Assembly: GCF_030296915.1 (NCBI RefSeq)
Contig: NZ_AP028031.1
Coordinates: 139,001-203,000 of the forward strand
DNA from: Anaerostipes hadrus ATCC 29173 = JCM 17467
GTDB lineage: Bacteria; Bacillota; Clostridia; Lachnospirales; Lachnospiraceae
Reading direction: 5' to 3'
Length of the DNA: 64,000 nt
Below, in pieces: positions 1 to 64,000 of this stretch (within the stretch, counting starts at the first letter, position 1; every line of letters begins with the position of its first letter). Under the pieces are notes generated by a model. The model was not told the origin of the DNA and ran no database searches. It worked only from the letters and a program-made list of their open reading frames with translations. The translations under genes were made by a program, and so were the position numbers.

Positions 1-103
1 CGTAGAAATTAAGATAAGATAATTTTCAAACATCCCAACAAATCGGTGTTGTAGATTTTATCTAAACTTCTGTTAATAAGTACAAGAATCATCAACTAAT
101 ACA

Positions 104-170
104 GTTTAACATACACATTGTGTAGTGATTTGAACAGCGTTCTGACTCATACATGCAACACTACCTACAA
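104..170 (+). repeat. Collapsed type-2 hairpin unit (no hairpin)
   Basis: This carries the two conserved outer modules of the type-2 hairpin units at 38933-39247 and 61776-61952. The inner module starts GTTTAACATACAC and continues with TGTGTAGTGATTTGAA. The outer module is CTGACTCATACATGCAACAC followed by TACCTACAA. In the complete units a 54-bp stem lies between the modules; here they are joined directly near position 140. The unit ends 8 bases before the MATE stop codon. Positions 1-103 hold no feature I recognise. Confidence 0.7.
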
Positions 171-177
171 TCATAAT

Positions 178-1509
178 TTAGTAGTGATAAACTTTCCTTC
201 TACTCCGTAAAAAATAAATCGTAACAATTAAAGTCAACATCTCCGCTACAACAACTCCCATCCAGATTCCATTCAATCCAAGCACAAGTGGCAGCAGCAT
301 AATACACCCAATCTGGAACAACAAAGTTCGAAGGAATGCAATCATTCCAGAAACAACCCCATTATTCAAAGCTGTAAAGAACGAAGAAGCCCAGATATTA
401 AATCCATTGATCAAAAACACAAATGCATACAACCGGAATCCATGTAACGTCATAGCAAACAGATCAGCATCATATCCAACAAAGATATTGATCAGCGGAT
501 GGGAAAAAAACTCAGAGATCAAAGTCAGACAAACCCCAGTTACAGCAATTAAAGACAAACTCTTCTTCAACATATTCTTCAATTCCGAATGATTTCCAGC
601 CCCATAATTATAACTGGTGATCGGAGCGCTTCCCATAGAATATCCAAGATAGATTGCAGCAAAGATAAAGTTCGCATACATGATCACACCATAAGCAGCA
701 ACACCATCTGCACCAGCAAGGCGCATTAACTGTGTATTATAAAGCATATTTACAACGGAAGAAGAAGCATTTGTCATAAATTCCGAAGAACCATTTAAAC
801 AGGTCTTTAATAAAATATCTTTTCTCCAGACAGGTTTCACAAGACGAAGACGGCTGCTGTTATTTTTCCGCGCAAAATAGATCAACGGTACAAGCCCGCC
901 AACATACTCACCCATGGCAGTTGCAACCGCAGCCCCGGCAACACCATAATGCATAACTCCGATAAAGAGATAGTCAAACACAATATTGATCACGCCAGAA
1001 ATCAAAGACATACGAAGACTATAAGAAGGTTTCTCTGCTGTAATAAAGAAGTTATAAAAGATCGTCTGCATCATAAACATTGGCTGTGATACAAACATAA
1101 TACGTCCATAAGTAGACGCATATTCAAGCAGCTGTCCACGCGCCCCAAGTGCCATACAGATCTGCCTTATAAAAATAAATCCAAAGACAGACAGGATCGT
1201 AGCTCCGATCAAAGCAGTAAAGATCAGCATAGAAAAATATTCATTTGCTTTTTCTTTTTTGCCCTCACCAAGCGTTTTTGCAACGATCGCACTTCCACCA
1301 GAACCGATCATAAATCCGATCGCTCCAACACCCATCGCAACAGGAAGGATAAGATTGACCGCAGCAAATGCTGTTTTTCCTGCAAAATTGGAAATAAACA
1401 ATCCATCAATAATACTGTACATCGAAGTACAGATCATCATAATGATCGATGGAAATACAAAACGGATCAGACGTTTGTAAGTGAAATGATCTGATAATTG
1501 AATCTTCAT
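178..1509 (-). CDS. MATE family multidrug efflux transporter
   Basis: This is a polytopic inner-membrane antiporter of the MATE family, expected to export drugs or metabolites against an Na+ or H+ gradient. At 443 residues it has the usual family length. The N-terminus (FPSIIMMICTSMYSIIDGLF) and the GSGGSAIVAKTLGEGK segment near residue 90 are typical of the clostridial MATE/NorM group, and hydrophobic helices continue throughout. It starts 6 bases after the MarR stop codon, with an AAAGGAG ribosome site inside the end of that gene, so the two form one minus-strand operon. The substrate is unknown. A second, clearly distinct MATE gene lies at 43878-45233. Confidence 0.93.
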   Translation of the reverse strand: MKIQLSDHFTYKRLIRFVFPSIIMMICTSMYSIIDGLFISNFAGKTAFAAVNLILPVAMGVGAIGFMIGSGGSAIVAKTLGEGKKEKANEYFSMLIFTALIGATILSVFGFIFIRQICMALGARGQLLEYASTYGRIMFVSQPMFMMQTIFYNFFITAEKPSYSLRMSLISGVINIVFDYLFIGVMHYGVAGAAVATAMGEYVGGLVPLIYFARKNNSSRLRLVKPVWRKDILLKTCLNGSSEFMTNASSSVVNMLYNTQLMRLAGADGVAAYGVIMYANFIFAAIYLGYSMGSAPITSYNYGAGNHSELKNMLKKSLSLIAVTGVCLTLISEFFSHPLINIFVGYDADLFAMTLHGFRLYAFVFLINGFNIWASSFFTALNNGVVSGMIAFLRTLLFQIGCIMLLPLVLGLNGIWMGVVVAEMLTLIVTIYFLRSRRKVYHY

Positions 1510-1515
1510 GATAAA

Positions 1516-1974
1516 CTAAAACTCCTTTTCCTCTAAGACATATTGTTTCATATTTTTCTTTAAAATCTGAACATATTTTCTCGTAAGAGAAAGCAGCTGT
1601 TCACACTCCGAAGGCTCCATAGATTCAAATGTAGCATTTTCCATATCAAAGACAGGACAGATATGTTTTTCAGAAAATTCTCGTCCAAACTCTGTAAAAA
1701 ATAAGTGGATATCCCTTCCGACGCCGGCTTTACGGATCAAAACTCCTTTATCTTCTAATGATTTTACGGAAGAATTCACCGTTTGTTTTGAGATGGAGTA
1801 AAGTTTGCAGATATCTTTCTGAGAGCAACCATCTCCAAGTTCTAACAGACAATATAAAATGAGAAATGCGGAATCCGTAAGATGCATGGAAAGAGCGATC
1901 TCATGATAGACATCATCGATCATCTTATAGAGAGAATCAAATTCCTTTAAGGTACGATTTTGTTTCGATTCCAT
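1516..1974 (-). CDS. MarR family transcriptional regulator
   Basis: This 152-residue protein has the MarR-type winged helix. The helix-turn-helix spans about residues 48-77 (CSQKDICKLYSISKQTVNSS), followed by a wing containing GVGRDIHLFFT. Such proteins bind as dimers to palindromes and are usually released by small ligands. It is the first gene of an operon with the MATE pump, the common arrangement of a self-regulated efflux system. Two identical perfect palindromes lie in and after its own promoter (2006-2064), so autorepression is strongly suggested. The ligand cannot be told from sequence. Confidence 0.93.
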   Translation of the reverse strand: MESKQNRTLKEFDSLYKMIDDVYHEIALSMHLTDSAFLILYCLLELGDGCSQKDICKLYSISKQTVNSSVKSLEDKGVLIRKAGVGRDIHLFFTEFGREFSEKHICPVFDMENATFESMEPSECEQLLSLTRKYVQILKKNMKQYVLEEKEF

Positions 1975-2005
1975 AGTGACTTCCTTTCTTATAACAATTA
2001 GATTA

Positions 2006-2064
2006 AGTCCGAAATCGGACTATGAGATTATGATAATTATAGTCCGAAATCGGACTTGTGTCAA
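2006..2064 (-). promoter_or_regulatory. Consensus marR-MATE promoter with two MarR-type operators
   Basis: On the minus strand there is a perfect TTGACA (2064-2059), a 17-base spacer and a perfect TATAAT (2041-2036). The 16-base palindrome AGTCCGAAATCGGACT occurs twice, at 2041-2056 (filling the spacer) and at 2006-2021 (near the expected transcript start). The copies are 35 bases apart, and arms AGTCCGA/TCGGACT are exact complements. This geometry means bound repressor would block RNA polymerase. The sites also lie 103-153 bases upstream of jetA on the other strand, so an effect on that operon is possible. Confidence 0.9.
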
Positions 2065-2158
2065 TTATTATTTCATAGGAAATCACTTTACGAGGTCATT
2101 CGAATCAGTTAAAATAAAGAGTCAGAGAATAAAGTACAACCAAAGAAGGAAGTTACCT

Positions 2159-3517
2159 ATGAAATTTGCCTATGATATCCCAGATTCATTCTGGAGTTTA
2201 TTTCGTTCGATGAACAGAGAACTTTATATGGAAGCTTTGCTGAAGATCAACGAAGAATATGAATATAACAATTATTATTTAAGTAAAGAAGTATGCCTTC
2301 AGGTATTAGAAGACTGGAACGAAAGCCAGCGGATCTGGTTATCTCCTGAAGAATTTGAATCAGAAAATGATGCAAGCCAGACACCGCCAAACAGGATTTT
2401 AAACTGGCTGATCAAGACAGGCTGGTTAAAGAGGATCGAAGATTTCTCAACATTAACTACCAATATCATCATTCCTGATTACGCAGCCGTATTTTTAACA
2501 GCATTTGAAGAGTTAGTCAACCCATCAACAGATGACACAGAGATCTATATCCAGAATGTATACGCAACACTGTTTTCATTCTGGCATGATAAGAAGATGA
2601 ACTTAGCCATGTTAAAAACAGCGCTTGTTAATACAAAGAAATTAAATAAAGCCTTGCAGGATATGTTACACAACATGGACCATTTCTTTAGCCGACTGCT
2701 AAAACAGAAATCATATGAAGAAGTGTTGGCAGAACATTTGGAAGGTTACGTTGAGGAAATCGTTGAGAAGAAATATCATATCTTAAAGACAAATGATAAC
2801 TTCTATTTATATAAAAATGATATCAAACGATGTTTAAGAGAAATGAGAGAAGATATTCCATGGATGGAACAGGTACAGAAGAAAGCAGATAAAGAAAAAG
2901 GCGAAGATGTGCTAAGCATCATCAATGCGATCGAACGTGGATTTGATGATATTGAACATCGAATTTCCAACATGGATAAAGAACATTCTAAATATATCAG
3001 GGCAACAGTAACGCGTATGAATTACATGCTGAATGGAGAATCCGACACAAGAGGTCTGATGATCCAGCTGTTAAAGACGATCGGGGATTCTAAGGACAGC
3101 GAGGAAAAGATCGAGAAGGTCGGACAGAGTATGAATCTCTCTCATTTTGAAGTGCTTTCAGAGAAGTCTTTGTATAAGAAGAGAAAACGAAGAGATTTTG
3201 CAAGTCAGGTGGAAGAAGAAAAGCAGCAGGAAGAATTATCAAGAGAAGATGTCCTAAGATTAAATAAGATTCATACAAGATACCAACAGGCTGAGATTGA
3301 AGATTTCATTGAATCTTATATGCAGGATGACCATATGGAAGTTAAGGATATTGATATCAGGGATGAAGAGTCCTTTGAGAAATTAATCCTTGCCTACGAT
3401 TACAGTACGAGAAGAAACAGTAAATATAAAGTGATCGAGAGAGACGATAAATTGATTGATAATGGAAGTTACCGCTATCCGGCATTAACTTTTGTAAGGA
3501 GGAAACCGAAATCATGA
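2159..3517 (+). CDS. jetA: Wadjet-type protein JetA (DUF5716-like)
   Basis: First gene of a Wadjet/MukBEF-like condensin operon, in which JetA corresponds to the kleisin (MukF/MksF-like) subunit. I chose the ATG at 2159 because it has AAGGAAG upstream and begins MKFAYDIPDSFW, as in the family; the frame stays open upstream to about 1976, through the marR operators. The product has 452 residues. The N-terminal half is helical with winged-helix character (NRILNWLIKTGWLKRIEDFS), and a long acidic coiled-coil segment covers about residues 225-400. The stop overlaps the jetB start (ATGA). The assignment rests on protein family resemblance plus the jetB-jetC order. Confidence 0.85.
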   Translation: MKFAYDIPDSFWSLFRSMNRELYMEALLKINEEYEYNNYYLSKEVCLQVLEDWNESQRIWLSPEEFESENDASQTPPNRILNWLIKTGWLKRIEDFSTLTTNIIIPDYAAVFLTAFEELVNPSTDDTEIYIQNVYATLFSFWHDKKMNLAMLKTALVNTKKLNKALQDMLHNMDHFFSRLLKQKSYEEVLAEHLEGYVEEIVEKKYHILKTNDNFYLYKNDIKRCLREMREDIPWMEQVQKKADKEKGEDVLSIINAIERGFDDIEHRISNMDKEHSKYIRATVTRMNYMLNGESDTRGLMIQLLKTIGDSKDSEEKIEKVGQSMNLSHFEVLSEKSLYKKRKRRDFASQVEEEKQQEELSREDVLRLNKIHTRYQQAEIEDFIESYMQDDHMEVKDIDIRDEESFEKLILAYDYSTRRNSKYKVIERDDKLIDNGSYRYPALTFVRRKPKS

Positions 3518-4170
3518 TACCGTATTATGAAGAATTGAATGACGAAGAAAAAAATGCGGTCACGAAAGTGATCCGTACGTTGTTAAAACAGACATTTGTA
3601 TTAGAAAGAAAATATGATAAAAAGAGCGGAAGACTTGTATACAATAAAGAATTTAGAACCATTGACCTGCATCAGGAATTTTTAAGAGAATATTTTAAGA
3701 TTTCAGGAATCGAATTAAGAGAAAATCTGCATCTGGGAGTCTTTTATATTGAAGGAGAAACTTTGATCGGAGAGAAGATTTCCAGATTATCAACCATTTA
3801 TCTTCTGATCTTAAAATTATTGTACGATGAACATATGGCAGAGGCTTCATCAAATACAAGTGTGTATACATCATTAGGAGAAATCCATGAAAAGATCAAT
3901 GATTTCCATCTGATGAGAACCTTGCCATCCATCACTGAGATGCGTCGTTCCATCGCATTATTAAAGAAATATCAGATCATCGAACCACTCGATGTATTAG
4001 AAGAGTTAAATGACGAGACAAGAATGATGATCTATCCATGCGTGAATGTCGTGTTACTAGGAGATGACATCCGCAGATTGATCGAAAGTTTCAGCAAGGA
4101 GGAAGTAGACAGTGAGTTTGACGAAGACGAAGCAGCCATTTCTGGCATTATCGAAGATATGCCTGAATAA
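3514..4170 (+). CDS. jetB: Wadjet-type protein JetB (DUF4194)
   Basis: A 218-residue, mainly helical protein of the DUF4194 type, the MukE/MksE-like KITE (winged-helix) subunit of Wadjet condensins. The central segment (LSTIYLLILKLLYDEHMAEA) and the following basic segment MRTLPSITEMRRSIALLKKY fit a winged-helix dimer. The C-terminus is acidic. Its ATG overlaps the jetA stop by four bases, and its last 59 bases overlap the jetC start, so the three genes are translationally coupled. In known Wadjet systems JetA, JetB and JetC form a loop-extruding complex that acts on circular plasmid DNA. Confidence 0.85.
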   Translation: MIPYYEELNDEEKNAVTKVIRTLLKQTFVLERKYDKKSGRLVYNKEFRTIDLHQEFLREYFKISGIELRENLHLGVFYIEGETLIGEKISRLSTIYLLILKLLYDEHMAEASSNTSVYTSLGEIHEKINDFHLMRTLPSITEMRRSIALLKKYQIIEPLDVLEELNDETRMMIYPCVNVVLLGDDIRRLIESFSKEEVDSEFDEDEAAISGIIEDMPE

Positions 4171-7100
4171 CTGGCATTATATAGATCAGAAAGTATTAAG
4201 TTTCAACGATGGAATCAACTTTTTTACCGGACATTCTGGAAGTGGAAAGTCAACAGTGATCGATGCGATGCAGATCGTTTTATATGCGAATACAGATGGT
4301 CGTGGATTCTTTAATAAGGCGGCAGCAGACGATTCCGATCGAAATCTGATCGAATACCTGCGAGGAATGGTTGCGGTCGGAGAGAAAGATGAAGTTACTT
4401 ATTTGAGAAATAAAAACTTCTCCACAACGATCGTTCTGGAATTTACACAGACAGAATCTGACGAAAAAGAATGTCTGGGAGTTGTATTTGATGTAGATAC
4501 AGCAAGAAATGATACATCCAGATTATTTTTCTGGCACAAAGGCGGCATTTTAGAGAATGCTTACCGTACGGAAGAGCATGCGATGACAATTTCGGAACTC
4601 CGCAAATATATGCAGAAAAACTTCAAAAAAGAAGATTTCTATTTTGGAACAAGCAACGAGAGATTTAGAAAACAGATGTATGACATCTATCTTGGCGGTC
4701 TTGATATGGAGAAATTCCCAAGACTGTTTAAACGCGCGATCCCATTTAAAATGAATATCAAGCTCGAAGATTTTGTGAAAGAATACATCTGTATGGAGCA
4801 GGACATTCATATTGAAGATATGCAGGAAAGCGTGATGCAGTATGGAAGAATGCGTCAGAGAATCGAAGATACATTAAAGGAAGCAAAGAGCTTAGAAGAG
4901 ATCAAAGAAAGTTTCGTTAAATTCAAGACCAAAAAAGAGGAACAGGATTATTGCCAGTACCGCATGAACAAACTGGATGTCCTGAAACTAAAATCAGATA
5001 TTCATTTGTTACAACAAAAGATTGAAGATGGAGAAAAAGATCTAAAGACGCAGGAAGAGAATGAAACAGTTCTTGAGAAGAAACTAGAGAAACTCGCCAA
5101 AGAATACGATGCATTAGTAGCACAGATCGCAGGAAGTGGATACGACCAGATCGCAACAAGGAAAAAGGATGTTCAGGAGTTGTTAGGACAGTTAAATCAT
5201 TCCGTACAGCGTTGGGAACAGACATCAAAAGATTTAAAAAAATGGTGTGATCTCGATATTACGCCAAATCAGGCAATCTGGGATATCGAGAAATTTGAAC
5301 AGGGAGATATCACAGAAGATGATCTGAATCGATTAAAACATACATTGGATATCTTAAGAAAAGAAACTGAGGAAGAACGACAAGATAATGCGTCTGCACT
5401 AAGAGCCTTAAAGAAACAGGAGAAATCTATTTCTGATGAGTTGAAAGAACTGAAAAAGGGTAACAAAGCATATCCAAAAGAAGTTCTGGATGCAAGATAT
5501 GAATTACAGACGAAATTAAGCGAAAAATGTGGTGATTTTGTAAAAGTAAATGTGCTTGCCGATCTGTTAGACATGAAAGATGAGAAATGGCATAAAGCGG
5601 TCGAAGGATATTTAGGATCGAATAAATTAACACTGATCGTGGAACCAAAATACGTCAAGGATGCCATGGAAATCTACCGTGATATGGATCAGAAGAAATA
5701 CTGGAGAATTTCGATCGCAGACACACAAAAGATTGATAAGCAGGACATGAAGGTTGAGGGAAATGCATTGTCAGAAGAAGTTCTTGCAGAACAGTCTTAT
5801 GTGAAAAAGCTGATAGAATCCTTGATCGGGCGTGTGATCAAATGTGAGACGATCGATGAATTAAGAAATTGCCGTACTGGTATCACACCAGATGGAATGC
5901 TTTATAAAAATTTCCAGTTAAAACGATTAGATCCAAAACAGTACACAAGAAATTCCTACATTGGAGACAACAGTTTACGCCACAGGATCAAAGAATTAGA
6001 GAAAGAAAAGGATAAGATCTTTGATAAAAAAGATCCATTAGAAAAAGAAGTTTTAAGTGCTGTTGTTATTTTAGACTATGAATATCTTCCACAGTCAGCC
6101 GAAGAATATTTAAAACAGCAAGAAACACTGGAACGTGCGAAAGAACGTCAGGAAGAATACGAAGATTTAGAAAATCAGCTGACAAAATTAAGAGAAGGTG
6201 CCTTAAAAGGTCTGGAAGAGGAAAGAGACCAGAACAGGTTAAAACAGGAAGATTGCAAACAAGAGATCAATGCAATGAAAGAAGCAATCTGGGCAACACA
6301 GAATGCATTAAAAGAATGCAGACAGCAGATCATTGACCAGAATGAAGCATTGATCCGTGCACAGAATGAATTACCGGAAAATGGAGAGTACGAGCAGCAG
6401 TTTGCACAAGAGATCGAGAAGACAGACACAGAAGACTATGAACGTCTCAAAAAACGTGCAGCAAGGAAATACTATGATGCCGGAACGAAGAAGGAAGAAG
6501 AATATAGAAAGCTTGTGGAAGTCAGAACTGCATATTTAAGGGAATATCCGAACCGCACATTCTCAGCAGTAGATGAGAATAATGATGTGTATGACAAGCT
6601 TTATAAGGAATTATCATCTGATCACATGGAAATGTATCGTGAAAAAGCTGCAAAACAGGCCAAAACAGCAATGGAACATTTCAAAGATGACTTTGTATAC
6701 AAGATTCGAAGCGCGATCAGGGAAGCTTATCAGCGCAGGGATGAATTAAACCGCATGATCAGTGGACTCGACTTTGGGAAAGACAAATATCAATTTAAGA
6801 TCACAAGAAATACAGGAGCCGATGGAAAATATTATCCAATGTTTATGGATGATTCTCTGAATATCGATCCATCTGTCTTAAATACAACGATGGATGACCA
6901 GATGAATCTCTTCTCTATGGAACATGAGAATAAATACGGGGAACTGATGAATGAATTGATCGAGATCTTTATCCCGCCAGAAGGTGCAACCGGTGAAGAA
7001 CTTGAGAATGCGAAACGTGATATGCAGAAATATTCTGATTATCGTACGTATCTGTCCTTTGATATGGAACAGATTGTGGATGGTGATGAAAAACTGACGA

Positions 7101-7471
7101 TCGGATTAAGTAAGATGATCAAGAAAAACTCTGGTGGAGAAGGACAGAACCCATTATATGTTGCATTACTCGCAAGTTTTGCACAGGCCTATGGAATTCA
7201 TCTTTCACCAAAAGTACGAAGAAATCCAAGCATCCGTCTGGTTGTCTTAGATGAAGCGTTCTCTAAGATGGATGCAGAGAAAGTTGCAAGTTGTATTGAC
7301 CTGATCAGGAATCTAGGATTCCAGGCAATCATCAGTGCGACAAATGATAAGATTCAAAATTACCTAGAAAATGTAGATAAGACTTTTGTATACGCCAATC
7401 CAAACAAGAAAAATATTTCCATTCAGGAATTCGAAAAATGTGAATTTGATAATTTACTCACAGAAGAATAG
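4112..7471 (+). CDS. jetC: Wadjet-type SMC-like ATPase JetC
   Basis: A 1119-residue SMC/MukB-like ATPase. The Walker A motif GHSGSGKST is at residues 40-48, a long coiled coil with central hinge-like part spans about 225-900, the SGGEGQ signature is near residue 1006, and Walker B VVLDEAFSKMD near 1044. Translation starts at GTG 4112, preceded by AAGGAGG at 4097-4103 inside jetB. All ATPase motifs are intact, so the motor should be active. The fourth Wadjet gene, jetD (the TOPRIM nuclease that cuts the trapped plasmid), does not follow; the next gene is an EamA transporter. Without JetD the complex may act as a chromosome or plasmid condensin, or use a nuclease encoded elsewhere. Confidence 0.88.
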   Translation: MSLTKTKQPFLALSKICLNNWHYIDQKVLSFNDGINFFTGHSGSGKSTVIDAMQIVLYANTDGRGFFNKAAADDSDRNLIEYLRGMVAVGEKDEVTYLRNKNFSTTIVLEFTQTESDEKECLGVVFDVDTARNDTSRLFFWHKGGILENAYRTEEHAMTISELRKYMQKNFKKEDFYFGTSNERFRKQMYDIYLGGLDMEKFPRLFKRAIPFKMNIKLEDFVKEYICMEQDIHIEDMQESVMQYGRMRQRIEDTLKEAKSLEEIKESFVKFKTKKEEQDYCQYRMNKLDVLKLKSDIHLLQQKIEDGEKDLKTQEENETVLEKKLEKLAKEYDALVAQIAGSGYDQIATRKKDVQELLGQLNHSVQRWEQTSKDLKKWCDLDITPNQAIWDIEKFEQGDITEDDLNRLKHTLDILRKETEEERQDNASALRALKKQEKSISDELKELKKGNKAYPKEVLDARYELQTKLSEKCGDFVKVNVLADLLDMKDEKWHKAVEGYLGSNKLTLIVEPKYVKDAMEIYRDMDQKKYWRISIADTQKIDKQDMKVEGNALSEEVLAEQSYVKKLIESLIGRVIKCETIDELRNCRTGITPDGMLYKNFQLKRLDPKQYTRNSYIGDNSLRHRIKELEKEKDKIFDKKDPLEKEVLSAVVILDYEYLPQSAEEYLKQQETLERAKERQEEYEDLENQLTKLREGALKGLEEERDQNRLKQEDCKQEINAMKEAIWATQNALKECRQQIIDQNEALIRAQNELPENGEYEQQFAQEIEKTDTEDYERLKKRAARKYYDAGTKKEEEYRKLVEVRTAYLREYPNRTFSAVDENNDVYDKLYKELSSDHMEMYREKAAKQAKTAMEHFKDDFVYKIRSAIREAYQRRDELNRMISGLDFGKDKYQFKITRNTGADGKYYPMFMDDSLNIDPSVLNTTMDDQMNLFSMEHENKYGELMNELIEIFIPPEGATGEELENAKRDMQKYSDYRTYLSFDMEQIVDGDEKLTIGLSKMIKKNSGGEGQNPLYVALLASFAQAYGIHLSPKVRRNPSIRLVVLDEAFSKMDAEKVASCIDLIRNLGFQAIISATNDKIQNYLENVDKTFVYANPNKKNISIQEFEKCEFDNLLTEE

Positions 7472-7503
7472 ATAAAAATACAGATACGAGGAGAAATGTA
7501 TTT

Positions 7504-8391
7504 ATGAATCGAAGTTTAAAAGGAATCTGCTTCACAGTTGCAGGAGGATGCTGCTGGGGCATGTCTGGTGTGATGGGGAAATATTTATTTGATGCAAAAG
7601 ATCTGACGGCTACGTGGCTTGTGACAGTCAGATTATTAGGGGCAGGAATCTGCCTGCTGTTGCTTATGTATCAGAGAAAAGGGAATTCAATTTTTCGTGT
7701 ATGGAAAAGAGAAGATTCAGCGGTCAATCAGCTGATCTTCGGGATGATTGGAATGGCTATGTGTCAGATGACGTACTTCCTTGCCATTCAGGAGTCAAAT
7801 CCGGGAACTGCGACAGTTCTTCAGTATTCTGCACCAATCTTAATTATGGTGTTCTTTGTATTAGTGGAAAAAAGATTTCCAAAGAAAGAAGAAGTGCTTG
7901 TTCTGGCAGCTGTGATCGTAGGAATTTTTTTGCTTGCAACACATGGAAGTATAAAAAACTTAGTGATCACCAATGCAGCATTATTCTGGGGATTGTTATC
8001 CGCTTTTGCTTTTGCAGTTTATAACGTGCAGCCAAAGAAACTACTAGACGAATTTGGTACTTTAGAGACAACAGGATGGGGAATGTTTGTCGGTGGAGTT
8101 TTGGTAACTCCATTTACAAAAGTGTGGAGTATCCCAGGACATTGGGATATCATGACGGTTGCAATGACAATTGGAGTTGTATTCTTAGGAACGATCGTGG
8201 CGTTTTCCTGTTATCTCCATGGGATTTCCATGTTAGGACCAGTTCAGGGAAGTATGCTTGGATGCGTGGAACCGCTGGTTGCAACGATTCTTTCCGCAAC
8301 CGTGCTTGGACAGGCCTTTGGAATGATCGATGTTGTGGGAATCTTATGTATTGTTGGAGCGGTGACGGCATTGACGGTCGTGGATGCGTAA
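7504..8391 (+). CDS. EamA/DMT family transporter
   Basis: A 295-residue membrane protein with two EamA repeats and about ten hydrophobic helices. The first repeat begins near GGCCWGMSGVMGKYLFDA (residues 15-32), the second near ALFWGLLSAFAFAVYNVQPK (about 160). The usual EamA signature of Gly, Pro and Glu appears as GSMLGCVEPLVATILSATVL near the end. Such carriers export amino acids, nucleosides or other metabolites; the substrate is unknown. It lies 32 bases after jetC with its own GAGGAG ribosome site and may be cotranscribed. A terminator-like hairpin follows. Confidence 0.88.
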   Translation: MNRSLKGICFTVAGGCCWGMSGVMGKYLFDAKDLTATWLVTVRLLGAGICLLLLMYQRKGNSIFRVWKREDSAVNQLIFGMIGMAMCQMTYFLAIQESNPGTATVLQYSAPILIMVFFVLVEKRFPKKEEVLVLAAVIVGIFLLATHGSIKNLVITNAALFWGLLSAFAFAVYNVQPKKLLDEFGTLETTGWGMFVGGVLVTPFTKVWSIPGHWDIMTVAMTIGVVFLGTIVAFSCYLHGISMLGPVQGSMLGCVEPLVATILSATVLGQAFGMIDVVGILCIVGAVTALTVVDA

Positions 8392-8450
8392 TCAGACATT
8401 ATGGATTTGCCTTTGAAGGTAAGAAGGTTTTGATCGGAGAATAGTAGATA

Positions 8451-8494
8451 AATCGCTGAGTTCATATGAATTATATGGATTCAGTGATTTTTTC
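8451..8494 (+). terminator. Rho-independent terminator after the EamA gene
   Basis: An imperfect hairpin pairs AATCGCTGAGTTCATAT with ATATGGATTCAGTGATT and is followed by a run of six T. It closes the jetABC-EamA transcript and separates it from the blaI operon. Confidence 0.75.
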
Positions 8495-8511
8495 ATAGAA
8501 TGATTATTTTA

Positions 8512-8565
8512 TTGAAAAAAATAACCTGTAAATATATTGTGTTAAATACAAAACAATGTTAAAAT
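8512..8565 (+). promoter_or_regulatory. Candidate blaI promoter and operator
   Basis: Two overlapping promoters can be read: TTGAAA (8512-8517), 17 bases, TATTGT (8535-8540); and TTGTGT (8537-8542), 17 bases, TAAAAT (8560-8565). An inverted repeat, ATTGTGTT then AAAACAAT (8536-8557, one mismatch), fills the second spacer. BlaI-family repressors bind dyads containing TACA/TGTA, and TACA occurs in the centre. This is a plausible self-control site, not proven. Confidence 0.45.
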
Positions 8566-8611
8566 AGAAGTAACCTAAAAATAGAACATAAAAGAAAGGA
8601 GGAATACGAAA

Positions 8612-9004
8612 ATGGAAGAATTAACCAGACTAGAAGAACGAATCATGCAATGCATTTGGGATTATCAAGGAGAAGTTCCTTTTCTTGATCTGATAGAGAC
8701 AGTCAAAGAAAAGCTCAATAAAGATTATAAAAGAACAAGTATCCGCGGATATCTGTTCCGGCTAGAAGAGAAGGGATATATCAAAGTTACCAAGAAAGGA
8801 AGAAAAGCATATGTGCAGCCATTGATCAATGAAGAGTCATATGGGAAATATCAAGCTGAGAAAGTTTTAGATCGTTGGTTTGACGGATCTGCAAAACGAT
8901 TAGTAAGTGCATTAGGAGAGAAACTGACAAAAGAAGACGGGGAAGAGTTAAGAGGGATCTTAGATGACTTTGATTTTGATGATAATCATAATAAAAATAT
9001 TTAG
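8612..9004 (+). CDS. BlaI/MecI/CopY family transcriptional repressor
   Basis: A 130-residue winged-helix protein of the penicillinase-repressor family. The DNA-binding half (residues 1-70) includes LTRLEERIMQCIWDYQGEVP and TSIRGYLFRLEEKGYIKVTK; the C-terminal helices (about 80-120) mediate dimerisation. In the family, a partner M56 membrane protease cleaves or inactivates the repressor on sensing a ligand. That partner is the next gene, overlapping by 41 bases. No beta-lactamase is present, so the target is probably the genes downstream. The acidic tail (DDFDFDDNHNKN) is unusual. Confidence 0.92.
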   Translation: MEELTRLEERIMQCIWDYQGEVPFLDLIETVKEKLNKDYKRTSIRGYLFRLEEKGYIKVTKKGRKAYVQPLINEESYGKYQAEKVLDRWFDGSAKRLVSALGEKLTKEDGEELRGILDDFDFDDNHNKNI

Positions 9005-10352
9005 CGGAATATTCTTATGTACACTGCTTGGAACGATCTTATATCTTTTTTGGAAGGCTGTAGGACGTTTGATAGAACACAAGGGATATATTGATATCAA
9101 TTATCTGATATGGAAGATGGTATTATTGATGTTTGCCATACCAATCACGTTGATCTATGCAAATGGATTTGAGAAGAGTACTTATGTATTTGAAGTTACA
9201 GGTCCGATCAAGTGGGTCATTGGAATTTTGATGATCATCTGGCTGGTTGGAACGATCATTTTTACGATCAGATTTCTAGAGAAATACAGAGCAATAAGGA
9301 AGGATATTTTAAATGCAGATCCATGTGGCGATGAAATTCAAAGTATGGTAAAAAGCATATCAAAAAAGTTAGGGGTTCATAAAGAAATTCAAGTAGTGAT
9401 CTTAGAAAAAGCAGGCGGACCAATGTTATATGGAATTTTGAAACCAAGAATCATTCTGCCAAGAATTTATGCTCCGCAACAGCTAAATATGATATTTACA
9501 CATGAATTGATTCATTATAAACATCATGATCTTATTTGGAAACACTTGGCGAACATTATCTGTTGTATATACTGGTTTCAACCTGCGTTAAAGGATGTTT
9601 TTTATCAATTAGATCAATGGGGAGAAACATACTGTGACAGGACAGTATGTGAATATCTGCCAGATGTAAAGGGATATTTTTCTACGATCATAGATATTTC
9701 TATGGAAGAGATCAGATATGGAAGATATACAACAGCGGGGTTATATGAGAGTAAGGAAGTATTAAAGTTACGAATGGAACGAATGAAATCTTATCGACAA
9801 CAAAGAAGGTTGCGAAGAGGAATTTCTGTAAGTGTCTTATTTGGAATGATCATACTCAGTGCAACTACGGTATTTGCTTCAGGGATAGGATTTGTAAAGG
9901 CATACGATAAGATTGCAGATGAAACAAGAGAGGAAATCAATGTTGGAACGGAAGGTGATATAAAGGAAAAGAAAGCAAAGTATAGAATGTATGATAAAAC
10001 CAGAATCAAAAAGTGCATGATAAAAAATGAAAGATTAAAAGAGAATGATGGAAAACCATTTACATGGAAGATCAAGCCGAAAGAGAGAATAGAAACAAAA
10101 GAGGGATATTTAAACAAAGGAACTTATGTTGACATAGCTGCCTGCATGGGATTTGAAGAAGAACATCCAGAGACACATATAGCAATTGGAATTGTTGATG
10201 AGGATGGGGAGGAAACTTATATAGAGAATGGGGTAAATCTGGTAAGTGTCTTAAAGGTAAAAAAAGATGGACGATATCGAGTGTTTATAGAAAATCAAGG
10301 AACGAAAAAAGCAATAGCAGGGGGATATTATTGGGTAGAAACGGAGAAATAG
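8964..10352 (+). CDS. BlaR1-like M56 membrane metallopeptidase with unusual extracellular tail
   Basis: This 462-residue protein has four predicted membrane helices and an M56 zinc site, FTHELIHYKHHD, near residue 180. The ATG at 8964 follows AGAGGG and overlaps blaI, as is common for this pair. After the last membrane helix (about 283-305) comes an extracellular part of roughly 155 residues. This is not the penicillin-binding domain of BlaR1. Its end (VKKDGRYRVFIENQGTKKAI) resembles the end of the neighbouring secreted protein (10372-10815). The inferred role is to sense an unknown extracellular signal and relieve BlaI repression. Confidence 0.88.
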   Translation: MTLILMIIIIKIFSGIFLCTLLGTILYLFWKAVGRLIEHKGYIDINYLIWKMVLLMFAIPITLIYANGFEKSTYVFEVTGPIKWVIGILMIIWLVGTIIFTIRFLEKYRAIRKDILNADPCGDEIQSMVKSISKKLGVHKEIQVVILEKAGGPMLYGILKPRIILPRIYAPQQLNMIFTHELIHYKHHDLIWKHLANIICCIYWFQPALKDVFYQLDQWGETYCDRTVCEYLPDVKGYFSTIIDISMEEIRYGRYTTAGLYESKEVLKLRMERMKSYRQQRRLRRGISVSVLFGMIILSATTVFASGIGFVKAYDKIADETREEINVGTEGDIKEKKAKYRMYDKTRIKKCMIKNERLKENDGKPFTWKIKPKERIETKEGYLNKGTYVDIAACMGFEEEHPETHIAIGIVDEDGEETYIENGVNLVSVLKVKKDGRYRVFIENQGTKKAIAGGYYWVETEK

Positions 10353-10371
10353 TAGAGGGGAGAATGTGATT

Positions 10372-10815
10372 ATGAAGAAATTGTTAGTGATAATTTTGGG
10401 TTGTGTAATATGTATATGTAATTTAAATACTTCAGTAACTGCTATGGAAAATGAACAAGATGTTATTTTTTCACAAAATTGGATGATAGAAGATGGATAT
10501 ATAGAAGAAATAGTAGAAGAAATATTACCATTTTCTACAATAGTTAATATGAATTGGAAGGTTGGTGCGAAGACAGAAAAGAAAACCAAAACATTTTATA
10601 AAAAAGCAGGTAGTAAAATTACAGTAGATATAAAAGTTATTCCAAAGCAAAAAGTACGTATAGGGATAGTGGCAAAAGATATAGGTAGGATGTACGTAGA
10701 TACAACCAATACAGTAAAAAGGACATTTAATATAAAAAAAACAGGGGAATATAGTGTTTTTGTTACAAATAAATCCGACAATGCAATATATGCAGTTGGA
10801 AGTTATACAAAATAA
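10372..10815 (+). CDS. Secreted protein related to the M56 sensor's outer domain
   Basis: A 147-residue product from ATG 10372, chosen because GAGGGGAG lies 9 bases upstream and a normal signal peptide follows (MKKLLVIILGCVICICNL, cleavage near TAMEN). The C-terminal two thirds are beta-rich. The end, FNIKKTGEYSVFVTNKSDNA, parallels the end of the preceding M56 protein: both have an alternating strand, Gly-Tyr/Arg, VF, an Asn, then a closing Ala-Gly-Tyr segment. The preceding WKVGAKTEKKTKTFYKKAGS likewise matches WKIKPKERIETKEGYLNKGT in pattern. I see no enzyme motif. It could be a ligand, decoy or target of the sensor. Confidence 0.7.
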   Translation: MKKLLVIILGCVICICNLNTSVTAMENEQDVIFSQNWMIEDGYIEEIVEEILPFSTIVNMNWKVGAKTEKKTKTFYKKAGSKITVDIKVIPKQKVRIGIVAKDIGRMYVDTTNTVKRTFNIKKTGEYSVFVTNKSDNAIYAVGSYTK

Positions 10816-10974
10816 TAAAGGAAAGGAGGAGAAAAATAATAGCAAGAGTTCATGTAATATATTGGGTGGAGCCAGTGTTCATAAAAGAGCATCGTATCAT
10901 ATGAATTTTTATATTATTGCAAATGGTAACTAGAAACGGTAACTAATGATTTGTATGATATAGGAGGTATAGTC
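10816..10974 (+). other. Gene-poor stretch, possibly a dead small gene
   Basis: A very strong ribosome site (AAAGGAGGAGA at 10822-10832) is followed by AATAATAGC with no start codon in place. A short open frame runs from there (beginning ARVHVIYWVEPV) and stops after about 20 codons. It may be a small gene whose ATG was lost, or an untranslated leader. I recognise nothing else. Confidence 0.3.
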
Positions 10975-11369
10975 ATGAGAAGTTTAAAAGAATAACCGCA
11001 GCGATAGCAATAATTTGCAGGGTTTGTAATTCTAATGATAATACGGGAAGTAAAGTTAGAAAAGCTAATAGCGCTTACTATCCAGAAGTTGAATGTGGAT
11101 ATATAAAATATTCAGGAGTAAAGTATTTGTATAAAGAGGGGTTAAAAAAGACAAAAGTTGCAACAACAGCAATTTCTCTAATGATATCAGCAGTACCTGG
11201 ATGTGGATGGGGGCTTTCAGCAGTTTCCTTGGCATCATCCTATGGAGGATATTCAGCTTTAGAGAAGGCGGTTCATAAAGCTTATTATAAAAAGAAAGGA
11301 ATAAAAGTATATTATAAAATTCATAAATCAGTAATGAGTATGAATAAAGTAAGATATGTTGTTGGTTAA
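10975..11369 (+). pseudogene. Frameshifted small secreted peptide gene
   Basis: An ideal start (ATAGGAGG, then ATG 10975) reads only MRSLKE before a stop. One base later, the other frame is open from 10975 to 11369 and would give a signal peptide (KFKRITAAIAIICRVC). A mature part of about 100 residues follows, with a Gly/Ala-rich hydrophobic segment (TTAISLMISAVPGCGWGLSA) and a basic tail rich in Tyr and Lys (KAYYKKKGIKVYYKIHKS). A single lost base near 10978-10982 explains it. A 242-base remainder could start at TTG 11127 but would lack the signal. The pattern resembles small exported peptides or bacteriocins, but I recognise no family. Confidence 0.65.
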
Positions 11370-11386
11370 GAGAAAGGAGCAAAAGG

Positions 11387-11593
11387 ATGAAAAAAAAATT
11401 GCGATTAAAAACATTTCGTAAAAATATAATTCAATTGGTAATATTTCTAGGAATTGTTACCGTTTTAAGTAGCTCACAAAAATATATTCCGTATACAAGA
11501 CAAGAAATTATAGTGCAGGATATAGTTCTATTTTTATTGTATTTGGTTTTGAGTATTGTAATTGATATAATCAATGAGAAAAAACAAGGCTAG
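11387..11593 (+). CDS. Small two-helix membrane protein
   Basis: A 68-residue protein with a very basic N-terminus (MKKKLRLKTFRKN) and two hydrophobic helices (about residues 14-29 and 42-60), joined by a short loop. A good AAAGGAG site sits before it, and it follows the frameshifted peptide gene by 17 bases. Small two-helix proteins next to exported peptides often give self-immunity, but nothing here proves that. No family recognised. Confidence 0.6.
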   Translation: MKKKLRLKTFRKNIIQLVIFLGIVTVLSSSQKYIPYTRQEIIVQDIVLFLLYLVLSIVIDIINEKKQG

Positions 11594-11629
11594 TTGATTT
11601 AAGAATATGAAAAATAGGAGCAATTTGAT

Positions 11630-12670
11630 ATGAAGAAAAAACGAAGCATAATTCTAATAAGTATTCTAATCATTGTATCGGCTGTCATATATTTTTACAA
11701 ACCACAACAAAATAATTCCTATCAACTTGGAGTCATTATCTCAATAGGGAATAAAGATAAAAGCAATATTTTATATTATAATGATCAACTTCAAAAAACA
11801 GGACAAAAGAAGTTGAAGATCGGAAACATTGCGAGTCAGTATGATATTCCAAAGACAGTGAATGATAAAGTGTATATGATCCCAAAAGGAGTTCCATATG
11901 TAAATGAGCGGGAAGAAGTAATGGAGCTTGATCATAATACACAAAAAATAAAGTTATATAAAATAGGACGGCCGGGACTTTTTGCTTTTGATGAGAAGGA
12001 TGGTGATATCTATACAACAAACTGGCTAAACGGTGTATCGACTCTGACAAAATATAACGAAGAGACGGGGAAGATACAGCGATATGAGGAACCTGTTGGA
12101 ATGTTTGGATATTTACATTGTGCAGGGAATTATATTTATGTAGAAAAACAGGTCGATCAGGAAGAAGGAACGATTAATTATTTAATGAAGATTGATCGCA
12201 AAACATTAAAGAAGGTAAAAGAAATAAAGGTAAATCACAGCGAAGATGAATCCGTGTTTTTCTATTCAGATGATAAAAATCTCTATTTTTCTTCAGGAAA
12301 TACAGATAAAATCTTGTATCAGATGGATTTAAAAAAAGACAAGATCAGCAAGCTCAAATTAAAAGAAATAAATCCACAGCAAATTTTACCGTATAAAAAT
12401 AAATTGTTTGTTACACACTGTGATCTAACCAGTGGAATGGGAAAAGCAATTTCATTGTTAAACCCACAAACAGGAGAAAGCAAAGTTTATAAATTCAAGC
12501 ATAATGTAATTCAATGTCAAACAAAAGAGGGCTATTTGTATATACTAAGTAATGATAGTATCTATAAATATAAATTTGATGGAGAAAAAATGCATTTAGA
12601 AGCAAGCAGTAAAATCTCTTTCAAAGGATCTTGGAAGGATGGATATATCAGTAGCTTTTTTCTGAGATAG
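11630..12670 (+). CDS. Membrane-anchored beta-propeller-like protein
   Basis: A 346-residue protein with one N-terminal helix (SIILISILIIVSAVIYFY) and an extracellular remainder made of repeated beta-rich units. Examples are KVYMIPKGVPYVNEREEVME, GDIYTTNWLNGVSTLTKYNE, NYIYVEKQVD, KNLYFSSGNTDKILYQMD and GYLYILSNDSIYKY. The repeated aromatic strand followed by D/N and a turn is the look of a six- or seven-bladed propeller (TolB/YVTN-like). No catalytic motif is seen. It closes the small secreted-protein cluster and ends before a strong terminator. Function unknown. Confidence 0.7.
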   Translation: MKKKRSIILISILIIVSAVIYFYKPQQNNSYQLGVIISIGNKDKSNILYYNDQLQKTGQKKLKIGNIASQYDIPKTVNDKVYMIPKGVPYVNEREEVMELDHNTQKIKLYKIGRPGLFAFDEKDGDIYTTNWLNGVSTLTKYNEETGKIQRYEEPVGMFGYLHCAGNYIYVEKQVDQEEGTINYLMKIDRKTLKKVKEIKVNHSEDESVFFYSDDKNLYFSSGNTDKILYQMDLKKDKISKLKLKEINPQQILPYKNKLFVTHCDLTSGMGKAISLLNPQTGESKVYKFKHNVIQCQTKEGYLYILSNDSIYKYKFDGEKMHLEASSKISFKGSWKDGYISSFFLR

Positions 12671-12718
12671 TATGTTATCATAGATGATTGAATTTTTTGA
12701 AATGATTACGAGAAATGA

Positions 12719-12767
12719 GGATATGAGCGTGAAAGTGAATTCACACTCATATCCTTATTTTTGTTTT
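12719..12767 (+). terminator. Rho-independent terminator
   Basis: GGATATGAGCGTGAA pairs with TTCACACTCATATCC around a short loop and is followed by TTATTTTTGTTTT. It ends the 8.6-12.7 kb cluster. Confidence 0.85.
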
Positions 12768-12877
12768 ACAAATAAGAATTTAAAATATATGGAATAAAAT
12801 GTAAAAACATATTGTAAATAAATGTATAATAATGTAAAATAAATCCATGTAAATAAAAGAAACATAAGGAGATACAT

Positions 12878-13831
12878 ATGACAGAAAAGCTAAAAAATAA
12901 AATCAATGATGAACAATTAAAGATCAGAGCGATTAGTGATGAAAAAATAACAGTAAAACTAACAAACAATTATGCATTTCAAAAAATATTTAAAAATACT
13001 AAAATTGTAAAAGGATTTCCAATGGCATTGCTGGATTTAAAAGAATATGAAATCAAAAAAATTGAAATTACAGATCCATTTACACTGGGAGAAAATGATG
13101 AAGAAAAAGAAGGAATTCTGGACATCAAATTGATTTTAAATCAAAACAGAAAGATTAACATTGAAATGCAAAACACCTATCAAGATGATTGGACAGAGAG
13201 AAGCCTTTTTTATAATTGTCGAATGTTTACAGATGGATTAAAAAAAGGACATCCTTATGGAGAAATTCCACCATGTATTCATGTTGGTATTTTAAATTTT
13301 AATCAAATGATAAGTCCGAATTATTACCATAAATTTAGTCTGATGGATGAAAAAACCAAAGAGATATATAGTAGAAAATTTCAATTTCATATGATAGAAT
13401 TGAAGAAACTAAAGTACGTAAAAGAGAAACAAAAGAAAAAACCATTATATCGATGGGCAAAGTTGATAGCTGCACAGACATGGGAAGAATTGGAACAGGA
13501 ATCAAAAGGTAATAAGTATATGGAAAGGGCGCTGGAAGAGATGATAAAGATCAGTCAGGATGAGAGGGAAAGATATTTGTATCTGAGAGAAGAGATGGCA
13601 GAGAGTGACAGAGCAAGTCAGATACAAAGTGCACAGAGGATTGGACGTAAGGAAGGAGAAATATTAAAATTAATTTCATTAGTTCAAAAGAAAATTTTGA
13701 AAAATAAAACTTTGCCACAGATTGCAGAAGAATCAGAAGAAGATACGATAGTAATTGAACCTATTTATACATTAATAAAAGAGAATCCAGAGGCAGAGAA
13801 AGAAGAAATCTACAAAATGTTGAATTTGTAA
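12878..13831 (+). CDS. Rpn family PD-(D/E)XK nuclease / transposase-like protein
   Basis: A 317-residue protein of the Rpn/PDDEXK_2 group (often annotated as transposase family protein), whose tested members promote RecA-independent recombination. The nuclease motif is ILDIKLILNQNRKINIEMQN at about residues 86-105, giving D-x(n)-E-x-Q. The N-terminal TNNYAFQKIFKN segment and DDWTERSLFYNCRMF are family hallmarks. The C-terminal part is a charged helix (RKEGEILKLISLVQKKILKN). A paralogue at 42052-43002 is alike along its whole length. The gene stands alone after AAGGAG. Confidence 0.88.
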   Translation: MTEKLKNKINDEQLKIRAISDEKITVKLTNNYAFQKIFKNTKIVKGFPMALLDLKEYEIKKIEITDPFTLGENDEEKEGILDIKLILNQNRKINIEMQNTYQDDWTERSLFYNCRMFTDGLKKGHPYGEIPPCIHVGILNFNQMISPNYYHKFSLMDEKTKEIYSRKFQFHMIELKKLKYVKEKQKKKPLYRWAKLIAAQTWEELEQESKGNKYMERALEEMIKISQDERERYLYLREEMAESDRASQIQSAQRIGRKEGEILKLISLVQKKILKNKTLPQIAEESEEDTIVIEPIYTLIKENPEAEKEEIYKMLNL

Positions 13832-13878
13832 GGAGTTTAACAATCGTTTGTTGACACATAAAAATAACAACACCAGTC

Positions 13879-13937
13879 TTGACATCCAATCATCGTTTGC
13901 ATATAATAAAACCAATAGAAATAGTAGGAAATACAAA
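13879..13937 (+). promoter_or_regulatory. tcdA-azlCD promoter with a sulfur-gene motif
   Basis: TTGACA (13879-13884), 17 bases, TATAAT (13902-13907) is a perfect consensus promoter. Just downstream (13912-13937) lies CCAATAGAAATAGTAGGAAA followed by TAC. A closely similar block follows the cysK promoter (18157-18180). The shared TAGGAAATA core recalls sites of the CymR-type cysteine regulators, but this link is my inference. Confidence 0.8.
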
Positions 13938-13943
13938 AATACC

Positions 13944-13994
13944 AGCGGAAGCGCAGCATAACAAGAATAGAAATGCTAAGCATCCGCTTTTTTA
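13944..13994 (+). terminator. Leader terminator/attenuator upstream of tcdA
   Basis: AGCGGAAGCGCAGCAT pairs with ATGCTAAGCATCCGCT and is followed by six T, between a consensus promoter and the tcdA ribosome site. It has the form of an intrinsic terminator inside the leader, so readthrough may be controlled. No antiterminator or riboswitch aptamer is obvious in the 35-base region before it. Confidence 0.7.
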
Positions 13995-14016
13995 TTCTAA
14001 ATAAAAGGAGAAAGAA

Positions 14017-14772
14017 ATGTTAAATCAGTTTTCAAGAACAGAACTATTACTTGGAAAAGAAGCACTCGATAAATTAGCTGGCAGCAGAGTTGCTGTCTTT
14101 GGAATCGGTGGTGTTGGTGGATATGTATGCGAAGCCTTAGTACGAAGCGGTGTCGGTGAATTCGACCTTGTTGACGATGATAAAGTCTGCTTAACAAACC
14201 TAAACCGCCAGATCATCGCAACAAGAAAAACAATCGGAAAATACAAAGTAGAAGTGATGAGAGACCGTATTTTAGAGATCAACCCAGATGCGAAAGTCAA
14301 CGTTCATAAATGTTTCTTCTTACCAGAGAATGCCGATGAATTTCCATTTGAGGAATATGACTACATCGTTGATGCCGTTGACACAGTGACAGCAAAGATC
14401 TCATTAGTTATGGCAGCAAAGGAAAAGAATGTACCGATCATCAGCAGTATGGGAGCTGGAAATAAATTAGATCCAAGCCAGTTTAAAGTGGCAGATATCT
14501 ATAAGACAAAAGTATGTCCTCTTGCAAAGGTTATGCGAAGAGAGTTAAAGAAGAGAAGAGTTAAGAAATTAAAAGTTGTATATTCAGAAGAAATGCCGAT
14601 CAAACCAAAAGATGATATGGCAAACAGCTGCAGAACAAACTGTATCTGCCCTCCAGGAGCACAGCACAAATGTACAGAAAAAAGAGCGATTCCAGGCAGT
14701 ACAGCATTTGTACCATCTGTCGCAGGACTGATCATCGCAGGGGAAGTAGTGAAGGATTTATGCAAGGCGTAA
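14017..14772 (+). CDS. tcdA: tRNA threonylcarbamoyladenosine dehydratase-like ThiF/E1 protein
   Basis: A 251-residue E1-like adenylating enzyme. The nucleotide site GIGGVGGYVCEALVRSGVG is near residues 29-47, and the LTNLNRQI motif follows at about 60. The segment KVCPLAKVMRRELKKRRVKK is characteristic of TcdA (CsdL/YgdL), which cyclises t6A37 in tRNA with ATP. The C-terminal part holds C-x3-C (CRTNCICPPG) and further Cys. An upstream promoter and leader hairpin control it. It overlaps azlC by 13 bases. Placement with sulfur genes fits, since TcdA proteins usually work with a cysteine desulfurase. Confidence 0.87.
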   Translation: MLNQFSRTELLLGKEALDKLAGSRVAVFGIGGVGGYVCEALVRSGVGEFDLVDDDKVCLTNLNRQIIATRKTIGKYKVEVMRDRILEINPDAKVNVHKCFFLPENADEFPFEEYDYIVDAVDTVTAKISLVMAAKEKNVPIISSMGAGNKLDPSQFKVADIYKTKVCPLAKVMRRELKKRRVKKLKVVYSEEMPIKPKDDMANSCRTNCICPPGAQHKCTEKRAIPGSTAFVPSVAGLIIAGEVVKDLCKA

Positions 14773-15446
14773 AAAGTGTAACAAAACAAGCATTTATGAA
14801 ATCCATACCGATCATGTGCAGCTATATATTTGTCAGTATGGCATATGGAATGATGATGGAGAATGCAGGATTTGCGTGGTATTATTCGCTTCTTACAAGC
14901 CTTACCGTGTATACAGGAGCTTTTCAGTTTGTCCTGATTACATTTTTAAGCAGTGGGGCATCCATCGTCACGATCGCAGTGACAGCTTTGTTGATGAACA
15001 GCAGACAGAGTTTCTACAGCCTTTCATTTTTGGAGACATTCCGCAAGATGGGAAGAAAGAAACTTTATATGATCCATACGATGACAGATGAGACATATGC
15101 AGTAAACTGCACAATCGAAGACAAAGATGAAAACAGCAGAAAAGAGATGTTTCTCGTTGCATTCTTCAGCAGATGTTACTGGATGTTTGGAGCAGTGATG
15201 GGCGGTCTGATCGGGCAGTTGATTCCGTTTGAACTTAAAGGAATCGATTTTTGTATGACTGCATTGTTTATCATCATTTTTATCGATCAATGGGAGAAAG
15301 CGGACAAGCATTTTCCAGCGGTCACAGGAATTCTGATCGCAATTATCGCATTACTGATCTTTGGACAGACCGCATTTATGCTGCCAGCATTGGTGATCGT
15401 TTCAGGAGTTTTAATCTTTTGGAATAGTGAACAACAGGAAGTTTAG
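14760..15446 (+). CDS. azlC: AzlC family branched-chain amino acid exporter, large subunit
   Basis: A 228-residue polytopic protein of the AzlC family, which with AzlD exports branched-chain amino acids (and methionine in some species). I chose ATG 14760 (MQGVKSVTKQAFMKSIPIMC), overlapping tcdA; ATG 14796 is an alternative. Family features are SYIFVSMAYGMMMENAGF and the TALLMNSRQSFYSLSFLE segment near residue 75. The next gene is its AzlD partner, 17 bases away. Confidence 0.88.
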   Translation: MQGVKSVTKQAFMKSIPIMCSYIFVSMAYGMMMENAGFAWYYSLLTSLTVYTGAFQFVLITFLSSGASIVTIAVTALLMNSRQSFYSLSFLETFRKMGRKKLYMIHTMTDETYAVNCTIEDKDENSRKEMFLVAFFSRCYWMFGAVMGGLIGQLIPFELKGIDFCMTALFIIIFIDQWEKADKHFPAVTGILIAIIALLIFGQTAFMLPALVIVSGVLIFWNSEQQEV

Positions 15447-15463
15447 ACAGAAAGGGGAAAATA

Positions 15464-15802
15464 ATGAACACAAAAATGGCATTGATCGCGATTTTCGTTT
15501 CCGCCGTGATTACATTTGCACTTCGAGCCCTCCCTTTTCTTGTATTTCAGGAAGGAAAAGAGCTTCCAGATCAGATCAAACGATTAGGAATGGTGTTGCC
15601 ATCTTCGATCATGGCAGTACTGATCGTGTATTGCCTGAAAGATGTCGGAGATGACTTTATGGCAGATGGCTTATGGAAACTGATCGCAGCAGCAATTACT
15701 GCAGTCAGTTACAAATGGAAACATAATACGCTGATCAGCATTTTACTTGGAACAGTGAGTTATATGCTGTTCTTACATTTTTTTTGGATAGAACAGATTT
15801 GA
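15464..15802 (+). CDS. azlD: AzlD family branched-chain amino acid exporter, small subunit
   Basis: A 112-residue membrane protein with about four helices. The FALRALPFLVFQ segment at residues 19-30 and SSIMAVLIVYCLKD near 48 are typical of AzlD. It is preceded by AAAGGGGAA and lies directly after azlC. Together they should form an efflux permease in the cytoplasmic membrane. Confidence 0.88.
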   Translation: MNTKMALIAIFVSAVITFALRALPFLVFQEGKELPDQIKRLGMVLPSSIMAVLIVYCLKDVGDDFMADGLWKLIAAAITAVSYKWKHNTLISILLGTVSYMLFLHFFWIEQI

Positions 15803-15838
15803 GATAGAATAAAACATAGGATGAAACAGGAGATATAT

Positions 15839-16996
15839 ATGGCAAGAGAAATAGAGACAAAATGTATTCATTTAGAAGAGGAAGAAAATTCGATCAACCA
15901 CTATGGTGCGATCAGTTACCCAATCTATCAGTCAGCAACATACGCACATCCAGGAGTCGGACAAAGCACAGGTTATGATTACAGCCGTCTGCAGAATCCA
16001 ACGAGAGAACATCTGGAGAAAACAGTGGCTTCTCTGGAAAATGGAATCGATGCATTGGCATTTTCCTCAGGAATGGCAGCGATCACGTTGATGATGGAAT
16101 TATTCAAACCGGGCGATCATCTGATCGTGGATGCAGATTTGTATGGTGGCAGCATCCGTCTATTTAATCACGTATCTGAGAAAAACGGAATCGAATTTTC
16201 CAGTGTGGACTGTCACAAGGAAAATGTTGCAGCATATATCAGAGAAAACACAAAAGCAGTTTATATCGAGACACCAACCAACCCAATGATGAATGTCACA
16301 GATATCAAAGCATTAGCTGAGATCACAAAGAAACATAACATCCTTCTAATTGTTGACAATACATTTTTATCTCCATATTTCCAGAATCCATTAGATCTCG
16401 GAGCAGATATTGTTGTACACAGCGGAACAAAATACCTTGGAGGTCATAACGATACACTGGCTGGATTCTTAGTTACAAACAGAGAAGATATCAGCGAAAG
16501 ATTTCGCTTCCTGATCAAGACAACAGGAGCCGGATTAGCACCATTTGACTGTTTCCTGATCCAGAGAGGGATCAAAACTTTAGGAGTCCGTATGGACCGT
16601 GCACAGGAAAATGCGATCGAGATCGCAAAATGGTTAAAAGAACAGGATATCGTAAAGAAAGTTGTTTATCCAGGATTCAAAGAACATCCAGGATACGAGA
16701 TCATGAAAAAACAGGCAAGAGGATTTGGAGCAATGCTTACATTTGAACTTACGAAGAAAGAATATGCGATCAATATCCTTGAAAAAGTAAGAATGATCAA
16801 ATATGCAGAAAGTCTTGGTGGGGTGGAAACACTGATCACATATCCAATGACACAGACACATGCAGACGTTCCAGAACATATCCGCAAACAAAACGGGATC
16901 ACGGATTGTGTGTTAAGAATGTCTGTCGGAATTGAGAATGTCAAAGATTTATTAAATGAACTGGAAGAGGTATTTGCAGAAGTACGAGGTGAATAA
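15839..16996 (+). CDS. Cys/Met metabolism PLP enzyme (cystathionine gamma-lyase/synthase or methionine gamma-lyase type)
   Basis: A 385-residue PLP enzyme of the trans-sulfuration family. The start at 15839 (MAREIETKCIH) follows AGGAGATAT; an upstream ATG at 15821 is less likely. The PLP lysine is in VHSGTKYLGGHND near residue 197. The substrate-site tyrosine lies in GYDYSRLQNPTR (about 47-58), and IETPTNPMMNVTDI precedes VDNTF. Members cleave or form cystathionine, homocysteine or methionine; the precise reaction cannot be read by eye. The neighbours azlCD and cysK support a role in cysteine/methionine supply. Confidence 0.87.
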   Translation: MAREIETKCIHLEEEENSINHYGAISYPIYQSATYAHPGVGQSTGYDYSRLQNPTREHLEKTVASLENGIDALAFSSGMAAITLMMELFKPGDHLIVDADLYGGSIRLFNHVSEKNGIEFSSVDCHKENVAAYIRENTKAVYIETPTNPMMNVTDIKALAEITKKHNILLIVDNTFLSPYFQNPLDLGADIVVHSGTKYLGGHNDTLAGFLVTNREDISERFRFLIKTTGAGLAPFDCFLIQRGIKTLGVRMDRAQENAIEIAKWLKEQDIVKKVVYPGFKEHPGYEIMKKQARGFGAMLTFELTKKEYAINILEKVRMIKYAESLGGVETLITYPMTQTHADVPEHIRKQNGITDCVLRMSVGIENVKDLLNELEEVFAEVRGE

Positions 16997-17022
16997 ACTT
17001 TTGAAAAGGAGTGATTTGAAAA

Positions 17023-17073
17023 ATGATGCAGAAGATTCAAAAATTTGGAGGTGCGATGTTACAATTAAAATAA
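17023..17073 (+). pseudogene. Stub of a PTS EIIC gene
   Basis: A good ribosome site (AAAAGGAGTGA) and two ATG codons lead into a 16-codon frame, MMQKIQKFGGAMLQLK. The first 12 residues match the start of glucose/alpha-glucoside PTS EIIC proteins (QKIQKFGGAM, normally followed by FTPVLLF). The rest is missing. The inferred event is a large internal deletion of a PTS permease gene, leaving its translation start. Confidence 0.5.
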
Positions 17074-17106
17074 TTGTTATCTGATTTCTAAATATATAAA
17101 ATTCAT

Positions 17107-17150
17107 AAGTCCCAGAAAAAGTACAAAGTTTTGTTCTGGGACTTATTTAG
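17107..17150 (+). terminator. Hairpin, probable weak terminator
   Basis: AAGTCCCAGAA pairs exactly with TTCTGGGACTT across a 16-base loop, followed by ATTTAGTTT. It sits between the PTS stub and the HAD gene. Confidence 0.5.
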
Positions 17151-17214
17151 TTTGAAAGAATATGTTAAATTGGTAGAAAATAATATTTATGAACAAAATC
17201 AAGGGAGAAACGTT

Positions 17215-18033
17215 ATGAAGAATATAAAAGTTATAATGTGTGATATTGATGGAACACTGTTAAATAGCAAGGGAATCGTTACCACCAAAACAATTGATGC
17301 GATAAAGAAAGTTCGAGAACAAGGAATCTTGTTTGGAATATCAACAGGAAGAGATGTTCCAAGTGTAAAAAGGTTGTTTGGAAAATGGGGAATTGGCGGG
17401 CTTGTTGATATGGTCGTTGGAAGCAACGGAGGTGAGATTTATGATTACAAAACCGATTATTATGAAGAAAATTTTGCCCTTCCAGGAAACCTGATCGCAA
17501 ATATCATGGAGCACTATAAAGATATGGATGTGAATTTTGCAATTCATGGGGATGGAGTTTTGTATACTCCGAAAGAAGATGAACTTATTAAAATTTTATC
17601 TAAAGGTGATCAGCTTCCATATGAAGTCATTGATTTTGACGAGTATTTAAAAGAAGATCGTTTAAAACTTCTTATTGTTTGCAAACCAGAAACTATGCCG
17701 GCAGTTATTGAGAGAGCAAAAACCTTTAAAAATGAACGTTTCAAATGTGCAAGTCTTCAAACGACGCAACACCTGTTTGAATTTATGGATCCTAGAATCT
17801 CAAAATCCTTTGGATTACAAAAACTGATGGAGATGCATGGATTTACGATGGAAAATCTCTGCACATTTGGAGATGCAGATAATGATTATGATATGACCTT
17901 GCATGCAGGAGTCGGAGTCGTCATGGCAAATGGAAGTGAAAAAACAAAAAGTGTTGCAGATCATATTACCAAAGACAATGATCACGATGGAATTGGAGTG
18001 TTTCTGCAAGAACATTTGATCTCCAGATCATAA
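17215..18033 (+). CDS. Cof-type HAD superfamily phosphatase
   Basis: A 272-residue haloacid dehalogenase-like hydrolase of the Cof/IIB type. Motif I is VIMCDIDGTLLNSKG (nucleophile Asp, residues 5-19), followed by STGRDVPSV near residue 42; the late motif FGDADNDYDM (about 220) binds Mg2+. The start at ATG 17215 is set by AAGGGAGAA just upstream. Such enzymes dephosphorylate sugar phosphates or FMN-like compounds. It follows a PTS remnant and may once have belonged to a sugar operon. Confidence 0.9.
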   Translation: MKNIKVIMCDIDGTLLNSKGIVTTKTIDAIKKVREQGILFGISTGRDVPSVKRLFGKWGIGGLVDMVVGSNGGEIYDYKTDYYEENFALPGNLIANIMEHYKDMDVNFAIHGDGVLYTPKEDELIKILSKGDQLPYEVIDFDEYLKEDRLKLLIVCKPETMPAVIERAKTFKNERFKCASLQTTQHLFEFMDPRISKSFGLQKLMEMHGFTMENLCTFGDADNDYDMTLHAGVGVVMANGSEKTKSVADHITKDNDHDGIGVFLQEHLISRS

Positions 18034-18112
18034 GAATCTGTGGATTAAAAATATAAAGAGAACTTATAGCAAATCAAAAGAAAAACCTATAACAGAAATA
18101 ATGCAAAAGATG

Positions 18113-18180
18113 TTGACAATAAAGATATGTGGTTGTATAATCTAAAACATAGAAAACCTAGTAGAAAAATAGGAAATAAA
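18113..18180 (+). promoter_or_regulatory. cysK promoter with a shared sulfur-gene motif
   Basis: TTGACA (18113-18118), 17 bases, TATAAT (18136-18141) is a perfect consensus promoter. Fifteen bases later comes CCTAGTAGAAAAATAGGAAA then TAA (18157-18180), which aligns with the block after the tcdA promoter and contains a CCTA...TAGG dyad. A common cysteine-responsive repressor is the simplest inference. Confidence 0.8.
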
Positions 18181-18220
18181 ACGGAATAAAAACAACAACT
18201 TTTTATGGAGGTTTAGAATT

Positions 18221-19159
18221 ATGAGTAAGATTACAGCAAGCGCATTAGAATTAATCGGAGGAACACCACTTCTTAAAGCAGATAGATATGCAGACAAAGC
18301 AGGAGTGAAAGACGCAACGATCCTTACAAAACTTGAGTACTTAAATCCAGCAGGATCTGTCAAAGACCGTATCGCATTGGCAATGATCGAAGATGCAGAG
18401 AAGAAAGGTCAGTTAAAACCAGGATCAACGATCATCGAACCAACAAGTGGTAACACAGGAATCGGTCTTGCAGCAGTTGCAACAGCAAAAGGATACAGAG
18501 CGATCCTTACACTGCCTGACACAATGAGTGTTGAAAGAAGAAACTTATTAAAAGCCTATGGTGCTGAATTAGTATTAACAGAAGGTGCCAAAGGAATGAA
18601 AGGTGCTATCGCCAAAGCCGATGAACTTGCAAAAGAGATTGACGGAGCAGTCATCTTAGGACAGTTCGTAAACCCAGCAAACCCAGCTGTACACAAAGCA
18701 ACAACAGGACCAGAGATCTGGAATCAGACAGACGGTAAAGTAGACATCTTCGTAGCAGGTGTTGGTACAGGAGGAACATTAACAGGTGTTGGTGAATACT
18801 TGAAAGAACAGAACCCAGATGTTAAAATAGTAGCAGTTGAACCTGCAACATCTCCAGTATTATCAAAAGGAACAGCTGGAGCACATAAGATTCAGGGAAT
18901 CGGTGCTGGATTCGTACCTGACACACTGAATACAAAGATTTATGATGAAGTTATCACAATCGAGAATGAAGATGCATTTACAGAAGGAAGAGCATTCGCA
19001 CACAGCGAAGGAATCTTAGTTGGTATTTCTTCAGGAGCAGCATTAAAAGCAGCTACGATCCTTGCAGAGAGACCAGAGAACAAAGGAAAGACAATTGTAG
19101 CATTACTTCCAGATTCAGGAGACAGATACTTATCTACAGCATTATTCGCTGAAGACTAG
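18221..19159 (+). CDS. cysK: Cysteine synthase (O-acetylserine sulfhydrylase)
   Basis: A 312-residue PLP enzyme making cysteine from O-acetylserine and sulfide in the cytoplasm. The PLP lysine is in NPAGSVKDR (about residues 41-49), and the substrate loop [11 protein letters not shown] lies near 70. The phosphate-binding loop [15 protein letters not shown] is at about 177-191, and SSGAA near 266. The length and C-terminal PDSGDRYLS match CysK. It has its own consensus promoter and an ATGGAGG ribosome site. The rhodanese-ThiF gene follows at 16 bases. Confidence 0.95.
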
Positions 19160-19175
19160 AATAAGAGGAAAGAAT

Positions 19176-20336
19176 ATGGAAATCACGGTACAGCAAGTAG
19201 AATTACTGTCCGATGATGATTATATCTACCTAGATGTAAGAGGTGAGATCGCATACCAGCATGGACATATACCGAAGGCTTACGAATGGGCTGGTGATTT
19301 CTCTCACATCGAGGAACTTCCAAAGGATAAGAGGCTGATCGTATATTGCAACTATGGAGAGAAAAGCGCCCCAATTGCCGAACAGTTAAGACAAGAAGGG
19401 TATGAAGCTTTGAACTTATCCGGCGGTTACCGAGAATGGTTATTACATGTGACATCCCAAAAAGAACAGATGCAGGACGTTTCAAAGGACGGACTGCATC
19501 TGTTTTCGTCTACAGAAGAATTAACACCAGACGAGGTTAAACGATATGATCGTCAGATCATCCTGCCACAGGTAGGAAGTGACGGACAAAAGAAATTAAA
19601 GAAATCAAAAGTTCTGATCATCGGAGCTGGCGGCTTAGGTGCACCAGCGGCTTTATATCTTGCAGGAGCAGGTGTTGGAACGATCGGAATTGTGGATGCA
19701 GATGATGTCAGCGTGTCAAACTTACAGAGACAGATCATTCACACAAGCAAAAGAGAAGGAACAAATAAGGCAGAATCAGCAAAGAAATCAATGCTTGAAT
19801 TAAATGAGCATATCAAGGTAAACACCTATCCAGAATATTTATATGCGGATAACGCAGAAGAATTGTTCAAAGAATACGATTTTATCATTGATGCTGTGGA
19901 TAACTTTGAGACAAAGTTCCTGATCAATGATACATGTGTGTTGTTAAAGAAACCATTTTGTCATGCAGGAATCTTGCAGTTTCAGGGTCAGGTTATGACC
20001 TATGTTCCAGAAGAAGACCAGCCATGTTACAGATGTATTTTTGAGGAGATACCAGAAAGCGGTTCTGTGCCAAACTGCAGTCAGGCAGGGATCATTGGTG
20101 CAGTCGCAGGAATCATTGGATGTATTCAGGCATTAGAAGCGATCAAGTATCTGTTAGGAATCGGGGAATTGCTGACAGGCAAGATGCTTGTGATGGATGG
20201 ATTAACGATGAATACAAGAGTTGTTAAATTCCCATCAAAGAATAAGAATTGTCGTGTTTGTGGTGAGCATGCGGATATTAAAAGTGTGAAAGAAAATCGG
20301 ATGGAATATGTCGGGGTCGCTTGTCCTGTAAAATAA
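19176..20336 (+). CDS. Rhodanese-ThiF/MoeB fusion protein
   Basis: A 386-residue fusion. Residues 1-90 are a rhodanese domain with the active-site loop YCNYGEKS (Cys near residue 52) and GGYREW. Residues about 115-380 are an E1/ThiF/MoeB domain with GAGGLGAPAALYLAGAG (about 151), VSNLQRQI and two Cys pairs (CYRC and CRVC) for zinc. Such E1 enzymes adenylate a sulfur-carrier protein, and the rhodanese can pass on sulfur. Here the rhodanese comes first, the reverse of eukaryotic MOCS3. No carrier protein gene is adjacent. Context with cysK points to sulfur transfer for cysteine, thiamine or molybdopterin. Confidence 0.88.
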   Translation: MEITVQQVELLSDDDYIYLDVRGEIAYQHGHIPKAYEWAGDFSHIEELPKDKRLIVYCNYGEKSAPIAEQLRQEGYEALNLSGGYREWLLHVTSQKEQMQDVSKDGLHLFSSTEELTPDEVKRYDRQIILPQVGSDGQKKLKKSKVLIIGAGGLGAPAALYLAGAGVGTIGIVDADDVSVSNLQRQIIHTSKREGTNKAESAKKSMLELNEHIKVNTYPEYLYADNAEELFKEYDFIIDAVDNFETKFLINDTCVLLKKPFCHAGILQFQGQVMTYVPEEDQPCYRCIFEEIPESGSVPNCSQAGIIGAVAGIIGCIQALEAIKYLLGIGELLTGKMLVMDGLTMNTRVVKFPSKNKNCRVCGEHADIKSVKENRMEYVGVACPVK

Positions 20337-20356
20337 AAGATAAAGAGAGGTCATGT

Positions 20357-21223
20357 ATGACATTAAAAAATATGATTGAATTATCAAACGGATTAACACC
20401 AATTGAGACAGAAATCGGATATTATATATTAAAAAATCAAGAAGATATCTTAGATATGTCGGTTATTGAATTAGCAGAAAAAACATTTGTGTCAAAATCA
20501 GCCATTCATCGATTTTGCAAAAAGATTGGGTTAAAAGGATTCAATGAATTGAAAGTCATATTGGCAAAAGATATCTCAGAAATGAAATCAGATATTGAGA
20601 TGATCGATGTAAATTATCCATTTGAACGAAAAGATGGACCACAGATGATCGCAAAGAAACTGAGTAAGTTATATGAAACAGCAATCTATGATACCTATGA
20701 TTATATGGATTTTATAGAATTGCATAAAGTGGCACAATTATTACATAAAGCGGAAGTTATAGACATTTATACCCATTCACATAACATGAATGTTGCAGAA
20801 AATTTTCAGGATAAGATGTTAACAGCAGGCAAAAGTAGTGTAGAATGTCCACATGGATTTTATAAACAAAGACTGACAGCATTAGCAAGTAATCCGAAAC
20901 ATGCAGCGATCATTCTCTCATATTCTGGAAAAGCAACCTTTGTAAAGCCAATTTTAAAGGTGCTGCATCAAAAGAAGGTGCCTGTTGTGTATGTTGGGAA
21001 AGCAGGTGGGAATTTATATCCACAGTATGTTGCCGGTGCATTAACGATCAGCAGCAGAGAAAACTTACGAGATCGTATCTCTCAGTTCTCATCTCATATT
21101 GCGATGCAGTATATGATGGATGTTGTTTTTGGCTGTATTTACAATATGGACCGTGAAAAGAATATTGAATATCTCAAAGAATCCATAGGATTTATGGATG
21201 ATCGAGATATTCAGGATGAATGA
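20357..21223 (+). CDS. MurR/RpiR family regulator
   Basis: A 288-residue regulator. The N-terminal RpiR helix-turn-helix (about residues 1-75, including ELAEKTFVSKSAIHRFCKKI) precedes a SIS sugar-phosphate domain (about 115-250; VIDIYTHSHN and AIILSYSGKATFV). The ATG at 20357 is favoured by AAAGAGAGG upstream. It ends 7 bases from the convergent second RpiR gene. The pair probably responds to phosphorylated sugars produced by the locus to the right, though this one could also be cotranscribed with cysK. Confidence 0.9.
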   Translation: MTLKNMIELSNGLTPIETEIGYYILKNQEDILDMSVIELAEKTFVSKSAIHRFCKKIGLKGFNELKVILAKDISEMKSDIEMIDVNYPFERKDGPQMIAKKLSKLYETAIYDTYDYMDFIELHKVAQLLHKAEVIDIYTHSHNMNVAENFQDKMLTAGKSSVECPHGFYKQRLTALASNPKHAAIILSYSGKATFVKPILKVLHQKKVPVVYVGKAGGNLYPQYVAGALTISSRENLRDRISQFSSHIAMQYMMDVVFGCIYNMDREKNIEYLKESIGFMDDRDIQDE

Positions 21224-21230
21224 TACTAAA

Positions 21231-22091
21231 TTATAGTTTGTTATAGATCATGGAATTTGTATATACATCTTTAGCATGTTTCGAATGATAATTCTCCATA
21301 TAATTTTTCTGGAAAATGATAGAATAGATGTAATCAAAAATAAAATCCATATTTGTTTGAGAGGCAAAACTGGCAACTTTTTCATCAAAGGATTCATCAT
21401 CAGGAAGTTGTAATACAATATCAGAATTCACAGCCAGTTTGGAATGAATATTACTTGTAACCGTAATGATCGGAACGTTATGATCTTTTAAAACTGGAAG
21501 ATAAGAATTGTAATCATGATGCATAGCACTATAAGTACAGAAGATCACAAGGTCATTAGAGGTAATATTGCCGACTGTATAAAAATTATTCTGATATTCA
21601 TCACCAATAATAAAATATTCATTTAATTTGATCATTTTATTTTTAAAATTCTCAAGAGAAATTCTGGAGTCACCTTTTCCAAACAGGAATACACGGTGGC
21701 TCTTTTTTATATTATAAGCAGTCATTTCTAATTGCACGGGATCTAACAGATTCCGTGTTTTTTTAATTCCATTTGCAAGAATTTCAGATAAATGAAGACC
21801 GATATCTTCAACAGAATCATCTGGAGAAAAAGGTAGATTAAAATTAAGATCCTGACCAGAAATAGATGCTTCTCGGATCAGTTGTAATTTGAAATCTTTA
21901 AATCCATCAAATCCTAATTTTTTACAAAAACGTAAAACAGAAGAAGTCGAAGAAAAGGATTCTTTTGCCATTTTGTTTAAAGTGACTTGATCAAAAGAGT
22001 TTAAATTGTTTTGTAAAAAATAAATCATATTCTGTTCAGAATTATTAAAAAAATCAGGATTTTTAATTTGTTCTAGTATCATATCAATCAT
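21231..22091 (-). CDS. MurR/RpiR family regulator, divergent from the GH4-PTS operon
   Basis: A 286-residue RpiR protein: HTH at about residues 1-75 (TLNKMAKESFSSTSSVLRFC) and SIS domain at about 125-250 (RVFLFGKGDSRISLENFKNK). It is divergent from the glycosidase-PTS operon, the normal place for its local regulator; the 196-base gap holds a good promoter. It is clearly diverged from its convergent neighbour at 20357. The effector is probably a 6-phospho-glucoside or glucose 6-phosphate. Confidence 0.9.
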   Translation of the reverse strand: MIDMILEQIKNPDFFNNSEQNMIYFLQNNLNSFDQVTLNKMAKESFSSTSSVLRFCKKLGFDGFKDFKLQLIREASISGQDLNFNLPFSPDDSVEDIGLHLSEILANGIKKTRNLLDPVQLEMTAYNIKKSHRVFLFGKGDSRISLENFKNKMIKLNEYFIIGDEYQNNFYTVGNITSNDLVIFCTYSAMHHDYNSYLPVLKDHNVPIITVTSNIHSKLAVNSDIVLQLPDDESFDEKVASFASQTNMDFIFDYIYSIIFQKNYMENYHSKHAKDVYTNSMIYNKL

Positions 22092-22215
22092 TCTCCTAAA
22101 AAAGTATAGTTTTCAAATATTTCTTTTTTTATTGTGAATTTGCACAAATAACCGGAATAAATTTATGCAGATTGTCCATGAAATAGTTGTGATGTTCCAA
22201 AAATAGCGTGAACTA

Positions 22216-22244
22216 TTGAGCCTGAAATTTTCAAGAAATATAAT
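22216..22244 (+). promoter_or_regulatory. Promoter of the GH4-PTS operon
   Basis: TTGAGC (22216-22221), 17 bases, TATAAT (22239-22244). The spacer contains the palindrome TGAAATTTTCA (22223-22233), a candidate operator for the divergent RpiR protein. Confidence 0.65.
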
Positions 22245-22287
22245 CAGGGCACATGAAATAATATGACGGATATGGAGGAAAAAATCA

Positions 22288-23616
22288 ATGAAAAAAGAAT
22301 TTAAGATTGTGATATGTGGTGGTGGAAGTACTTATACCGCAGGGATTGTAAAAAATCTTTTGGAAGAGGAAGAATTAAAAATCAAAGAATTATGGTTATA
22401 TGATATTGATCAGGAACGACAAGAAAAAGTGTCACTGATCGTAAAAGAAGTTGTAAAAGATTTAAGACCTTCTTTGGAATTGAAAATTAGTACGGATGAA
22501 GAAGAGGCATTTACAGATGCAGACTTTATTATGGCACAGATGCGAGTCGGTGGACTAAAAATGCGAGTAAAAGATGAACAGATTTCATTAAAACATGGAT
22601 GCATTGGACAGGAAACATGTGGAGCCGGGGGAATGGCATATGGAATGAGAACGATCGGACCAATGGTACATCTGATCGATGTTTGTGAGAAATATGCATC
22701 AAAAACTTATTGGATCGTTAATTATTCAAATCCAGCTGCGATTGTTGCTAAGGCAACACAGACATTACGTCCAAATGCAAGAATTTTAAATATCTGTGAT
22801 ATGCCAGTTGAGGTAGAAGCAAGAATGGCAGAAATCCTAGACACAGATCTTAGCAATCTGGAAGTGGATTATTTTGGATTGAATCATTATGGATGGTTTA
22901 CAAAAGTACAGTGTAATGGTGAAGATGTCACAGAAAAATTGAAGAAACATGTAGCAGAATATGGCTATGTATCAAAGGCTAGTTATGAAGATGCACTGGT
23001 AAAGGATCCAGACTGGCTGCATACGTTTACGAACGCAAAGAAGATCGTCAATTATTTTCCAGATTATCTGCCTAATACATACTGGCAATATTACCTTCTT
23101 GGAGATGACATTGTAGATTATATGGATATCAATAATACAAGAGGAATGCAGGTTATTCATGGAAGAGAAACAAAGATCCGTGAAGCAGTCAAAAAACTAG
23201 AACAGGGAGAGAAGATCGACCTGACACAGTTTTATGTAGGAGTTCATGGAAAATTTATTGTGGAAGTAGTAAAAGCACTTGCATATGACACGAGAAGCAG
23301 ACAGCTTGTCATCGTAAAAAATGACGGAGCAGTCAAGAATCTCCCAGACGATGCCATGGTTGAAATCCCTGCATATATTACAAAAGACGGGCCAGAACCA
23401 GTAAGAGTTGGAGAAATTCCTAGATTTTATAAAGGGTTAATTGAACAACAGGATGCTTGTGAAGGATTGGTAGTAGAAGCGGTGATCGAAGGATCATATA
23501 AAAAAGCATTGCAGGCATTTACTTTAAACCGCACAATTCCATCTGCCAATGTGGCAAAAGAAATTTTAGATGAAATGATCGAAGAAAACAAAGAATACTG
23601 GCCGGAATTGAAATAA
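22288..23616 (+). CDS. Family 4 glycosidase, probable 6-phospho-alpha-glucosidase
   Basis: A 442-residue GH4 enzyme, which uses NAD+ and Mn2+ in an oxidation-elimination mechanism. The NAD site is VICGGGSTYTAGIVKNLLEE (residues 8-27). The metal/substrate motif is NICDMP near residue 172. In GH4 proteins CDMP is typical of 6-phospho-alpha-glucosidases (GlvA/MalH), while CNVP marks the beta type. The catalytic-region NYSNPAA and GLNHYGWF motifs are intact. It is first in an operon with a second GH4 enzyme, a mutarotase and a PTS permease, so it should hydrolyse imported phosphorylated alpha-glucosides such as maltose 6-phosphate. Confidence 0.9.
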   Translation: MKKEFKIVICGGGSTYTAGIVKNLLEEEELKIKELWLYDIDQERQEKVSLIVKEVVKDLRPSLELKISTDEEEAFTDADFIMAQMRVGGLKMRVKDEQISLKHGCIGQETCGAGGMAYGMRTIGPMVHLIDVCEKYASKTYWIVNYSNPAAIVAKATQTLRPNARILNICDMPVEVEARMAEILDTDLSNLEVDYFGLNHYGWFTKVQCNGEDVTEKLKKHVAEYGYVSKASYEDALVKDPDWLHTFTNAKKIVNYFPDYLPNTYWQYYLLGDDIVDYMDINNTRGMQVIHGRETKIREAVKKLEQGEKIDLTQFYVGVHGKFIVEVVKALAYDTRSRQLVIVKNDGAVKNLPDDAMVEIPAYITKDGPEPVRVGEIPRFYKGLIEQQDACEGLVVEAVIEGSYKKALQAFTLNRTIPSANVAKEILDEMIEENKEYWPELK

Positions 23617-23617
23617 A

Positions 23618-23664
23618 GTTTCAAAAAGTTTCAGAGGGTTTCATAATCCTGAAACTTTTTCAGG
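23618..23664 (+). repeat. Intercistronic hairpin
   Basis: AAAAAGTTTCAG pairs with CTGAAACTTTTT around a loop containing another GTTTCA. It lies between the two glycosidase genes and has no T-run after it, so it may act in RNA processing or partial termination. Confidence 0.55.
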
Positions 23665-23768
23665 GAAAAAATATCCACATCAGGAAAATCCATTGTACAA
23701 AAGAAGCCAGCTCTGTATCATGTGAATAGAACAAAGGAAACAAAGATATTTTGAGGAGGCATAGAACG

Positions 23769-25157
23769 ATGAAAGGTGCAGTAAAAATCGTAACGATTGG
23801 TGGAGGAAGCAGTTATACACCGGAACTGATGGAAGGTTTTATCAAGCGATACGAGGAACTTCCAATCAAAGAAATCTGGCTAGTCGATATTGAAGATGGA
23901 AAAGAAAAAGTAGAGATCGTGGGGGCGCTGGCACAGAGAATGTGGGATGCATCTCCATATGATGTAAAAGTTTATACAACATTAAACAGAAGAGAAGCAT
24001 TAAAAGATGCCGACTTTGTTACAACACAATTTCGAGTAGGACTTTTGGATGCCAGAATTAAGGACGAAAGAATTCCTTCACTATATGGAATGCTTGGACA
24101 GGAAACAAACGGAGCAGGAGGAATGTTTAAAGCATTTCGAACAATTCCAGTGATCGGACAGATTGTAGAAGATATGAAAGAGTTATGTCCAGATGCATGG
24201 TTGATCAATTTCACAAATCCAAGCGGAATGGTAACAGAAGCAGTGATCAAACACTTTGGATGGAAAAAATGTATCGGACTCTGCAATGTGCCAACGATTG
24301 CAATGATGGCAGAACCAGAGATTCTTGGAAAAAATATCAACCAGTTAAATTACAGATATGCAGGAATCAACCATTTCCATTGGCACAAAGTATTTGATGA
24401 AAATGGAAATGATATGACACCAATTTTGATCGATCATATCAATGAAAAAGGTGGTGGAACACCAGCCAATATCTATCAAGCTGAATTTCCATTGGAATTA
24501 CTTCACAGCATGAATATGGTGCCTTGTGGATACCACAGATATTACTACATGAAACAAGCAATGCTTGAGCATGCGATTGAAGAATTCAATGAAGGTGGTA
24601 CTAGAGCAGAGCAAATGAAACAGGTAGAACATGAGTTGTTTGAAATTTATAAAAATGCAGAACTTCATGAAAAACCAGAACAACTTGGAAAACGTGGAGG
24701 AGCATATTACAGTGATGCAGCTTGCGAATGTATCCGTGCAATTTATGCAAATAAGAAGATCCATATGGTAGTAAGTACACAAAACAATGGAGCAATTTCA
24801 TGCTTAGATGATGACTCTATCGTGGAAGTATCAAGTATCATTTCAGCGACAGGAGCACAGCCAATGGCATTTGGAAAGCTTCCATCAGCAGAAAAAGGAT
24901 GGCTTCAGATGATGAAAGCAATGGAAGAATGTACAATTGAAGCGGCATTGACAGGAGATTACGGAAAAGCATTAGAAGCATTCGTATTAAATCCATTAGT
25001 AGAAAATAATGAAAATACAACAAAAGTTTTAGATGAACTGTTAGTTGCACATGCAAAATATCTGCCACAGTTTAAAGAAAAGATTGAAGAACTTAAAGCA
25101 AAAGGAGTTCATTCTACAGATCCTGTTGTTATGGACTTAATGGAACATGGACACTAA
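23769..25157 (+). CDS. Family 4 glycosidase, probable 6-phospho-beta-glucosidase
   Basis: A 462-residue GH4 enzyme; the start at 23769 (MKGAVKIVTIGGGSSYTPEL) follows GAGGAGG. The motif here is LCNVP (near residue 178), typical of 6-phospho-beta-glucosidases (CelF/LicH). INFTNPSGM and AGINHFHWH correspond to the substrate and metal region. It pairs with the CDMP-type enzyme before it, so the operon can open both anomeric linkages after phosphorylating uptake. The proteins are only distantly alike, so it is not a recent duplication. Confidence 0.9.
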   Translation: MKGAVKIVTIGGGSSYTPELMEGFIKRYEELPIKEIWLVDIEDGKEKVEIVGALAQRMWDASPYDVKVYTTLNRREALKDADFVTTQFRVGLLDARIKDERIPSLYGMLGQETNGAGGMFKAFRTIPVIGQIVEDMKELCPDAWLINFTNPSGMVTEAVIKHFGWKKCIGLCNVPTIAMMAEPEILGKNINQLNYRYAGINHFHWHKVFDENGNDMTPILIDHINEKGGGTPANIYQAEFPLELLHSMNMVPCGYHRYYYMKQAMLEHAIEEFNEGGTRAEQMKQVEHELFEIYKNAELHEKPEQLGKRGGAYYSDAACECIRAIYANKKIHMVVSTQNNGAISCLDDDSIVEVSSIISATGAQPMAFGKLPSAEKGWLQMMKAMEECTIEAALTGDYGKALEAFVLNPLVENNENTTKVLDELLVAHAKYLPQFKEKIEELKAKGVHSTDPVVMDLMEHGH

Positions 25158-25170
25158 GCAGGAGGCTGAT

Positions 25171-26226
25171 ATGGGTGTAACAAAAGAAAGTTTTGGCTTT
25201 TTAGAAGATAAAAGAGAAGCATTTCTATACACGATTGAAAATCAAAATGGATTTGCAGTCAAAGTTACTGATTTTGGTGTAAATATTGTTTCTCTCCTTG
25301 TAAAAAACAAGGAGGGAAACATCAAAGATGTAGCTCTTGGATATGACACCTTGGAAGAATATTTTGAGAATGGAATTATGTTTGGAGCGACTGTCGGACG
25401 GAATGTAAACCGTATCTCAAATGCCAGATTCGAAATTGATGGGAAAGAGTATCATGTAGCAAAAAATCGTGGAAAACATAACATTCACAGTGACAAAGAA
25501 CATGGATTTCACAAAGTCTTATGGGATAGTGAGATCATTGATGATCATGCAGTGAAGTTTACTTATGTAAGTCCAGATGGGGAACAAGGATTTCCGGGAA
25601 CATTGGTAACAAATATCATTTATACGGTAACGGAAACAAATGGATTGATCGTTTCCTATCATGCAGTCAGCGATAAGAAAACGCTGATCAATCTGACAAA
25701 TCATAATTACTTTAACTTGGGTGGACATAAAAGCGGAACGATCGAAAATACAAAAGTAAGGATTTATGCAGATGAATTTACACCGATCAATGAAGATACG
25801 ATCCCAACAGGAGAAATCAGAAAAGTAGAACATACACCGATGGATTTTCGTGAATGGAAAAAGATCAAGAATGATCTATATGCCGAAGATGAACAACTAG
25901 AAAAAGGCAAAGGATATGATCATAATTTTGTAATTCGGAATAAAGATTGTGGTTTCCGAAAAATGGCGGAAGCATTGGACGAAGAACAGGGTATTAAAAT
26001 GGAAGTTTATTCAGATCTTCCAGGATTACAGTTTTACACTGGAAATACAATGAAATCAACAAAAGGGAAAGGGGGAGTGATCTATGGAAAAGGATGTGGA
26101 TTTTGCATGGAACCACATTATTTCCCAAACAGTATTAACACAAAAGAGTTTGATGCACCAGTATTTGACGCAGGAGAAGTGTATCAGACAGTAACCATGT
26201 ATCAATTTGTCACAAAGGAGGATTAA
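25171..26226 (+). CDS. galM: Aldose 1-epimerase (mutarotase)
   Basis: A 351-residue GalM-type protein that interconverts the alpha and beta anomers of aldoses. ATG 25171 is favoured by AGGAGG just upstream. Conserved stretches are GATVGRNVNRISNARF (about residues 75-90), the histidine segment HNIHSDKEHGFHKVLWD, NLTNHNYFNLGG with the catalytic His, and GLQFYTGN. It overlaps the PTS ribosome site. In an operon handling both alpha and beta glucosides, a mutarotase lets the freed glucose enter one pathway. Confidence 0.92.
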   Translation: MGVTKESFGFLEDKREAFLYTIENQNGFAVKVTDFGVNIVSLLVKNKEGNIKDVALGYDTLEEYFENGIMFGATVGRNVNRISNARFEIDGKEYHVAKNRGKHNIHSDKEHGFHKVLWDSEIIDDHAVKFTYVSPDGEQGFPGTLVTNIIYTVTETNGLIVSYHAVSDKKTLINLTNHNYFNLGGHKSGTIENTKVRIYADEFTPINEDTIPTGEIRKVEHTPMDFREWKKIKNDLYAEDEQLEKGKGYDHNFVIRNKDCGFRKMAEALDEEQGIKMEVYSDLPGLQFYTGNTMKSTKGKGGVIYGKGCGFCMEPHYFPNSINTKEFDAPVFDAGEVYQTVTMYQFVTKED

Positions 26227-26227
26227 A

Positions 26228-28393
26228 ATGGCAAAGAAAAAGAAAAGTTCAGCATTTGCGGTAGTACAACAGATCGGAAAATCATTTTTTCTTCCAGTAT
26301 CTGTGTTACCAATTGCAGGTATCTTACTAGGACTGGGATCTTCATTTACTAATGCTGATACGATCGCAGCGTATCATTTACAAGGAATCATGGGAGAGGG
26401 AACTATCCTGAATGCGCTTTTAACGATCATGTCACAGGTCGGTAATACAATCTTTGGAAATTTACCATTGATCTTTGCATTAGCAGTAGCATTAGGAATG
26501 GCAAAAAATGAAAAAGCAGTCGCAGTACTTTCTGCAGGTATTTCATTCTTTGTAATGAATTCAACAATTAATGCGATGTTAAAATTATCAGGAAAGATTT
26601 TAGCGGACGGAACATATGCAAAGAGTGTCTTAAACGGACAGATCACGAGTGTCTGTGGTATTGATTCTCTTCAGATGGGAGTATTTGCTGGAGTTATCGT
26701 AGGACTTGTAACAGCAGCATTACATAATCGCTTTTATAAACAGCAATTACCAGCAGCATTAGCATTTTTCTCAGGAGTACGTTTTGTGCCAATTATTAGT
26801 GTAATCGCACATATCGGTGTAGGTATTATCTGCTTCTTTGTATGGCCAACGATTCAGAGTGGAATCTTTGCACTTGGTAATCTGGTTATGCATTCTGGAT
26901 ATTTTGGAACAGCAATCTTTGGATTCTTAGAGAGAGCATTAATTCCATTCGGATTACATCATGTATTTTATTTACCATTCTGGCAGACATCTCTTGGAGG
27001 AACAATGGAAGTTGCTGGAAAGATGGTAGAAGGTGCACAGAATATCTTCTTTGCACAGCTGGCAGACCCAAATACAAAACATTTTGCAGTAGAAGCATGT
27101 AGATTCATGACAGGAAAATATTCTTTCATGATGGCGGGACTTCCTGGAGCAGCTTATGCAATGTATCGTTGTGCAAAACCAGAAAAAAGAAAAATTGTTG
27201 GAGGATTACTATTCTCAGCAGCATTAACATCATTCCTTACAGGAATTACAGAACCGATTGAATTTACATTCTTATTTATTGCACCAGGATTATTTATTTT
27301 ACATTGTGGATTAGCAGGTTTGTCATTTGCATTAATGCATATCTTAAAGATCTGTATCGGAACAACATTCTCTTGTGGATTGATCGACTTTATGTTATAC
27401 GGTGTATTACAGGGACAGACAAAGAGTAACTGGATGATGATCCTTCCAGTATTTGCAGTTTATGCAGTATTATATTACTTTGTGTTCAAATTTGTCATTG
27501 AGAAATTTGATCTTCCAACACCAGGTAGAGATGATGACGAAGAAGAGGTAAAATTATATACAAAAGCTGATTACCAGGCAAAAAAAGGTGCAGCAAATGA
27601 AGATACAGACGCACCAGAGGATCCAATTTCCTTTATGATCTTAAAAGGACTTGGTGGAATCAAAAATATTGAAGATATTGACTGCTGTGCTACAAGACTT
27701 CGTATCACAGTAACAGATGAAACTAAGGTGACAGATCAGTACTTAAAACAATCTGGTTCCAAAGGAATCATCAAAAAAGGAACAGGAATTCAGATTATTT
27801 ATGGACCACAGGTATCTGTGATCAAGAGTAATTTTGAAGAATATGTGGAATATTATGCACAGCATGGAACAGATCCTTCCAAAGAAGAAGAGGTAACACC
27901 CATAGTTTCCTCCAAAGAAGAAGAGAAAAAAGAAATCAGACATGGTAAATTAGTTGCGGTAGCAACAGGAAAAGTTCTTGCAATGACACAGGCAAAAGAT
28001 GAGGCATTTGCAACTTGTGCTATGGGAGATGGTGTTGTAATCGAACCAGAAAAAGGTGTCGTTGTTGCACCAGCAGATGGAAAGATCACAGCATTAATGA
28101 AACCATCTTTACATGCGATTGGAATCGAGACAAAAGAAGGATTAAATCTTTTAATTCATATTGGAATTGACACAGTCAAATTAGATGGAAAAGGATTTGA
28201 GGCTTTTGTCAAGAGTGGACAAGAAGTAAAGGCAGGAGATAAGTTGGTAGAGTTTGATATCGATCTGATCAAGAAAGAAGGATATAGCCCAGATATTATG
28301 GTTGTTGTCTTAGAAGATTCTAATCTGCCAAAAGTAGCTTATAAAACTGGAGAAAAAACAGTTGCAGGAAAAACAGTTGTTGCGGAATTTTAG
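26228..28393 (+). CDS. PTS transporter EIICBA, glucoside type
   Basis: A 721-residue permease with domains IIC (about 1-420), IIB (about 450-535) and IIA (about 575-720). IIC begins QQIGKSFFLPVSVLPIAGIL and contains GITEPIEFTFLF. The IIB phosphocysteine is in DIDCCATRLRITV, and the IIA histidine in LLIHIGIDTVKL. It imports and phosphorylates a sugar at the expense of phosphoenolpyruvate. The glucose/maltose family plus the two GH4 enzymes point to disaccharide glucosides. AAAGGAGG precedes ATG 26228. All three domains are intact, so no separate EIIA is needed. Confidence 0.93.
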   Translation: MAKKKKSSAFAVVQQIGKSFFLPVSVLPIAGILLGLGSSFTNADTIAAYHLQGIMGEGTILNALLTIMSQVGNTIFGNLPLIFALAVALGMAKNEKAVAVLSAGISFFVMNSTINAMLKLSGKILADGTYAKSVLNGQITSVCGIDSLQMGVFAGVIVGLVTAALHNRFYKQQLPAALAFFSGVRFVPIISVIAHIGVGIICFFVWPTIQSGIFALGNLVMHSGYFGTAIFGFLERALIPFGLHHVFYLPFWQTSLGGTMEVAGKMVEGAQNIFFAQLADPNTKHFAVEACRFMTGKYSFMMAGLPGAAYAMYRCAKPEKRKIVGGLLFSAALTSFLTGITEPIEFTFLFIAPGLFILHCGLAGLSFALMHILKICIGTTFSCGLIDFMLYGVLQGQTKSNWMMILPVFAVYAVLYYFVFKFVIEKFDLPTPGRDDDEEEVKLYTKADYQAKKGAANEDTDAPEDPISFMILKGLGGIKNIEDIDCCATRLRITVTDETKVTDQYLKQSGSKGIIKKGTGIQIIYGPQVSVIKSNFEEYVEYYAQHGTDPSKEEEVTPIVSSKEEEKKEIRHGKLVAVATGKVLAMTQAKDEAFATCAMGDGVVIEPEKGVVVAPADGKITALMKPSLHAIGIETKEGLNLLIHIGIDTVKLDGKGFEAFVKSGQEVKAGDKLVEFDIDLIKKEGYSPDIMVVVLEDSNLPKVAYKTGEKTVAGKTVVAEF

Positions 28394-28403
28394 TAAAAAA
28401 TGA

Positions 28404-28461
28404 TTGACAACAAACTGTGAATAAGGTAAAATAATGACTGTTCTGAAAAGGGACAGTCATT
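28404..28461 (+). promoter_or_regulatory. tRNA-Gly promoter and 5' leader hairpin
   Basis: TTGACA (28404-28409), 17 bases, TAAAAT (28427-28432). Immediately after, AATGACTGT (28433-28441) pairs exactly with ACAGTCATT (28453-28461), ending 4 bases before the mature tRNA. The stem could be a leftover terminator for the PTS operon or a leader structure for RNase P processing. Confidence 0.7.
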
Positions 28462-28465
28462 ATAT

Positions 28466-28538
28466 GCGATAGTGGCGTAGTTGGTAACGCGCGACCTTGC
28501 CAAGGTCGAGACCGCGGGTTCGAGCCCCGTCTATCGCT
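28466..28538 (+). tRNA. tRNA-Gly (GCC)
   Basis: A 73-base cloverleaf. The acceptor stem pairs GCGATAG with CTATCGC, and the D arm is GCGTAGTTGGTAACGC. The anticodon stem CGACC/GGTCG encloses TTGCCAA with anticodon GCC, and the T arm contains GGTTCGAGCC. The discriminator base is T and CCA is not encoded. It has its own promoter and terminator. Confidence 0.96.
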
Positions 28539-28545
28539 TTCGGTT

Positions 28546-28590
28546 AAAAGTCTCGAAACCACGCATTTATGTGGGTTTCGGGACTTTTTC
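28546..28590 (+). terminator. Terminator after tRNA-Gly
   Basis: AAAGTCTCGAAACCAC pairs with GTGGGTTTCGGGACTTT (one bulge) around GCATTTAT, followed by T residues. Confidence 0.85.
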
Positions 28591-28612
28591 ATTAAAGGAA
28601 GATAATATCAAT

Positions 28613-28735
28613 GTGAGTAATGGTTATGGAAGAGGGACAATTACAGACGCAATTCAGCATGCATTACAAAAAGTAGGAATTCCAAAAACATTTGCTGGAA
28701 TAGGAGCAAGATTAATTGTATTTGTTTTGTTTTAG
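28613..28735 (+). CDS. Very small hypothetical ORF
   Basis: A 40-codon frame from GTG 28613, with GGAAG about 10 bases upstream, encodes a short amphipathic part (TITDAIQHALQKVGIPKTFA) and ends in a hydrophobic segment (ARLIVFVLF). It may be a small membrane peptide or a truncated remnant. No family recognised. Confidence 0.35.
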   Translation: MSNGYGRGTITDAIQHALQKVGIPKTFAGIGARLIVFVLF

Positions 28736-28749
28736 GTAGGTGAAATGAA

Positions 28750-28929
28750 TTGAAAAATAAAAAAAATAATAGATATTTAATTATAGGAATTGGTTATCTT
28801 ATTTTATTTTTTATTGTTCTAACTCCAGACATTAATAATGCAGTAGGAAGAGGAATACAAGCATTATTATTTTGTGTTTTAGGATATAGATGTGAGGAAA
28901 ATATTAGAAGGTTTATAAAAAATAGATAA
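28750..28929 (+). CDS. Small membrane protein
   Basis: A 59-residue frame from TTG 28750 with a weak GTAGGTG site. Two hydrophobic helices (YLIIGIGYLILFFIVLTP and ALLFCVLGYRC) are followed by a basic tail (ENIRRFIKNR). It sits just downstream of the tRNA gene among AT-rich small ORFs. No family recognised. Confidence 0.5.
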   Translation: MKNKKNNRYLIIGIGYLILFFIVLTPDINNAVGRGIQALLFCVLGYRCEENIRRFIKNR

Positions 28930-29007
28930 TAAAAGGATTTTAATCAAGCAGAGAATTTATTTGAGATATTTTCTGCTTGATAACATACGATTGGATATGA
29001 AAAAATC

Positions 29008-29652
29008 ATGATAAAAGAAAACAAGATAAAAAAATATGTAGTTGTAATTATATGTTTATTAGGTATGTTGATATTAAGTGGAAAGACAGAAAATGTATTT
29101 GCGAATGATAAAAAATCAAAAGATATGGAAAATAGCTTATTATCTTTCTATATAAAAGATGTATCAAACGTTGAAAGCATTAGATATATTCCATTGGATA
29201 AAAAAATCATAGGAAATAAAAGAATAACGGATAAATCAAATGTTGTAGATATTGGATTTGGAGAATATTATATTAAAGTTAAAGATGAAAAAAAGGAACT
29301 ACAAGAACCAAGTTATTCATCTTGGTATGAGGCACCGAAAGGTGGCATGCAATTTCGTGAAAAATTATCAATAGAATACCAAGTAAATAAAGATTATAAT
29401 AATAAAAATCTGAGGATTTTAAAAAAAGTTGTTGAAGAAAATATTCATCCAAAAAATAAAGTACTTATTTCTGCCTCACAATATGTCAATGTGAAAAATG
29501 GATATAAGAAAAATATCAAAGCATGTATTTTTTATCAAAGCTATAGTATTCAACTTTATGAAAAAGACTTATTTTTTGATGATAAAATTACAACAGGAAA
29601 AGTGAAAATACCAATAGGGATTGTCTTTATTGTTAGTAAGGATATGAAATAA
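29008..29652 (+). CDS. Secreted hypothetical protein
   Basis: A 214-residue protein with a basic start and a signal-peptide-like helix (KYVVVIICLLGMLILSG, about residues 10-26), with likely cleavage near VFAND. The mature part is charged and beta-rich, with SYSSWYEAPKGGMQFREKLS in the middle. No lipobox, enzyme motif or known domain is seen. The gene is markedly AT-rich and lies in the small-ORF stretch downstream of tRNA-Gly, possibly acquired DNA. It ends at a good terminator. Confidence 0.6.
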   Translation: MIKENKIKKYVVVIICLLGMLILSGKTENVFANDKKSKDMENSLLSFYIKDVSNVESIRYIPLDKKIIGNKRITDKSNVVDIGFGEYYIKVKDEKKELQEPSYSSWYEAPKGGMQFREKLSIEYQVNKDYNNKNLRILKKVVEENIHPKNKVLISASQYVNVKNGYKKNIKACIFYQSYSIQLYEKDLFFDDKITTGKVKIPIGIVFIVSKDMK

Positions 29653-29657
29653 TGATA

Positions 29658-29703
29658 TAAAAATATAAGGGGTAGAAGATAGAATTCTGCCCTTTATATT
29701 TTT
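29658..29703 (+). terminator. Bidirectional-type terminator
   Basis: AAAAATATAAGGGGTAGAA pairs with TTCTGCCCTTTATATTTTT (one mismatch), ending in a T-run. Confidence 0.8.
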
Positions 29704-29820
29704 ATAGGCTCTCAGAATCATGAGCCTTCCGACTAAGATGCATTGGTCGGATGAATCTTGAAAAGTAAATATTATCCAGAACGGACATGAAAAGTAATAA
29801 AAGTAAAATAATAAGGAAGA

Positions 29821-29868
29821 AGGCATTCAGGCTTAGCATATAAATTCTAAGTTTGGATGCCTTTTTCC
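29821..29868 (+). terminator. Hairpin with T-run upstream of the broken response regulator
   Basis: GGCATTCAGGCTTAG pairs with CTAAGTTTGGATGCC and is followed by TTTTT. The remaining sequence between 29704 and 29991 shows no convincing gene; a 72-codon minus-strand frame there is crossed by this hairpin and is probably chance. Confidence 0.7.
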
Positions 29869-29991
29869 GGTGATAGATACATAAAAATGTCAAAGTTCTG
29901 TGAACAATTCCATTTCTCACAAATTCATAACATTTTCCATCTATAATAAATCAAAAATCAGAGAAGTATGCAAAAAAGGAGGAATTCCACA

Positions 29992-30542
29992 ATGCGGTTA
30001 TTACTTGCAGAAGATGAAAGATCATTATCAAGAGCGTTAGTTACGAGGAAGTATTAAAAACCATCAGAGATAAGAAAAATCTGATTCCAATTCTGATGCT
30101 GACAGCGAAAGCAGAGATTGACGATAAAGTAGAAGGACTGGATCTTGGAGCGAATGATTATCTCACAAAACCATTTGCGGCAAAAGAATTGTTGGCAAGA
30201 ATCCGTACCATGATCAGAACGCAGACAACACAAACAGAATCAATTTTGTATGTCGGAAATATCACATTAAACAGAGCGACTTTTGAACTGACATCACCAA
30301 CAGGAAGTTTTCGTCTTGCGAATAAGGAATTTCAGATGATGGAGATGTTTTTATGTAATCAGGGCCACAGTATCACGCACAAACGTCTGTTGGAAAAAAT
30401 CTGGGGAGATGAAAAACAGGTACAGACGAACGTTGTATGGATGTACATTTCTTATCTTAGAAAGAAATTAGAAGCACTCCACGCAAATCTTCAGATTACA
30501 GAGGCAAGTCACGCAGAATATATTTTGGAGGTGGGAGGATGA
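29992..30542 (+). pseudogene. OmpR-family response regulator, internal deletion and frameshift
   Basis: AAAGGAGG and ATG 29992 begin a normal receiver domain (MRLLLAEDERSLSRAL) that stops after 21 codons. In another frame the protein resumes as YEEVLKTIRDKK and runs through MLTAKAEIDDKVEGLDLGAN (conserved switch residue and Lys in KPF) into an intact winged-helix DNA-binding domain, with stop TGA at 30542. About 45 residues are missing, including the phosphorylated aspartate. A restart at the internal ATG 30096 would still lack the receiver site. The gene is dead as a phospho-switch. Confidence 0.85.
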
Positions 30543-31763
30543 TCCGAAAACTTCGAATAAAATTTATAGCGATTTCCATGACATCAACGATCATTGTATT
30601 ATTTCTGATTCTTGGATCGATCAATTTGCTGAATTATCGGGAGATGAGTCATAATGCAGATACGATCTTAGATTTCCTGAAAGAGAATGATGGAGAATTG
30701 CCAGAAAAATCTCTATAAATCTCAACATAAAAAGACAAATGGAATATCACCAGAAACTTCCTTTGAGTCCCGCTATTTTTCTGTATTTTTGAGCAATAAC
30801 AGACAGATATGTGAAGCGGATACCGATAATATCTCAGCGATCGATGAAGAAACAGCGATTAAATATGCACAAAAAATCAATAGAAGTAACAAGAACTGTG
30901 GATTCATTTCAAAATACAGATATATGAAAGAAAATACTTCAAACGGAGTAAAAATATATTTTCTGGATTGTACAAAATCCATGATGTCATTTCAGACTTT
31001 TCTTGTCACTAGCTTTTTTGTTTCTATTTTTGGTGTTAGCACCGTTTTTATTTTGGTGGTGTTGCTTTCAAAACGGGCAATTGAGCCAGTGGCAGAAAGC
31101 TATGAAAAACAAAAACGCTTTATCACAGATGCAGGACATGAGATCAAGACACCGCTTACGATCATTGATGCAGATACATCGATCTTAGAGATGGAATACG
31201 GAGAGAATGAATGGCTTGATGATATTCAGGTACAGACAAAGCGGCTTGCAGGTCTTACAAATGATCTGATCTATTTGTCACGGATGGAAGAAAAACAGAC
31301 AAAAACAACGATGATCGAATTCCCATTTTCGGAAGTAATATCAGAAGAAGCTCAGTCATTTCAAGGACTTGCCAAGGTCAAAGGAAAAAATTTTATGGTA
31401 GATATTGAACCGATGTTGTCACTTAAAGGAGATGAAAAAACAATCCGGCAGCTAATCTCCATTTTGCTGGACAACGCGGTCAAATATTGTACCGAGCAGG
31501 GACAGATCAGACTGACAGCTGCACATAAAGGGAAAAATATTATTTTATCTATATACAATACCTCACAGCCACTGACAAAAGAAAATATTGATCATTTATT
31601 TGACCGGTTTTACAGAACGGATGAATCAAGAAATTCCAAGACCGGCGGTTATGGCATTGGCTTATCGGTCGCAAAAGCTGTGGTTGAAGCACATCATGGG
31701 AAGATCGTGGCATCAAGTGAAGATGGGAACTCTCTTTTGATCACGGTTATCTTAAAGATATGA
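30539..31763 (+). pseudogene. Sensor histidine kinase with a frameshift
   Basis: The gene starts at ATG 30539, overlapping the regulator stop, and has a membrane helix (STIIVLFLILGSINLLN), but terminates at GELPEKSL near 30716. The rest continues in a second frame from about 30687. It has a second membrane helix, the H-box FITDAGHEIKTPLTI, the N-box LLDNAVKYC and the G-box GGYGIGLSVAKAV, all intact. One base change between about 30690 and 30715 explains the break. The two parts together have normal kinase length. The partner regulator is also broken, so the system seems abandoned. Confidence 0.82.
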
Positions 31764-31778
31764 AAAACAGGAGGATTT

Positions 31779-32369
31779 ATGACATACGAAGAGTTTTATA
31801 AAGAACAGTATCCGGTTTTATTAAAAGCAGAAGAACAATTGAAGAATCTGATCACCCAGTTTGAAACAAACGAAAATAAGAAAAAGATCGCATACTGCAG
31901 CTCTAGAATCAAAAGTCCGGAAAGCATGAAGCAGAAACTCTTGAAAAAGGGGGAAGAACCAAATGCTGAAAATGCGGTTTCAAAAGTAAATGATGCAGTA
32001 GGAATCCGTGTGATCACATCATTTGTAGATGATATTTACAAAGTATCAGATTGGATTACTTTACAGAATGATATAGAAGTGGTTAACATCAAAGATTACA
32101 TTGCATATCCAAAGCCAAATGGATATCGAAGCTATCATATGATCATTCATCTGAATGACCTGAGCTTAAATGCAGAGATTCAGATCCGCACGATCGCGCT
32201 GGATTTCTGGGCAAATCTTGAACACCAGATGAAGTATAAGAAAAATATTAAGGACGAAATAATAATCCGCTCCGAATTAAAACGATGTGCGGACGAGATC
32301 GCATCGATTGACTTGTTCATGCAGACAATCAAAGATTTGATTCAAAACGATGAAAAATGTTGCAAATAG
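31779..32369 (+). CDS. RelQ-type small (p)ppGpp synthetase
   Basis: A 196-residue RelA/SpoT-domain protein without hydrolase or regulatory domains, matching small alarmone synthetases (RelQ/YjbM). Motifs: YCSSRIKSPESMKQKLLKKG (substrate loop, residues 36-55), VGIRVITSFVDDIYKVSDWI, YIAYPKPNGYRSYHMIIHL with the conserved Gly-Tyr-Arg, and AEIQIRTIALDFWANLEHQM with the catalytic Glu. It makes (p)ppGpp in the cytoplasm. It starts 16 bases after the dead kinase gene. Confidence 0.9.
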   Translation: MTYEEFYKEQYPVLLKAEEQLKNLITQFETNENKKKIAYCSSRIKSPESMKQKLLKKGEEPNAENAVSKVNDAVGIRVITSFVDDIYKVSDWITLQNDIEVVNIKDYIAYPKPNGYRSYHMIIHLNDLSLNAEIQIRTIALDFWANLEHQMKYKKNIKDEIIIRSELKRCADEIASIDLFMQTIKDLIQNDEKCCK

Positions 32370-32413
32370 GTACATTTTTCATAAGAATTTATGAAAAAAA
32401 TATTACGAAATGG

Positions 32414-32442
32414 TTTACATATGAAAAATGAGGTAGTAAACT
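32414..32442 (+). promoter_or_regulatory. Promoter of the NlpC/P60 gene
   Basis: TTTACA (32414-32419), 17 bases, TAAACT (32437-32442), about 40 bases upstream of the start codon at 32482. Confidence 0.55.
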
Positions 32443-32481
32443 AGAAGTAGTCGGTAAAAAATGGAACTAAAGGGAGGAAAT

Positions 32482-33396
32482 ATGAAGAGAAAGACTACTG
32501 GAATCCTCATTTCCTGTGTAGTAAGTATATGTTGTATGGTGGTCTTATCCATGAGTTCACATACACATGATGTATATGCTTCCTATTCAAGATATGTAAC
32601 AGCCAATAACGTAGTGGTTCGTAAAAAAGCATCAAATAAGGGAAAGATCGTTGGATCATACAAGAAAGCAGCAAAGGTTCGCTGCTACAAGAAGAAAAGA
32701 TCTTATACGAAGATCAAATATGGAAGATATTATCGATATATCGCAACAAGATATCTGTCAAAGAAGAAACCAGTTGTTGTAACAGCACAGAAAGCAGCGA
32801 ATATAACAACAGATACATATACAAGATATGTAACGGCAAGTTCTTTGACGATCCGTAAGAAAGCGTCGACAAGTGCAGCAAAGGCAGGATCATACAAGAA
32901 AGGTACGCAGATCACCTGTTATGGAGAACGGTCTGGATGGACAACGGTAAGATATAGTGGAGTTTATTGTTATGTAAGTTCACAGTATCTATCTGAGTCA
33001 AAACCGGAAGAAGATACATGGGAAGTTTATGGAACGGCAACAGGACAAAGTGTTGTAGACTACGCAATGCAGTTTAGAGGCAATCCTTATGTATGGGGTG
33101 GAGAAAGCCTTACGAATGGAGTTGACTGTTCTGGATTCACGATGCAGGTATATAAACATTTTGGATATTCACTGCCACACAGTTCAACAGCACAGAGATA
33201 TGAAGGAACAGCAGTATCATGGAATGAGAAGCAGCCAGGAGATCTGATCTGCTATCAGGTAGTGAACGGTGTAGGACATGTAGCGATCTACATTGGAGAT
33301 AACCAGATCATTCATGCAGGAAGCAAAGACACAGGAATCAATGTGCGGAATGCTGATTACAGAGCTGTATGGGGTGTCAGAAGAATCGTTCAGTAG
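32482..33396 (+). CDS. Secreted SH3-NlpC/P60 cell-wall hydrolase
   Basis: A 304-residue exported protein; the start at 32482 is set by AGGGAGGA. A signal peptide (about 1-32) is followed by two SH3b repeats (about 33-75 and 112-155; RYVTANNVVVRKKAS and RYVTASSLTIRKKAS). The C-terminal NlpC/P60 domain (about 185-304) has catalytic Cys in GVDCSGFTMQVY, His in GHVAIYIGD and a third polar residue region IIHAGS. Such enzymes cut the peptide stem of peptidoglycan. It is a single-gene unit with its own promoter and terminator. Confidence 0.93.
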   Translation: MKRKTTGILISCVVSICCMVVLSMSSHTHDVYASYSRYVTANNVVVRKKASNKGKIVGSYKKAAKVRCYKKKRSYTKIKYGRYYRYIATRYLSKKKPVVVTAQKAANITTDTYTRYVTASSLTIRKKASTSAAKAGSYKKGTQITCYGERSGWTTVRYSGVYCYVSSQYLSESKPEEDTWEVYGTATGQSVVDYAMQFRGNPYVWGGESLTNGVDCSGFTMQVYKHFGYSLPHSSTAQRYEGTAVSWNEKQPGDLICYQVVNGVGHVAIYIGDNQIIHAGSKDTGINVRNADYRAVWGVRRIVQ

Positions 33397-33430
33397 GACA
33401 AGCATTTTAATTTAATATGAGATAAGAATA

Positions 33431-33466
33431 AAACAGCCGTATCGATCATGATACGGCTGTTTTTCT
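33431..33466. terminator. Bidirectional terminator
   Basis: AACAGCCGTATCGATC pairs with ATGATACGGCTGTT with A- and T-runs on the two sides, serving both the NlpC/P60 gene and the convergent permease gene. Confidence 0.88.
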
Positions 33467-33470
33467 ATAC

Positions 33471-34835
33471 TTATAAAACGGCATATTTCAGGATGAATAA
33501 TACTGCAAGTACGTACATTAAAGGAGTGATCTTCTTTGCTTTACCACAAACTACATTCAAGATCACATAAGAGATGATCCCGATAGAGATTCCCTCAGAG
33601 ATACTATAGAATAATGGCATTGCAATGATGCAAAGGTAAGCAGGTACGGCTTCTGTCATATTGTCATCTGTAAATTTGATATCAGAGATTGCTCCAAACA
33701 TTAAGAACCCAACCATGATCAGCGCAGGGGCTGTCGCAAATGATGGGATTGCTGTAAAGAGCGGTGCAAATAATGTTGAGATCAGGAATAAGAATCCTGA
33801 AACAACAGCTGTTAAACCAGTACGTCCACCTGCAGCAACACCAGAAGAAGATTCAACGAATGTTGTAACAGTAGAAGTACCAAGAACCGCACCAGCTGTT
33901 GTAGCAACGGCGTCTGCCATTAATGCAGGTTTGATTCCAGGAAGTTTACCTTCCTCGTTAAGCATTCCGGCTTTTGTGCTGACACCGACTAAAGTTCCGA
34001 GTGTATCAAACAGATCGACAAATAAGAAAGATAATACAACGGCGATAAAATTAAAGATTCCGACTTTGCCCAAGTCATACTGGAAACATTTACCGAAAGT
34101 CTCTCCTAATTTTGAAAAATCTGTCATTGCAAATGTAGGGAACAGGCTGTAATAACCTGTTTTGAAATCAGGAACATAGATTCCTGTTATCTGGCAGAGC
34201 ATTCCGATCACCCATGTAGCAAGGATTCCGATCAGGATAGATCCAGGTACTTTTTTAATATAAAGAATGACTGTGATCAATAATCCAATAACTGCAAGTA
34301 AAGAACAGATTCCAGCAGTATGGAAATCTTTTGTAAAGTTTGTGATAGATACCAATGTAGATTTATTTCCAATAACAAGTTTTGCGTTCTGAAGACCGAT
34401 AAAGGCAATAAAGATACCGATTCCGACAGAAACTCCCTTCTTAAGATTCAAAGGGATCGCATCAAAGATCGCTTCACGAACATTGGTCAAAGATAATACG
34501 ATGAAGATGATACCTTCAACGAATACAGCAAGTAAAGCAACCTGCCAGTGATAACCCATCACACCAACAACGGTATAGGCAAGATAAGCATTTAATCCCA
34601 TACCAGCGGAAAGTACGAATGGAAGGTTCGCAGTAAGTCCCATGCATATAGTTCCGATAAAGGAAGCGATACATGTAGCTAATAATACAGCAGTAGGGTC
34701 CATGCCAGCTGCAGAAAGCACACTTGGGTTTACCGCAAGGATGTAAGCCATTGTCATAAATGTAGTAATACCAGCAATGACTTCAGTTTTTACGGAGGTA
34801 TGATTCTCCTTTAATTTAAATAAGTTTTCCAACAT
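33471..34835 (-). CDS. NCS2-type purine permease (AzgA/PbuG-like)
   Basis: A 454-residue membrane protein of the hypoxanthine/guanine/adenine permease group. ATG 34835 gives the family-typical start MLENLFKLKENHTSVKTEVI; the frame stays open upstream through a palindrome CGTATGTTTTTACATACG. Characteristic stretches are GITTFMTMAYILAVNP, LSAGMGLNAYLAYT and DLFDTLGTLVGVSTKAGM. It imports purine bases by proton symport. A purine salvage unit is encoded at 57-61.8 kb. No purine riboswitch could be recognised upstream. Confidence 0.92.
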   Translation of the reverse strand: MLENLFKLKENHTSVKTEVIAGITTFMTMAYILAVNPSVLSAAGMDPTAVLLATCIASFIGTICMGLTANLPFVLSAGMGLNAYLAYTVVGVMGYHWQVALLAVFVEGIIFIVLSLTNVREAIFDAIPLNLKKGVSVGIGIFIAFIGLQNAKLVIGNKSTLVSITNFTKDFHTAGICSLLAVIGLLITVILYIKKVPGSILIGILATWVIGMLCQITGIYVPDFKTGYYSLFPTFAMTDFSKLGETFGKCFQYDLGKVGIFNFIAVVLSFLFVDLFDTLGTLVGVSTKAGMLNEEGKLPGIKPALMADAVATTAGAVLGTSTVTTFVESSSGVAAGGRTGLTAVVSGFLFLISTLFAPLFTAIPSFATAPALIMVGFLMFGAISDIKFTDDNMTEAVPAYLCIIAMPLFYSISEGISIGIISYVILNVVCGKAKKITPLMYVLAVLFILKYAVL

Positions 34836-34909
34836 AGTTTTTTTCCGTATGTAAAAACATACGTTCCTCTCTTTCTTTATTGAAAATCTATAAAAAAGTA
34901 ACAAACATC

Positions 34910-34938
34910 ATTATATTATAGGCAAAAATGAAAAGCAA
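34910..34938 (-). promoter_or_regulatory. Promoter of the purine permease
   Basis: On the minus strand, TTGCTT (34938-34933), 17 bases, TATAAT (34915-34910). A second TATAAT overlaps five bases upstream. Confidence 0.6.
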
Positions 34939-34960
34939 GGCGGGAAAATCTGACAAAAAT

Positions 34961-34997
34961 AAAAGGAAACCATCTGGGGTGTGATGGTTTCCTTTTT
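34961..34997. terminator. Isolated strong hairpin between permease and carB
   Basis: AAAAGGAAACCATC pairs exactly with GATGGTTTCCTTTT across 8 bases, with T-runs in both directions. It lies upstream of the permease promoter and about 305 bases before carB. Apart from a TATAAT at 35266-35271 before carB, I recognise nothing in 35000-35300. Confidence 0.75.
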
Positions 34998-35302
34998 GAA
35001 AAGAGAGGATTAAAAATATATATGAAAAAACTATACCTGTAGGATGTTTCCTGAAATTCTTTTATTGTCTTATCTTTTAGGTCTTTCCTTGAGGTATGGT
35101 TATAGTATAATCATTTCCATTTCGAGATTCAATATACAGAATATAAACAAATATAAACGATTTATAAATTGTCATTAAGAAATTCTTATGAATTGGTAAG
35201 AAAATCCAAAGTTAACATAGTTAAAAAAACTTCACAAAATGATTCCGATTTCACTGATTTTCTTATATAATAATAATAAAGTCTAAAGGAGGAATTATTT
35301 TT

Positions 35303-38300
35303 ATGCCAAAAAGAACAGATATTAACAAAGTGTTGATCATTGGCTCTGGTCCGATCATCATCGGTCAGGCATGCGAATTCGACTATTCGGGGACACAGGC
35401 GTGTAAGGCGCTTCGTAAACTTGGATATGAGATCGTATTGGTCAACTCCAATCCAGCAACGATCATGACAGATCCAGAGACAGCTGACGAAACTTACATT
35501 GAACCGCTGAACGCAGAACGTTTAGAGGAAATCATTGCAAAGGAACGTCCAGATGCTTTACTTCCAAACTTAGGTGGGCAGTCCGGATTAAATTTATGCG
35601 AAGAGTTATATAAAAAGGGTATTTTAGATAAGTATAATGTCAAAGTAATTGGTGTACAGGTAGATAGTATTGAACGTGGAGAAGACCGTATCGAGTTTAA
35701 GAAGACAATGGACGAACTTGGAATCGAGATGGCTCGAAGCGAGGTTGCTTACAGCGTAGAAGATGGGTTGAAGATCGCTGATAAGCTTGGTTATCCAGTG
35801 GTACTTCGTCCAGCTTACACAATGGGTGGAGCCGGTGGAGGACTGGTATATAACAAAGAAGAATTGAAGACCGTTATGGCAAGAGGACTTCAGGCAAGTT
35901 TAGTTGGACAGGTACTTGTAGAAGAATCCATTCTTGGATGGGAAGAATTAGAATTAGAAGTTGTCCGTGATGCAGAAGGAAATATGATCACAGTCTGCTT
36001 CATTGAGAATATCGATCCATTAGGAGTGCATACAGGAGACTCCTTCTGTTCCGCACCGATGCTCACGATCTCTGAAGAATGTCAGCAGAGATTACAGGAA
36101 CAGGCATACAAGATTGTAGATTCTGTACAGGTGATCGGTGGAACAAACGTACAGTTTGCTCATGATCCAGTGACAGACCGTATTATTGTTATCGAGATCA
36201 ATCCAAGAACATCAAGATCCTCAGCATTAGCATCCAAAGCGACAGGATTCCCGATCGCTTTAGTTTCTGCAATGCTTGCAGCAGGTTTAACATTAAAAGA
36301 TATTCCATGTGGAAAATACGGAACATTAGATAAATATGTACCAGACGGTGACTATGTCGTTATCAAGTTTGCACGTTGGGCATTTGAGAAATTCAAAGGT
36401 GTCGAAGACAAACTTGGAACACAGATGCGTGCTGTTGGTGAAGTTATGAGTATCGGTAAGACATACAAAGAAGCATTCCAGAAAGCGATCCGAAGCTTAG
36501 AGACAGGACGCTACGGACTTGGACATGCGAACAACTTTGATACTTTAACAAAAGAAGAATTGTTAAAGAAATTAGTGTCACCATCAAGCGAACGTCATTT
36601 CATCATGTACGAAGCATTAAGAAAAGGTGCAACTGTCGATGAGATCTTTGAACTGACAAAAGTAAAAACATACTTTATCGAGCAGATGAAAGAGTTAGTT
36701 GAAGAAGAAGAAAAGCTTCTTGCATGCAAAGGAAACATGCCATCTGATGAAATGTTAACATCAGCGAAGAAAGATGGTTTCTCTGACAAATATTTAAGTC
36801 AGTTATTAGAGATTCCAGAAGAAGATATCAGAAATAAACGTATTTCAATCGGTGTCGAAGAAGCATGGGAAGGGGTTCATGTAAGCGGAACGCCAGACAG
36901 TGCATATTATTATTCAACATATAATGCAGAAGACAAGAACCCAGTATCCACAGATAAACAAAAGATCATGATCTTAGGTGGAGGCCCAAACCGTATCGGA
37001 CAGGGTATTGAATTTGACTACTGCTGTGTACATGCATCTCAGGCACTGAAGAAAATGGGATTCGAGACGATCATCGTAAACTGCAACCCAGAGACAGTAT
37101 CTACAGATTACGATACATCCGATAAATTATATTTCGAACCATTAACAGTGGAAGATGTATTAAGTATTTATAATAAAGAAAAACCATTAGGAGTGATCGC
37201 TCAGTTTGGTGGACAGACACCACTGAATATTGCTGCCGAACTTGAGAAAAATGGTGTGAAGATTCTTGGAACATCTCCATCTGTCATTGACCTTGCAGAA
37301 GACCGTGATCTGTTCCGTGAAATGATGGATAAATTAGAGATTCCAATGCCGGAATCAGGAATGGCAACAACAGTAGAAGAAGCATTAGAGATCGCAGGAA
37401 AGATCGGATATCCAGTGATGGTAAGACCTTCCTACGTTCTTGGTGGACGTGGAATGGAAGTTGTCTATGATGACGAAAGCATGGCAGGATATATGAAAGC
37501 AGCCGTTGGTGTAACACCAGACCGCCCAATCCTGATCGACCGTTTCTTAAATCATGCGATGGAATGTGAAGCAGATGCGATCAGTGACGGAACACACGCA
37601 TTTGTACCAGCAGTGATGGAACATATCGAACTTGCAGGAGTTCATTCAGGAGACTCCGCTTGTATTCTTCCATCTGTTCATATTTCAGAAGAAAACCTGG
37701 AAACGATCAAAGAATACACAAGAAAGATCGCAGAAGAAATGCATGTCAAAGGACTAATGAATATGCAGTATGCGATCGAGGATGATAAAGTTTATGTATT
37801 AGAAGCAAACCCACGTGCATCTCGTACAGTACCTTTGGTATCCAAAGTATGTAACGTGAGAATGGTTCCACTGGCAACACAGATCATCACATCTGAATTA
37901 ACAGGAAAACCATCACCAGTACCAGAATTAAAAGAACAGGCAATTCCATATTATGGAGTCAAAGAAGCAGCCTTCCCATTCAATATGTTCCAAGAAGTAG
38001 ACCCAGTTCTAGGACCAGAAATGCGTTCTACAGGAGAAGTTCTTGGATTATCCAAATCCTATGGAGAAGCTTTCTACAAAGCACAGGAAGGTGTTGGAGC
38101 GAAACTTCCATTAGGAGGAACGGTACTGATTTCTGTAAATCGCAAGGATAAAGAAGAAGTTGTAGAAGTAGCAAAAGCATTCGCAGACGACGGATTCAAG
38201 ATCCTTGCAACAGAAAACACATGTAAACTGATCAAAGAAGCTGGAATTGAAGCTGAGAAAGTCAATAAATTAAGCGAAGGAAGACCAAACATCCTTGACC

Positions 38301-38536
38301 TTATCACAAATGGTAATATCGATATTATTGTAAACTCTCCAGTCGGAAAAGACAGCGTGAACGATGATAGTTACCTAAGAAAAGGTGCGATCAAAGCGAA
38401 GATTCCATATTATACAACGATCGCAGCAGCCAAAGCAGCAGCTGAAGGAATCGCTTATGTAAAAGCACATCAGGATCAGAATGAAGAAGTGAATTCATTA
38501 CAGGGATTACATGCACAGATTTCTGATAAGTTGTAA
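35303..38536 (+). CDS. carB: Carbamoyl phosphate synthase large subunit
   Basis: A 1077-residue ATP-grasp enzyme making carbamoyl phosphate for pyrimidine and arginine synthesis. The two homologous halves begin VLIIGSGPIIIGQACEFDYS (residue 10) and IMILGGGPNRIGQGIEFDYC (about 555). Both ATP-grasp cores have RPAYTMGGAGGG and RPSYVLGGRGME loops, and INPRTSRSS and ANPRASRTV metal sites. The C-terminal allosteric MGS domain (about 935-1060) is present. AAAGGAGG precedes ATG. The small glutaminase subunit carA is not adjacent, which is unusual though not unknown. Confidence 0.97.
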   Translation: MPKRTDINKVLIIGSGPIIIGQACEFDYSGTQACKALRKLGYEIVLVNSNPATIMTDPETADETYIEPLNAERLEEIIAKERPDALLPNLGGQSGLNLCEELYKKGILDKYNVKVIGVQVDSIERGEDRIEFKKTMDELGIEMARSEVAYSVEDGLKIADKLGYPVVLRPAYTMGGAGGGLVYNKEELKTVMARGLQASLVGQVLVEESILGWEELELEVVRDAEGNMITVCFIENIDPLGVHTGDSFCSAPMLTISEECQQRLQEQAYKIVDSVQVIGGTNVQFAHDPVTDRIIVIEINPRTSRSSALASKATGFPIALVSAMLAAGLTLKDIPCGKYGTLDKYVPDGDYVVIKFARWAFEKFKGVEDKLGTQMRAVGEVMSIGKTYKEAFQKAIRSLETGRYGLGHANNFDTLTKEELLKKLVSPSSERHFIMYEALRKGATVDEIFELTKVKTYFIEQMKELVEEEEKLLACKGNMPSDEMLTSAKKDGFSDKYLSQLLEIPEEDIRNKRISIGVEEAWEGVHVSGTPDSAYYYSTYNAEDKNPVSTDKQKIMILGGGPNRIGQGIEFDYCCVHASQALKKMGFETIIVNCNPETVSTDYDTSDKLYFEPLTVEDVLSIYNKEKPLGVIAQFGGQTPLNIAAELEKNGVKILGTSPSVIDLAEDRDLFREMMDKLEIPMPESGMATTVEEALEIAGKIGYPVMVRPSYVLGGRGMEVVYDDESMAGYMKAAVGVTPDRPILIDRFLNHAMECEADAISDGTHAFVPAVMEHIELAGVHSGDSACILPSVHISEENLETIKEYTRKIAEEMHVKGLMNMQYAIEDDKVYVLEANPRASRTVPLVSKVCNVRMVPLATQIITSELTGKPSPVPELKEQAIPYYGVKEAAFPFNMFQEVDPVLGPEMRSTGEVLGLSKSYGEAFYKAQEGVGAKLPLGGTVLISVNRKDKEEVVEVAKAFADDGFKILATENTCKLIKEAGIEAEKVNKLSEGRPNILDLITNGNIDIIVNSPVGKDSVNDDSYLRKGAIKAKIPYYTTIAAAKAAAEGIAYVKAHQDQNEEVNSLQGLHAQISDKL

Positions 38537-38558
38537 TTTGTGTGTTGGCCAACTGTAG

Positions 38559-38862
38559 TCTTTCAGTATATGATAAAAAATAAATAAACGATTGGAAGAG
38601 CAGCTAGAGAATTTTGCTCACGTTTTTTGCAGATCGCTGATCCGCCGGCTTTCCTTGTGCAACTCGCCTTCAAGGGTGTTTAAATCAGAACTCTTTGAGG
38701 CTCAGACAGCACACCAAGCCGGCTGCGAATCCGCAAAAAACGTGGCAAAATTCTAATGCTACTCTTCCGATCGTTTATTTATTTTTTATCATATACCTGA
38801 AGGCTAAAGTGTGGACAATTACAAGATTGGAAAACTTAGGTGGGGTGTATGTTAAACGTTAT
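38559..38862 (-). repeat. Type-1 long-hairpin unit (A)
   Basis: Arms 38567-38600 and 38762-38795 pair over 34 bases, the only difference being a U-G wobble. Inside, TTTTTTGC tracts pair, and a conserved apical core reads (minus strand) TTCGCAGCCGGC ... GGCGGATCAGCG. Outside the arm, CTTCAGGTAT and then ACGTTTAACATACACCC (38843-38862, minus strand) match unit C at 62004-62263. It starts about 22 bases after the carB stop. It is divergent from unit B. Confidence 0.8.
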
Positions 38863-38932
38863 TGGTTTTCGTAAGTTTCTTTTATCTTCCGTCAACGAAT
38901 TCAAAACTTATCAGTCAATACCGTTTAACATA

Positions 38933-39247
38933 CACACTGTGTAGTGATTTGAATAGCGTTCCGTTGTATGAGTCAGAAAGAAAATAAGAAAAAATATTTA
39001 GAAGAATACAGGGTGACAACATGAGCACTTTTTGAATGCGTTTTTTACAAATTCGCAGCGCCCTGTGGTTGATTGTCTGACCGTAGCTGCGGGCATTTTG
39101 GCTCGCAGCCAGGAAGTTATCAAAGGAACAGGCGCGGATCAGCGATTTGTAAAAAACGCTTTCAAAAATGCGGAGTGTCACCCTGTATTTTTCTAAATAT
39201 TTTTTCTTATTTTCTTTCTGACTCATACATGCAACACTATCCACAAA
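38933..39247 (+). repeat. Type-2 long-hairpin unit (B)
   Basis: The inner module GTTTAACATACACACTGTGT continues with AGTGATTTGAATAGCGTT. Arms 38965-39018 and 39176-39229 pair over 54 bases with one G-U wobble (39004). The apical part has TTTTTTAC tracts, ATTCGCAGCGCC and GGCGCGGATCAGCG. The outer module CTGACTCATACATGCAACAC touches the stop codon of the minus-strand ATPase gene. The same modules occur in units at 104-170 and 61776-61952. Confidence 0.82.
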
Positions 39248-40945
39248 TCAGAGATTTCGATAACGATTCATCGCTGCCATAACTTCCTGCTTCCGAGGCA
39301 TCGCCAGATTACTTTTCACATACTTACTATCCAAGAGTGCAGAAAGTCCTTTTGTTTCAATCATCTGCATTAATTCATCTGCAACTGCACAAAGATCTTT
39401 CTTCCCATCCATCAAATGAAGTTTCGCATACAACAAAGCATAACCAAGAGCTGTTGTCTGTTCAGTATCAGCAATCTGCTCCACATATCTTAGATCAACT
39501 GTATCCTTGTTAATCGAAAAAGCATCTTTTCCAAGTGTTTTCATCTTGATCTTGCGTTCTTTCTTCAAATGATTTCCAGCGTTGAAACAACGGTCAAAAC
39601 AAGGATCTGGATGTTTCTTTTCAGGCAGTGAAACCATAGGGAAATCTTTTGCTGCGTCTTTGGCGGCTGTAGTGATATCTTTTGGTATATACTGATCCAT
39701 CTGAATGATATGATCTGCCGGATGGAAATAAGATCCACAGCTTCCAGCAACGATGATCGAAGAAATATCATATCTTTCGTACAATTCACGAATCCGTTCG
39801 ATAAAAGGAGTGATCGGTTCCTGATCACGAAGAACTACACGCTGCATCAGTTCATCACGGATCATAAAGTTGGTGGCACTCGTATCCTCGTCAATTAAGA
39901 ATAAAGAAGAATCCGTTTCCATGGCTTCAACTACATTTGCAGCCTGTGAGGTGCTTCCACTGGCACCTTCTGTGTCAAAAGAAACCGTATTTTTCCCATT
40001 TGGCAGGTTATTAATGAACATAGAAATATCTGTATTTGTAATACTTCTTCCATCTTCTGCACGAATCTTCATGGCAGTTGGATCAGTAATGACAAATTCA
40101 CGACCATCCCCTTTGACATGATCGTAAACACCAAGTTCCAATGCTTTTAATAACGTCGATTTTCCATGATATCCACCACCAACGATCAGGGTGATTCCTT
40201 TCGGAATTCCCATACCCGTGATCATTCCTTGATGTGGAAGTTCAAAAGATACACGGTAAGTATCTGGTGACTGGAATTTCACACAGTTTCTTAAAGGTTT
40301 CTGTGAGATACCACTTTCTCTAGGCAAAACAGAGCCATCTGCAATAAATGCGACAAGTCCCATAGAAGACAGTTTTTTACGGATTGTATGTTGATCTTCG
40401 GATAAATAAATTACTGATTCCAACATTTTTTGATCAATATTTTTATAAAACAAAGAAGATGAAACACAATCTGGCAACAGTCCAAACAACATTTTATCCA
40501 ATTCTCTCGCATTTACAGTTCGTCCATTTGCAGGGAAACCAGCTTCAAAATGAACAGAGATGTCACCGTTGGAAGGATTGATCGTACATGCAGTTCGTTC
40601 TAGTACCTGTTGTCCACATTTACTGACAGAAAATAAACCGCTTTTTCCAGAACCTTTGGCACGAAAAGAGATCTTAGATAAAGTTTGATAAAATAATCGT
40701 GTCAAATGATCACAGAGTGCAACCTGTTTATATTTTGTATCATAAAAAGAAGCAGGAAATCCAGCTGATCTTCCTTTCACATGGATACTTAATTTTGATG
40801 GAGATGCAAAAGGATCGCCTTGTACATGATCAATGGAAAGAAAATAAGTTCCAAAATCATAAGTACCTTGCGTATTTTTATATGCAGGATATCCTTTACG
40901 GTCAATATTTTTTAATAGTGATTTTAAATTCGATGACGATTTCAT
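39248..40945 (-). CDS. COG3044-type ABC-class ATPase
   Basis: A 565-residue predicted ATPase of the ABC class (PF09818-like). The N-terminal domain (about 1-230) is family-specific. Walker A is GGGYHGKSTLLKALE near residue 256, a signature-like SGSTSQAANVVEAME follows, and Walker B is SSLFLIDEDTSATNFMIRD near residue 345. The bacterial role is not established; relatives bind RNA in other organisms. There is no membrane part, so it is cytoplasmic. It is a single-gene unit whose stop codon abuts hairpin unit B. Confidence 0.87.
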   Translation of the reverse strand: MKSSSNLKSLLKNIDRKGYPAYKNTQGTYDFGTYFLSIDHVQGDPFASPSKLSIHVKGRSAGFPASFYDTKYKQVALCDHLTRLFYQTLSKISFRAKGSGKSGLFSVSKCGQQVLERTACTINPSNGDISVHFEAGFPANGRTVNARELDKMLFGLLPDCVSSSLFYKNIDQKMLESVIYLSEDQHTIRKKLSSMGLVAFIADGSVLPRESGISQKPLRNCVKFQSPDTYRVSFELPHQGMITGMGIPKGITLIVGGGYHGKSTLLKALELGVYDHVKGDGREFVITDPTAMKIRAEDGRSITNTDISMFINNLPNGKNTVSFDTEGASGSTSQAANVVEAMETDSSLFLIDEDTSATNFMIRDELMQRVVLRDQEPITPFIERIRELYERYDISSIIVAGSCGSYFHPADHIIQMDQYIPKDITTAAKDAAKDFPMVSLPEKKHPDPCFDRCFNAGNHLKKERKIKMKTLGKDAFSINKDTVDLRYVEQIADTEQTTALGYALLYAKLHLMDGKKDLCAVADELMQMIETKGLSALLDSKYVKSNLAMPRKQEVMAAMNRYRNL

Positions 40946-41070
40946 AAATAGTTCCTCCTAATCTTAAAATCCATGATAACAGTCAGTGCGATTTTTGTAA
41001 ACCAGATGAAATCAAAGGAAATCCGTGGTATCATAGAAAGATGATCAACAAGGAAGGCGGAATAGAGACG

Positions 41071-41766
41071 ATGGATCTTAATAAATTAAAAGAGATACAG
41101 GCCGTTGTTTTTGATATGGACGGGCTGATGTTTGACAGTGAACGCTATGTACAGAAGTCATGGGATATTGCAGGAGAACGTCTGGGATATGGACCTCTGG
41201 GGCATAATATTGTCAATACATTGGGAACAAACCTTACAAATCGTAAGAAATATTTCTTAGAACATTACGGAAATGATTTTCCATTTGATAAATTTTTGGA
41301 TGGATACAGAGATGCATATTATGAATTGGTTGAAGACGGGGTGCCAGCCAAGAAAGGTCTTCATGAGATTTTGAAAGTCCTCAGAGAAAAAGGACTAAAG
41401 ATCGGAGTTGCAACATCTTCCAGTGAAGAACACGCCGTAAGTAATCTGAAACGAGAAGGGATTTTTGACTACTTTGACTCCGTGATCACAGGAAATATGA
41501 TCGAACACGGAAAGCCAGAGCCAGATATTTATATCGAAGCATGCAGACAATTAAAAGTCGATCCATCAAAAGCGATCGCATTAGAAGATGCGATCAATGG
41601 AATCCGTTCCGCACATGGAGCAGGCATGAATCCAGTGATGATCCCAGATATCGTGCAGGATACAAGTAAAGTCGATGATATATTATTTGGAAAATGTGAA
41701 TCTTTGCTGGAATTTGCAGAGATTTTACAGGGCGTAACATTAGATATAGAAGAAACACAAAAATAA
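41071..41766 (+). CDS. HAD family phosphatase (beta-phosphoglucomutase-like)
   Basis: A 231-residue HAD hydrolase with the alpha-helical cap of the PGMB group. Motif I is VVFDMDGLMFDSERY (about residues 11-25), motif II GVATSSSEEH (about 112-121), then HGKPEPDIYIEA with Lys and LEDAINGIRSAHGAGM with the Asp. ATG 41071 is preferred (GGAAGG upstream) over 41041. Substrates are probably small sugar phosphates or nucleotides. A short DUF6472 gene follows. Confidence 0.9.
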   Translation: MDLNKLKEIQAVVFDMDGLMFDSERYVQKSWDIAGERLGYGPLGHNIVNTLGTNLTNRKKYFLEHYGNDFPFDKFLDGYRDAYYELVEDGVPAKKGLHEILKVLREKGLKIGVATSSSEEHAVSNLKREGIFDYFDSVITGNMIEHGKPEPDIYIEACRQLKVDPSKAIALEDAINGIRSAHGAGMNPVMIPDIVQDTSKVDDILFGKCESLLEFAEILQGVTLDIEETQK

Positions 41767-41777
41767 GGAGAGAATAT

Positions 41778-41966
41778 ATGGCAAAGAAGAAAAGCGCAGG
41801 GTGCGAATATTGTAGTAATTATGTGTATGATGAAGATTATGAATATTATGTATGTGATATTAATTTAGATGAAGATGAGATGGCAAGATTTATGAGCTAT
41901 AGCGATTGGGATTGCCCTTATTTCCAGATGGACGATGAATATGCAATCGTAAGGAAGCAAAATTAA
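41778..41966 (+). CDS. DUF6472 family small cysteine protein
   Basis: A 62-residue acidic protein with CEYCSNYVYD, YYVCDINLDEDEM and WDCPYF. The four Cys (C-x2-C, C, C) suggest a small metal-binding site. The family is common in Lachnospiraceae and related Clostridia and uncharacterised. It starts 11 bases after the HAD gene with AAGGAGAG and is likely cotranscribed. Confidence 0.82.
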   Translation: MAKKKSAGCEYCSNYVYDEDYEYYVCDINLDEDEMARFMSYSDWDCPYFQMDDEYAIVRKQN

Positions 41967-41980
41967 AAGGTAAGAAATAA

Positions 41981-42008
41981 TTGACAATAAATGGAAATCT
42001 GTTAAAAT
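41981..42008 (+). promoter_or_regulatory. Promoter of the second Rpn gene
   Basis: TTGACA (41981-41986), 16 bases, TAAAAT (42003-42008). Confidence 0.65.
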
Positions 42009-42051
42009 ATAAATGAAACAATTTACATAATTTGTAATATAAGGAGAAAAT

Positions 42052-43002
42052 ATGGGGAATAAAGACATTACAGATTTCAATGAAGCGCAATTAAGAAAGA
42101 GAGCAGCAAGTAAGGAAGAATTAAATATTTGTTTGACCAATAATTATGCATTTCAAAAGATATTTAAGAATGAAGAGATAGTAAAAGGATTTTTAATAGC
42201 ATTGTTGCATTTAAAGGAAACAGATATTGAAGAGTTGGAGGTTACGGATCCTTTTGTGGAAGGTGAAGTAAAAGAAGAAAAAGAGGGAATACTAGATGTC
42301 AAATTAATCTTAAATGGTGGCAAAAAGATTAATATCGAGATGCAAAATACGTATCAGGAAGATTGGGCAGAGAGAAGTTTATTTTATAATTGTCGGATGT
42401 TTACAGAGGGATTAAAAAAGGGAGAATCTTATTATGAATTACCTCCATGTATTCATGTAGGAATTCTTGATTTTAATTATTTAAAAAGTCCTGGATTTTA
42501 TCATAGAATTTTATTAAAAGATGATACAACAGGTGAATTGTATAGTAGTAAATTTCAATTTCATGTGATAGAATTAAGTAAAATAGCAACGACAAAAGGA
42601 AAAGCAAGAAAACAAGATCTTTATAAATGGGCTAAATTAATTTCAGCAAGTACTTGGGAAGAAATCAGAGAAGAATCTGAAGGAAATCATTACATGGAAA
42701 AGGTGAGGGATGAAATGATTAAGATGAGCCAAGATGAGAGTGAGAGATATCTTTATTTAAGGGAACAAATGGCAATCCGCGATAAAGCGAGTCAATTAAG
42801 AAGTGCAGAGAATATAGGAATAAGGAAAGGTGAACTTTTAAAATTAGTGACACTAGTACAGAGAAAAATTGAAAAAGGAGATACGGTAGATAAAATAGCA
42901 GATGATCTGTTAGAAGATCAAGAAATTATTGAGAAAATATATAATTTAATAAGAAAATATCCTGATAAAGATGAAAAAGAAATTTGTAATTTTTTGATAT
43001 AA
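42052..43002 (+). CDS. Rpn family PD-(D/E)XK nuclease / transposase-like protein (paralogue)
   Basis: A 316-residue homologue of the protein at 12878-13831, similar from LTNNYAFQKIFKN to the end. The nuclease motif is ILDVKLILNGGKKINIEMQN, followed by EDWAERSLFYNCRMFTEGLK. The variable tail (IRKGELLKLVTLVQRKIEKG) differs most, as usual in this family. It has its own promoter and AAGGAG site. Family members are multi-copy, single-gene loci, and the genes lack visible terminal inverted repeats. Confidence 0.88.
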   Translation: MGNKDITDFNEAQLRKRAASKEELNICLTNNYAFQKIFKNEEIVKGFLIALLHLKETDIEELEVTDPFVEGEVKEEKEGILDVKLILNGGKKINIEMQNTYQEDWAERSLFYNCRMFTEGLKKGESYYELPPCIHVGILDFNYLKSPGFYHRILLKDDTTGELYSSKFQFHVIELSKIATTKGKARKQDLYKWAKLISASTWEEIREESEGNHYMEKVRDEMIKMSQDESERYLYLREQMAIRDKASQLRSAENIGIRKGELLKLVTLVQRKIEKGDTVDKIADDLLEDQEIIEKIYNLIRKYPDKDEKEICNFLI

Positions 43003-43081
43003 GAATAAAACCAGTCACAGGATGGTTAATACAATTACCAAAGGAATACATAAAGTAATTCAAGAAAAGGGGTGTTGCAAT

Positions 43082-43687
43082 ATGAAGAAAAATACGATCA
43101 TATGCATTTCCAGAGAATTCGGCAGTGGAGGAAGAGAGGTCGGACAGCAGTTATCCAAGAAGCTTGGAATTCCTTTCTACGACAAAGAGATTTTGGCAAG
43201 AGTTGCCGAAGAAAGTGATATGTCGGAAGAGTTTGTAAAGAATCACGAGGAGAATGCAGTCTACAGCCACATTATCAATGTCCCGATCGGACACAGATTT
43301 CCAGGCGTTGACACAGAAGAGATCATGACACCAGAGAAATTATTTATGATCCAGGCACATGTGATCCATGAACTGGCAGCAGAGAATGAATCCTGCATTT
43401 TCGTGGGAAGATGTGCAGATGTGGTGCTTAAGGATCACGAAAACTGCTACAGTTTCTTTATCCACAGTCCTCTAGAAGAACGGATCAAACGGATCGTAGA
43501 GACAGAACATGTGACAGAACGACAAGCGAAGAAGATGATCAAGCAAACCGATTGGGAGAGATCTTCTTATCATAATTATTATACAAAACAAAAATGGGGA
43601 GACCCCGGTAATTATGATCTCATGATCAATTCAGCAAGGACAGGAATCCAGAAAGCAGTTGAAATTATCATGGATTATGTGAAATAA
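43082..43687 (+). CDS. Cytidylate kinase-like protein
   Basis: A 201-residue P-loop-like protein of the cytidylate kinase-like family. The start at 43082 gives MKKNTIICISREFGSGGREV, where SREFGSGGREVG is the family's modified P-loop, followed by KKLGIPFYDKEIL. CIFVGRCADVVLK in the middle and HSPLEERIKRIVE follow. True Cmk is longer and has a different P-loop, so this is probably a paralogue of unknown substrate. A good terminator follows. Confidence 0.86.
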   Translation: MKKNTIICISREFGSGGREVGQQLSKKLGIPFYDKEILARVAEESDMSEEFVKNHEENAVYSHIINVPIGHRFPGVDTEEIMTPEKLFMIQAHVIHELAAENESCIFVGRCADVVLKDHENCYSFFIHSPLEERIKRIVETEHVTERQAKKMIKQTDWERSSYHNYYTKQKWGDPGNYDLMINSARTGIQKAVEIIMDYVK

Positions 43688-43706
43688 AAAACGATGATAT
43701 GCAATG

Positions 43707-43742
43707 TATACAAGGTATCAAAAGATACCTTGTATATTTTTT
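43707..43742 (+). terminator. Rho-independent terminator
   Basis: TATACAAGGTATC pairs exactly with GATACCTTGTATA around AAAA, then six T. Confidence 0.92.
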
Positions 43743-43877
43743 GTATAAAAATGAGAAAATGTAAATATTTTTAATCAGACCTTGAACAAAATCAAAAGTG
43801 TGATAAGATAAAAACTGTAAAACAAAAGACAAAACACAGAAATAATCTTTAAAACACAGAAAAAGAAAGGAAATAAT

Positions 43878-45233
43878 ATGGAAATTACAGACAGTGCAAG
43901 GAACAGGATGTTTTCAAATAAAGATCTCGTACGATTGATCATACCGTTGATCATTGAGCAGATGTTAACTGTAACGGTAGGACTTGCGGACTCTATCATG
44001 ACAGCGAATGTTGGAGAAGAAGCTGTATCAGGAGTTTCATTGGTAGACAGTGTTATGGTATTGATGATCAATCTGTTCTCGGCATTGGCAACTGGAGGAG
44101 CCGTCGTTGCAGGGCAGTTTCTCGGACAGAGAAAAAATATCATGGCATGTAAGACAGCAGACCAGTTGATCTTATTTATTGTTTCATTATCTGTAGTGAT
44201 CATGGCAGGAATTTATGCATGTAAAAACTTTATTTTAAATGTAGTGTTTGGAAATATTGAACCAGGAGTTATGCATAACGCAGAAATATATCTGATGATC
44301 GTCACGGCATCTATTCCATTTATTGCAATATATAATGGATGTGCCGCATTATTCCGTATCATGGGGAATTCAAAGATTTCTATGAATATGTCTATGTTGA
44401 TGAACGGTATCAACATCGCAGGAAATGCGATTTTGATCTATGGGTTTAAATTTGGAGTTGAAGGAGTTGCGATCCCAACATTAGTATCAAGAATTGTTGC
44501 AGCAGTTGTTATGGTAAGACTGCTCGCAAAACAAAATCAGGATGTGCATTTAAGCAAACATATCCATTTTCATTTTAAGGGATATTTAATACAGAAGATC
44601 TTACATATCGGAGTACCAAACGGAATCGAAAATAGTATGTTCCAGTTAGGAAGAATCATGGTATTAAGTATCGTTGCAGGATTTGGGACATCATCTATCA
44701 CAGCCAATGCCATCGGAAATGTGGTAGCATCATTTGAGTTGATCCCAGGAATCGGAGTAGGATTTGCAGTGCTGACCGTTGTATCAAGATGCATCGGAGC
44801 TGGGGATTATGAAGCTGCAAGATACTATACAAAGAAGCTGTTAAAAGTAGCCTATGCAGCATTGATCGCATTAAATATCATCGTAGTTATGATCTTACCA
44901 CTGATCATTCAGGTATATCATTTATCACCAGAAACAGCAGCGATCACAAGAAAGATCTTATTATATCATACTTTATGCTGTGTAACGATCTGGCCGCCAG
45001 CATTCACGATCCCGAACACATTAAGAGCCGCAAATGATGTCAAATACTGTATGGTTGTAGCATCAGCCACGATGTGGATATTTAGAATCTTCTGCAGCGT
45101 TGTTCTTGGAAAATGGATGGGACTTGGAGTCTTCGGAGTCTGGGTAGCAATGACATTAGACTGGGTATTCAGAGGAATCCTGTTTGTCAAACGATACATA
45201 CAAGGGAAATGGCAGAGAATGGAATTGATTTAA
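43878..45233 (+). CDS. MATE family efflux transporter
   Basis: A 451-residue MATE antiporter with about twelve helices. The start region LVRLIIPLIIEQMLTVTVGL (residues 16-35) and GLADSIMTANVGEEAVSGVS are typical, as is GIENSMFQLGRIMVLSIVAG after the midpoint. It is a different MATE branch from the first gene in the window, and no regulator is adjacent. It is preceded by AAGAAAGG. Substrate unknown. Confidence 0.93.
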   Translation: MEITDSARNRMFSNKDLVRLIIPLIIEQMLTVTVGLADSIMTANVGEEAVSGVSLVDSVMVLMINLFSALATGGAVVAGQFLGQRKNIMACKTADQLILFIVSLSVVIMAGIYACKNFILNVVFGNIEPGVMHNAEIYLMIVTASIPFIAIYNGCAALFRIMGNSKISMNMSMLMNGINIAGNAILIYGFKFGVEGVAIPTLVSRIVAAVVMVRLLAKQNQDVHLSKHIHFHFKGYLIQKILHIGVPNGIENSMFQLGRIMVLSIVAGFGTSSITANAIGNVVASFELIPGIGVGFAVLTVVSRCIGAGDYEAARYYTKKLLKVAYAALIALNIIVVMILPLIIQVYHLSPETAAITRKILLYHTLCCVTIWPPAFTIPNTLRAANDVKYCMVVASATMWIFRIFCSVVLGKWMGLGVFGVWVAMTLDWVFRGILFVKRYIQGKWQRMELI

Positions 45234-45270
45234 ATGAAACAGCTCAAATAAAGAAATTGTAGAAGATAAG

Positions 45271-45317
45271 AACAGCCCAGAATCGTCAGGTATAAAAAGA
45301 CAATTCTGGGTTGTTTT
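45271..45317. terminator. Terminator between convergent genes
   Basis: AACAGCCCAGAATCGTC pairs with GACAATTCTGGGTTGTT (one mismatch), followed by a T-run. Confidence 0.82.
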
Positions 45318-45327
45318 AAAATTGTGT

Positions 45328-46056
45328 CTAGAATGTAAATCCAGGATCTTCAGTAGTATCCATTTCATCAAAAGTAACTTTTTCTATTAATTTATTCTTT
45401 TTATTTTCCATTGTAATAAAAGCACGGTAATTTGTTGGAATTGTAACGGAAGAACCTTTTACTCTTTTCATTTTAGTAGCTCCTGGCTTGTAAGTATAAA
45501 TAGATTTTACTCTCCAGTTCTTATTAGGAGTGATCTTGATATTACGTCCCATAAAGGAAATCCCAGATCCGTTTTTATTCTTAAAATCAGAAGTACAGTC
45601 TCTTCCATCCACTATAATCTTCTTAAAAGGATTTGAGTATTTTATAACTTTGACTGTTGTTTTTACAGAGTAAGTTTTACCTCTGTATTTAAATTTTGCA
45701 GTGATTTTTGTTGATCCTGTTTTCTTAAGTTTTACACCGATTCCTACCTGATTGTTATCTGCAATAAGATAATAATCTTTTCCAAAAGTTTTTGTAGAAA
45801 TAACCTTTTTATTTGAAGATTTAACCTTCATACCATTACGCAGGATGGATTCTGAATTAGAGCGATTTGTTCCCTTGATATAGATCACATTTGTGTAAAA
45901 ACCATTCTCGCCATTATTTTTTTTGTCATAACTTAAGGTTGTCTTTTTAGGTAGAGAAAATTTTGCTTTCGCATTTACACTATAAGCAGAACACATACCT
46001 ACTGTTAATACAGATGCCAGAAAAATAGAAGCACATTTTAAAATACTTTTCTTCAT
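45328..46056 (-). CDS. Secreted Ig-like domain protein
   Basis: A 242-residue exported protein. ATG 46056 is chosen because it begins a clean signal peptide (MKKSILKCASIFLASVLTVG) after a GGAG site; the frame extends upstream without need. The mature part is basic and beta-rich; GIGVKLKKTGSTKITAKFKY with following YSVKTTVKVIKY has the look of a bacterial Ig-like (Big_2) domain (about residues 105-145). Function unknown, probably cell-surface or extracellular. It ends beside the terminator shared with the MATE gene. Confidence 0.75.
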   Translation of the reverse strand: MKKSILKCASIFLASVLTVGMCSAYSVNAKAKFSLPKKTTLSYDKKNNGENGFYTNVIYIKGTNRSNSESILRNGMKVKSSNKKVISTKTFGKDYYLIADNNQVGIGVKLKKTGSTKITAKFKYRGKTYSVKTTVKVIKYSNPFKKIIVDGRDCTSDFKNKNGSGISFMGRNIKITPNKNWRVKSIYTYKPGATKMKRVKGSSVTIPTNYRAFITMENKKNKLIEKVTFDEMDTTEDPGFTF

Positions 46057-46159
46057 AAAATTCTCCTTTCGATGAACAAAAAATACAAAATCATTATAGC
46101 ATAGAAATATGCAAAAATACAAGGTATAATAATGATAAAACAACATTCAAGGAGGATAC

Positions 46160-46320
46160 TGTTACGTCAACTACCCACCACCTAAAGGTGGTGGGCTTGT
46201 AACTGCCCAGTCGTACTAACGACTTACGTCTCCGACCTTTAACACCAATAGATATTGCTATCTAAAGTGGCGTTACATCATAGGGTGGTTGACAACACCC
46301 TTTGTAACAAAGTTTACTCT
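46160..46320 (-). ncRNA. Candidate TnpB guide RNA (omegaRNA) and right end of the element
   Basis: Just after the tnpB stop codon on the same strand is a structured region. It contains GTCGTTAGTACGAC, then a strong hairpin CCCACCACC/GGTGGTGGG near 46169-46190, then TAGTTGACGTAAC. In IS605/IS1341-type elements the 3' part of tnpB and the following right end are transcribed as the guide RNA, and the guide lies immediately beyond the element. The exact boundary is not certain. Confidence 0.65.
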
Positions 46321-47453
46321 GTTACAACTGTATTAGGTACTTGGCTATCAACAAGATAGTTTATTCCCATACGATACAGATTCATAGCTCCTATACGGTC
46401 ATCATTAGACTTATAGCCACAGTTTTTACAAGTAAACAAATGTATCTTCTTGTTACGGTTGGACTTTTCAGTATGTCCACAAACAGGACAACACTGGCTT
46501 GTATAATGAGGGGCTGCCTTAATTACAGAAGACTGATTCTGCTTAGCCTTGTAAATCAGTTTCTGTTCTAAATCATAAAACGACCACGATACAGAAACAT
46601 AACGGTCTTTAATCCTGACACGCTCTGTAACATTACGAATACCCGACAAATCTTCTAATACAAAGAGTGTATGCTTTGGGTTGTTCTCAACGAGTGCCTT
46701 TGATACACAATGGTTAACATCTTGCATCCAACGGTTTTCTCGCTGACCGATCGCTTTTAATCTTCGCCTTGAAGATGGAGTTTGTCGCATTTGGAGTTTT
46801 TTACGGAGTTTGGAATAGTTAGCACGTTTTTGTTTAATAGTCTTGCCGCTGACAAAACCTGATTTGTGCTTACTGTCATAAGTGGCAACGACAAAGTTAA
46901 TACCTCTGTCAATACCTACGACATTACAAATGTCAGAAATATTACTTTCTTCGACATCATAAGTTGCTGGTATGTGAAGATAATATTTACCATGTTTGTT
47001 TGTAAGCTTAGCTGTACCAAACTTGTAGATTGTGTGGTCAAAATATTTAGACATACCTTCAGCGAAATATGGCAGTTTAACACGACCATTAAGTGTATTC
47101 ACAGAAAAACAGTTTTGCGTTAAAGAATAATCTCTGTTCCAAACTAGATCATACTGAAGTTTCTTGAAGGTTGGTCGTATCCACTCATTTTGATTTTCGA
47201 GAATGGTTCTATATCTTGCAATGACCGTTTTCAAAACGGACTGAGCCATTTGCGATTTAAGACCAAATTTTTCTCTTAGAGTAGAATACAAAACCTTATT
47301 AAGTGAAAACTGCTTTAAATCATGAGTTTGGAATACATAGTCTGAAACATAATTACAGGCATCACGATAAACAGACATAGTTTTATCAAGCAAAACTTTA
47401 TCTGTATCAGTAGCGACTATTTGAACTTTTGCTGTTATAGTCATCTGTTGCAT
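46314..47453 (-). CDS. tnpB: TnpB RNA-guided nuclease of an IS200/IS605 element
   Basis: A 379-residue TnpB. The RuvC residues are present: Asp in VVGIDRGINFVV (about 188), Glu in LFVLEDLSGI (about 277) and Asp in SNDDRIGAMNL (about 359). The zinc ribbon is CPVCG ... CKNCG. The N-terminal RNA-binding part is complete. It is a full-length, apparently active nuclease. No intact tnpA transposase accompanies it; a short tnpA-like start lies divergently at 47537. It sits between an Ig-like protein gene and nth. Confidence 0.92.
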   Translation of the reverse strand: MQQMTITAKVQIVATDTDKVLLDKTMSVYRDACNYVSDYVFQTHDLKQFSLNKVLYSTLREKFGLKSQMAQSVLKTVIARYRTILENQNEWIRPTFKKLQYDLVWNRDYSLTQNCFSVNTLNGRVKLPYFAEGMSKYFDHTIYKFGTAKLTNKHGKYYLHIPATYDVEESNISDICNVVGIDRGINFVVATYDSKHKSGFVSGKTIKQKRANYSKLRKKLQMRQTPSSRRRLKAIGQRENRWMQDVNHCVSKALVENNPKHTLFVLEDLSGIRNVTERVRIKDRYVSVSWSFYDLEQKLIYKAKQNQSSVIKAAPHYTSQCCPVCGHTEKSNRNKKIHLFTCKNCGYKSNDDRIGAMNLYRMGINYLVDSQVPNTVVTE

Positions 47454-47536
47454 AGATGTACTCCTTTCATTGATATTTCACTAAAAATATTATATAATAT
47501 TAGTTAGTGAGAGTCAATCATTATCAGAGGTAAACT

Positions 47537-47641
47537 ATGGACAATAGATATAATCGTCATAACAGACGAAAATACAGCCTAAAAGTACATATAAAACAAC
47601 ATAGTACCTATGGCAAACGAAAGGATTTAATTTATGAATAA
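47537..47641 (+). pseudogene. Stub of an IS200-type tnpA transposase gene
   Basis: A 34-codon frame after AGAGGTAAACT reads MDNRYNRHNRRKYSLKVHI and then departs from any known pattern. Y1 transposases of IS200/IS605 begin with a similar RHN...KYSL.VHI/YHI stretch, and are normally divergent from tnpB as here. All catalytic residues (HUH and Tyr) are gone. The stub overlaps the nth start codon, so the deletion joined the element to nth. Confidence 0.55.
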
Positions 47642-48266
47642 AAAAGAACTAGCACTAGAAGTCATTGAGCGTCTGAAGAATGAATATCCAGATGCAGACT
47701 GCACACTGGAATATGATCAGGCGTGGAAATTATTAGTTAGCGTAAGACTGGCGGCTCAGTGTACGGATGCACGAGTAAATGTCGTGGTAAAAGGATTATT
47801 TGAAAAATATCCAACAGTAGAAGCACTGGCAGCAGCAGACGTTGCAGATATTGAAGAAATCGTACGACCCTGTGGTCTTGGAAAGAGCAAGGCAAGAGAT
47901 ATCAGCAAATGTATGAAAGTTTTAAGAGATGAATATAACGGTAAGATCCCAACCGATTTTAAATCGATTCTAAGTCTTCCTGGGGTCGGAAGAAAAAGTG
48001 CCAACCTGATCATGGGAGATGTTTTTGGCAAACCTGCGATCGTTACGGATACACATTGTATCCGTTTGGTCAACCGGATTGGATTGGTTGATGGGATAAA
48101 AGACCCTAAAAAAGTTGAGATGGCATTATGGGAGATCGTTCCACCAGAAGAAGGAAGTGATTTCTGCCACAGGCTGGTATGGCATGGAAGAGATGTCTGT
48201 ACGGCAAGAACAAAGCCTCATTGTGAGAGATGTTGTTTGAATGATATCTGTGCACAAATTATATAA
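47634..48266 (+). CDS. nth: Endonuclease III
   Basis: A 210-residue DNA glycosylase/AP lyase that removes oxidised pyrimidines. The helix-hairpin-helix LPGVGRKSANLIMGDVFG (about residues 112-129) includes the catalytic Lys, with the catalytic Asp in VTDTHCIRLVNRIG. The C-terminal 4Fe-4S Cys are at CTARTKPHCERCCLNDIC (about 188-205), where the first gap is 7 residues rather than the 6 of E. coli Nth. The native upstream region seems to have been replaced by the IS element, yet AAAGGATT still serves as ribosome site. Confidence 0.94.
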   Translation: MNKKELALEVIERLKNEYPDADCTLEYDQAWKLLVSVRLAAQCTDARVNVVVKGLFEKYPTVEALAAADVADIEEIVRPCGLGKSKARDISKCMKVLRDEYNGKIPTDFKSILSLPGVGRKSANLIMGDVFGKPAIVTDTHCIRLVNRIGLVDGIKDPKKVEMALWEIVPPEEGSDFCHRLVWHGRDVCTARTKPHCERCCLNDICAQII

Positions 48267-48302
48267 AGGTACCATGATCAAAAGTATGAAAGGAGAAAGT
48301 TT

Positions 48303-49208
48303 ATGAGGAAACTATTAAGAAGAGCTGCCAGTATTGCATTAGCAGCGGCAATGCTATTTACAACTGCAGGAGTCAGCCAGAAGAAGGTAGAGGCTGCTTC
48401 TACAGGGAAATTATCTGTTACAGGATATCAGGATTATAACGATGCACAGAAAATCTTAAAAGAAGTGAACAAATACCGTAAGAAAAATGGACGCAAAGCA
48501 TTGAAGATGGATCGAGGATTGACAAATTCAGCAATTATGCGTGGATTTGAAACAACGATCTATATTCCAGAAACAAGTCCGCATAGAAGACCAAATGGAA
48601 AGCTTTCAAAAAGTATCAACAAGAAGATCATCTATGAAAACTGCGCACAATCCGCAGAAACTACACCGAAGCAGATCGTAAAGGGTTGGATCAATTCTTC
48701 CACACATAGAAAAGGTCTGTTACTTTCGAATGCAAAAAGTGTAGGGGTTGCAGCAGTTACGGTTGTGTCAAGAGACGGATACGAAGCCAATACCTGGGTA
48801 TTAGACTTTAGCAGTTCCAAAGCAAAGAAAGTAGAAAAATCCAAGGCAAGAAAGCAATTTACAAAAAATATCGTGACAAAGAATTCATATTTAAAGAAGA
48901 GTTATTTAAAACTAGACAGCAGATACGGTACAATATGGGAAACAGAAAAAATGCAGATGAAGCCAACATATCAAGGCAAAATGATGAAAGAGTACGGTGT
49001 GTATCCAACAGTGATCAATACATCATCTTTCACATCATGGAAGAGTAGTAATCCATCCGTGGCATCTGTTGACTCGAATGGAAGAATCACAGGAAATAAA
49101 GCTGGAACAGTGACGATTTCTGCAAAATTAAAAACAGGGACAAAGATAACGATTTCAAAGAAGATCAAAGTTGTACCGACGAATCAGCAAATCGATCCAT
49201 GGGAATAG
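48303..49208 (+). CDS. Secreted CAP-domain protein with Ig-like domain
   Basis: A 301-residue exported protein. The signal peptide covers residues 1-31 (AASIALAAAMLFTTAGVSQ). The CAP/SCP domain (about 42-180) includes ILKEVNKYRKKNGRKALKMD, the conserved HRRPNGK, YENCAQS and WINSSTHRKGLLLSNAKSVG. A C-terminal Big_2-like domain (about 235-293) has WKSSNPSVASVDSNGRITGN. CAP proteins are extracellular with varied roles; no enzymatic assignment is justified. A strong terminator follows. Confidence 0.88.
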   Translation: MRKLLRRAASIALAAAMLFTTAGVSQKKVEAASTGKLSVTGYQDYNDAQKILKEVNKYRKKNGRKALKMDRGLTNSAIMRGFETTIYIPETSPHRRPNGKLSKSINKKIIYENCAQSAETTPKQIVKGWINSSTHRKGLLLSNAKSVGVAAVTVVSRDGYEANTWVLDFSSSKAKKVEKSKARKQFTKNIVTKNSYLKKSYLKLDSRYGTIWETEKMQMKPTYQGKMMKEYGVYPTVINTSSFTSWKSSNPSVASVDSNGRITGNKAGTVTISAKLKTGTKITISKKIKVVPTNQQIDPWE

Positions 49209-49235
49209 GCAAAAACTAAAGAAGCAGGATAGAAT

Positions 49236-49280
49236 AAAAAAACGTAATCTCAAGAGGTTCATTTGAGATTACGTTTTTTT
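49236..49280. terminator. Bidirectional terminator
   Basis: AAAAAACGTAATCTCAA pairs with TTGAGATTACGTTTTTT, ending the CAP gene and the convergent membrane-protein gene. Confidence 0.92.
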
Positions 49281-49289
49281 TCTATAGGA

Positions 49290-49949
49290 TTATGCCTGAA
49301 ATCCAAGGTAGGCATTGATTCTCTTATGAAATAGAGAAGAAAATATATTTGTAATATTACCACTTAAGAAAGCGGCGATCACGGTTCCGATTCCAACGGA
49401 TGGTAATTCTGGAAGCAATACAAAAGAAGAGATCGCAGAACATACAGTAAATAAAACTTCCAGACAAACTCTGACAGCGCCAAAGCTTATATTTTTCTTA
49501 TCAGAGATAGTTTTCACAAGTCCTTCCATTGGCATAACAGCGAACCCGGAACTGATCGTGAATCCGACACCTATTGATAGAACGGCACATGCGATGACAG
49601 ATAGTAAAATCTTAGCGGCAAGTCCATGAGGTTCAATAAAGAATAAACCATAAGAAGTAAATTCGATAAATAAAGAATAAACAAAAGTCAAACCAAGCTG
49701 AGTCAACTGCATTTTCCCGAATTCATGAAGGATCAGAGCTTCGCAAACTAAGAAAGTAGAGTTGATCAGGAAGTTAAATAAGGCATAGCTGTGAACTGGG
49801 GAAAGATAACTTAATGTCAAAGCCATCGTACAGCTAGGTGCAACTCCAAGAGCTGCTTTCAAAAATAAATTAGAACCAACAGACATGATCAACAGTCCTA
49901 AAATATAAAATAACAATCTATGGTAAAAAAATCTTTTTTTGTTTTTCAT
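49290..49949 (-). CDS. YczE/YyaS-like membrane protein (DUF6198 type)
   Basis: A 219-residue protein with about five helices. ATG 49949 (MKNKKRFFYHRLLFYILGLL) is preferred, with AAAGGAAT upstream. The segments SVGSNLFLKAALGVAPSCTM and SIGVGFTISSGFAVMPMEGL are the duplicated Gly-rich helices of the YczE/YitT-like group. The transport role is not known. It is divergent from a LysR gene, and the gap holds a palindrome, so the LysR protein probably controls it. Confidence 0.8.
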   Translation of the reverse strand: MKNKKRFFYHRLLFYILGLLIMSVGSNLFLKAALGVAPSCTMALTLSYLSPVHSYALFNFLINSTFLVCEALILHEFGKMQLTQLGLTFVYSLFIEFTSYGLFFIEPHGLAAKILLSVIACAVLSIGVGFTISSGFAVMPMEGLVKTISDKKNISFGAVRVCLEVLFTVCSAISSFVLLPELPSVGIGTVIAAFLSGNITNIFSSLFHKRINAYLGFQA

Positions 49950-50061
49950 AATATCAACGATTCCTTTCATCAAAATTTCATATTTTATCAATCGTATTCC
50001 CTTTGTGTTTCTTATTATATATATAGAGAGCGAAGTATTGCAATTCCAGTTGAGATTTGAT

Positions 50062-50080
50062 ATATTCCAAATAGGAATAT
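50062..50080. promoter_or_regulatory. Candidate LysR operator
   Basis: A perfect inverted repeat, ATATTCC-AAATA-GGAATAT, lies 30 bases before the LysR start in the 160-base divergent gap. ATTCC-N5-GGAAT fits the T-N11-A pattern of LysR-type sites. Confidence 0.65.
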
Positions 50081-50109
50081 ACGAAGATATTTGAAAAAGG
50101 TATGGAAAA

Positions 50110-50976
50110 ATGGAAATACAGCAATTATATTATTATATGGAATTATGTAAACAGAAAAATTTCACAGAAGCTGGATATGCCTGTAACATGACACAAGGTG
50201 CATTATCAAAACAGATCCGTAAGTTGGAAAATGAGTTAGGAATTACACTGATCCGCAGGAATACAAGGAAATTTGAGTTGTCCAAAGAAGGAGAGATCTT
50301 TTTGTCTTATGCAAAGAAAATGACGGGAACCTATGAAGAGATGTTGAAAAATGTTCAGAAAAATCAGGAAATTAAGATTGGTTGTATGCCGGTTCTTGCA
50401 CCATATCATTTTGCAAGATTGGTGGCGGATTTCAGAAAAGAATATCCAGATATCAAACTTGTGATTGATGAAAGAATCGCAAGTGATATTCAGGAAAACT
50501 CCGATCGTTATGATTTCTTGATCTTGAGAGAAAATATGATGGAAGATCAGAAAAAATTCCGTTTTTCCCCACTGTATGATGATAAATTGTGTGCAGTGTT
50601 ATATGAAAAACATCCGCTTTATGGAAGAGATCGACTTCAACTGAAAGAATTGAAAGATGATGTTTTTATCTTCCCAGAGAGAGGCAGCGGAAGTTACGAA
50701 GTGTTTTATAAGAGTTGTGAGAAAGCAGGATTTGAACCGAAAATAGCTTTTGAATTTCCACAAGCAAATACAATCATGAGTTTTGTAAGTGAAGGGGTTG
50801 GGGTTACGATCACATTTTCAACGGTTTATAGAGAAGCTAAATGTGCTGGAGTTAAAATGATACCATTAGAAGATGAATTACATTCTGTGATATCACTATT
50901 TTATAGAAAAAATAAGCCATTGGATTATGCAAAGAAGCAGTTTTTAAATTATGTAAGAGAGCATTTGTATACGTAA
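50110..50976 (+). CDS. LysR family transcriptional regulator
   Basis: A 288-residue LysR regulator. The winged HTH covers about residues 1-60 (NFTEAGYACNMTQGALSKQI, RKLENELGITLIRRNTRKFE); the periplasmic-binding-like effector domain covers about 90-285 (IKIGCMPVLAPYHFARLVAD, VSEGVGVTITFS). It is divergent from the DUF6198-type membrane gene, with an inverted repeat in between, so autoregulation and control of that gene are likely. Ligand unknown. Confidence 0.93.
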   Translation: MEIQQLYYYMELCKQKNFTEAGYACNMTQGALSKQIRKLENELGITLIRRNTRKFELSKEGEIFLSYAKKMTGTYEEMLKNVQKNQEIKIGCMPVLAPYHFARLVADFRKEYPDIKLVIDERIASDIQENSDRYDFLILRENMMEDQKKFRFSPLYDDKLCAVLYEKHPLYGRDRLQLKELKDDVFIFPERGSGSYEVFYKSCEKAGFEPKIAFEFPQANTIMSFVSEGVGVTITFSTVYREAKCAGVKMIPLEDELHSVISLFYRKNKPLDYAKKQFLNYVREHLYT

Positions 50977-51039
50977 AAAAATTAGAAGGCATATTGTGAA
51001 TCTGTTATACTAGAGGAAGTAAATACAAGGAGAATTCTT

Positions 51040-51945
51040 ATGAAGTATGTCATAAAAATAATACTGATCGTGACATGCCTGATCATTATGTTACCATTTG
51101 GCGGATGTGGCCGGAAGAAGCAGGTAACAGCTCAGAAAGCAGGAGTATTAAAGCCAGAAGCACCGGGGAAGGAAGTTTTGGATCATGGGGAGGCTGTGGT
51201 TGATATATCGAATGTGGCTCAAGGCTATGTAGCACTGCGATATAAGGGAAGTGCAAAGAAGATCAGTGTTGAAGTGATCGGAAAGAATAATAAAGTATAT
51301 AAATATTTTATTGAACGGACAGAAGAGCCGACATATTTTCCATTGACCAGTGGAAATGGTACATATCAGATCTCTGTATATGAAAATGTGCAGGACGATG
51401 AATACAGTGTTTTGATGATGGATAGTTTTGAGGTGAAATTAAAAAATAAATTTCTGCCATTTTTATATCCTAACCAGTATGTAGAATTTACAAGTAAGAC
51501 GAAAGCAGTAAAGGAAGCGAAGAAACTGGCAAAAGATTCCAAAGATGATCTGGCAATCGTCAAAGCTGTTTATAATTATGTGGTCAAAAATGTAAAATAT
51601 GATGATGAGAAAGCGCAGAATGTTCAGAGTGGATATCTGCCATCGGTAGATGAGACATTGAAGACAAAGAAGGGAATCTGCTTTGATTATGCTGCTCTGA
51701 TGACGGCGATGCTGCGTTCGCAGGGAATTCCGACCAAGCTTGAGATCGGGTATTCAGGGGATATCTATCATGCCTGGATCAGTACCTGGCTGAATGAAAA
51801 GGGATGGGTAGATAATATCATTCAGTTCGATGGGAAAAGCTGGGAGTTAATGGATCCGACACTGGCAGCGAATAGTGATAACAAGGAAGATGTGAAAGAA
51901 TATATTGGGAATGGAGAACATTATGTACTTCAGTATAGTTATTAA
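51040..51945 (+). CDS. Transglutaminase-like lipoprotein
   Basis: A 301-residue lipoprotein: signal peptide with lipobox-like PFGGC (Cys near residue 24). The N-terminal beta domain (about 50-140) is followed by a transglutaminase-like core (about 165-300). The catalytic triad is visible as Cys in KKGICFDYAALMTAMLRSQG, His in YHAWISTWL and Asp in WELMDPTLA. Such proteins in Clostridia probably process surface peptides. It directly precedes the pilus-like operon by 12 bases and may belong to it. Confidence 0.87.
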   Translation: MKYVIKIILIVTCLIIMLPFGGCGRKKQVTAQKAGVLKPEAPGKEVLDHGEAVVDISNVAQGYVALRYKGSAKKISVEVIGKNNKVYKYFIERTEEPTYFPLTSGNGTYQISVYENVQDDEYSVLMMDSFEVKLKNKFLPFLYPNQYVEFTSKTKAVKEAKKLAKDSKDDLAIVKAVYNYVVKNVKYDDEKAQNVQSGYLPSVDETLKTKKGICFDYAALMTAMLRSQGIPTKLEIGYSGDIYHAWISTWLNEKGWVDNIIQFDGKSWELMDPTLAANSDNKEDVKEYIGNGEHYVLQYSY

Positions 51946-51957
51946 GAAGGGATAGAT

Positions 51958-52998
51958 ATGAAGAAGAAACTTAGCAACGAAGAACTGATCACATTTTGTG
52001 GTCAGATGGCGCTGATCTTGAAATCTGGGATTTCATCGCTTGAGGGGATTTACATTATGGAAGATGGAGATGTCCAGACAGAAGGCGGGGAGATATTAAA
52101 AGAGATCCGCGAAGAACTTGAAATGTGTGGAATGCTTTATCCTGCAATGAAGAAAACAGGGGTTTTCCCAGAATATGCACTTCATATGACGGAGATCGGA
52201 GAACAGACAGGAAGACTGGATGAGACGATGGAAGCATTGGCGGCATATTACCAGAGGGAAGAAGAAATATTAGATGAGGTCAAGAGTGCAGTGACTTATC
52301 CGGTTGCGATGCTCGGGATGTTGTTAGTGATCGTTGCAGTATTATTTATAAAAGTTATGCCAGTATTTGAACAGGTATATATGCAATTAGGGCAAGAGAT
52401 GACAGGAGTTGCACGTCAGTTATTGAATATTGGAGGTTGGATGAGGCAGTCAGCAATTGTTCTGGTAGTTTTGGCAGTGGTGATCTTGATCATAGTATTT
52501 TTCGTTATTTTTTATAAAAAGGCAAGAATTGAATTTATCTCGAAGATACAAACCATCGGATTTATGAAGAAAATCGCATGGAAACGTGCAAGAACAAGAT
52601 TCGCAAGTGGAATGGCGATGGCTTTAAAGAGTGGACTTGACATGGATGAAAGTTTGTCACTTTCTGAGAAACTGACAGATTATGAACCATTGAAAATGAA
52701 GATTCAGCAATGTCAGGAACAGATCAAAGAAGGAGAAACATTTCCGAAAGCATTGAAAGAAGCACATATTTTTGATGGAATGCAGGAAAGATTGATGATC
52801 ATTGGTTATGAAACGGGTGCCGTAGATGAGGTAATGGAACAGGCAGCAGATCTGTATCAGAAACAACTGCAGGATCAGATTCAGAAGATGATCGCTGTGT
52901 TAGAACCGACGCTGGTAGGAATCTTATGTGTGATCGTAGGGATCATTTTATTATCTGTCATGTTGCCACTAGTTGGTATTATGGCTGGAATTGGATAA
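51958..52998 (+). CDS. pilC: Type IV pilus/type II secretion inner-membrane protein PilC/GspF
   Basis: A 346-residue T2SF protein with two repeated cytoplasmic domains (about 10-110 and 215-315) and three membrane helices (about 113-133, 163-190, 320-342). Family marks are GLLSL-type variants such as GISSLEGIYIME, MTEIGEQTGRLDETMEALAA and its later copy MIIGYETGAVDEVMEQAADL. It forms the inner-membrane platform of pilin-assembly machines. It starts a run of pilin-like genes ending with a PilT-like ATPase. Confidence 0.9.
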   Translation: MKKKLSNEELITFCGQMALILKSGISSLEGIYIMEDGDVQTEGGEILKEIREELEMCGMLYPAMKKTGVFPEYALHMTEIGEQTGRLDETMEALAAYYQREEEILDEVKSAVTYPVAMLGMLLVIVAVLFIKVMPVFEQVYMQLGQEMTGVARQLLNIGGWMRQSAIVLVVLAVVILIIVFFVIFYKKARIEFISKIQTIGFMKKIAWKRARTRFASGMAMALKSGLDMDESLSLSEKLTDYEPLKMKIQQCQEQIKEGETFPKALKEAHIFDGMQERLMIIGYETGAVDEVMEQAADLYQKQLQDQIQKMIAVLEPTLVGILCVIVGIILLSVMLPLVGIMAGIG

Positions 52999-53010
52999 GG
53001 GAGGCAGATT

Positions 53011-53346
53011 TTGAGAAATCGTTTTCAAAAACAAAGAAAAATTGACAATAAAATTCGAATTTTCCTGCCAGTTATGATCTGTGGCATTATGGTGGCTGTG
53101 TTATGGAATAGCAGCAGCCAGATTTTTCGGGAAACAAAGAAAAGACAGGAAGAAAGTCTGAAAGAAGCCGTGATCAAAGGGGCGGTACAATGTTACAGTG
53201 TAGAAGGGCGATATCCAGAAAGTCTTTCTTATATGGAGAAACATTATGGATTGGAGTATGACAAAGACGAGTTTGTGATCTCATATGAGATCATTGGGTC
53301 TAACCGCATGCCACAAGTTACGGTGATCCCATTGAATGAGAGGTGA
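53011..53346 (+). CDS. Pilin-like protein 1
   Basis: A 111-residue protein from TTG 53011, which has AAGGGAGGC upstream. One helix (IFLPVMICGIMVAVLWN) near residues 18-34 is followed by a small globular part with AVIKGAVQCYSVEGRYPESL, the recurrent pattern of type II pseudopilins (helix, then E/GRYP). No cleavable glycine motif is seen. It overlaps the next gene by a few bases. Confidence 0.7.
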   Translation: MRNRFQKQRKIDNKIRIFLPVMICGIMVAVLWNSSSQIFRETKKRQEESLKEAVIKGAVQCYSVEGRYPESLSYMEKHYGLEYDKDEFVISYEIIGSNRMPQVTVIPLNER

Positions 53347-53825
53347 GGTTTTTGGAGAGACAAAGACATATGACAGATCAGATGTTTCTTGTGATCTTAT
53401 TTGCAGTGTTTGCAGTTTGTGCGTTTTCCTTGAGTATGATCGGGGCGAATATATATAGTCATACAGCTTCTGTGATGAATGAGGATTATGAGGAACGGAT
53501 CGATATTTCTTATGTAACAGAAAAGATAAGACAGTGGGATGAAAAGGACAGCATCGAGATCGGCAGCTTTCATGGACGCACAGCCCTGATCCATACAGAA
53601 AAGATCAATGGGAAAAAATACAATACATATCTCTATCAAGAGAAGGGTGCGTTGAGAGAATTAATGGTAAGAGAAGGTCTGGATACAACAACGATGCAGG
53701 GAGAAAAGATCGTGGCAGCAAAAGATTTTTCTGTAATAGAAACAAAACAGCTGTATCATATAAAGATTCAGGGAAGTGATGGCAAGATATATCAGAACTG
53801 TGTATACAGACACAGCAGGAATTAG
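53343..53825 (+). CDS. Pilin-like protein 2 (DUF4860-like)
   Basis: A 160-residue protein. Starts at GTG 53343, TTG 53352 and ATG 53370 are possible; GAGGTGAGG fits the TTG best. One helix (MFLVILFAVFAVCAFSLSMI) precedes a beta-rich part (YEERIDISYVTEKIRQWDEK, GRTALIHTEKINGKKYNTYL). The pattern is that of clostridial DUF4860 proteins encoded in pilus operons. Probably a minor pilin. Confidence 0.72.
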   Translation: MRFLERQRHMTDQMFLVILFAVFAVCAFSLSMIGANIYSHTASVMNEDYEERIDISYVTEKIRQWDEKDSIEIGSFHGRTALIHTEKINGKKYNTYLYQEKGALRELMVREGLDTTTMQGEKIVAAKDFSVIETKQLYHIKIQGSDGKIYQNCVYRHSRN

Positions 53826-53833
53826 GAGGAAGT

Positions 53834-54274
53834 ATGAGACAAAAAAGCAATGGAACACACCTGATCCTGATGGAATTAATGATGGTATTATTCTTTTTTG
53901 CAATCTGTGGATCAATCCTGCTTCAGGTATTTGTAAAAGCTCATAACATCAGTGCAAAAGCAAGAGAAATGACAGAAACAAAAAATTATGTAACACAAGC
54001 TGCAGAACTGATAGAAGCGGGTGCTTATGACATCAAAGATTTTCAAGAATATTTTACACAAATAGATGGTAAAGCCGGAGATTATCAGTGTTATTATGAT
54101 CAGGATTGGAATGAGATAAAGAAAACAAAAGCCCGTTATCATATGACGATAAAGCTTGAAAGGCAGCCAGCGAAAGTTCTGGGAAAGATTACGATGTGGA
54201 GGGGAAACCAACAGATTTATCGGCTTGATATTTTAAGATACAGGCAGGAAAGGAAAGATAATGAAAGATCGTAA
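53834..54274 (+). CDS. Pilin-like protein 3
   Basis: A 146-residue protein with the N-terminal helix GTHLILMELMMVLFFFAICG. A Gly is followed by hydrophobics and a Glu at the seventh rather than fifth place, a degenerate prepilin motif. The rest includes AKAREMTETKNYVTQAAELI and a beta-rich end. It overlaps the next gene by 14 bases, supporting cotranslation. Confidence 0.7.
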   Translation: MRQKSNGTHLILMELMMVLFFFAICGSILLQVFVKAHNISAKAREMTETKNYVTQAAELIEAGAYDIKDFQEYFTQIDGKAGDYQCYYDQDWNEIKKTKARYHMTIKLERQPAKVLGKITMWRGNQQIYRLDILRYRQERKDNERS

Positions 54275-54746
54275 AATGCCATTTTTAGGGATTGGAGCAG
54301 CTTCGATCGTGCTCGTGTTAGCTATGGTCTGTTTAGCAGTTTTTGCGGCTTTGACATTTTCAAGTGCCAAGGCAGATCATACGTTAAGTAAAAAGAATTT
54401 GGAACGTACGTCGGCTTTTTATCAGGCATCCAATGCGGCGAATGAACAAGTTGGAGCGATCGATGAGAAACTATGGAAGTTGTATCGCAGATCTAAGGAT
54501 AAAAAAGATTATATGAAAAGGGTTAGTCGATCGTTTACAAAAAGCAAGGGGATTTCATATAATAAAAAAGAGAAAACAATTGCATTTCAGGAAAGTATCA
54601 CAGACAAACAGCAGTTATCTGTGAAATTGCAGATTTATTATCCGGAGAAAAAGAATGATCCGTGTTATGAAGTGATCAAATGGAAGAAAGAAGCTGTTGG
54701 GGCATGGAAGAAGGATGATTTCCTTCCGGTTTATCGAAATAAGTAA
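54261..54746 (+). CDS. Pilin-like protein 4
   Basis: A 161-residue protein with one N-terminal helix (GIGAASIVLVLAMVCLAVFA) followed by AALTFSSAKADHTLSKKNLE and a coiled region. It resembles the PilX/GspK-like minor pilins in layout, though much shorter. It is part of the pilC-pilT operon. Confidence 0.68.
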   Translation: MKDRKMPFLGIGAASIVLVLAMVCLAVFAALTFSSAKADHTLSKKNLERTSAFYQASNAANEQVGAIDEKLWKLYRRSKDKKDYMKRVSRSFTKSKGISYNKKEKTIAFQESITDKQQLSVKLQIYYPEKKNDPCYEVIKWKKEAVGAWKKDDFLPVYRNK

Positions 54747-54757
54747 AAGGGGTCAGT

Positions 54758-55816
54758 ATGAATATTGAAGAATTTTTAACATTAGCAGCAAAAGAGGAAG
54801 CCTCAGATCTGTTTATTGTAGCAGGGCTTCCATTGACGATGAAAGTAAATGGAGTGATGCGTCGTATCAATGAAGAAAAAATGATGCCGCAAGATACGGA
54901 AAAAATGATCCGGGAGATTTATGAGAAAGCGTTAGACAGAGACATAGATCAACTGTTGAAGACAGGAGATGATGATTTCTCATTTGCAATTCCTGGGTTG
55001 TCAAGATTTCGTGTCAGTGCGTATAAACAGAGAGGATCCTTAGCGGCAGTGATCCGTGTGATCGCATTCCGCCTGCCAGACTATAAGCAATTAAGAATAC
55101 CAGAGCAGGTAATGAAATTAAGTGAATTAAACAAAGGACTTGTGCTTGTAACAGGACCAGCGGGAAGTGGAAAATCCACGACACTTGCATGCATGATAGA
55201 AGAAATCAATGAAACAAAAGAAGATCACATCATCACATTGGAAGATCCTTTGGAATTTTTACATCAACATAAGAAAAGTATCGTCAGTCAGAGAGAAGTA
55301 AACATGGATACTGTAAATTATGTTACTTCCTTAAGAGCCGCATTAAGACAAAGTCCGGATGTGATATTGCTTGGGGAAATGAGAGATTATGAAACGATTC
55401 AGGTAGTTATGACAGCTGCAGAAACAGGGCATCTGGTATTTTCAACACTTCATACTATCGGGGCAGCGAATACGATCGAACGTATCATAGATGTATTTCC
55501 ACCAAATCAGCAACGTCAGATCATGATTCAGCTGGCTTCTGTATTACAGGCAGTGATTTCCCAGCAGCTGATACCAACGATGGATGGAACATTGATCCCT
55601 GTGTTTGAGATCATGGAAGTGACTCCGGCGATCCGCAATATGATCCGTGAAAATAAAGTGCATCAAATAGATGGTTTGATCTATTCCTCTACAGGGAGCG
55701 GAATGATATCTATGGACCAGTCATTGATCAATCTATATAAAGAAGGACAGATCAGCAAAGAAACTGCGATTTTATATGCATCCAATCCAGAAATGATAAT
55801 AAAAAGGATCCGCTAA
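54758..55816 (+). CDS. pilT: PilT-type ATPase
   Basis: A 352-residue secretion ATPase. It has Walker A GPAGSGKSTTLA (near residue 134), the Asp box TLEDPLEFLHQ, Walker B VILLGEMRDYETI (near 205) and the His box STLHTIGAANTIER. The N-terminal domain (EEASDLFIVAGLPLTMKVNG) is that of PilT/PilU rather than of PilB. PilT powers pilus retraction in full systems. It is the only ATPase here, so it may drive both assembly and retraction, or a PilB may lie elsewhere. Confidence 0.9.
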   Translation: MNIEEFLTLAAKEEASDLFIVAGLPLTMKVNGVMRRINEEKMMPQDTEKMIREIYEKALDRDIDQLLKTGDDDFSFAIPGLSRFRVSAYKQRGSLAAVIRVIAFRLPDYKQLRIPEQVMKLSELNKGLVLVTGPAGSGKSTTLACMIEEINETKEDHIITLEDPLEFLHQHKKSIVSQREVNMDTVNYVTSLRAALRQSPDVILLGEMRDYETIQVVMTAAETGHLVFSTLHTIGAANTIERIIDVFPPNQQRQIMIQLASVLQAVISQQLIPTMDGTLIPVFEIMEVTPAIRNMIRENKVHQIDGLIYSSTGSGMISMDQSLINLYKEGQISKETAILYASNPEMIIKRIR

Positions 55817-55977
55817 GGAATATGGTCAGAAACAGGCTGAAATCCATCGGAATTTATTGACAAAAAAGTGCGAATATTGTACGATAAAAATATATTATAG
55901 GGTGAGTGTCTCTCACATGGGGATTGAGAGATAAAAGCAAAGAGTATAGATATTAATATTAAGAAGGGGCGAGAGTT

Positions 55978-56844
55978 ATGAAGAAGAAAGTCATGGTCGG
56001 ATTGGTGTCCGTAGTAGTAGCTGTTGCATTGGTTTTTGGTGGAGTCACATTTTACAATAACTGTTAGCAGGAGAAGTTTGAGAAGCAGATGGCTTCCTAT
56101 GAAAGCGTTGATACTATGCAGCATCCAAGCGAAGCAACAACATCAATTGATGGGATTCAAGTACCGCTTGGCAAGAAACCGAAGGTAACGACGAAGAAAA
56201 CAACAAAGAGAAGAACAACAACATCTCAGAATCATTCCAGACGTAAGGTTGTGAATACAAAAGTTGTCAAAACACAGAAGGATTATGACAAGAAGGGTTC
56301 TAAGAAGAGAACGATCAAGACAGTCGTTCAGACAACGATCAAGACAACAACGGTTGAATTGAGTCAGATGTCTGGTGTTTCTGGAACAACATTAAGAACA
56401 CTTGGTTCTCAGGCAGATGGTAAGATCTTGAATGCATTTGAAGATCTGAAGTTTAAGATGGTGATTGATAAAAATGCGGAAGCGACAGGTGTATTTAGCG
56501 TTAAGAGCCATAAGATCGCACTTCAGAGTGCGAGATCTTCTGTATTGCTTCACGAATTAGGACATTTTGCTAATTTCCTTGCAGGAGATAAAGTTGGAAC
56601 GAGTGAATGGAAGTCAATTTACAATGCTGAGAAGAATAAATATGATGGATATAACAAAGCATATGCGATCAAATCAGCATCTGAGTATTTTGCAGAATCT
56701 TACAAGGATTATAAGGAGCATCCATCCGCATTAAGATCAAAGAGACCAAGAACTTACCAGTTTGTTAAGAGTACGATTGATGGAATTACAGACAGCGATG
56801 TACAGAACATCAAAGATACCTATGGAGAATACTGGGGATTATAG
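55978..56844 (+). pseudogene. Secreted zinc metalloprotease gene with an in-frame amber codon
   Basis: ATG 55978, after AAGGGGCGAG, begins a normal signal/anchor (KKKVMVGLVSVVVAVALVFG). After NNC the frame meets TAG at 56065-56067 and then continues open to 56844 with QEKFEKQMASYE. One change (CAG to TAG) explains it. The rest has a Thr/Lys-rich linker and a zincin site, VLLHELGHFANFL, with a later Glu in ASEYFAESYKDY, like other clostridial lethal-factor-like zincins. A restart at ATG 56089 would give 251 residues but no signal peptide. Confidence 0.8.
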
Positions 56845-56857
56845 GACGATACCTGAA

Positions 56858-56889
56858 GGAGTACTTTCTCAGAAAGTACTCTTTTTTTT
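56858..56889 (+). terminator. Rho-independent terminator
   Basis: GAGTACTTTCT pairs with AGAAAGTACTC around a very short loop, followed by eight T. Confidence 0.9.
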
Positions 56890-56969
56890 GCCAATTGCCT
56901 GTGTTGCTCTGTAGAATGTGAAAGAATGTATAAACAAGGGATATTTTAAAAAATTAAAGGAGAAATAAG

Positions 56970-57767
56970 ATGTTAAAGATCAAGGAATACGTCAAAGCAG
57001 AAAGTCTTGAGCAAGCTTATGAGCTGAATCAGAAGAAGACCAACTGCGTGATCGGTGGCATGTTGTGGCTTAAGATGGTCACAAGAAATGTACAAAAAGC
57101 AATTGATCTGTCGGGTCTTGGACTTGATCAGATCGAAGAAAATGATGAGGAATTTTCAATCGGAGCAATGGTAACACTAAGACAGATCGAACTTCATGAA
57201 GGATTAAATACATGGAGTCAGGGAGCGGTAAAAGAAAGTGTGACACACATTGTCGGAGTGCAGTTCCGTAATCTTGCGACAGTAGGTGGAAGTATTTTTG
57301 GAAAGTTCGGTTTTTCTGATGTATTAAGCTGTTTTCTGGCGTTTGACAGTTATGTGGAGTTACATCATGAAGGAATCATTCCATTAGATCAATTTGCAGC
57401 AAATAAATATCCAAATGATATTTTAGTGCGTCTGATCATTAAGAAGCATCCGCAGGAAAGTGTTTATCTTTCTCATAGAAATACAAAGACAGATTTTCCA
57501 GTTTTGACCTGCGCTGTTTCATTAGGTGAGAAAGAGGCATATGCGGTTGTCGGTGCAAGACCATCCAGAGCTTGCAGAGTCAGATTATCAGATCAGTGGA
57601 TGGAACAGATCAAAGATGATGAAGGAAGAAAAAAACTCGCAGATGAAGTGACAGGTCAGATGAATTTTGGAAGCAACATGAGAGGAAGTGCTGCTTACCG
57701 TGAACAGTTATCAAAAGTCTTATTAAGAAGAGGCTTTGAACAGTTAGAAGAAAGGAGAGAAAAATAA
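56970..57767 (+). CDS. Molybdenum hydroxylase FAD-binding subunit
   Basis: A 265-residue FAD_binding_5/CO-dehydrogenase-type medium subunit. The FAD loop appears as NCVIGGMLWLKMV (about residues 25-37), and FRNLATVGGSIFGKF is at about 96-110. The C-terminal domain includes KTDFPVLTCAVSLG. It passes electrons between the 2Fe-2S centres and FAD in xanthine dehydrogenase-like enzymes. The three subunits are separate genes, in the order FAD, 2Fe-2S, Mo, with gaps of a few bases. Confidence 0.9.
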   Translation: MLKIKEYVKAESLEQAYELNQKKTNCVIGGMLWLKMVTRNVQKAIDLSGLGLDQIEENDEEFSIGAMVTLRQIELHEGLNTWSQGAVKESVTHIVGVQFRNLATVGGSIFGKFGFSDVLSCFLAFDSYVELHHEGIIPLDQFAANKYPNDILVRLIIKKHPQESVYLSHRNTKTDFPVLTCAVSLGEKEAYAVVGARPSRACRVRLSDQWMEQIKDDEGRKKLADEVTGQMNFGSNMRGSAAYREQLSKVLLRRGFEQLEERREK

Positions 57768-57769
57768 AC

Positions 57770-58243
57770 ATGGAGATTACATTTACATTAAATGGAAAGA
57801 AAGTAACCCCACAGATTGATGCAGACACTCTCCTGATCGATCTCGTCAGAGATCTTGGTTGTTACAGTGTGAAACGTGGATGCGAGACATCAAATTGCGG
57901 ATTATGTACGGTATTTATGGATGACCAGCCAATCTTATCATGTTCCATTCTTGCAGCAAGAGTTGATGGACACAAGATCGATACATTAGAAGGATTGCAG
58001 GAAGAAGCAGCTGAGTTTGGAGCTTTTATTGCGAACCAAGGGGCTGAACAGTGCGGATTTTGTAACCCAGGAATGATCATGAATGCGATTGCATTATTTA
58101 GAGAGATTCCAGATCCGAGTGAAGAAGAGATCAAAGAATACCTTGCGGGGAATCTTTGCAGATGTTCTGGATATGAAGGACAGCTTCGAGGAATCTTAGA
58201 CTTTTTGGAATATAAGAAAAATAAAGATGGAGGTGCCGAATGA
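57770..58243 (+). CDS. Molybdenum hydroxylase 2Fe-2S subunit
   Basis: A 157-residue protein with the plant-type 2Fe-2S motif GCETSNCGLCTVFMD...SC (about residues 39-65) and the second cluster CGFCNPGMIM ... CRCSGYEG (about 100-135). All eight Cys are visible. It carries electrons from the Mo site to the FAD subunit. The stop overlaps the start of the Mo subunit. Confidence 0.94.
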   Translation: MEITFTLNGKKVTPQIDADTLLIDLVRDLGCYSVKRGCETSNCGLCTVFMDDQPILSCSILAARVDGHKIDTLEGLQEEAAEFGAFIANQGAEQCGFCNPGMIMNAIALFREIPDPSEEEIKEYLAGNLCRCSGYEGQLRGILDFLEYKKNKDGGAE

Positions 58244-60525
58244 AAGTAGTTAACCAGCCGATCATGAAAAAAGACGCTATGGCACTTGTGACAGGGAAAC
58301 CTGTATTTACAAACGATAAGGCACCAAAAGAATGTCTGATCGTGAAATTACTTCGAAGTCCATATGCGAACGCAATGATCAAATCGATCAACACTCAGTT
58401 TGCTATGAAAGTGCCAGGGATTGAGGCGATTTATACATGGGAAGATGTGCCACAGGAACGTTTTACGATGGCAGGACAGACATATCCGGAATTAAGCCCA
58501 TATGACAGACAGATTCTGGATCAGCATGTCCGTTATGTTGGAGATCCCGTTGCAATCGTTGCTGGGGAGAATGAAAAGTGCGTTGATCAGGCGATCAAGA
58601 TGTTACGTGTGGAATACGAAGTATTGCCAGCAAACTTAGATCCACGTAAGGCAATGGATAAAGATACACCGCTAGTGCATCCAGAAGATAACTGGAAAGC
58701 ATTATGTAATATTGGTGCAGATAATAAGAAAAACCTGTGTGCAACAGAAGAAACACACGAAGGAGATGTCGATGCGGTATTAGCAGATTGCGACGTGGTT
58801 GTAGAACATACATATCATACAAAAGCAAATCAGCAGGCAATGATGGAGACATTCAGAACTTATTGTTTTATTGACGAATATGGAAGATTGAACGTTGTTA
58901 GTTCCACACAGATCGTATTCCATGTACGAAGGATCTTATCCAATGCATTATGCATTCCAAAATCAAAGATTCGTGTATCAAAACCAAGAATTGGTGGAGG
59001 ATTTGGAGCAAAACAGAGTTCTATCTCCGAAGTATATCCAGCATTTGTCACATGGATGACAAAGAAACCATCCAAGATTATTTTTTCAAGAGAAGAGTCT
59101 CAGATCGCATCTTCACCAAGACATGAGATGCAGGTAACAGTTCGTGTCGGAGCAAACAAGAATGGAAAGATCCGTGCGATCGATGTTTATACATTATCCA
59201 ATACAGGAGCCTATGGAGAACATGGTCCAACAACGGTAGGGTTATCTGGGCATAAATCAATTCCGTTATATCGAGATCTGGAAGCACATCGTTTTGCATA
59301 TGATGTTGTGTATACAAATCGTATGTCAGCTGGGGCTTATCGTGGATATGGTGCGACACAGGGTGTGTTTGCGCTGGAATCAGCAGTCAGTGAACTTGCA
59401 GCTAAGATAGGAATGGATCCAACGAAGATCCGTGAGATGAACATGGTCCGTGAAGGCGATGTGATGCCAGCATATTATGGAGAAACAGCAAACAGCTGTG
59501 CTTTGGATCGATGCCTTGCCCGTGCAAAAGAGATGATCAAATGGGATGAAAAATATCCATGCAAAGATATGGGAAATGGAAAAGTTCGAAGTGTCGGACT
59601 GTCAATGGCGATGCAGGGTTCCGGTATTTCTGGCGTTGACGTTGGTTCTGCAACGATCAAATTAAATGACGATGGATTGTATACACTTTCTATTGCAGCA
59701 GCGGATATGGGAACTGGATGTGATACGATCTTGGCCCAGATGGCGGCAGAATGTCTGGAATGTTCTATTGATGATATCATGGTCAGCGGAGCAGATACAG
59801 ATACATCACCATACGATTCTGGATCTTACGCATCAAGTTCTACCTACGTCACAGGAAAAGCAGTGGAACGTGCCTGCGAAAAATTAAAGGGACATATTTT
59901 CAATAAAGCAGCTGAGATGATGGAAGTTGCAGATACAGATACTCTGGAATTTGACGGAAAGAAAGTCAGAGATGCAGAGAGCGGCAAAGAAGTTTCATTA
60001 GTGGACATCGCAACAGCATCTATGTGCAACAATAATGAAACTTTCCAGGTGACAGAGACAAACAGTTCTCCAGTATCCCCACCACCATTTATGGTAGGAA
60101 TGGTTGAGATTGAGCTTGATAAAGAGACAGGACATATTGAAATCTTAGATTATGTTGCGGTTGTAGATTGTGGAACACCAGTCAATCCAAATCTTGCAAG
60201 AGTTCAGGTAGAAGGCGGACTCGGTCAGGGAATCGGAATGGCATTGTATGAGGGAGTTGATTACACACCAAATGGATATGTAAAACAAAATTCTTTCATG
60301 CAGTATAAAGTTCCAGCAAGAGTCGATGTTGGAAAGCTTCGTGTAGAATTTGAGAGCAGTTATGAGCCAACAGGACCATTTGGAGCAAAATCCATTGGAG
60401 AGATCGTTATCAACACACCATCTCCAGCATTAGCCCATGCCGTATTTAATGCAACCGGATTATGGATCAGAGAATTGCCGATCACCAGTGAAAAGATCGT
60501 TATGGGATTATTGGAGAAAGAATAA
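58240..60525 (+). CDS. Molybdenum hydroxylase Mo-binding subunit (xanthine dehydrogenase-like)
   Basis: A 761-residue large subunit of the xanthine oxidase family. Conserved parts include RYVGDPVAIVAGE (about 93-105), GGGFGAKQ near 250, GAYRGYGATQGVFALESAVS near 366, and the active-site region GPFGAKSIGEIVINTPSPAL near 710 with the catalytic Glu. Substrates are probably purines: it is followed by a MobA-like gene and xanthine phosphoribosyltransferase. Whether it needs the selenium-dependent cofactor cannot be told from sequence. Confidence 0.92.
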   Translation: MKVVNQPIMKKDAMALVTGKPVFTNDKAPKECLIVKLLRSPYANAMIKSINTQFAMKVPGIEAIYTWEDVPQERFTMAGQTYPELSPYDRQILDQHVRYVGDPVAIVAGENEKCVDQAIKMLRVEYEVLPANLDPRKAMDKDTPLVHPEDNWKALCNIGADNKKNLCATEETHEGDVDAVLADCDVVVEHTYHTKANQQAMMETFRTYCFIDEYGRLNVVSSTQIVFHVRRILSNALCIPKSKIRVSKPRIGGGFGAKQSSISEVYPAFVTWMTKKPSKIIFSREESQIASSPRHEMQVTVRVGANKNGKIRAIDVYTLSNTGAYGEHGPTTVGLSGHKSIPLYRDLEAHRFAYDVVYTNRMSAGAYRGYGATQGVFALESAVSELAAKIGMDPTKIREMNMVREGDVMPAYYGETANSCALDRCLARAKEMIKWDEKYPCKDMGNGKVRSVGLSMAMQGSGISGVDVGSATIKLNDDGLYTLSIAAADMGTGCDTILAQMAAECLECSIDDIMVSGADTDTSPYDSGSYASSSTYVTGKAVERACEKLKGHIFNKAAEMMEVADTDTLEFDGKKVRDAESGKEVSLVDIATASMCNNNETFQVTETNSSPVSPPPFMVGMVEIELDKETGHIEILDYVAVVDCGTPVNPNLARVQVEGGLGQGIGMALYEGVDYTPNGYVKQNSFMQYKVPARVDVGKLRVEFESSYEPTGPFGAKSIGEIVINTPSPALAHAVFNATGLWIRELPITSEKIVMGLLEKE

Positions 60526-60531
60526 TATAAC

Positions 60532-61146
60532 ATGGATAAAATAAAAGCAGCGGTCATTTATCTTGCATCAGGAAACAGCAAACGTTTCGGTCAGGAGAAT
60601 AAATTATTGCAAATGATCGGAACCAAGCCAATGTATCGTTATGGATTGGACCGATTGATCGATCTATGCAAAGATCATGAAGGGTTTGAGATCATTGTTG
60701 TCACACAGTATCAGGAAATTATGAAGCAAACGCAATACGACCCAATAACAACAGTGTTTTGTCCAGAAAGTAAATATGGGATTTCATGGTCGATCAAAGC
60801 AGGGATCAAAGCAGCGAAAGATGCAGAATTCTATACATTTTTCGTAGCAGACCAGCCCAATATGAAAAGAGAGACAATCGAAAGATTTCTCTCTTTTATG
60901 GCAGATGAATCTTGTGAACTTGGCTGTGTCAGAACAGAAGAAAACCTTGGAAATCCCGTATGGTTCTCAAAGAAATATAAACGAGAATTGTTATCGCTTA
61001 CAAAAGATCAAGGTGGCAAGAAAATCCTCAAAAAACACATAGAAAATGCCAGATTTTTCAAGGTATTGGAAGAAACTGAACTTTGCGATATAGATTATCC
61101 AAAAGAAATGCAAGCAATGCTTGCAAAGCGAGGAAAAAGTAGTTAA
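60532..61146 (+). CDS. MobA/MocA-like molybdopterin nucleotidyltransferase
   Basis: A 204-residue nucleotidyltransferase. The N-terminal loop AVIYLASGNSKRFGQENKLL (residues 5-24) is the nucleotide-binding GxSxRFG-K type, and YTFFVADQPNMKRETI corresponds to the DxP metal motif. MocA-like enzymes add CMP to the molybdenum cofactor for xanthine dehydrogenase-family enzymes, which fits its place right after the Mo subunit. Confidence 0.88.
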   Translation: MDKIKAAVIYLASGNSKRFGQENKLLQMIGTKPMYRYGLDRLIDLCKDHEGFEIIVVTQYQEIMKQTQYDPITTVFCPESKYGISWSIKAGIKAAKDAEFYTFFVADQPNMKRETIERFLSFMADESCELGCVRTEENLGNPVWFSKKYKRELLSLTKDQGGKKILKKHIENARFFKVLEETELCDIDYPKEMQAMLAKRGKSS

Positions 61147-61182
61147 AATATTATTTAAAATACAAAAGAGCGTGGAGGCCAA

Positions 61183-61761
61183 GTGATGGAATTATTAAAA
61201 GAGAGAATTCGAAAAGATGGAGTCGTGAAAGAAGGAAATGTCCTCAAAGTAGACCGCTTTTTGAATCATCAGATGGATGTAAAATTATTCCGTGAGATCG
61301 GTAAAGAATTTAAGAAACGTTTTGAAGGCGAAGATATCAATAAGATCCTTACGATCGAGGCATCAGGAATCGGAATCGCCTGTGTTGTGGCAGAGATTTT
61401 TGATGTACCAGTCGTATTTGCAAAGAAAACACAGACAAAGAACATCGCGGGAGATGTATATACAACAAAGGTAGAATCATTCACACATGGAAGAGTCTAC
61501 GACATCATTGTATCCAAAGAATTCTTAGGAGAAGGAGATCATGTATTGCTGATCGACGATTTCCTTGCTAACGGTAAAGCCTTAGAAGGATTAGCGAAAT
61601 TAGTCAAAGATTCCGGAGCAGAACTGGTCGGAGCAGGAGTTGTGATCGAGAAAGGATTCCAGCCAGGAGGAGATTTCTTAAGAAAACAGACACACTTAGA
61701 ATCCCTTGCGATCGTAGACGCTATGGACGAGAAAACAGGAGAAATCACATTCCGTGAATAA
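61183..61761 (+). CDS. xpt: Xanthine phosphoribosyltransferase
   Basis: A 192-residue type-I phosphoribosyltransferase converting xanthine and PRPP to XMP. The start [20 protein letters not shown] and the [14 protein letters not shown] segment are typical of Xpt; the PRPP loop is [17 protein letters not shown] (about 126-142). Together with the hydroxylase genes and a purine permease elsewhere it suggests xanthine salvage. It is followed about 14 bases later by hairpin unit D. Confidence 0.95.
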
Positions 61762-61775
61762 TGTCTTTGACATTT

Positions 61776-61952
61776 TTGTAGGTAGTCTTGCATGTATGTG
61801 ACAGAAATAAAAGAAAAACAAATATTTAAAAGCATCAAGGTGGCAACTCCGCATTTTTGCCACCTTGATGCTTTTAAATATTTGTTTTTCTTTTATTTCT
61901 GTCACATACACATGAAGTCTATTCAAACCACTACACAGTGTGTATGTTTTAC
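61776..61952 (-). repeat. Type-2 long-hairpin unit (D)
   Basis: Arms 61793-61846 and 61857-61910 are perfect complements over 54 bases, with a 10-base loop. The inner module (minus strand) is AACATACACACTGTGTAGTG then GTTTGAATAGACTTC, and the outer module CATACATGCAAGACTAC then CTACAA. These match unit B and the collapsed copy at 104-170. The arms have the same length as in unit B, but many bases differ. The apical core is missing. Confidence 0.85.
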
Positions 61953-62003
61953 TGTATTAGCATTAATAATATCTGTCCACCTCTATAAAAATTAAAAAAC
62001 GAT

Positions 62004-62263
62004 AACGTTTAACATACACCCATCAGCTTGAATTTTATTAATTTTATACAAGAATGTCTTCAGGTATTCATAAAAAGATAAAGAAAGATAGCGGTACGAA
62101 ATGGTAGAATTCCATAGGATTTTTTGCAAAATCGCAGCCAACACGGGCACTGTTTGAACGTAGTGAGTTGTGCAGGAGTGTTGGCGGATCAGCGTTTTGC
62201 AAAAAATCCGTTAATGGAATTCGTTTTTCGTACCGCTATCTTTCTTTATCTTTTTATGAATAC
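62004..62263 (+). repeat. Type-1 long-hairpin unit (C)
   Basis: The inner module AACGTTTAACATACACCC and TCTTCAGGTAT match unit A. Arms 62064-62101 and 62226-62263 pair perfectly over 38 bases. The apical part has TTTTTTGCAAAATCGCAGCC near 62120 and GGCGGATCAGCGTTTTGCAA near 62183, the same core as in units A and B. It is divergent from unit D. Positions 62264-62395 hold only a ribosome site (AAAGGAGG) for the next gene. Confidence 0.83.
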
Positions 62264-62395
62264 TCAATATATTCCCATCATACAATTAAAAAATTTTACA
62301 AAAACTTATCATTCCCATGTACCTTTCCTTAATCTCCCAAGTGTATAGTTAAACTCAACAGAGAATGATTGACTATATCAAAGGAGGATCTTATT

Positions 62396-64000
62396 GTGAG
62401 AACAATTCGCAGAAACATAGCAAGAAATGCAAAAAAATATGCAGCAAAAGCAACTGTATCAGCCATGATGTTAGCAGGCGGAGTTATGATGGCATCTCCA
62501 ATCCTTTCATCAACAGTCAGCGCAGCGACAGAACATTGGAATGATGCATCTGCTTCTAAAACAGAAAGCTGGTCCACATGGAAAGCAAACTGGGATAAAT
62601 ACAGCACAAACTATGAAAATGTATCCCTAACACCAGGAGCGACAGAATCACAGCTTAATTTTGCATACTACAGCAAGACAAAAGAAACACCAAAAGTTAA
62701 GATCGCAACAAAAGCAGATATGTCTGATGCAAAAGAAGTCGAAGGAAAACAGACACAGGCAGTAGCGATCGAAGGTGTTCAGTACTATTCTAACAAAGCA
62801 TCTGTAAATGACCTGAAAGAAAATACAACTTACTACTATCAGGTATTCCAGAACGGAAAATATCAGGATGTACAGAAATATTCTACAAAATCATTTAAAA
62901 ACTATTCTTTCTTATATGTAGGAGATCCTCAGATCGGAGCATCTTCAGGACAGACAAGTACTGAAGGAGATGCGATGAAAGATAATAACTATGCAGCAAG
63001 AAATGATAGTTATAACTGGAACAACGTATTAAATAACGCGGTAAAACAGAATCCAAATCTAAGTTTTGTTGCATCCGCAGGAGATCAGGTAAATAACAAT
63101 AACAATGAAAAACAGTATGCAGGTTACCTTGGAGCAGATGCTTTAAGATCTCTTCCAGTAGCAACAACGATCGGAAACCACGATTCTGGATCAGCACAGT
63201 ATGAGATGCATTACAACAATCCAAATGCATTTGATACAGGTGGATATAGAAACACAGCAAAGTATACAGAAGGAAAGACAGCAGCAGGAACAGACTATTA
63301 TTACACATATGGAAATACATTGTTTATCGTATTAGACACAAACAATTACAACTGTGCAACTCACGAAAATGTTATGCGTAAAGCGATCAAAGAAAATCCA
63401 AATGTAAAATGGAAAGTTGTAATGTTCCACCAGGACATTTATGGATCAGGATATGATCATTCAGATTCTGACGGAATGGTTTTAAGAACACAGTTAACAC
63501 CATTAATGGATAAATATGATATTGATGTTGTACTTCAGGGACATGACCATACATACTCCAGAACATATCAGTTACAGAGTGATGGACAGGCACATGATAA
63601 ATTCACAAAAACAGAAAATACAGCAAATTACGCAAAAGAAAACAACTGCTACGAAATCGTTGATACAACAAAAGGTGGAACGGTTGTAAATCCAAAAGGA
63701 ACTGTATATTTAGAAGCAAACTCAGCAACAGGATCTAAATTCTACAATCTGATCACGGCAAAACAGGATTTCATTTCTGAGAGAAGCCAGACATGGACAC
63801 CAAGTTATTCTGTAGTCAATGTAACAGATGACTCTTTTGAAGTTACAACATACGATGCGGACACAGGAAAAGTATTAGACGGATCATCTTCATATAAGAT
63901 CGTGAAGAAAGCAGAAGATACCAAAAAAGATGATGCGAACTCAAATACAACAAAGAAAGATGATACAACAGCAGTACAGGCAAAAAACCAGACGATTACA
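62396..64000 (+). CDS. Secreted metallophosphoesterase, 3' end beyond the window
   Basis: An open frame from GTG 62396 (AAAGGAGG upstream) to the window edge, 535 codons so far. The signal peptide contains TVSAMMLAGGVMMASPILSS. A fibronectin-III-like domain (about 70-165) precedes a calcineurin-like phosphoesterase core (about 170-430). Metal motifs: VGDPQIG, SAGDQVNN, IGNHDSG, MFHQDIYG and LQGHDHTYSRT. This is the purple-acid-phosphatase layout. The end shown is Lys/Asp/Thr-rich and looks like the start of a linker to a wall anchor. It probably releases phosphate outside the cell. Confidence 0.9.
   Translation, partial: MRTIRRNIARNAKKYAAKATVSAMMLAGGVMMASPILSSTVSAATEHWNDASASKTESWSTWKANWDKYSTNYENVSLTPGATESQLNFAYYSKTKETPKVKIATKADMSDAKEVEGKQTQAVAIEGVQYYSNKASVNDLKENTTYYYQVFQNGKYQDVQKYSTKSFKNYSFLYVGDPQIGASSGQTSTEGDAMKDNNYAARNDSYNWNNVLNNAVKQNPNLSFVASAGDQVNNNNNEKQYAGYLGADALRSLPVATTIGNHDSGSAQYEMHYNNPNAFDTGGYRNTAKYTEGKTAAGTDYYYTYGNTLFIVLDTNNYNCATHENVMRKAIKENPNVKWKVVMFHQDIYGSGYDHSDSDGMVLRTQLTPLMDKYDIDVVLQGHDHTYSRTYQLQSDGQAHDKFTKTENTANYAKENNCYEIVDTTKGGTVVNPKGTVYLEANSATGSKFYNLITAKQDFISERSQTWTPSYSVVNVTDDSFEVTTYDADTGKVLDGSSSYKIVKKAEDTKKDDANSNTTKKDDTTAVQAKNQTIT

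Follow-up and report, generated by a model that had tools for sequence, protein, structure and literature searches.

Paired long-hairpin elements with a conserved tip at gene ends in the genome of Anaerostipes hadrus

The DNA analysed here (the window) is a 64-kb stretch, positions 139001–203000 of a one-contig genome of 2.80 Mb. It holds two pairs of long-hairpin units, flanked by carB, a gene for an ABC_ATPase P-loop protein (PF09818) and xpt, as well as part of a third copy (Table 1). As the preliminary description had stated, two unlike hairpin units stand back to back next to carB; sequence and repeat analysis placed them at 38528–39253. Each unit of this pair starts at GTTTAACATACAC, as was also described, with sites at 38845–38857 on the minus strand and at 38923–38935 on the plus strand. 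The pairing recurs in the opposite order, B-type then A-type, at 61775–62285. The A-type unit is of subtype Aa in pair 1 and of a different subtype, Ad, in pair 2. The fold-back covers nearly the whole unit length, out to ends such as AAATTNTRATTTGTA. The third element is a collapsed copy starting before the window, with its left end 154 bp upstream (genome position 138847). The pair showed no recognisable coding content, in agreement with the earlier statement that no protein is encoded, and the 109-aa frame at 38915–39244 had no Pfam match.

Table 1. Hairpin units, spacers and tips of the three elements (positions within the window).
Feature	Position	Strand	Remarks
Unit A of pair 1 (type Aa), fold-back	38528..38851	-	outer end at carB stop; stem arms 38566-38617 / 38745-38796, 52 bp, 5 mismatches
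Tip core of pair-1 unit A	38621-38742	-	
Spacer S of pair 1	38852..38928	.	inverted ends GTTTAACATACAC; shorter than reference spacers (139 and 145 nt)
Unit B of pair 1 (type Bb), fold-back	38929..39253	+	stem arms 38965-39018 / 39176-39229, 54 bp, 1 mismatch; tip 39050-39147
Unit B of pair 2 (types Bb/Bf)	61775..61946	-	stem arms 61793-61846 / 61857-61910, 54 bp, 0 mismatches; tip deleted
Spacer of pair 2	61947..62015	.	inverted motifs 61940-61952 (minus, diverged) and 62007-62019 (plus)
Unit A of pair 2 (type Ad)	62016..62285	+	stem arms 62064-62101 / 62226-62263, 38 bp, 0 mismatches; tip 62129-62197
Third element, right part	1..178	+	spacer half 28-109; collapsed Bb unit 110-170, hairpin lost

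The genome holds more than 50 copies of this noncoding paired-hairpin element. The motif GTTTAACATACAC was found at 37 sites with up to one mismatch, compared to 2 sites for the reversed control, and BLAST of the genome with two element queries yielded 114 and 130 pieces at E ≤ 0.01, which shows that the likeness of the two loci is not a chance effect of AT-rich sequence. At least four of the 37 motif sites look stray (1357309, 2080507, 2130427, and 2495753). Annotation of the stretches, for which eight types of unit and two of spacer served as references, resulted in 56 groups. After insertion-split pieces were merged and two lone spacer fragments (804937 and 1108000) were left out, 50 elements were obtained. 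A subsequent search with a model of the tip added five more tip-bearing loci, so that the total is 55 element loci.

A full element consists of two fold-back units (~210–330 nt) around a spacer with inverted ends. By our own count, parts of two units are present in 31 of the 50 elements, the remainder being single units or remnants. The two units of an element are usually from different subtype sets (a, d, e vs. b, c, f), and subtypes from both sets are freely combined; subtypes g and h were met as single units only. The supposed defined polarity of the pair turned out to be a tendency only, since two elements (1008678 and 2464498) have the composition B-spacer-B. Folding energies of the eight reference units ranged from −92 to −170 kcal/mol. 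The outer ends read AAATTNTRATTTGTA or similar and are imperfect. AATT-like flanks occur at many, though not all, ends and are only suggestive of a 4-bp target duplication; intergenic DNA of the relatives is too diverged for a comparison of target duplications.

The stem of each unit carries a tip with a conserved structure. Tips of 89–123 nt were cut out by a pattern with 43 matches, one of which was judged coding. The 42 tips were reduced to 18 non-redundant sequences, and 17 of them were aligned (one was left out). With a hand-written tip structure, 98.0% of the cells were paired vs. 35–42% for slid versions. Changes on both sides were observed in 22 of 32 tip pairs, and double-change cells numbered 123, compared to 36.1 in shuffles. 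The stem sequence varies among subtypes with the pairing kept, and the letters between the stems are near-invariant: a T bulge and, on opposite sides, A vs. GGATCA-like, GG vs. AGGA, and TGTYTGA vs. GAGTT. The layout of the tip is stem - G[G/A] - short stem - TGTYTGA - GC..GC - GAGTT - short stem - AGGA - stem, often with a second loop (A / GRATNA). A covariance model built from 17 tips of several genera, unlike the alignment of tips from this genome alone, detected 49 tips in the genome at E ≤ 0.01. Tips were lost in the copies at 200793, 2071083, 1074592, and 139104; the tip core is inverted at 2461476, and the unit at 2605979 is chimeric. The lost and inverted tips point to hairpin events at the DNA level. 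Some tips contain GCGAAGC, an extraordinarily stable DNA mini-hairpin, and this is taken as no more than a hint. A description of the tip or of the family was not found in the open-licence literature searched.

The elements are concentrated at gene ends. Relative to ORFs that had been called mechanically, 24 of the 50 elements stood between convergent genes, 24 between tandem genes and none between divergent genes, with two loci left without assignment; longer stretches turned both of these into convergent ones. The five later loci, also placed by ORF calling, comprised four convergent and one divergent. Overall, 30 of the 55 loci were convergent, 24 tandem, and one divergent, in comparison with 5, 44, and 6, respectively, for the 55 gene pairs of the window. 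At locus 433659 the left ORF extends into the element, and at locus 1835561 the right ORF is ~600 nt off. Measured from the upstream gene's stop codon, the element edge lay at −18 to +14 nt in 23 of the 24 tandem loci and at 41 nt in the remaining one; the rest of the intergenic gap was mostly left between the element and the downstream gene. At all of the first 24 convergent loci at least one element edge was within 16 nt of a stop codon. An offset of −8 was found on 15 sides; here the element end, e.g., AAATTTTAA or AAATTGTGA, supplies the stop codon with its first nine letters.

Genomes of related organisms were searched with the motif and with one query composed of a spacer and a Bf unit together with the flanking gene. 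The exact 13-mer motif was absent from all 10 other genomes of the genus and had a single occurrence among 30 further relatives (in one genome). In all 10 genus relatives only the gene part of the second query was matched, from the element edge onward. The pair-1 element was also compared with 149 genomes of the family that each represent another genus; three of them had short matches (≤45.5 bits).

For ten convergent loci, the joined flanks were searched in seven genomes of the genus. Twenty orthologous stretches representing eight of the ten loci were obtained; the joined flanks of carB and of the 138847 locus had no match in these seven genomes. According to a strict rule, 14 of the 20 orthologous ends have a terminator-like hairpin no more than 110 nt away from the gene, including one doubtful case (L248), where the neighbouring gene differs and the hairpin is uncertain. 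By eye, several of the six rule-negative ends also carry such a hairpin. In the genome under study, a terminator-like hairpin outside the element was found at 7 of 48 loci. Comparison of these two fractions indicates that the element often stands at the position occupied by a terminator in the relatives. An exception is the 2461-kb locus, where several relatives show hardly any intergenic gap and no obvious terminator. At loci 1856441 and 212006 a terminator-like hairpin persists beyond the element. This suggests that the element inserted behind the stop codon and that the terminator was lost later, although it may also have been replaced in a single step. One allele from another strain was available, MT839396 (L054), corresponding to the 2464-kb copy. 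It has the same left unit, a different spacer and B subtype, and no empty site. No gain or loss at the strain level was seen.

The tip, in turn, extends beyond the species. A covariance model of the tips from the studied genome had matches in 5 of 249 other genomes of the family (E ≤ 0.01). At E ≤ 0.001, the multi-genus model of 17 tips had matches in 10 of 397 other genomes of the phylum. One of the ten belongs to the same family, the other nine are spread over five further families, and several of the matches are near the threshold or partial. Covariance searches over more than 40 genomes were run with stricter filters, by which weak matches are lost. With the tip written as a DNA pattern, 73 stretches were found in genome contigs; 37 loci were kept by eye and by title, and 36 were set aside as probably coding or chance. 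The kept loci are mainly Lachnospiraceae, Blautia, and Oribacterium records, with a few Patescibacteria contigs (e.g., L121, L156, and L157). Many of the kept loci scored zero or low on a strict anchored fold-back measure. Twelve loci were folded, and the tip stood on a long hairpin in most, L118 being an exception. Genome G041 has two hairpins with a common core and unrelated outer arms of 65–66 bp, and the outer arms of two copies in genome G049 are unlike each other yet paired within each copy. The diverged copies 1835561 and 711581 of the studied genome likewise have long near-perfect arms of their own. These cases indicate that the tip is conserved, whereas the arms change but stay complementary. 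Five giant hairpins from other Bacillota (L269, L270, L281, L288, and L283) share a second motif, GTTAAGAAA opposite TTTTAGC, at some distance below the tip. One more tip-bearing giant hairpin (L275) presumably lies close to the end of a 23S rRNA gene.

Changes in the arms were compared between copies of the same subtype at different divergence. At 0–3% divergence, 3 of 32 changed arm pairs were double changes. At 3–6% divergence, the share of double changes among changed pairs was 0.19 for Aa, 0.33 for Bb, 0.21 for Bc, and 0.27 for Ae; for Ad it was 0.60, from three sequence pairs. By our estimate, independent mutation would give double changes at about half the divergence, ~0.02–0.03. Since double changes are few at 0–3% and many at 3–6%, single changes seem to come first and to be later matched or lost. 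Both self-templated correction and selection for pairing fit the double changes, and later selection or recombination among the copies could give the same pattern.

The preliminary description had offered two divergently transcribed structured RNAs as one possibility, in which case each unit would be transcribed, with the tip as an RNA domain (sRNA or a special terminator), and spread by recombination. Covarying stems with near-invariant loops are typical of such RNA. In a helix under selection as RNA, G.U pairs are expected to be retained and A.C pairs to disappear. The arms of 59 near-complete units of the studied genome contained 5308 Watson-Crick, 121 G.T, 134 A.C, and 363 other pairs; this lack of G.T preference, in a comparison made like the others here without a control RNA, argues against an RNA role. 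Tips gave opposite indications, with G.T 15 vs. A.C 6 in the studied genome and 5 vs. 10 across genera. For hairpin loci identified mostly in other genomes (53 submitted, 51 measured), the counts were G.T 125 vs. A.C 92, and a lean to G.T remained (111 vs. 76) in the 46 loci of other genomes left after three loci of the studied genome and two duplicates (L165 = L096 and L178 = L091) were removed by hand. At gathering scores, Rfam recognised only one tRNA in the whole window, and no family covered a unit or a tip; pair 1 had seven matches at E ≤ 5, all far below the gathering scores, and in nine loci of other genomes no family overlapped a tip at E ≤ 1. Long-hairpin miRNA models were rejected, their matches being far under the gathering scores, and a Clostridiales-1 match in L164 was located away from the tip. 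Taken together, we regard structured RNAs as a disfavoured and rather improbable explanation, despite the G.T lean in other genomes.

A classical MITE of a DDE insertion sequence is also unlikely, though somewhat less so. Here the outer AAATTNTRATTTGTA-like ends or the inner spacer ends GTGTATGTTAAACG would be the terminal inverted repeats of a lost or unrecognised insertion sequence, and the hairpins would be passengers. The elements resemble MITEs in being noncoding and repeated, in the inverted ends, and in the burst in one species among those searched; the AATT-like flanks of many copies would also fit. They differ in that no parent insertion sequence was found: the motif sites that were read are element copies or stray matches, and none belonged to an insertion sequence with the inner ends. 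The arms change yet stay complementary, and the conserved part is the folded tip; a MITE leaves unexplained why the tip, rather than the ends, recurs in other genera. A third alternative is that the copies are bidirectional terminators domesticated by the host, not mobile today and kept for ending convergent transcription. Such a role would fit the location between convergent genes or behind stop codons, the rarity of ordinary terminators alongside, the long arms retained by the diverged copies 711581 and 1835561, and the purine-rich 5' arms of 58 of 59 units. The last feature is found in only 26 of the 51 measured hairpin loci, and the copy number in one species is left unexplained. The elements are like intrinsic terminators in standing behind genes, often where the relatives hold a terminator, and unlike them in their length of hundreds of bases, in lacking a T-run behind the outer stem, and in forming a family of many copies. 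We consider domestication without present mobility very unlikely.

No autonomous copy of the element was found. Seven matches to PF01797 (Y1) were present in the genome, with open frames of at most 171 aa, i.e., IS200-length or shorter. PF01797 was sought in 29 and then in 17 genomes (overlapping sets). Y1 proteins that are RAYT-like by length were detected in G041, G281, G334, G492, G511, G551, and Patescibacteria-titled genomes. A RAYT/Y1 helper was nevertheless rejected: genes of RAYT length are present in several genomes that carry the tip, but the studied genome has none, and no convincing tip was seen at 56 Y1 loci (30 + 26, with L187 and L188 being one locus counted twice). A loose tip pattern with one mismatch per half matched five and four Y1 loci in the two sets, which were judged by eye to be chance. 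IS110 was rejected as the helper, its three copies being later insertions inside Bb tips. The three IS110-family copies (673884–675549, 1148381–1150046, and 242157–244073, the last with protein NF033542) are inserted at the same place of the Bb tip, and so the giant hairpins serve as an IS110 target. An IS4-family copy (NF033592) at genome position ~28754–30354 is likewise a later insertion; it interrupts an Aa tip and is flanked, by eye, by the direct repeat CAATTGGGCTGC. Plasmid sequences had no match to the element, and viral contigs had no match to the motif. The tip pattern had three matches in viral contigs, which share one common flanking sequence, show no fold-back, and were discarded. 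Carriage by a phage was also dismissed, the sole match being MT839396, deposited as Bacteriophage sp. and read as a mislabelled chromosomal scaffold ending in the repeat.

We favour, with moderate confidence, a non-autonomous palindromic mobile DNA element of REPIN/BIME style, unusually large, which is moved in trans by an enzyme. The preliminary description had named a palindromic element mobilised in trans as its other possibility, and this is supported by the many copies, the absence of the motif and of the spacer-plus-Bf sequence from all 10 genus relatives, the lack of a recognised gene of its own, and the orthologous ends without the element. The basis is the copy family, its restriction to one species among the genomes searched, modularity, location at gene 3' ends, element-free ends in relatives, double changes in the arms, and the conserved tip. 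Against it stand the failure to find an autonomous copy or an enzyme, the lack of observed strain-level gain or loss, the imperfect ends with a target duplication that is only suggestive, the scarcity of double changes at 0–3% divergence, the G.T lean in other genomes, and the relatives with hardly any gap at the 2461-kb locus. Two fold-back units around a short spacer would spread as one unit. The element would be recognised and moved as folded DNA, either single-stranded or cruciform, probably through the tip and the end motifs, by an enzyme supplied in trans. The hairpin may be repaired or copied on its own template, which would keep the arms complementary. Copies would survive behind stop codons, where they would stand in for the intrinsic terminator and might stop transcription coming from either side. 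More tentatively, it is possible that the tip defines a class of folded-DNA elements, unnamed in the literature searched, which occurs in Bacillota and Patescibacteria; an enzyme would read the tip as DNA, and self-templated copying would renew the arms.

Of the known systems, integron attC sites act as folded DNA hairpins in which the stem sequence varies and the unpaired bases are conserved. The likeness to them in these three respects is a works-like analogy only, since the elements described here have no consistent box motifs at the unit ends and are far longer. Integron-like boxes in GTTTAAC were dropped as probably chance. The closest parallels are found in REP sequences. In the sections of PMC3116915 cited here, inverted REP doublets are the replicative unit, RAYT is predicted to move the doublets in trans, and compensatory changes in doublets are common. 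In the cited sections of PMC3733652, stop codons are provided by REP termini, REPs are counted according to the orientation of flanking ORFs, and dimers of unlike units are described, as are REP dimers inside long palindromes. In comparison with these descriptions, our elements are like REP dimers, BIMEs, and REPINs in being an inverted pair of palindromes with a spacer, intergenic and without a gene of their own, and also in the stop-codon-giving termini, dimers of unlike units, the presence of some dimers within longer palindromes, and compensatory changes (PMC3116915; PMC3733652). They are unlike the REPs of 20–40 bp described there in the size of the hairpin units (~210–330 nt) and in the multi-loop conserved tip. 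No GTAG/CGTC-tagged short REP was recognised when the sequences were read without a systematic tag search, and the unit ends differ. Since no RAYT was found in the studied genome or beside tips elsewhere, we do not claim membership in the REP/REPIN family, only a similar way of working.

If the mobile-palindrome reading is correct, giant palindromic mobile DNA forms populations in bacteria that are remote from the well-studied REP systems, and it takes over gene ends in place of terminators. The conserved tip, combined with freely changing arms, is a handle for finding the enzyme. The elements also represent a system for studying how long palindromes, which are normally unstable, stay nearly perfect in genomes.

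Two further observations were made. A fluoride riboswitch (RF01734, 48.4 bits) is located near one element copy (L009, 233–306). Within the window, the 300-nt stretches at 12962–13261 and 42136–42435 are 75% alike, and the ORFs that contain them (317 and 316 aa) may be paralogous genes.
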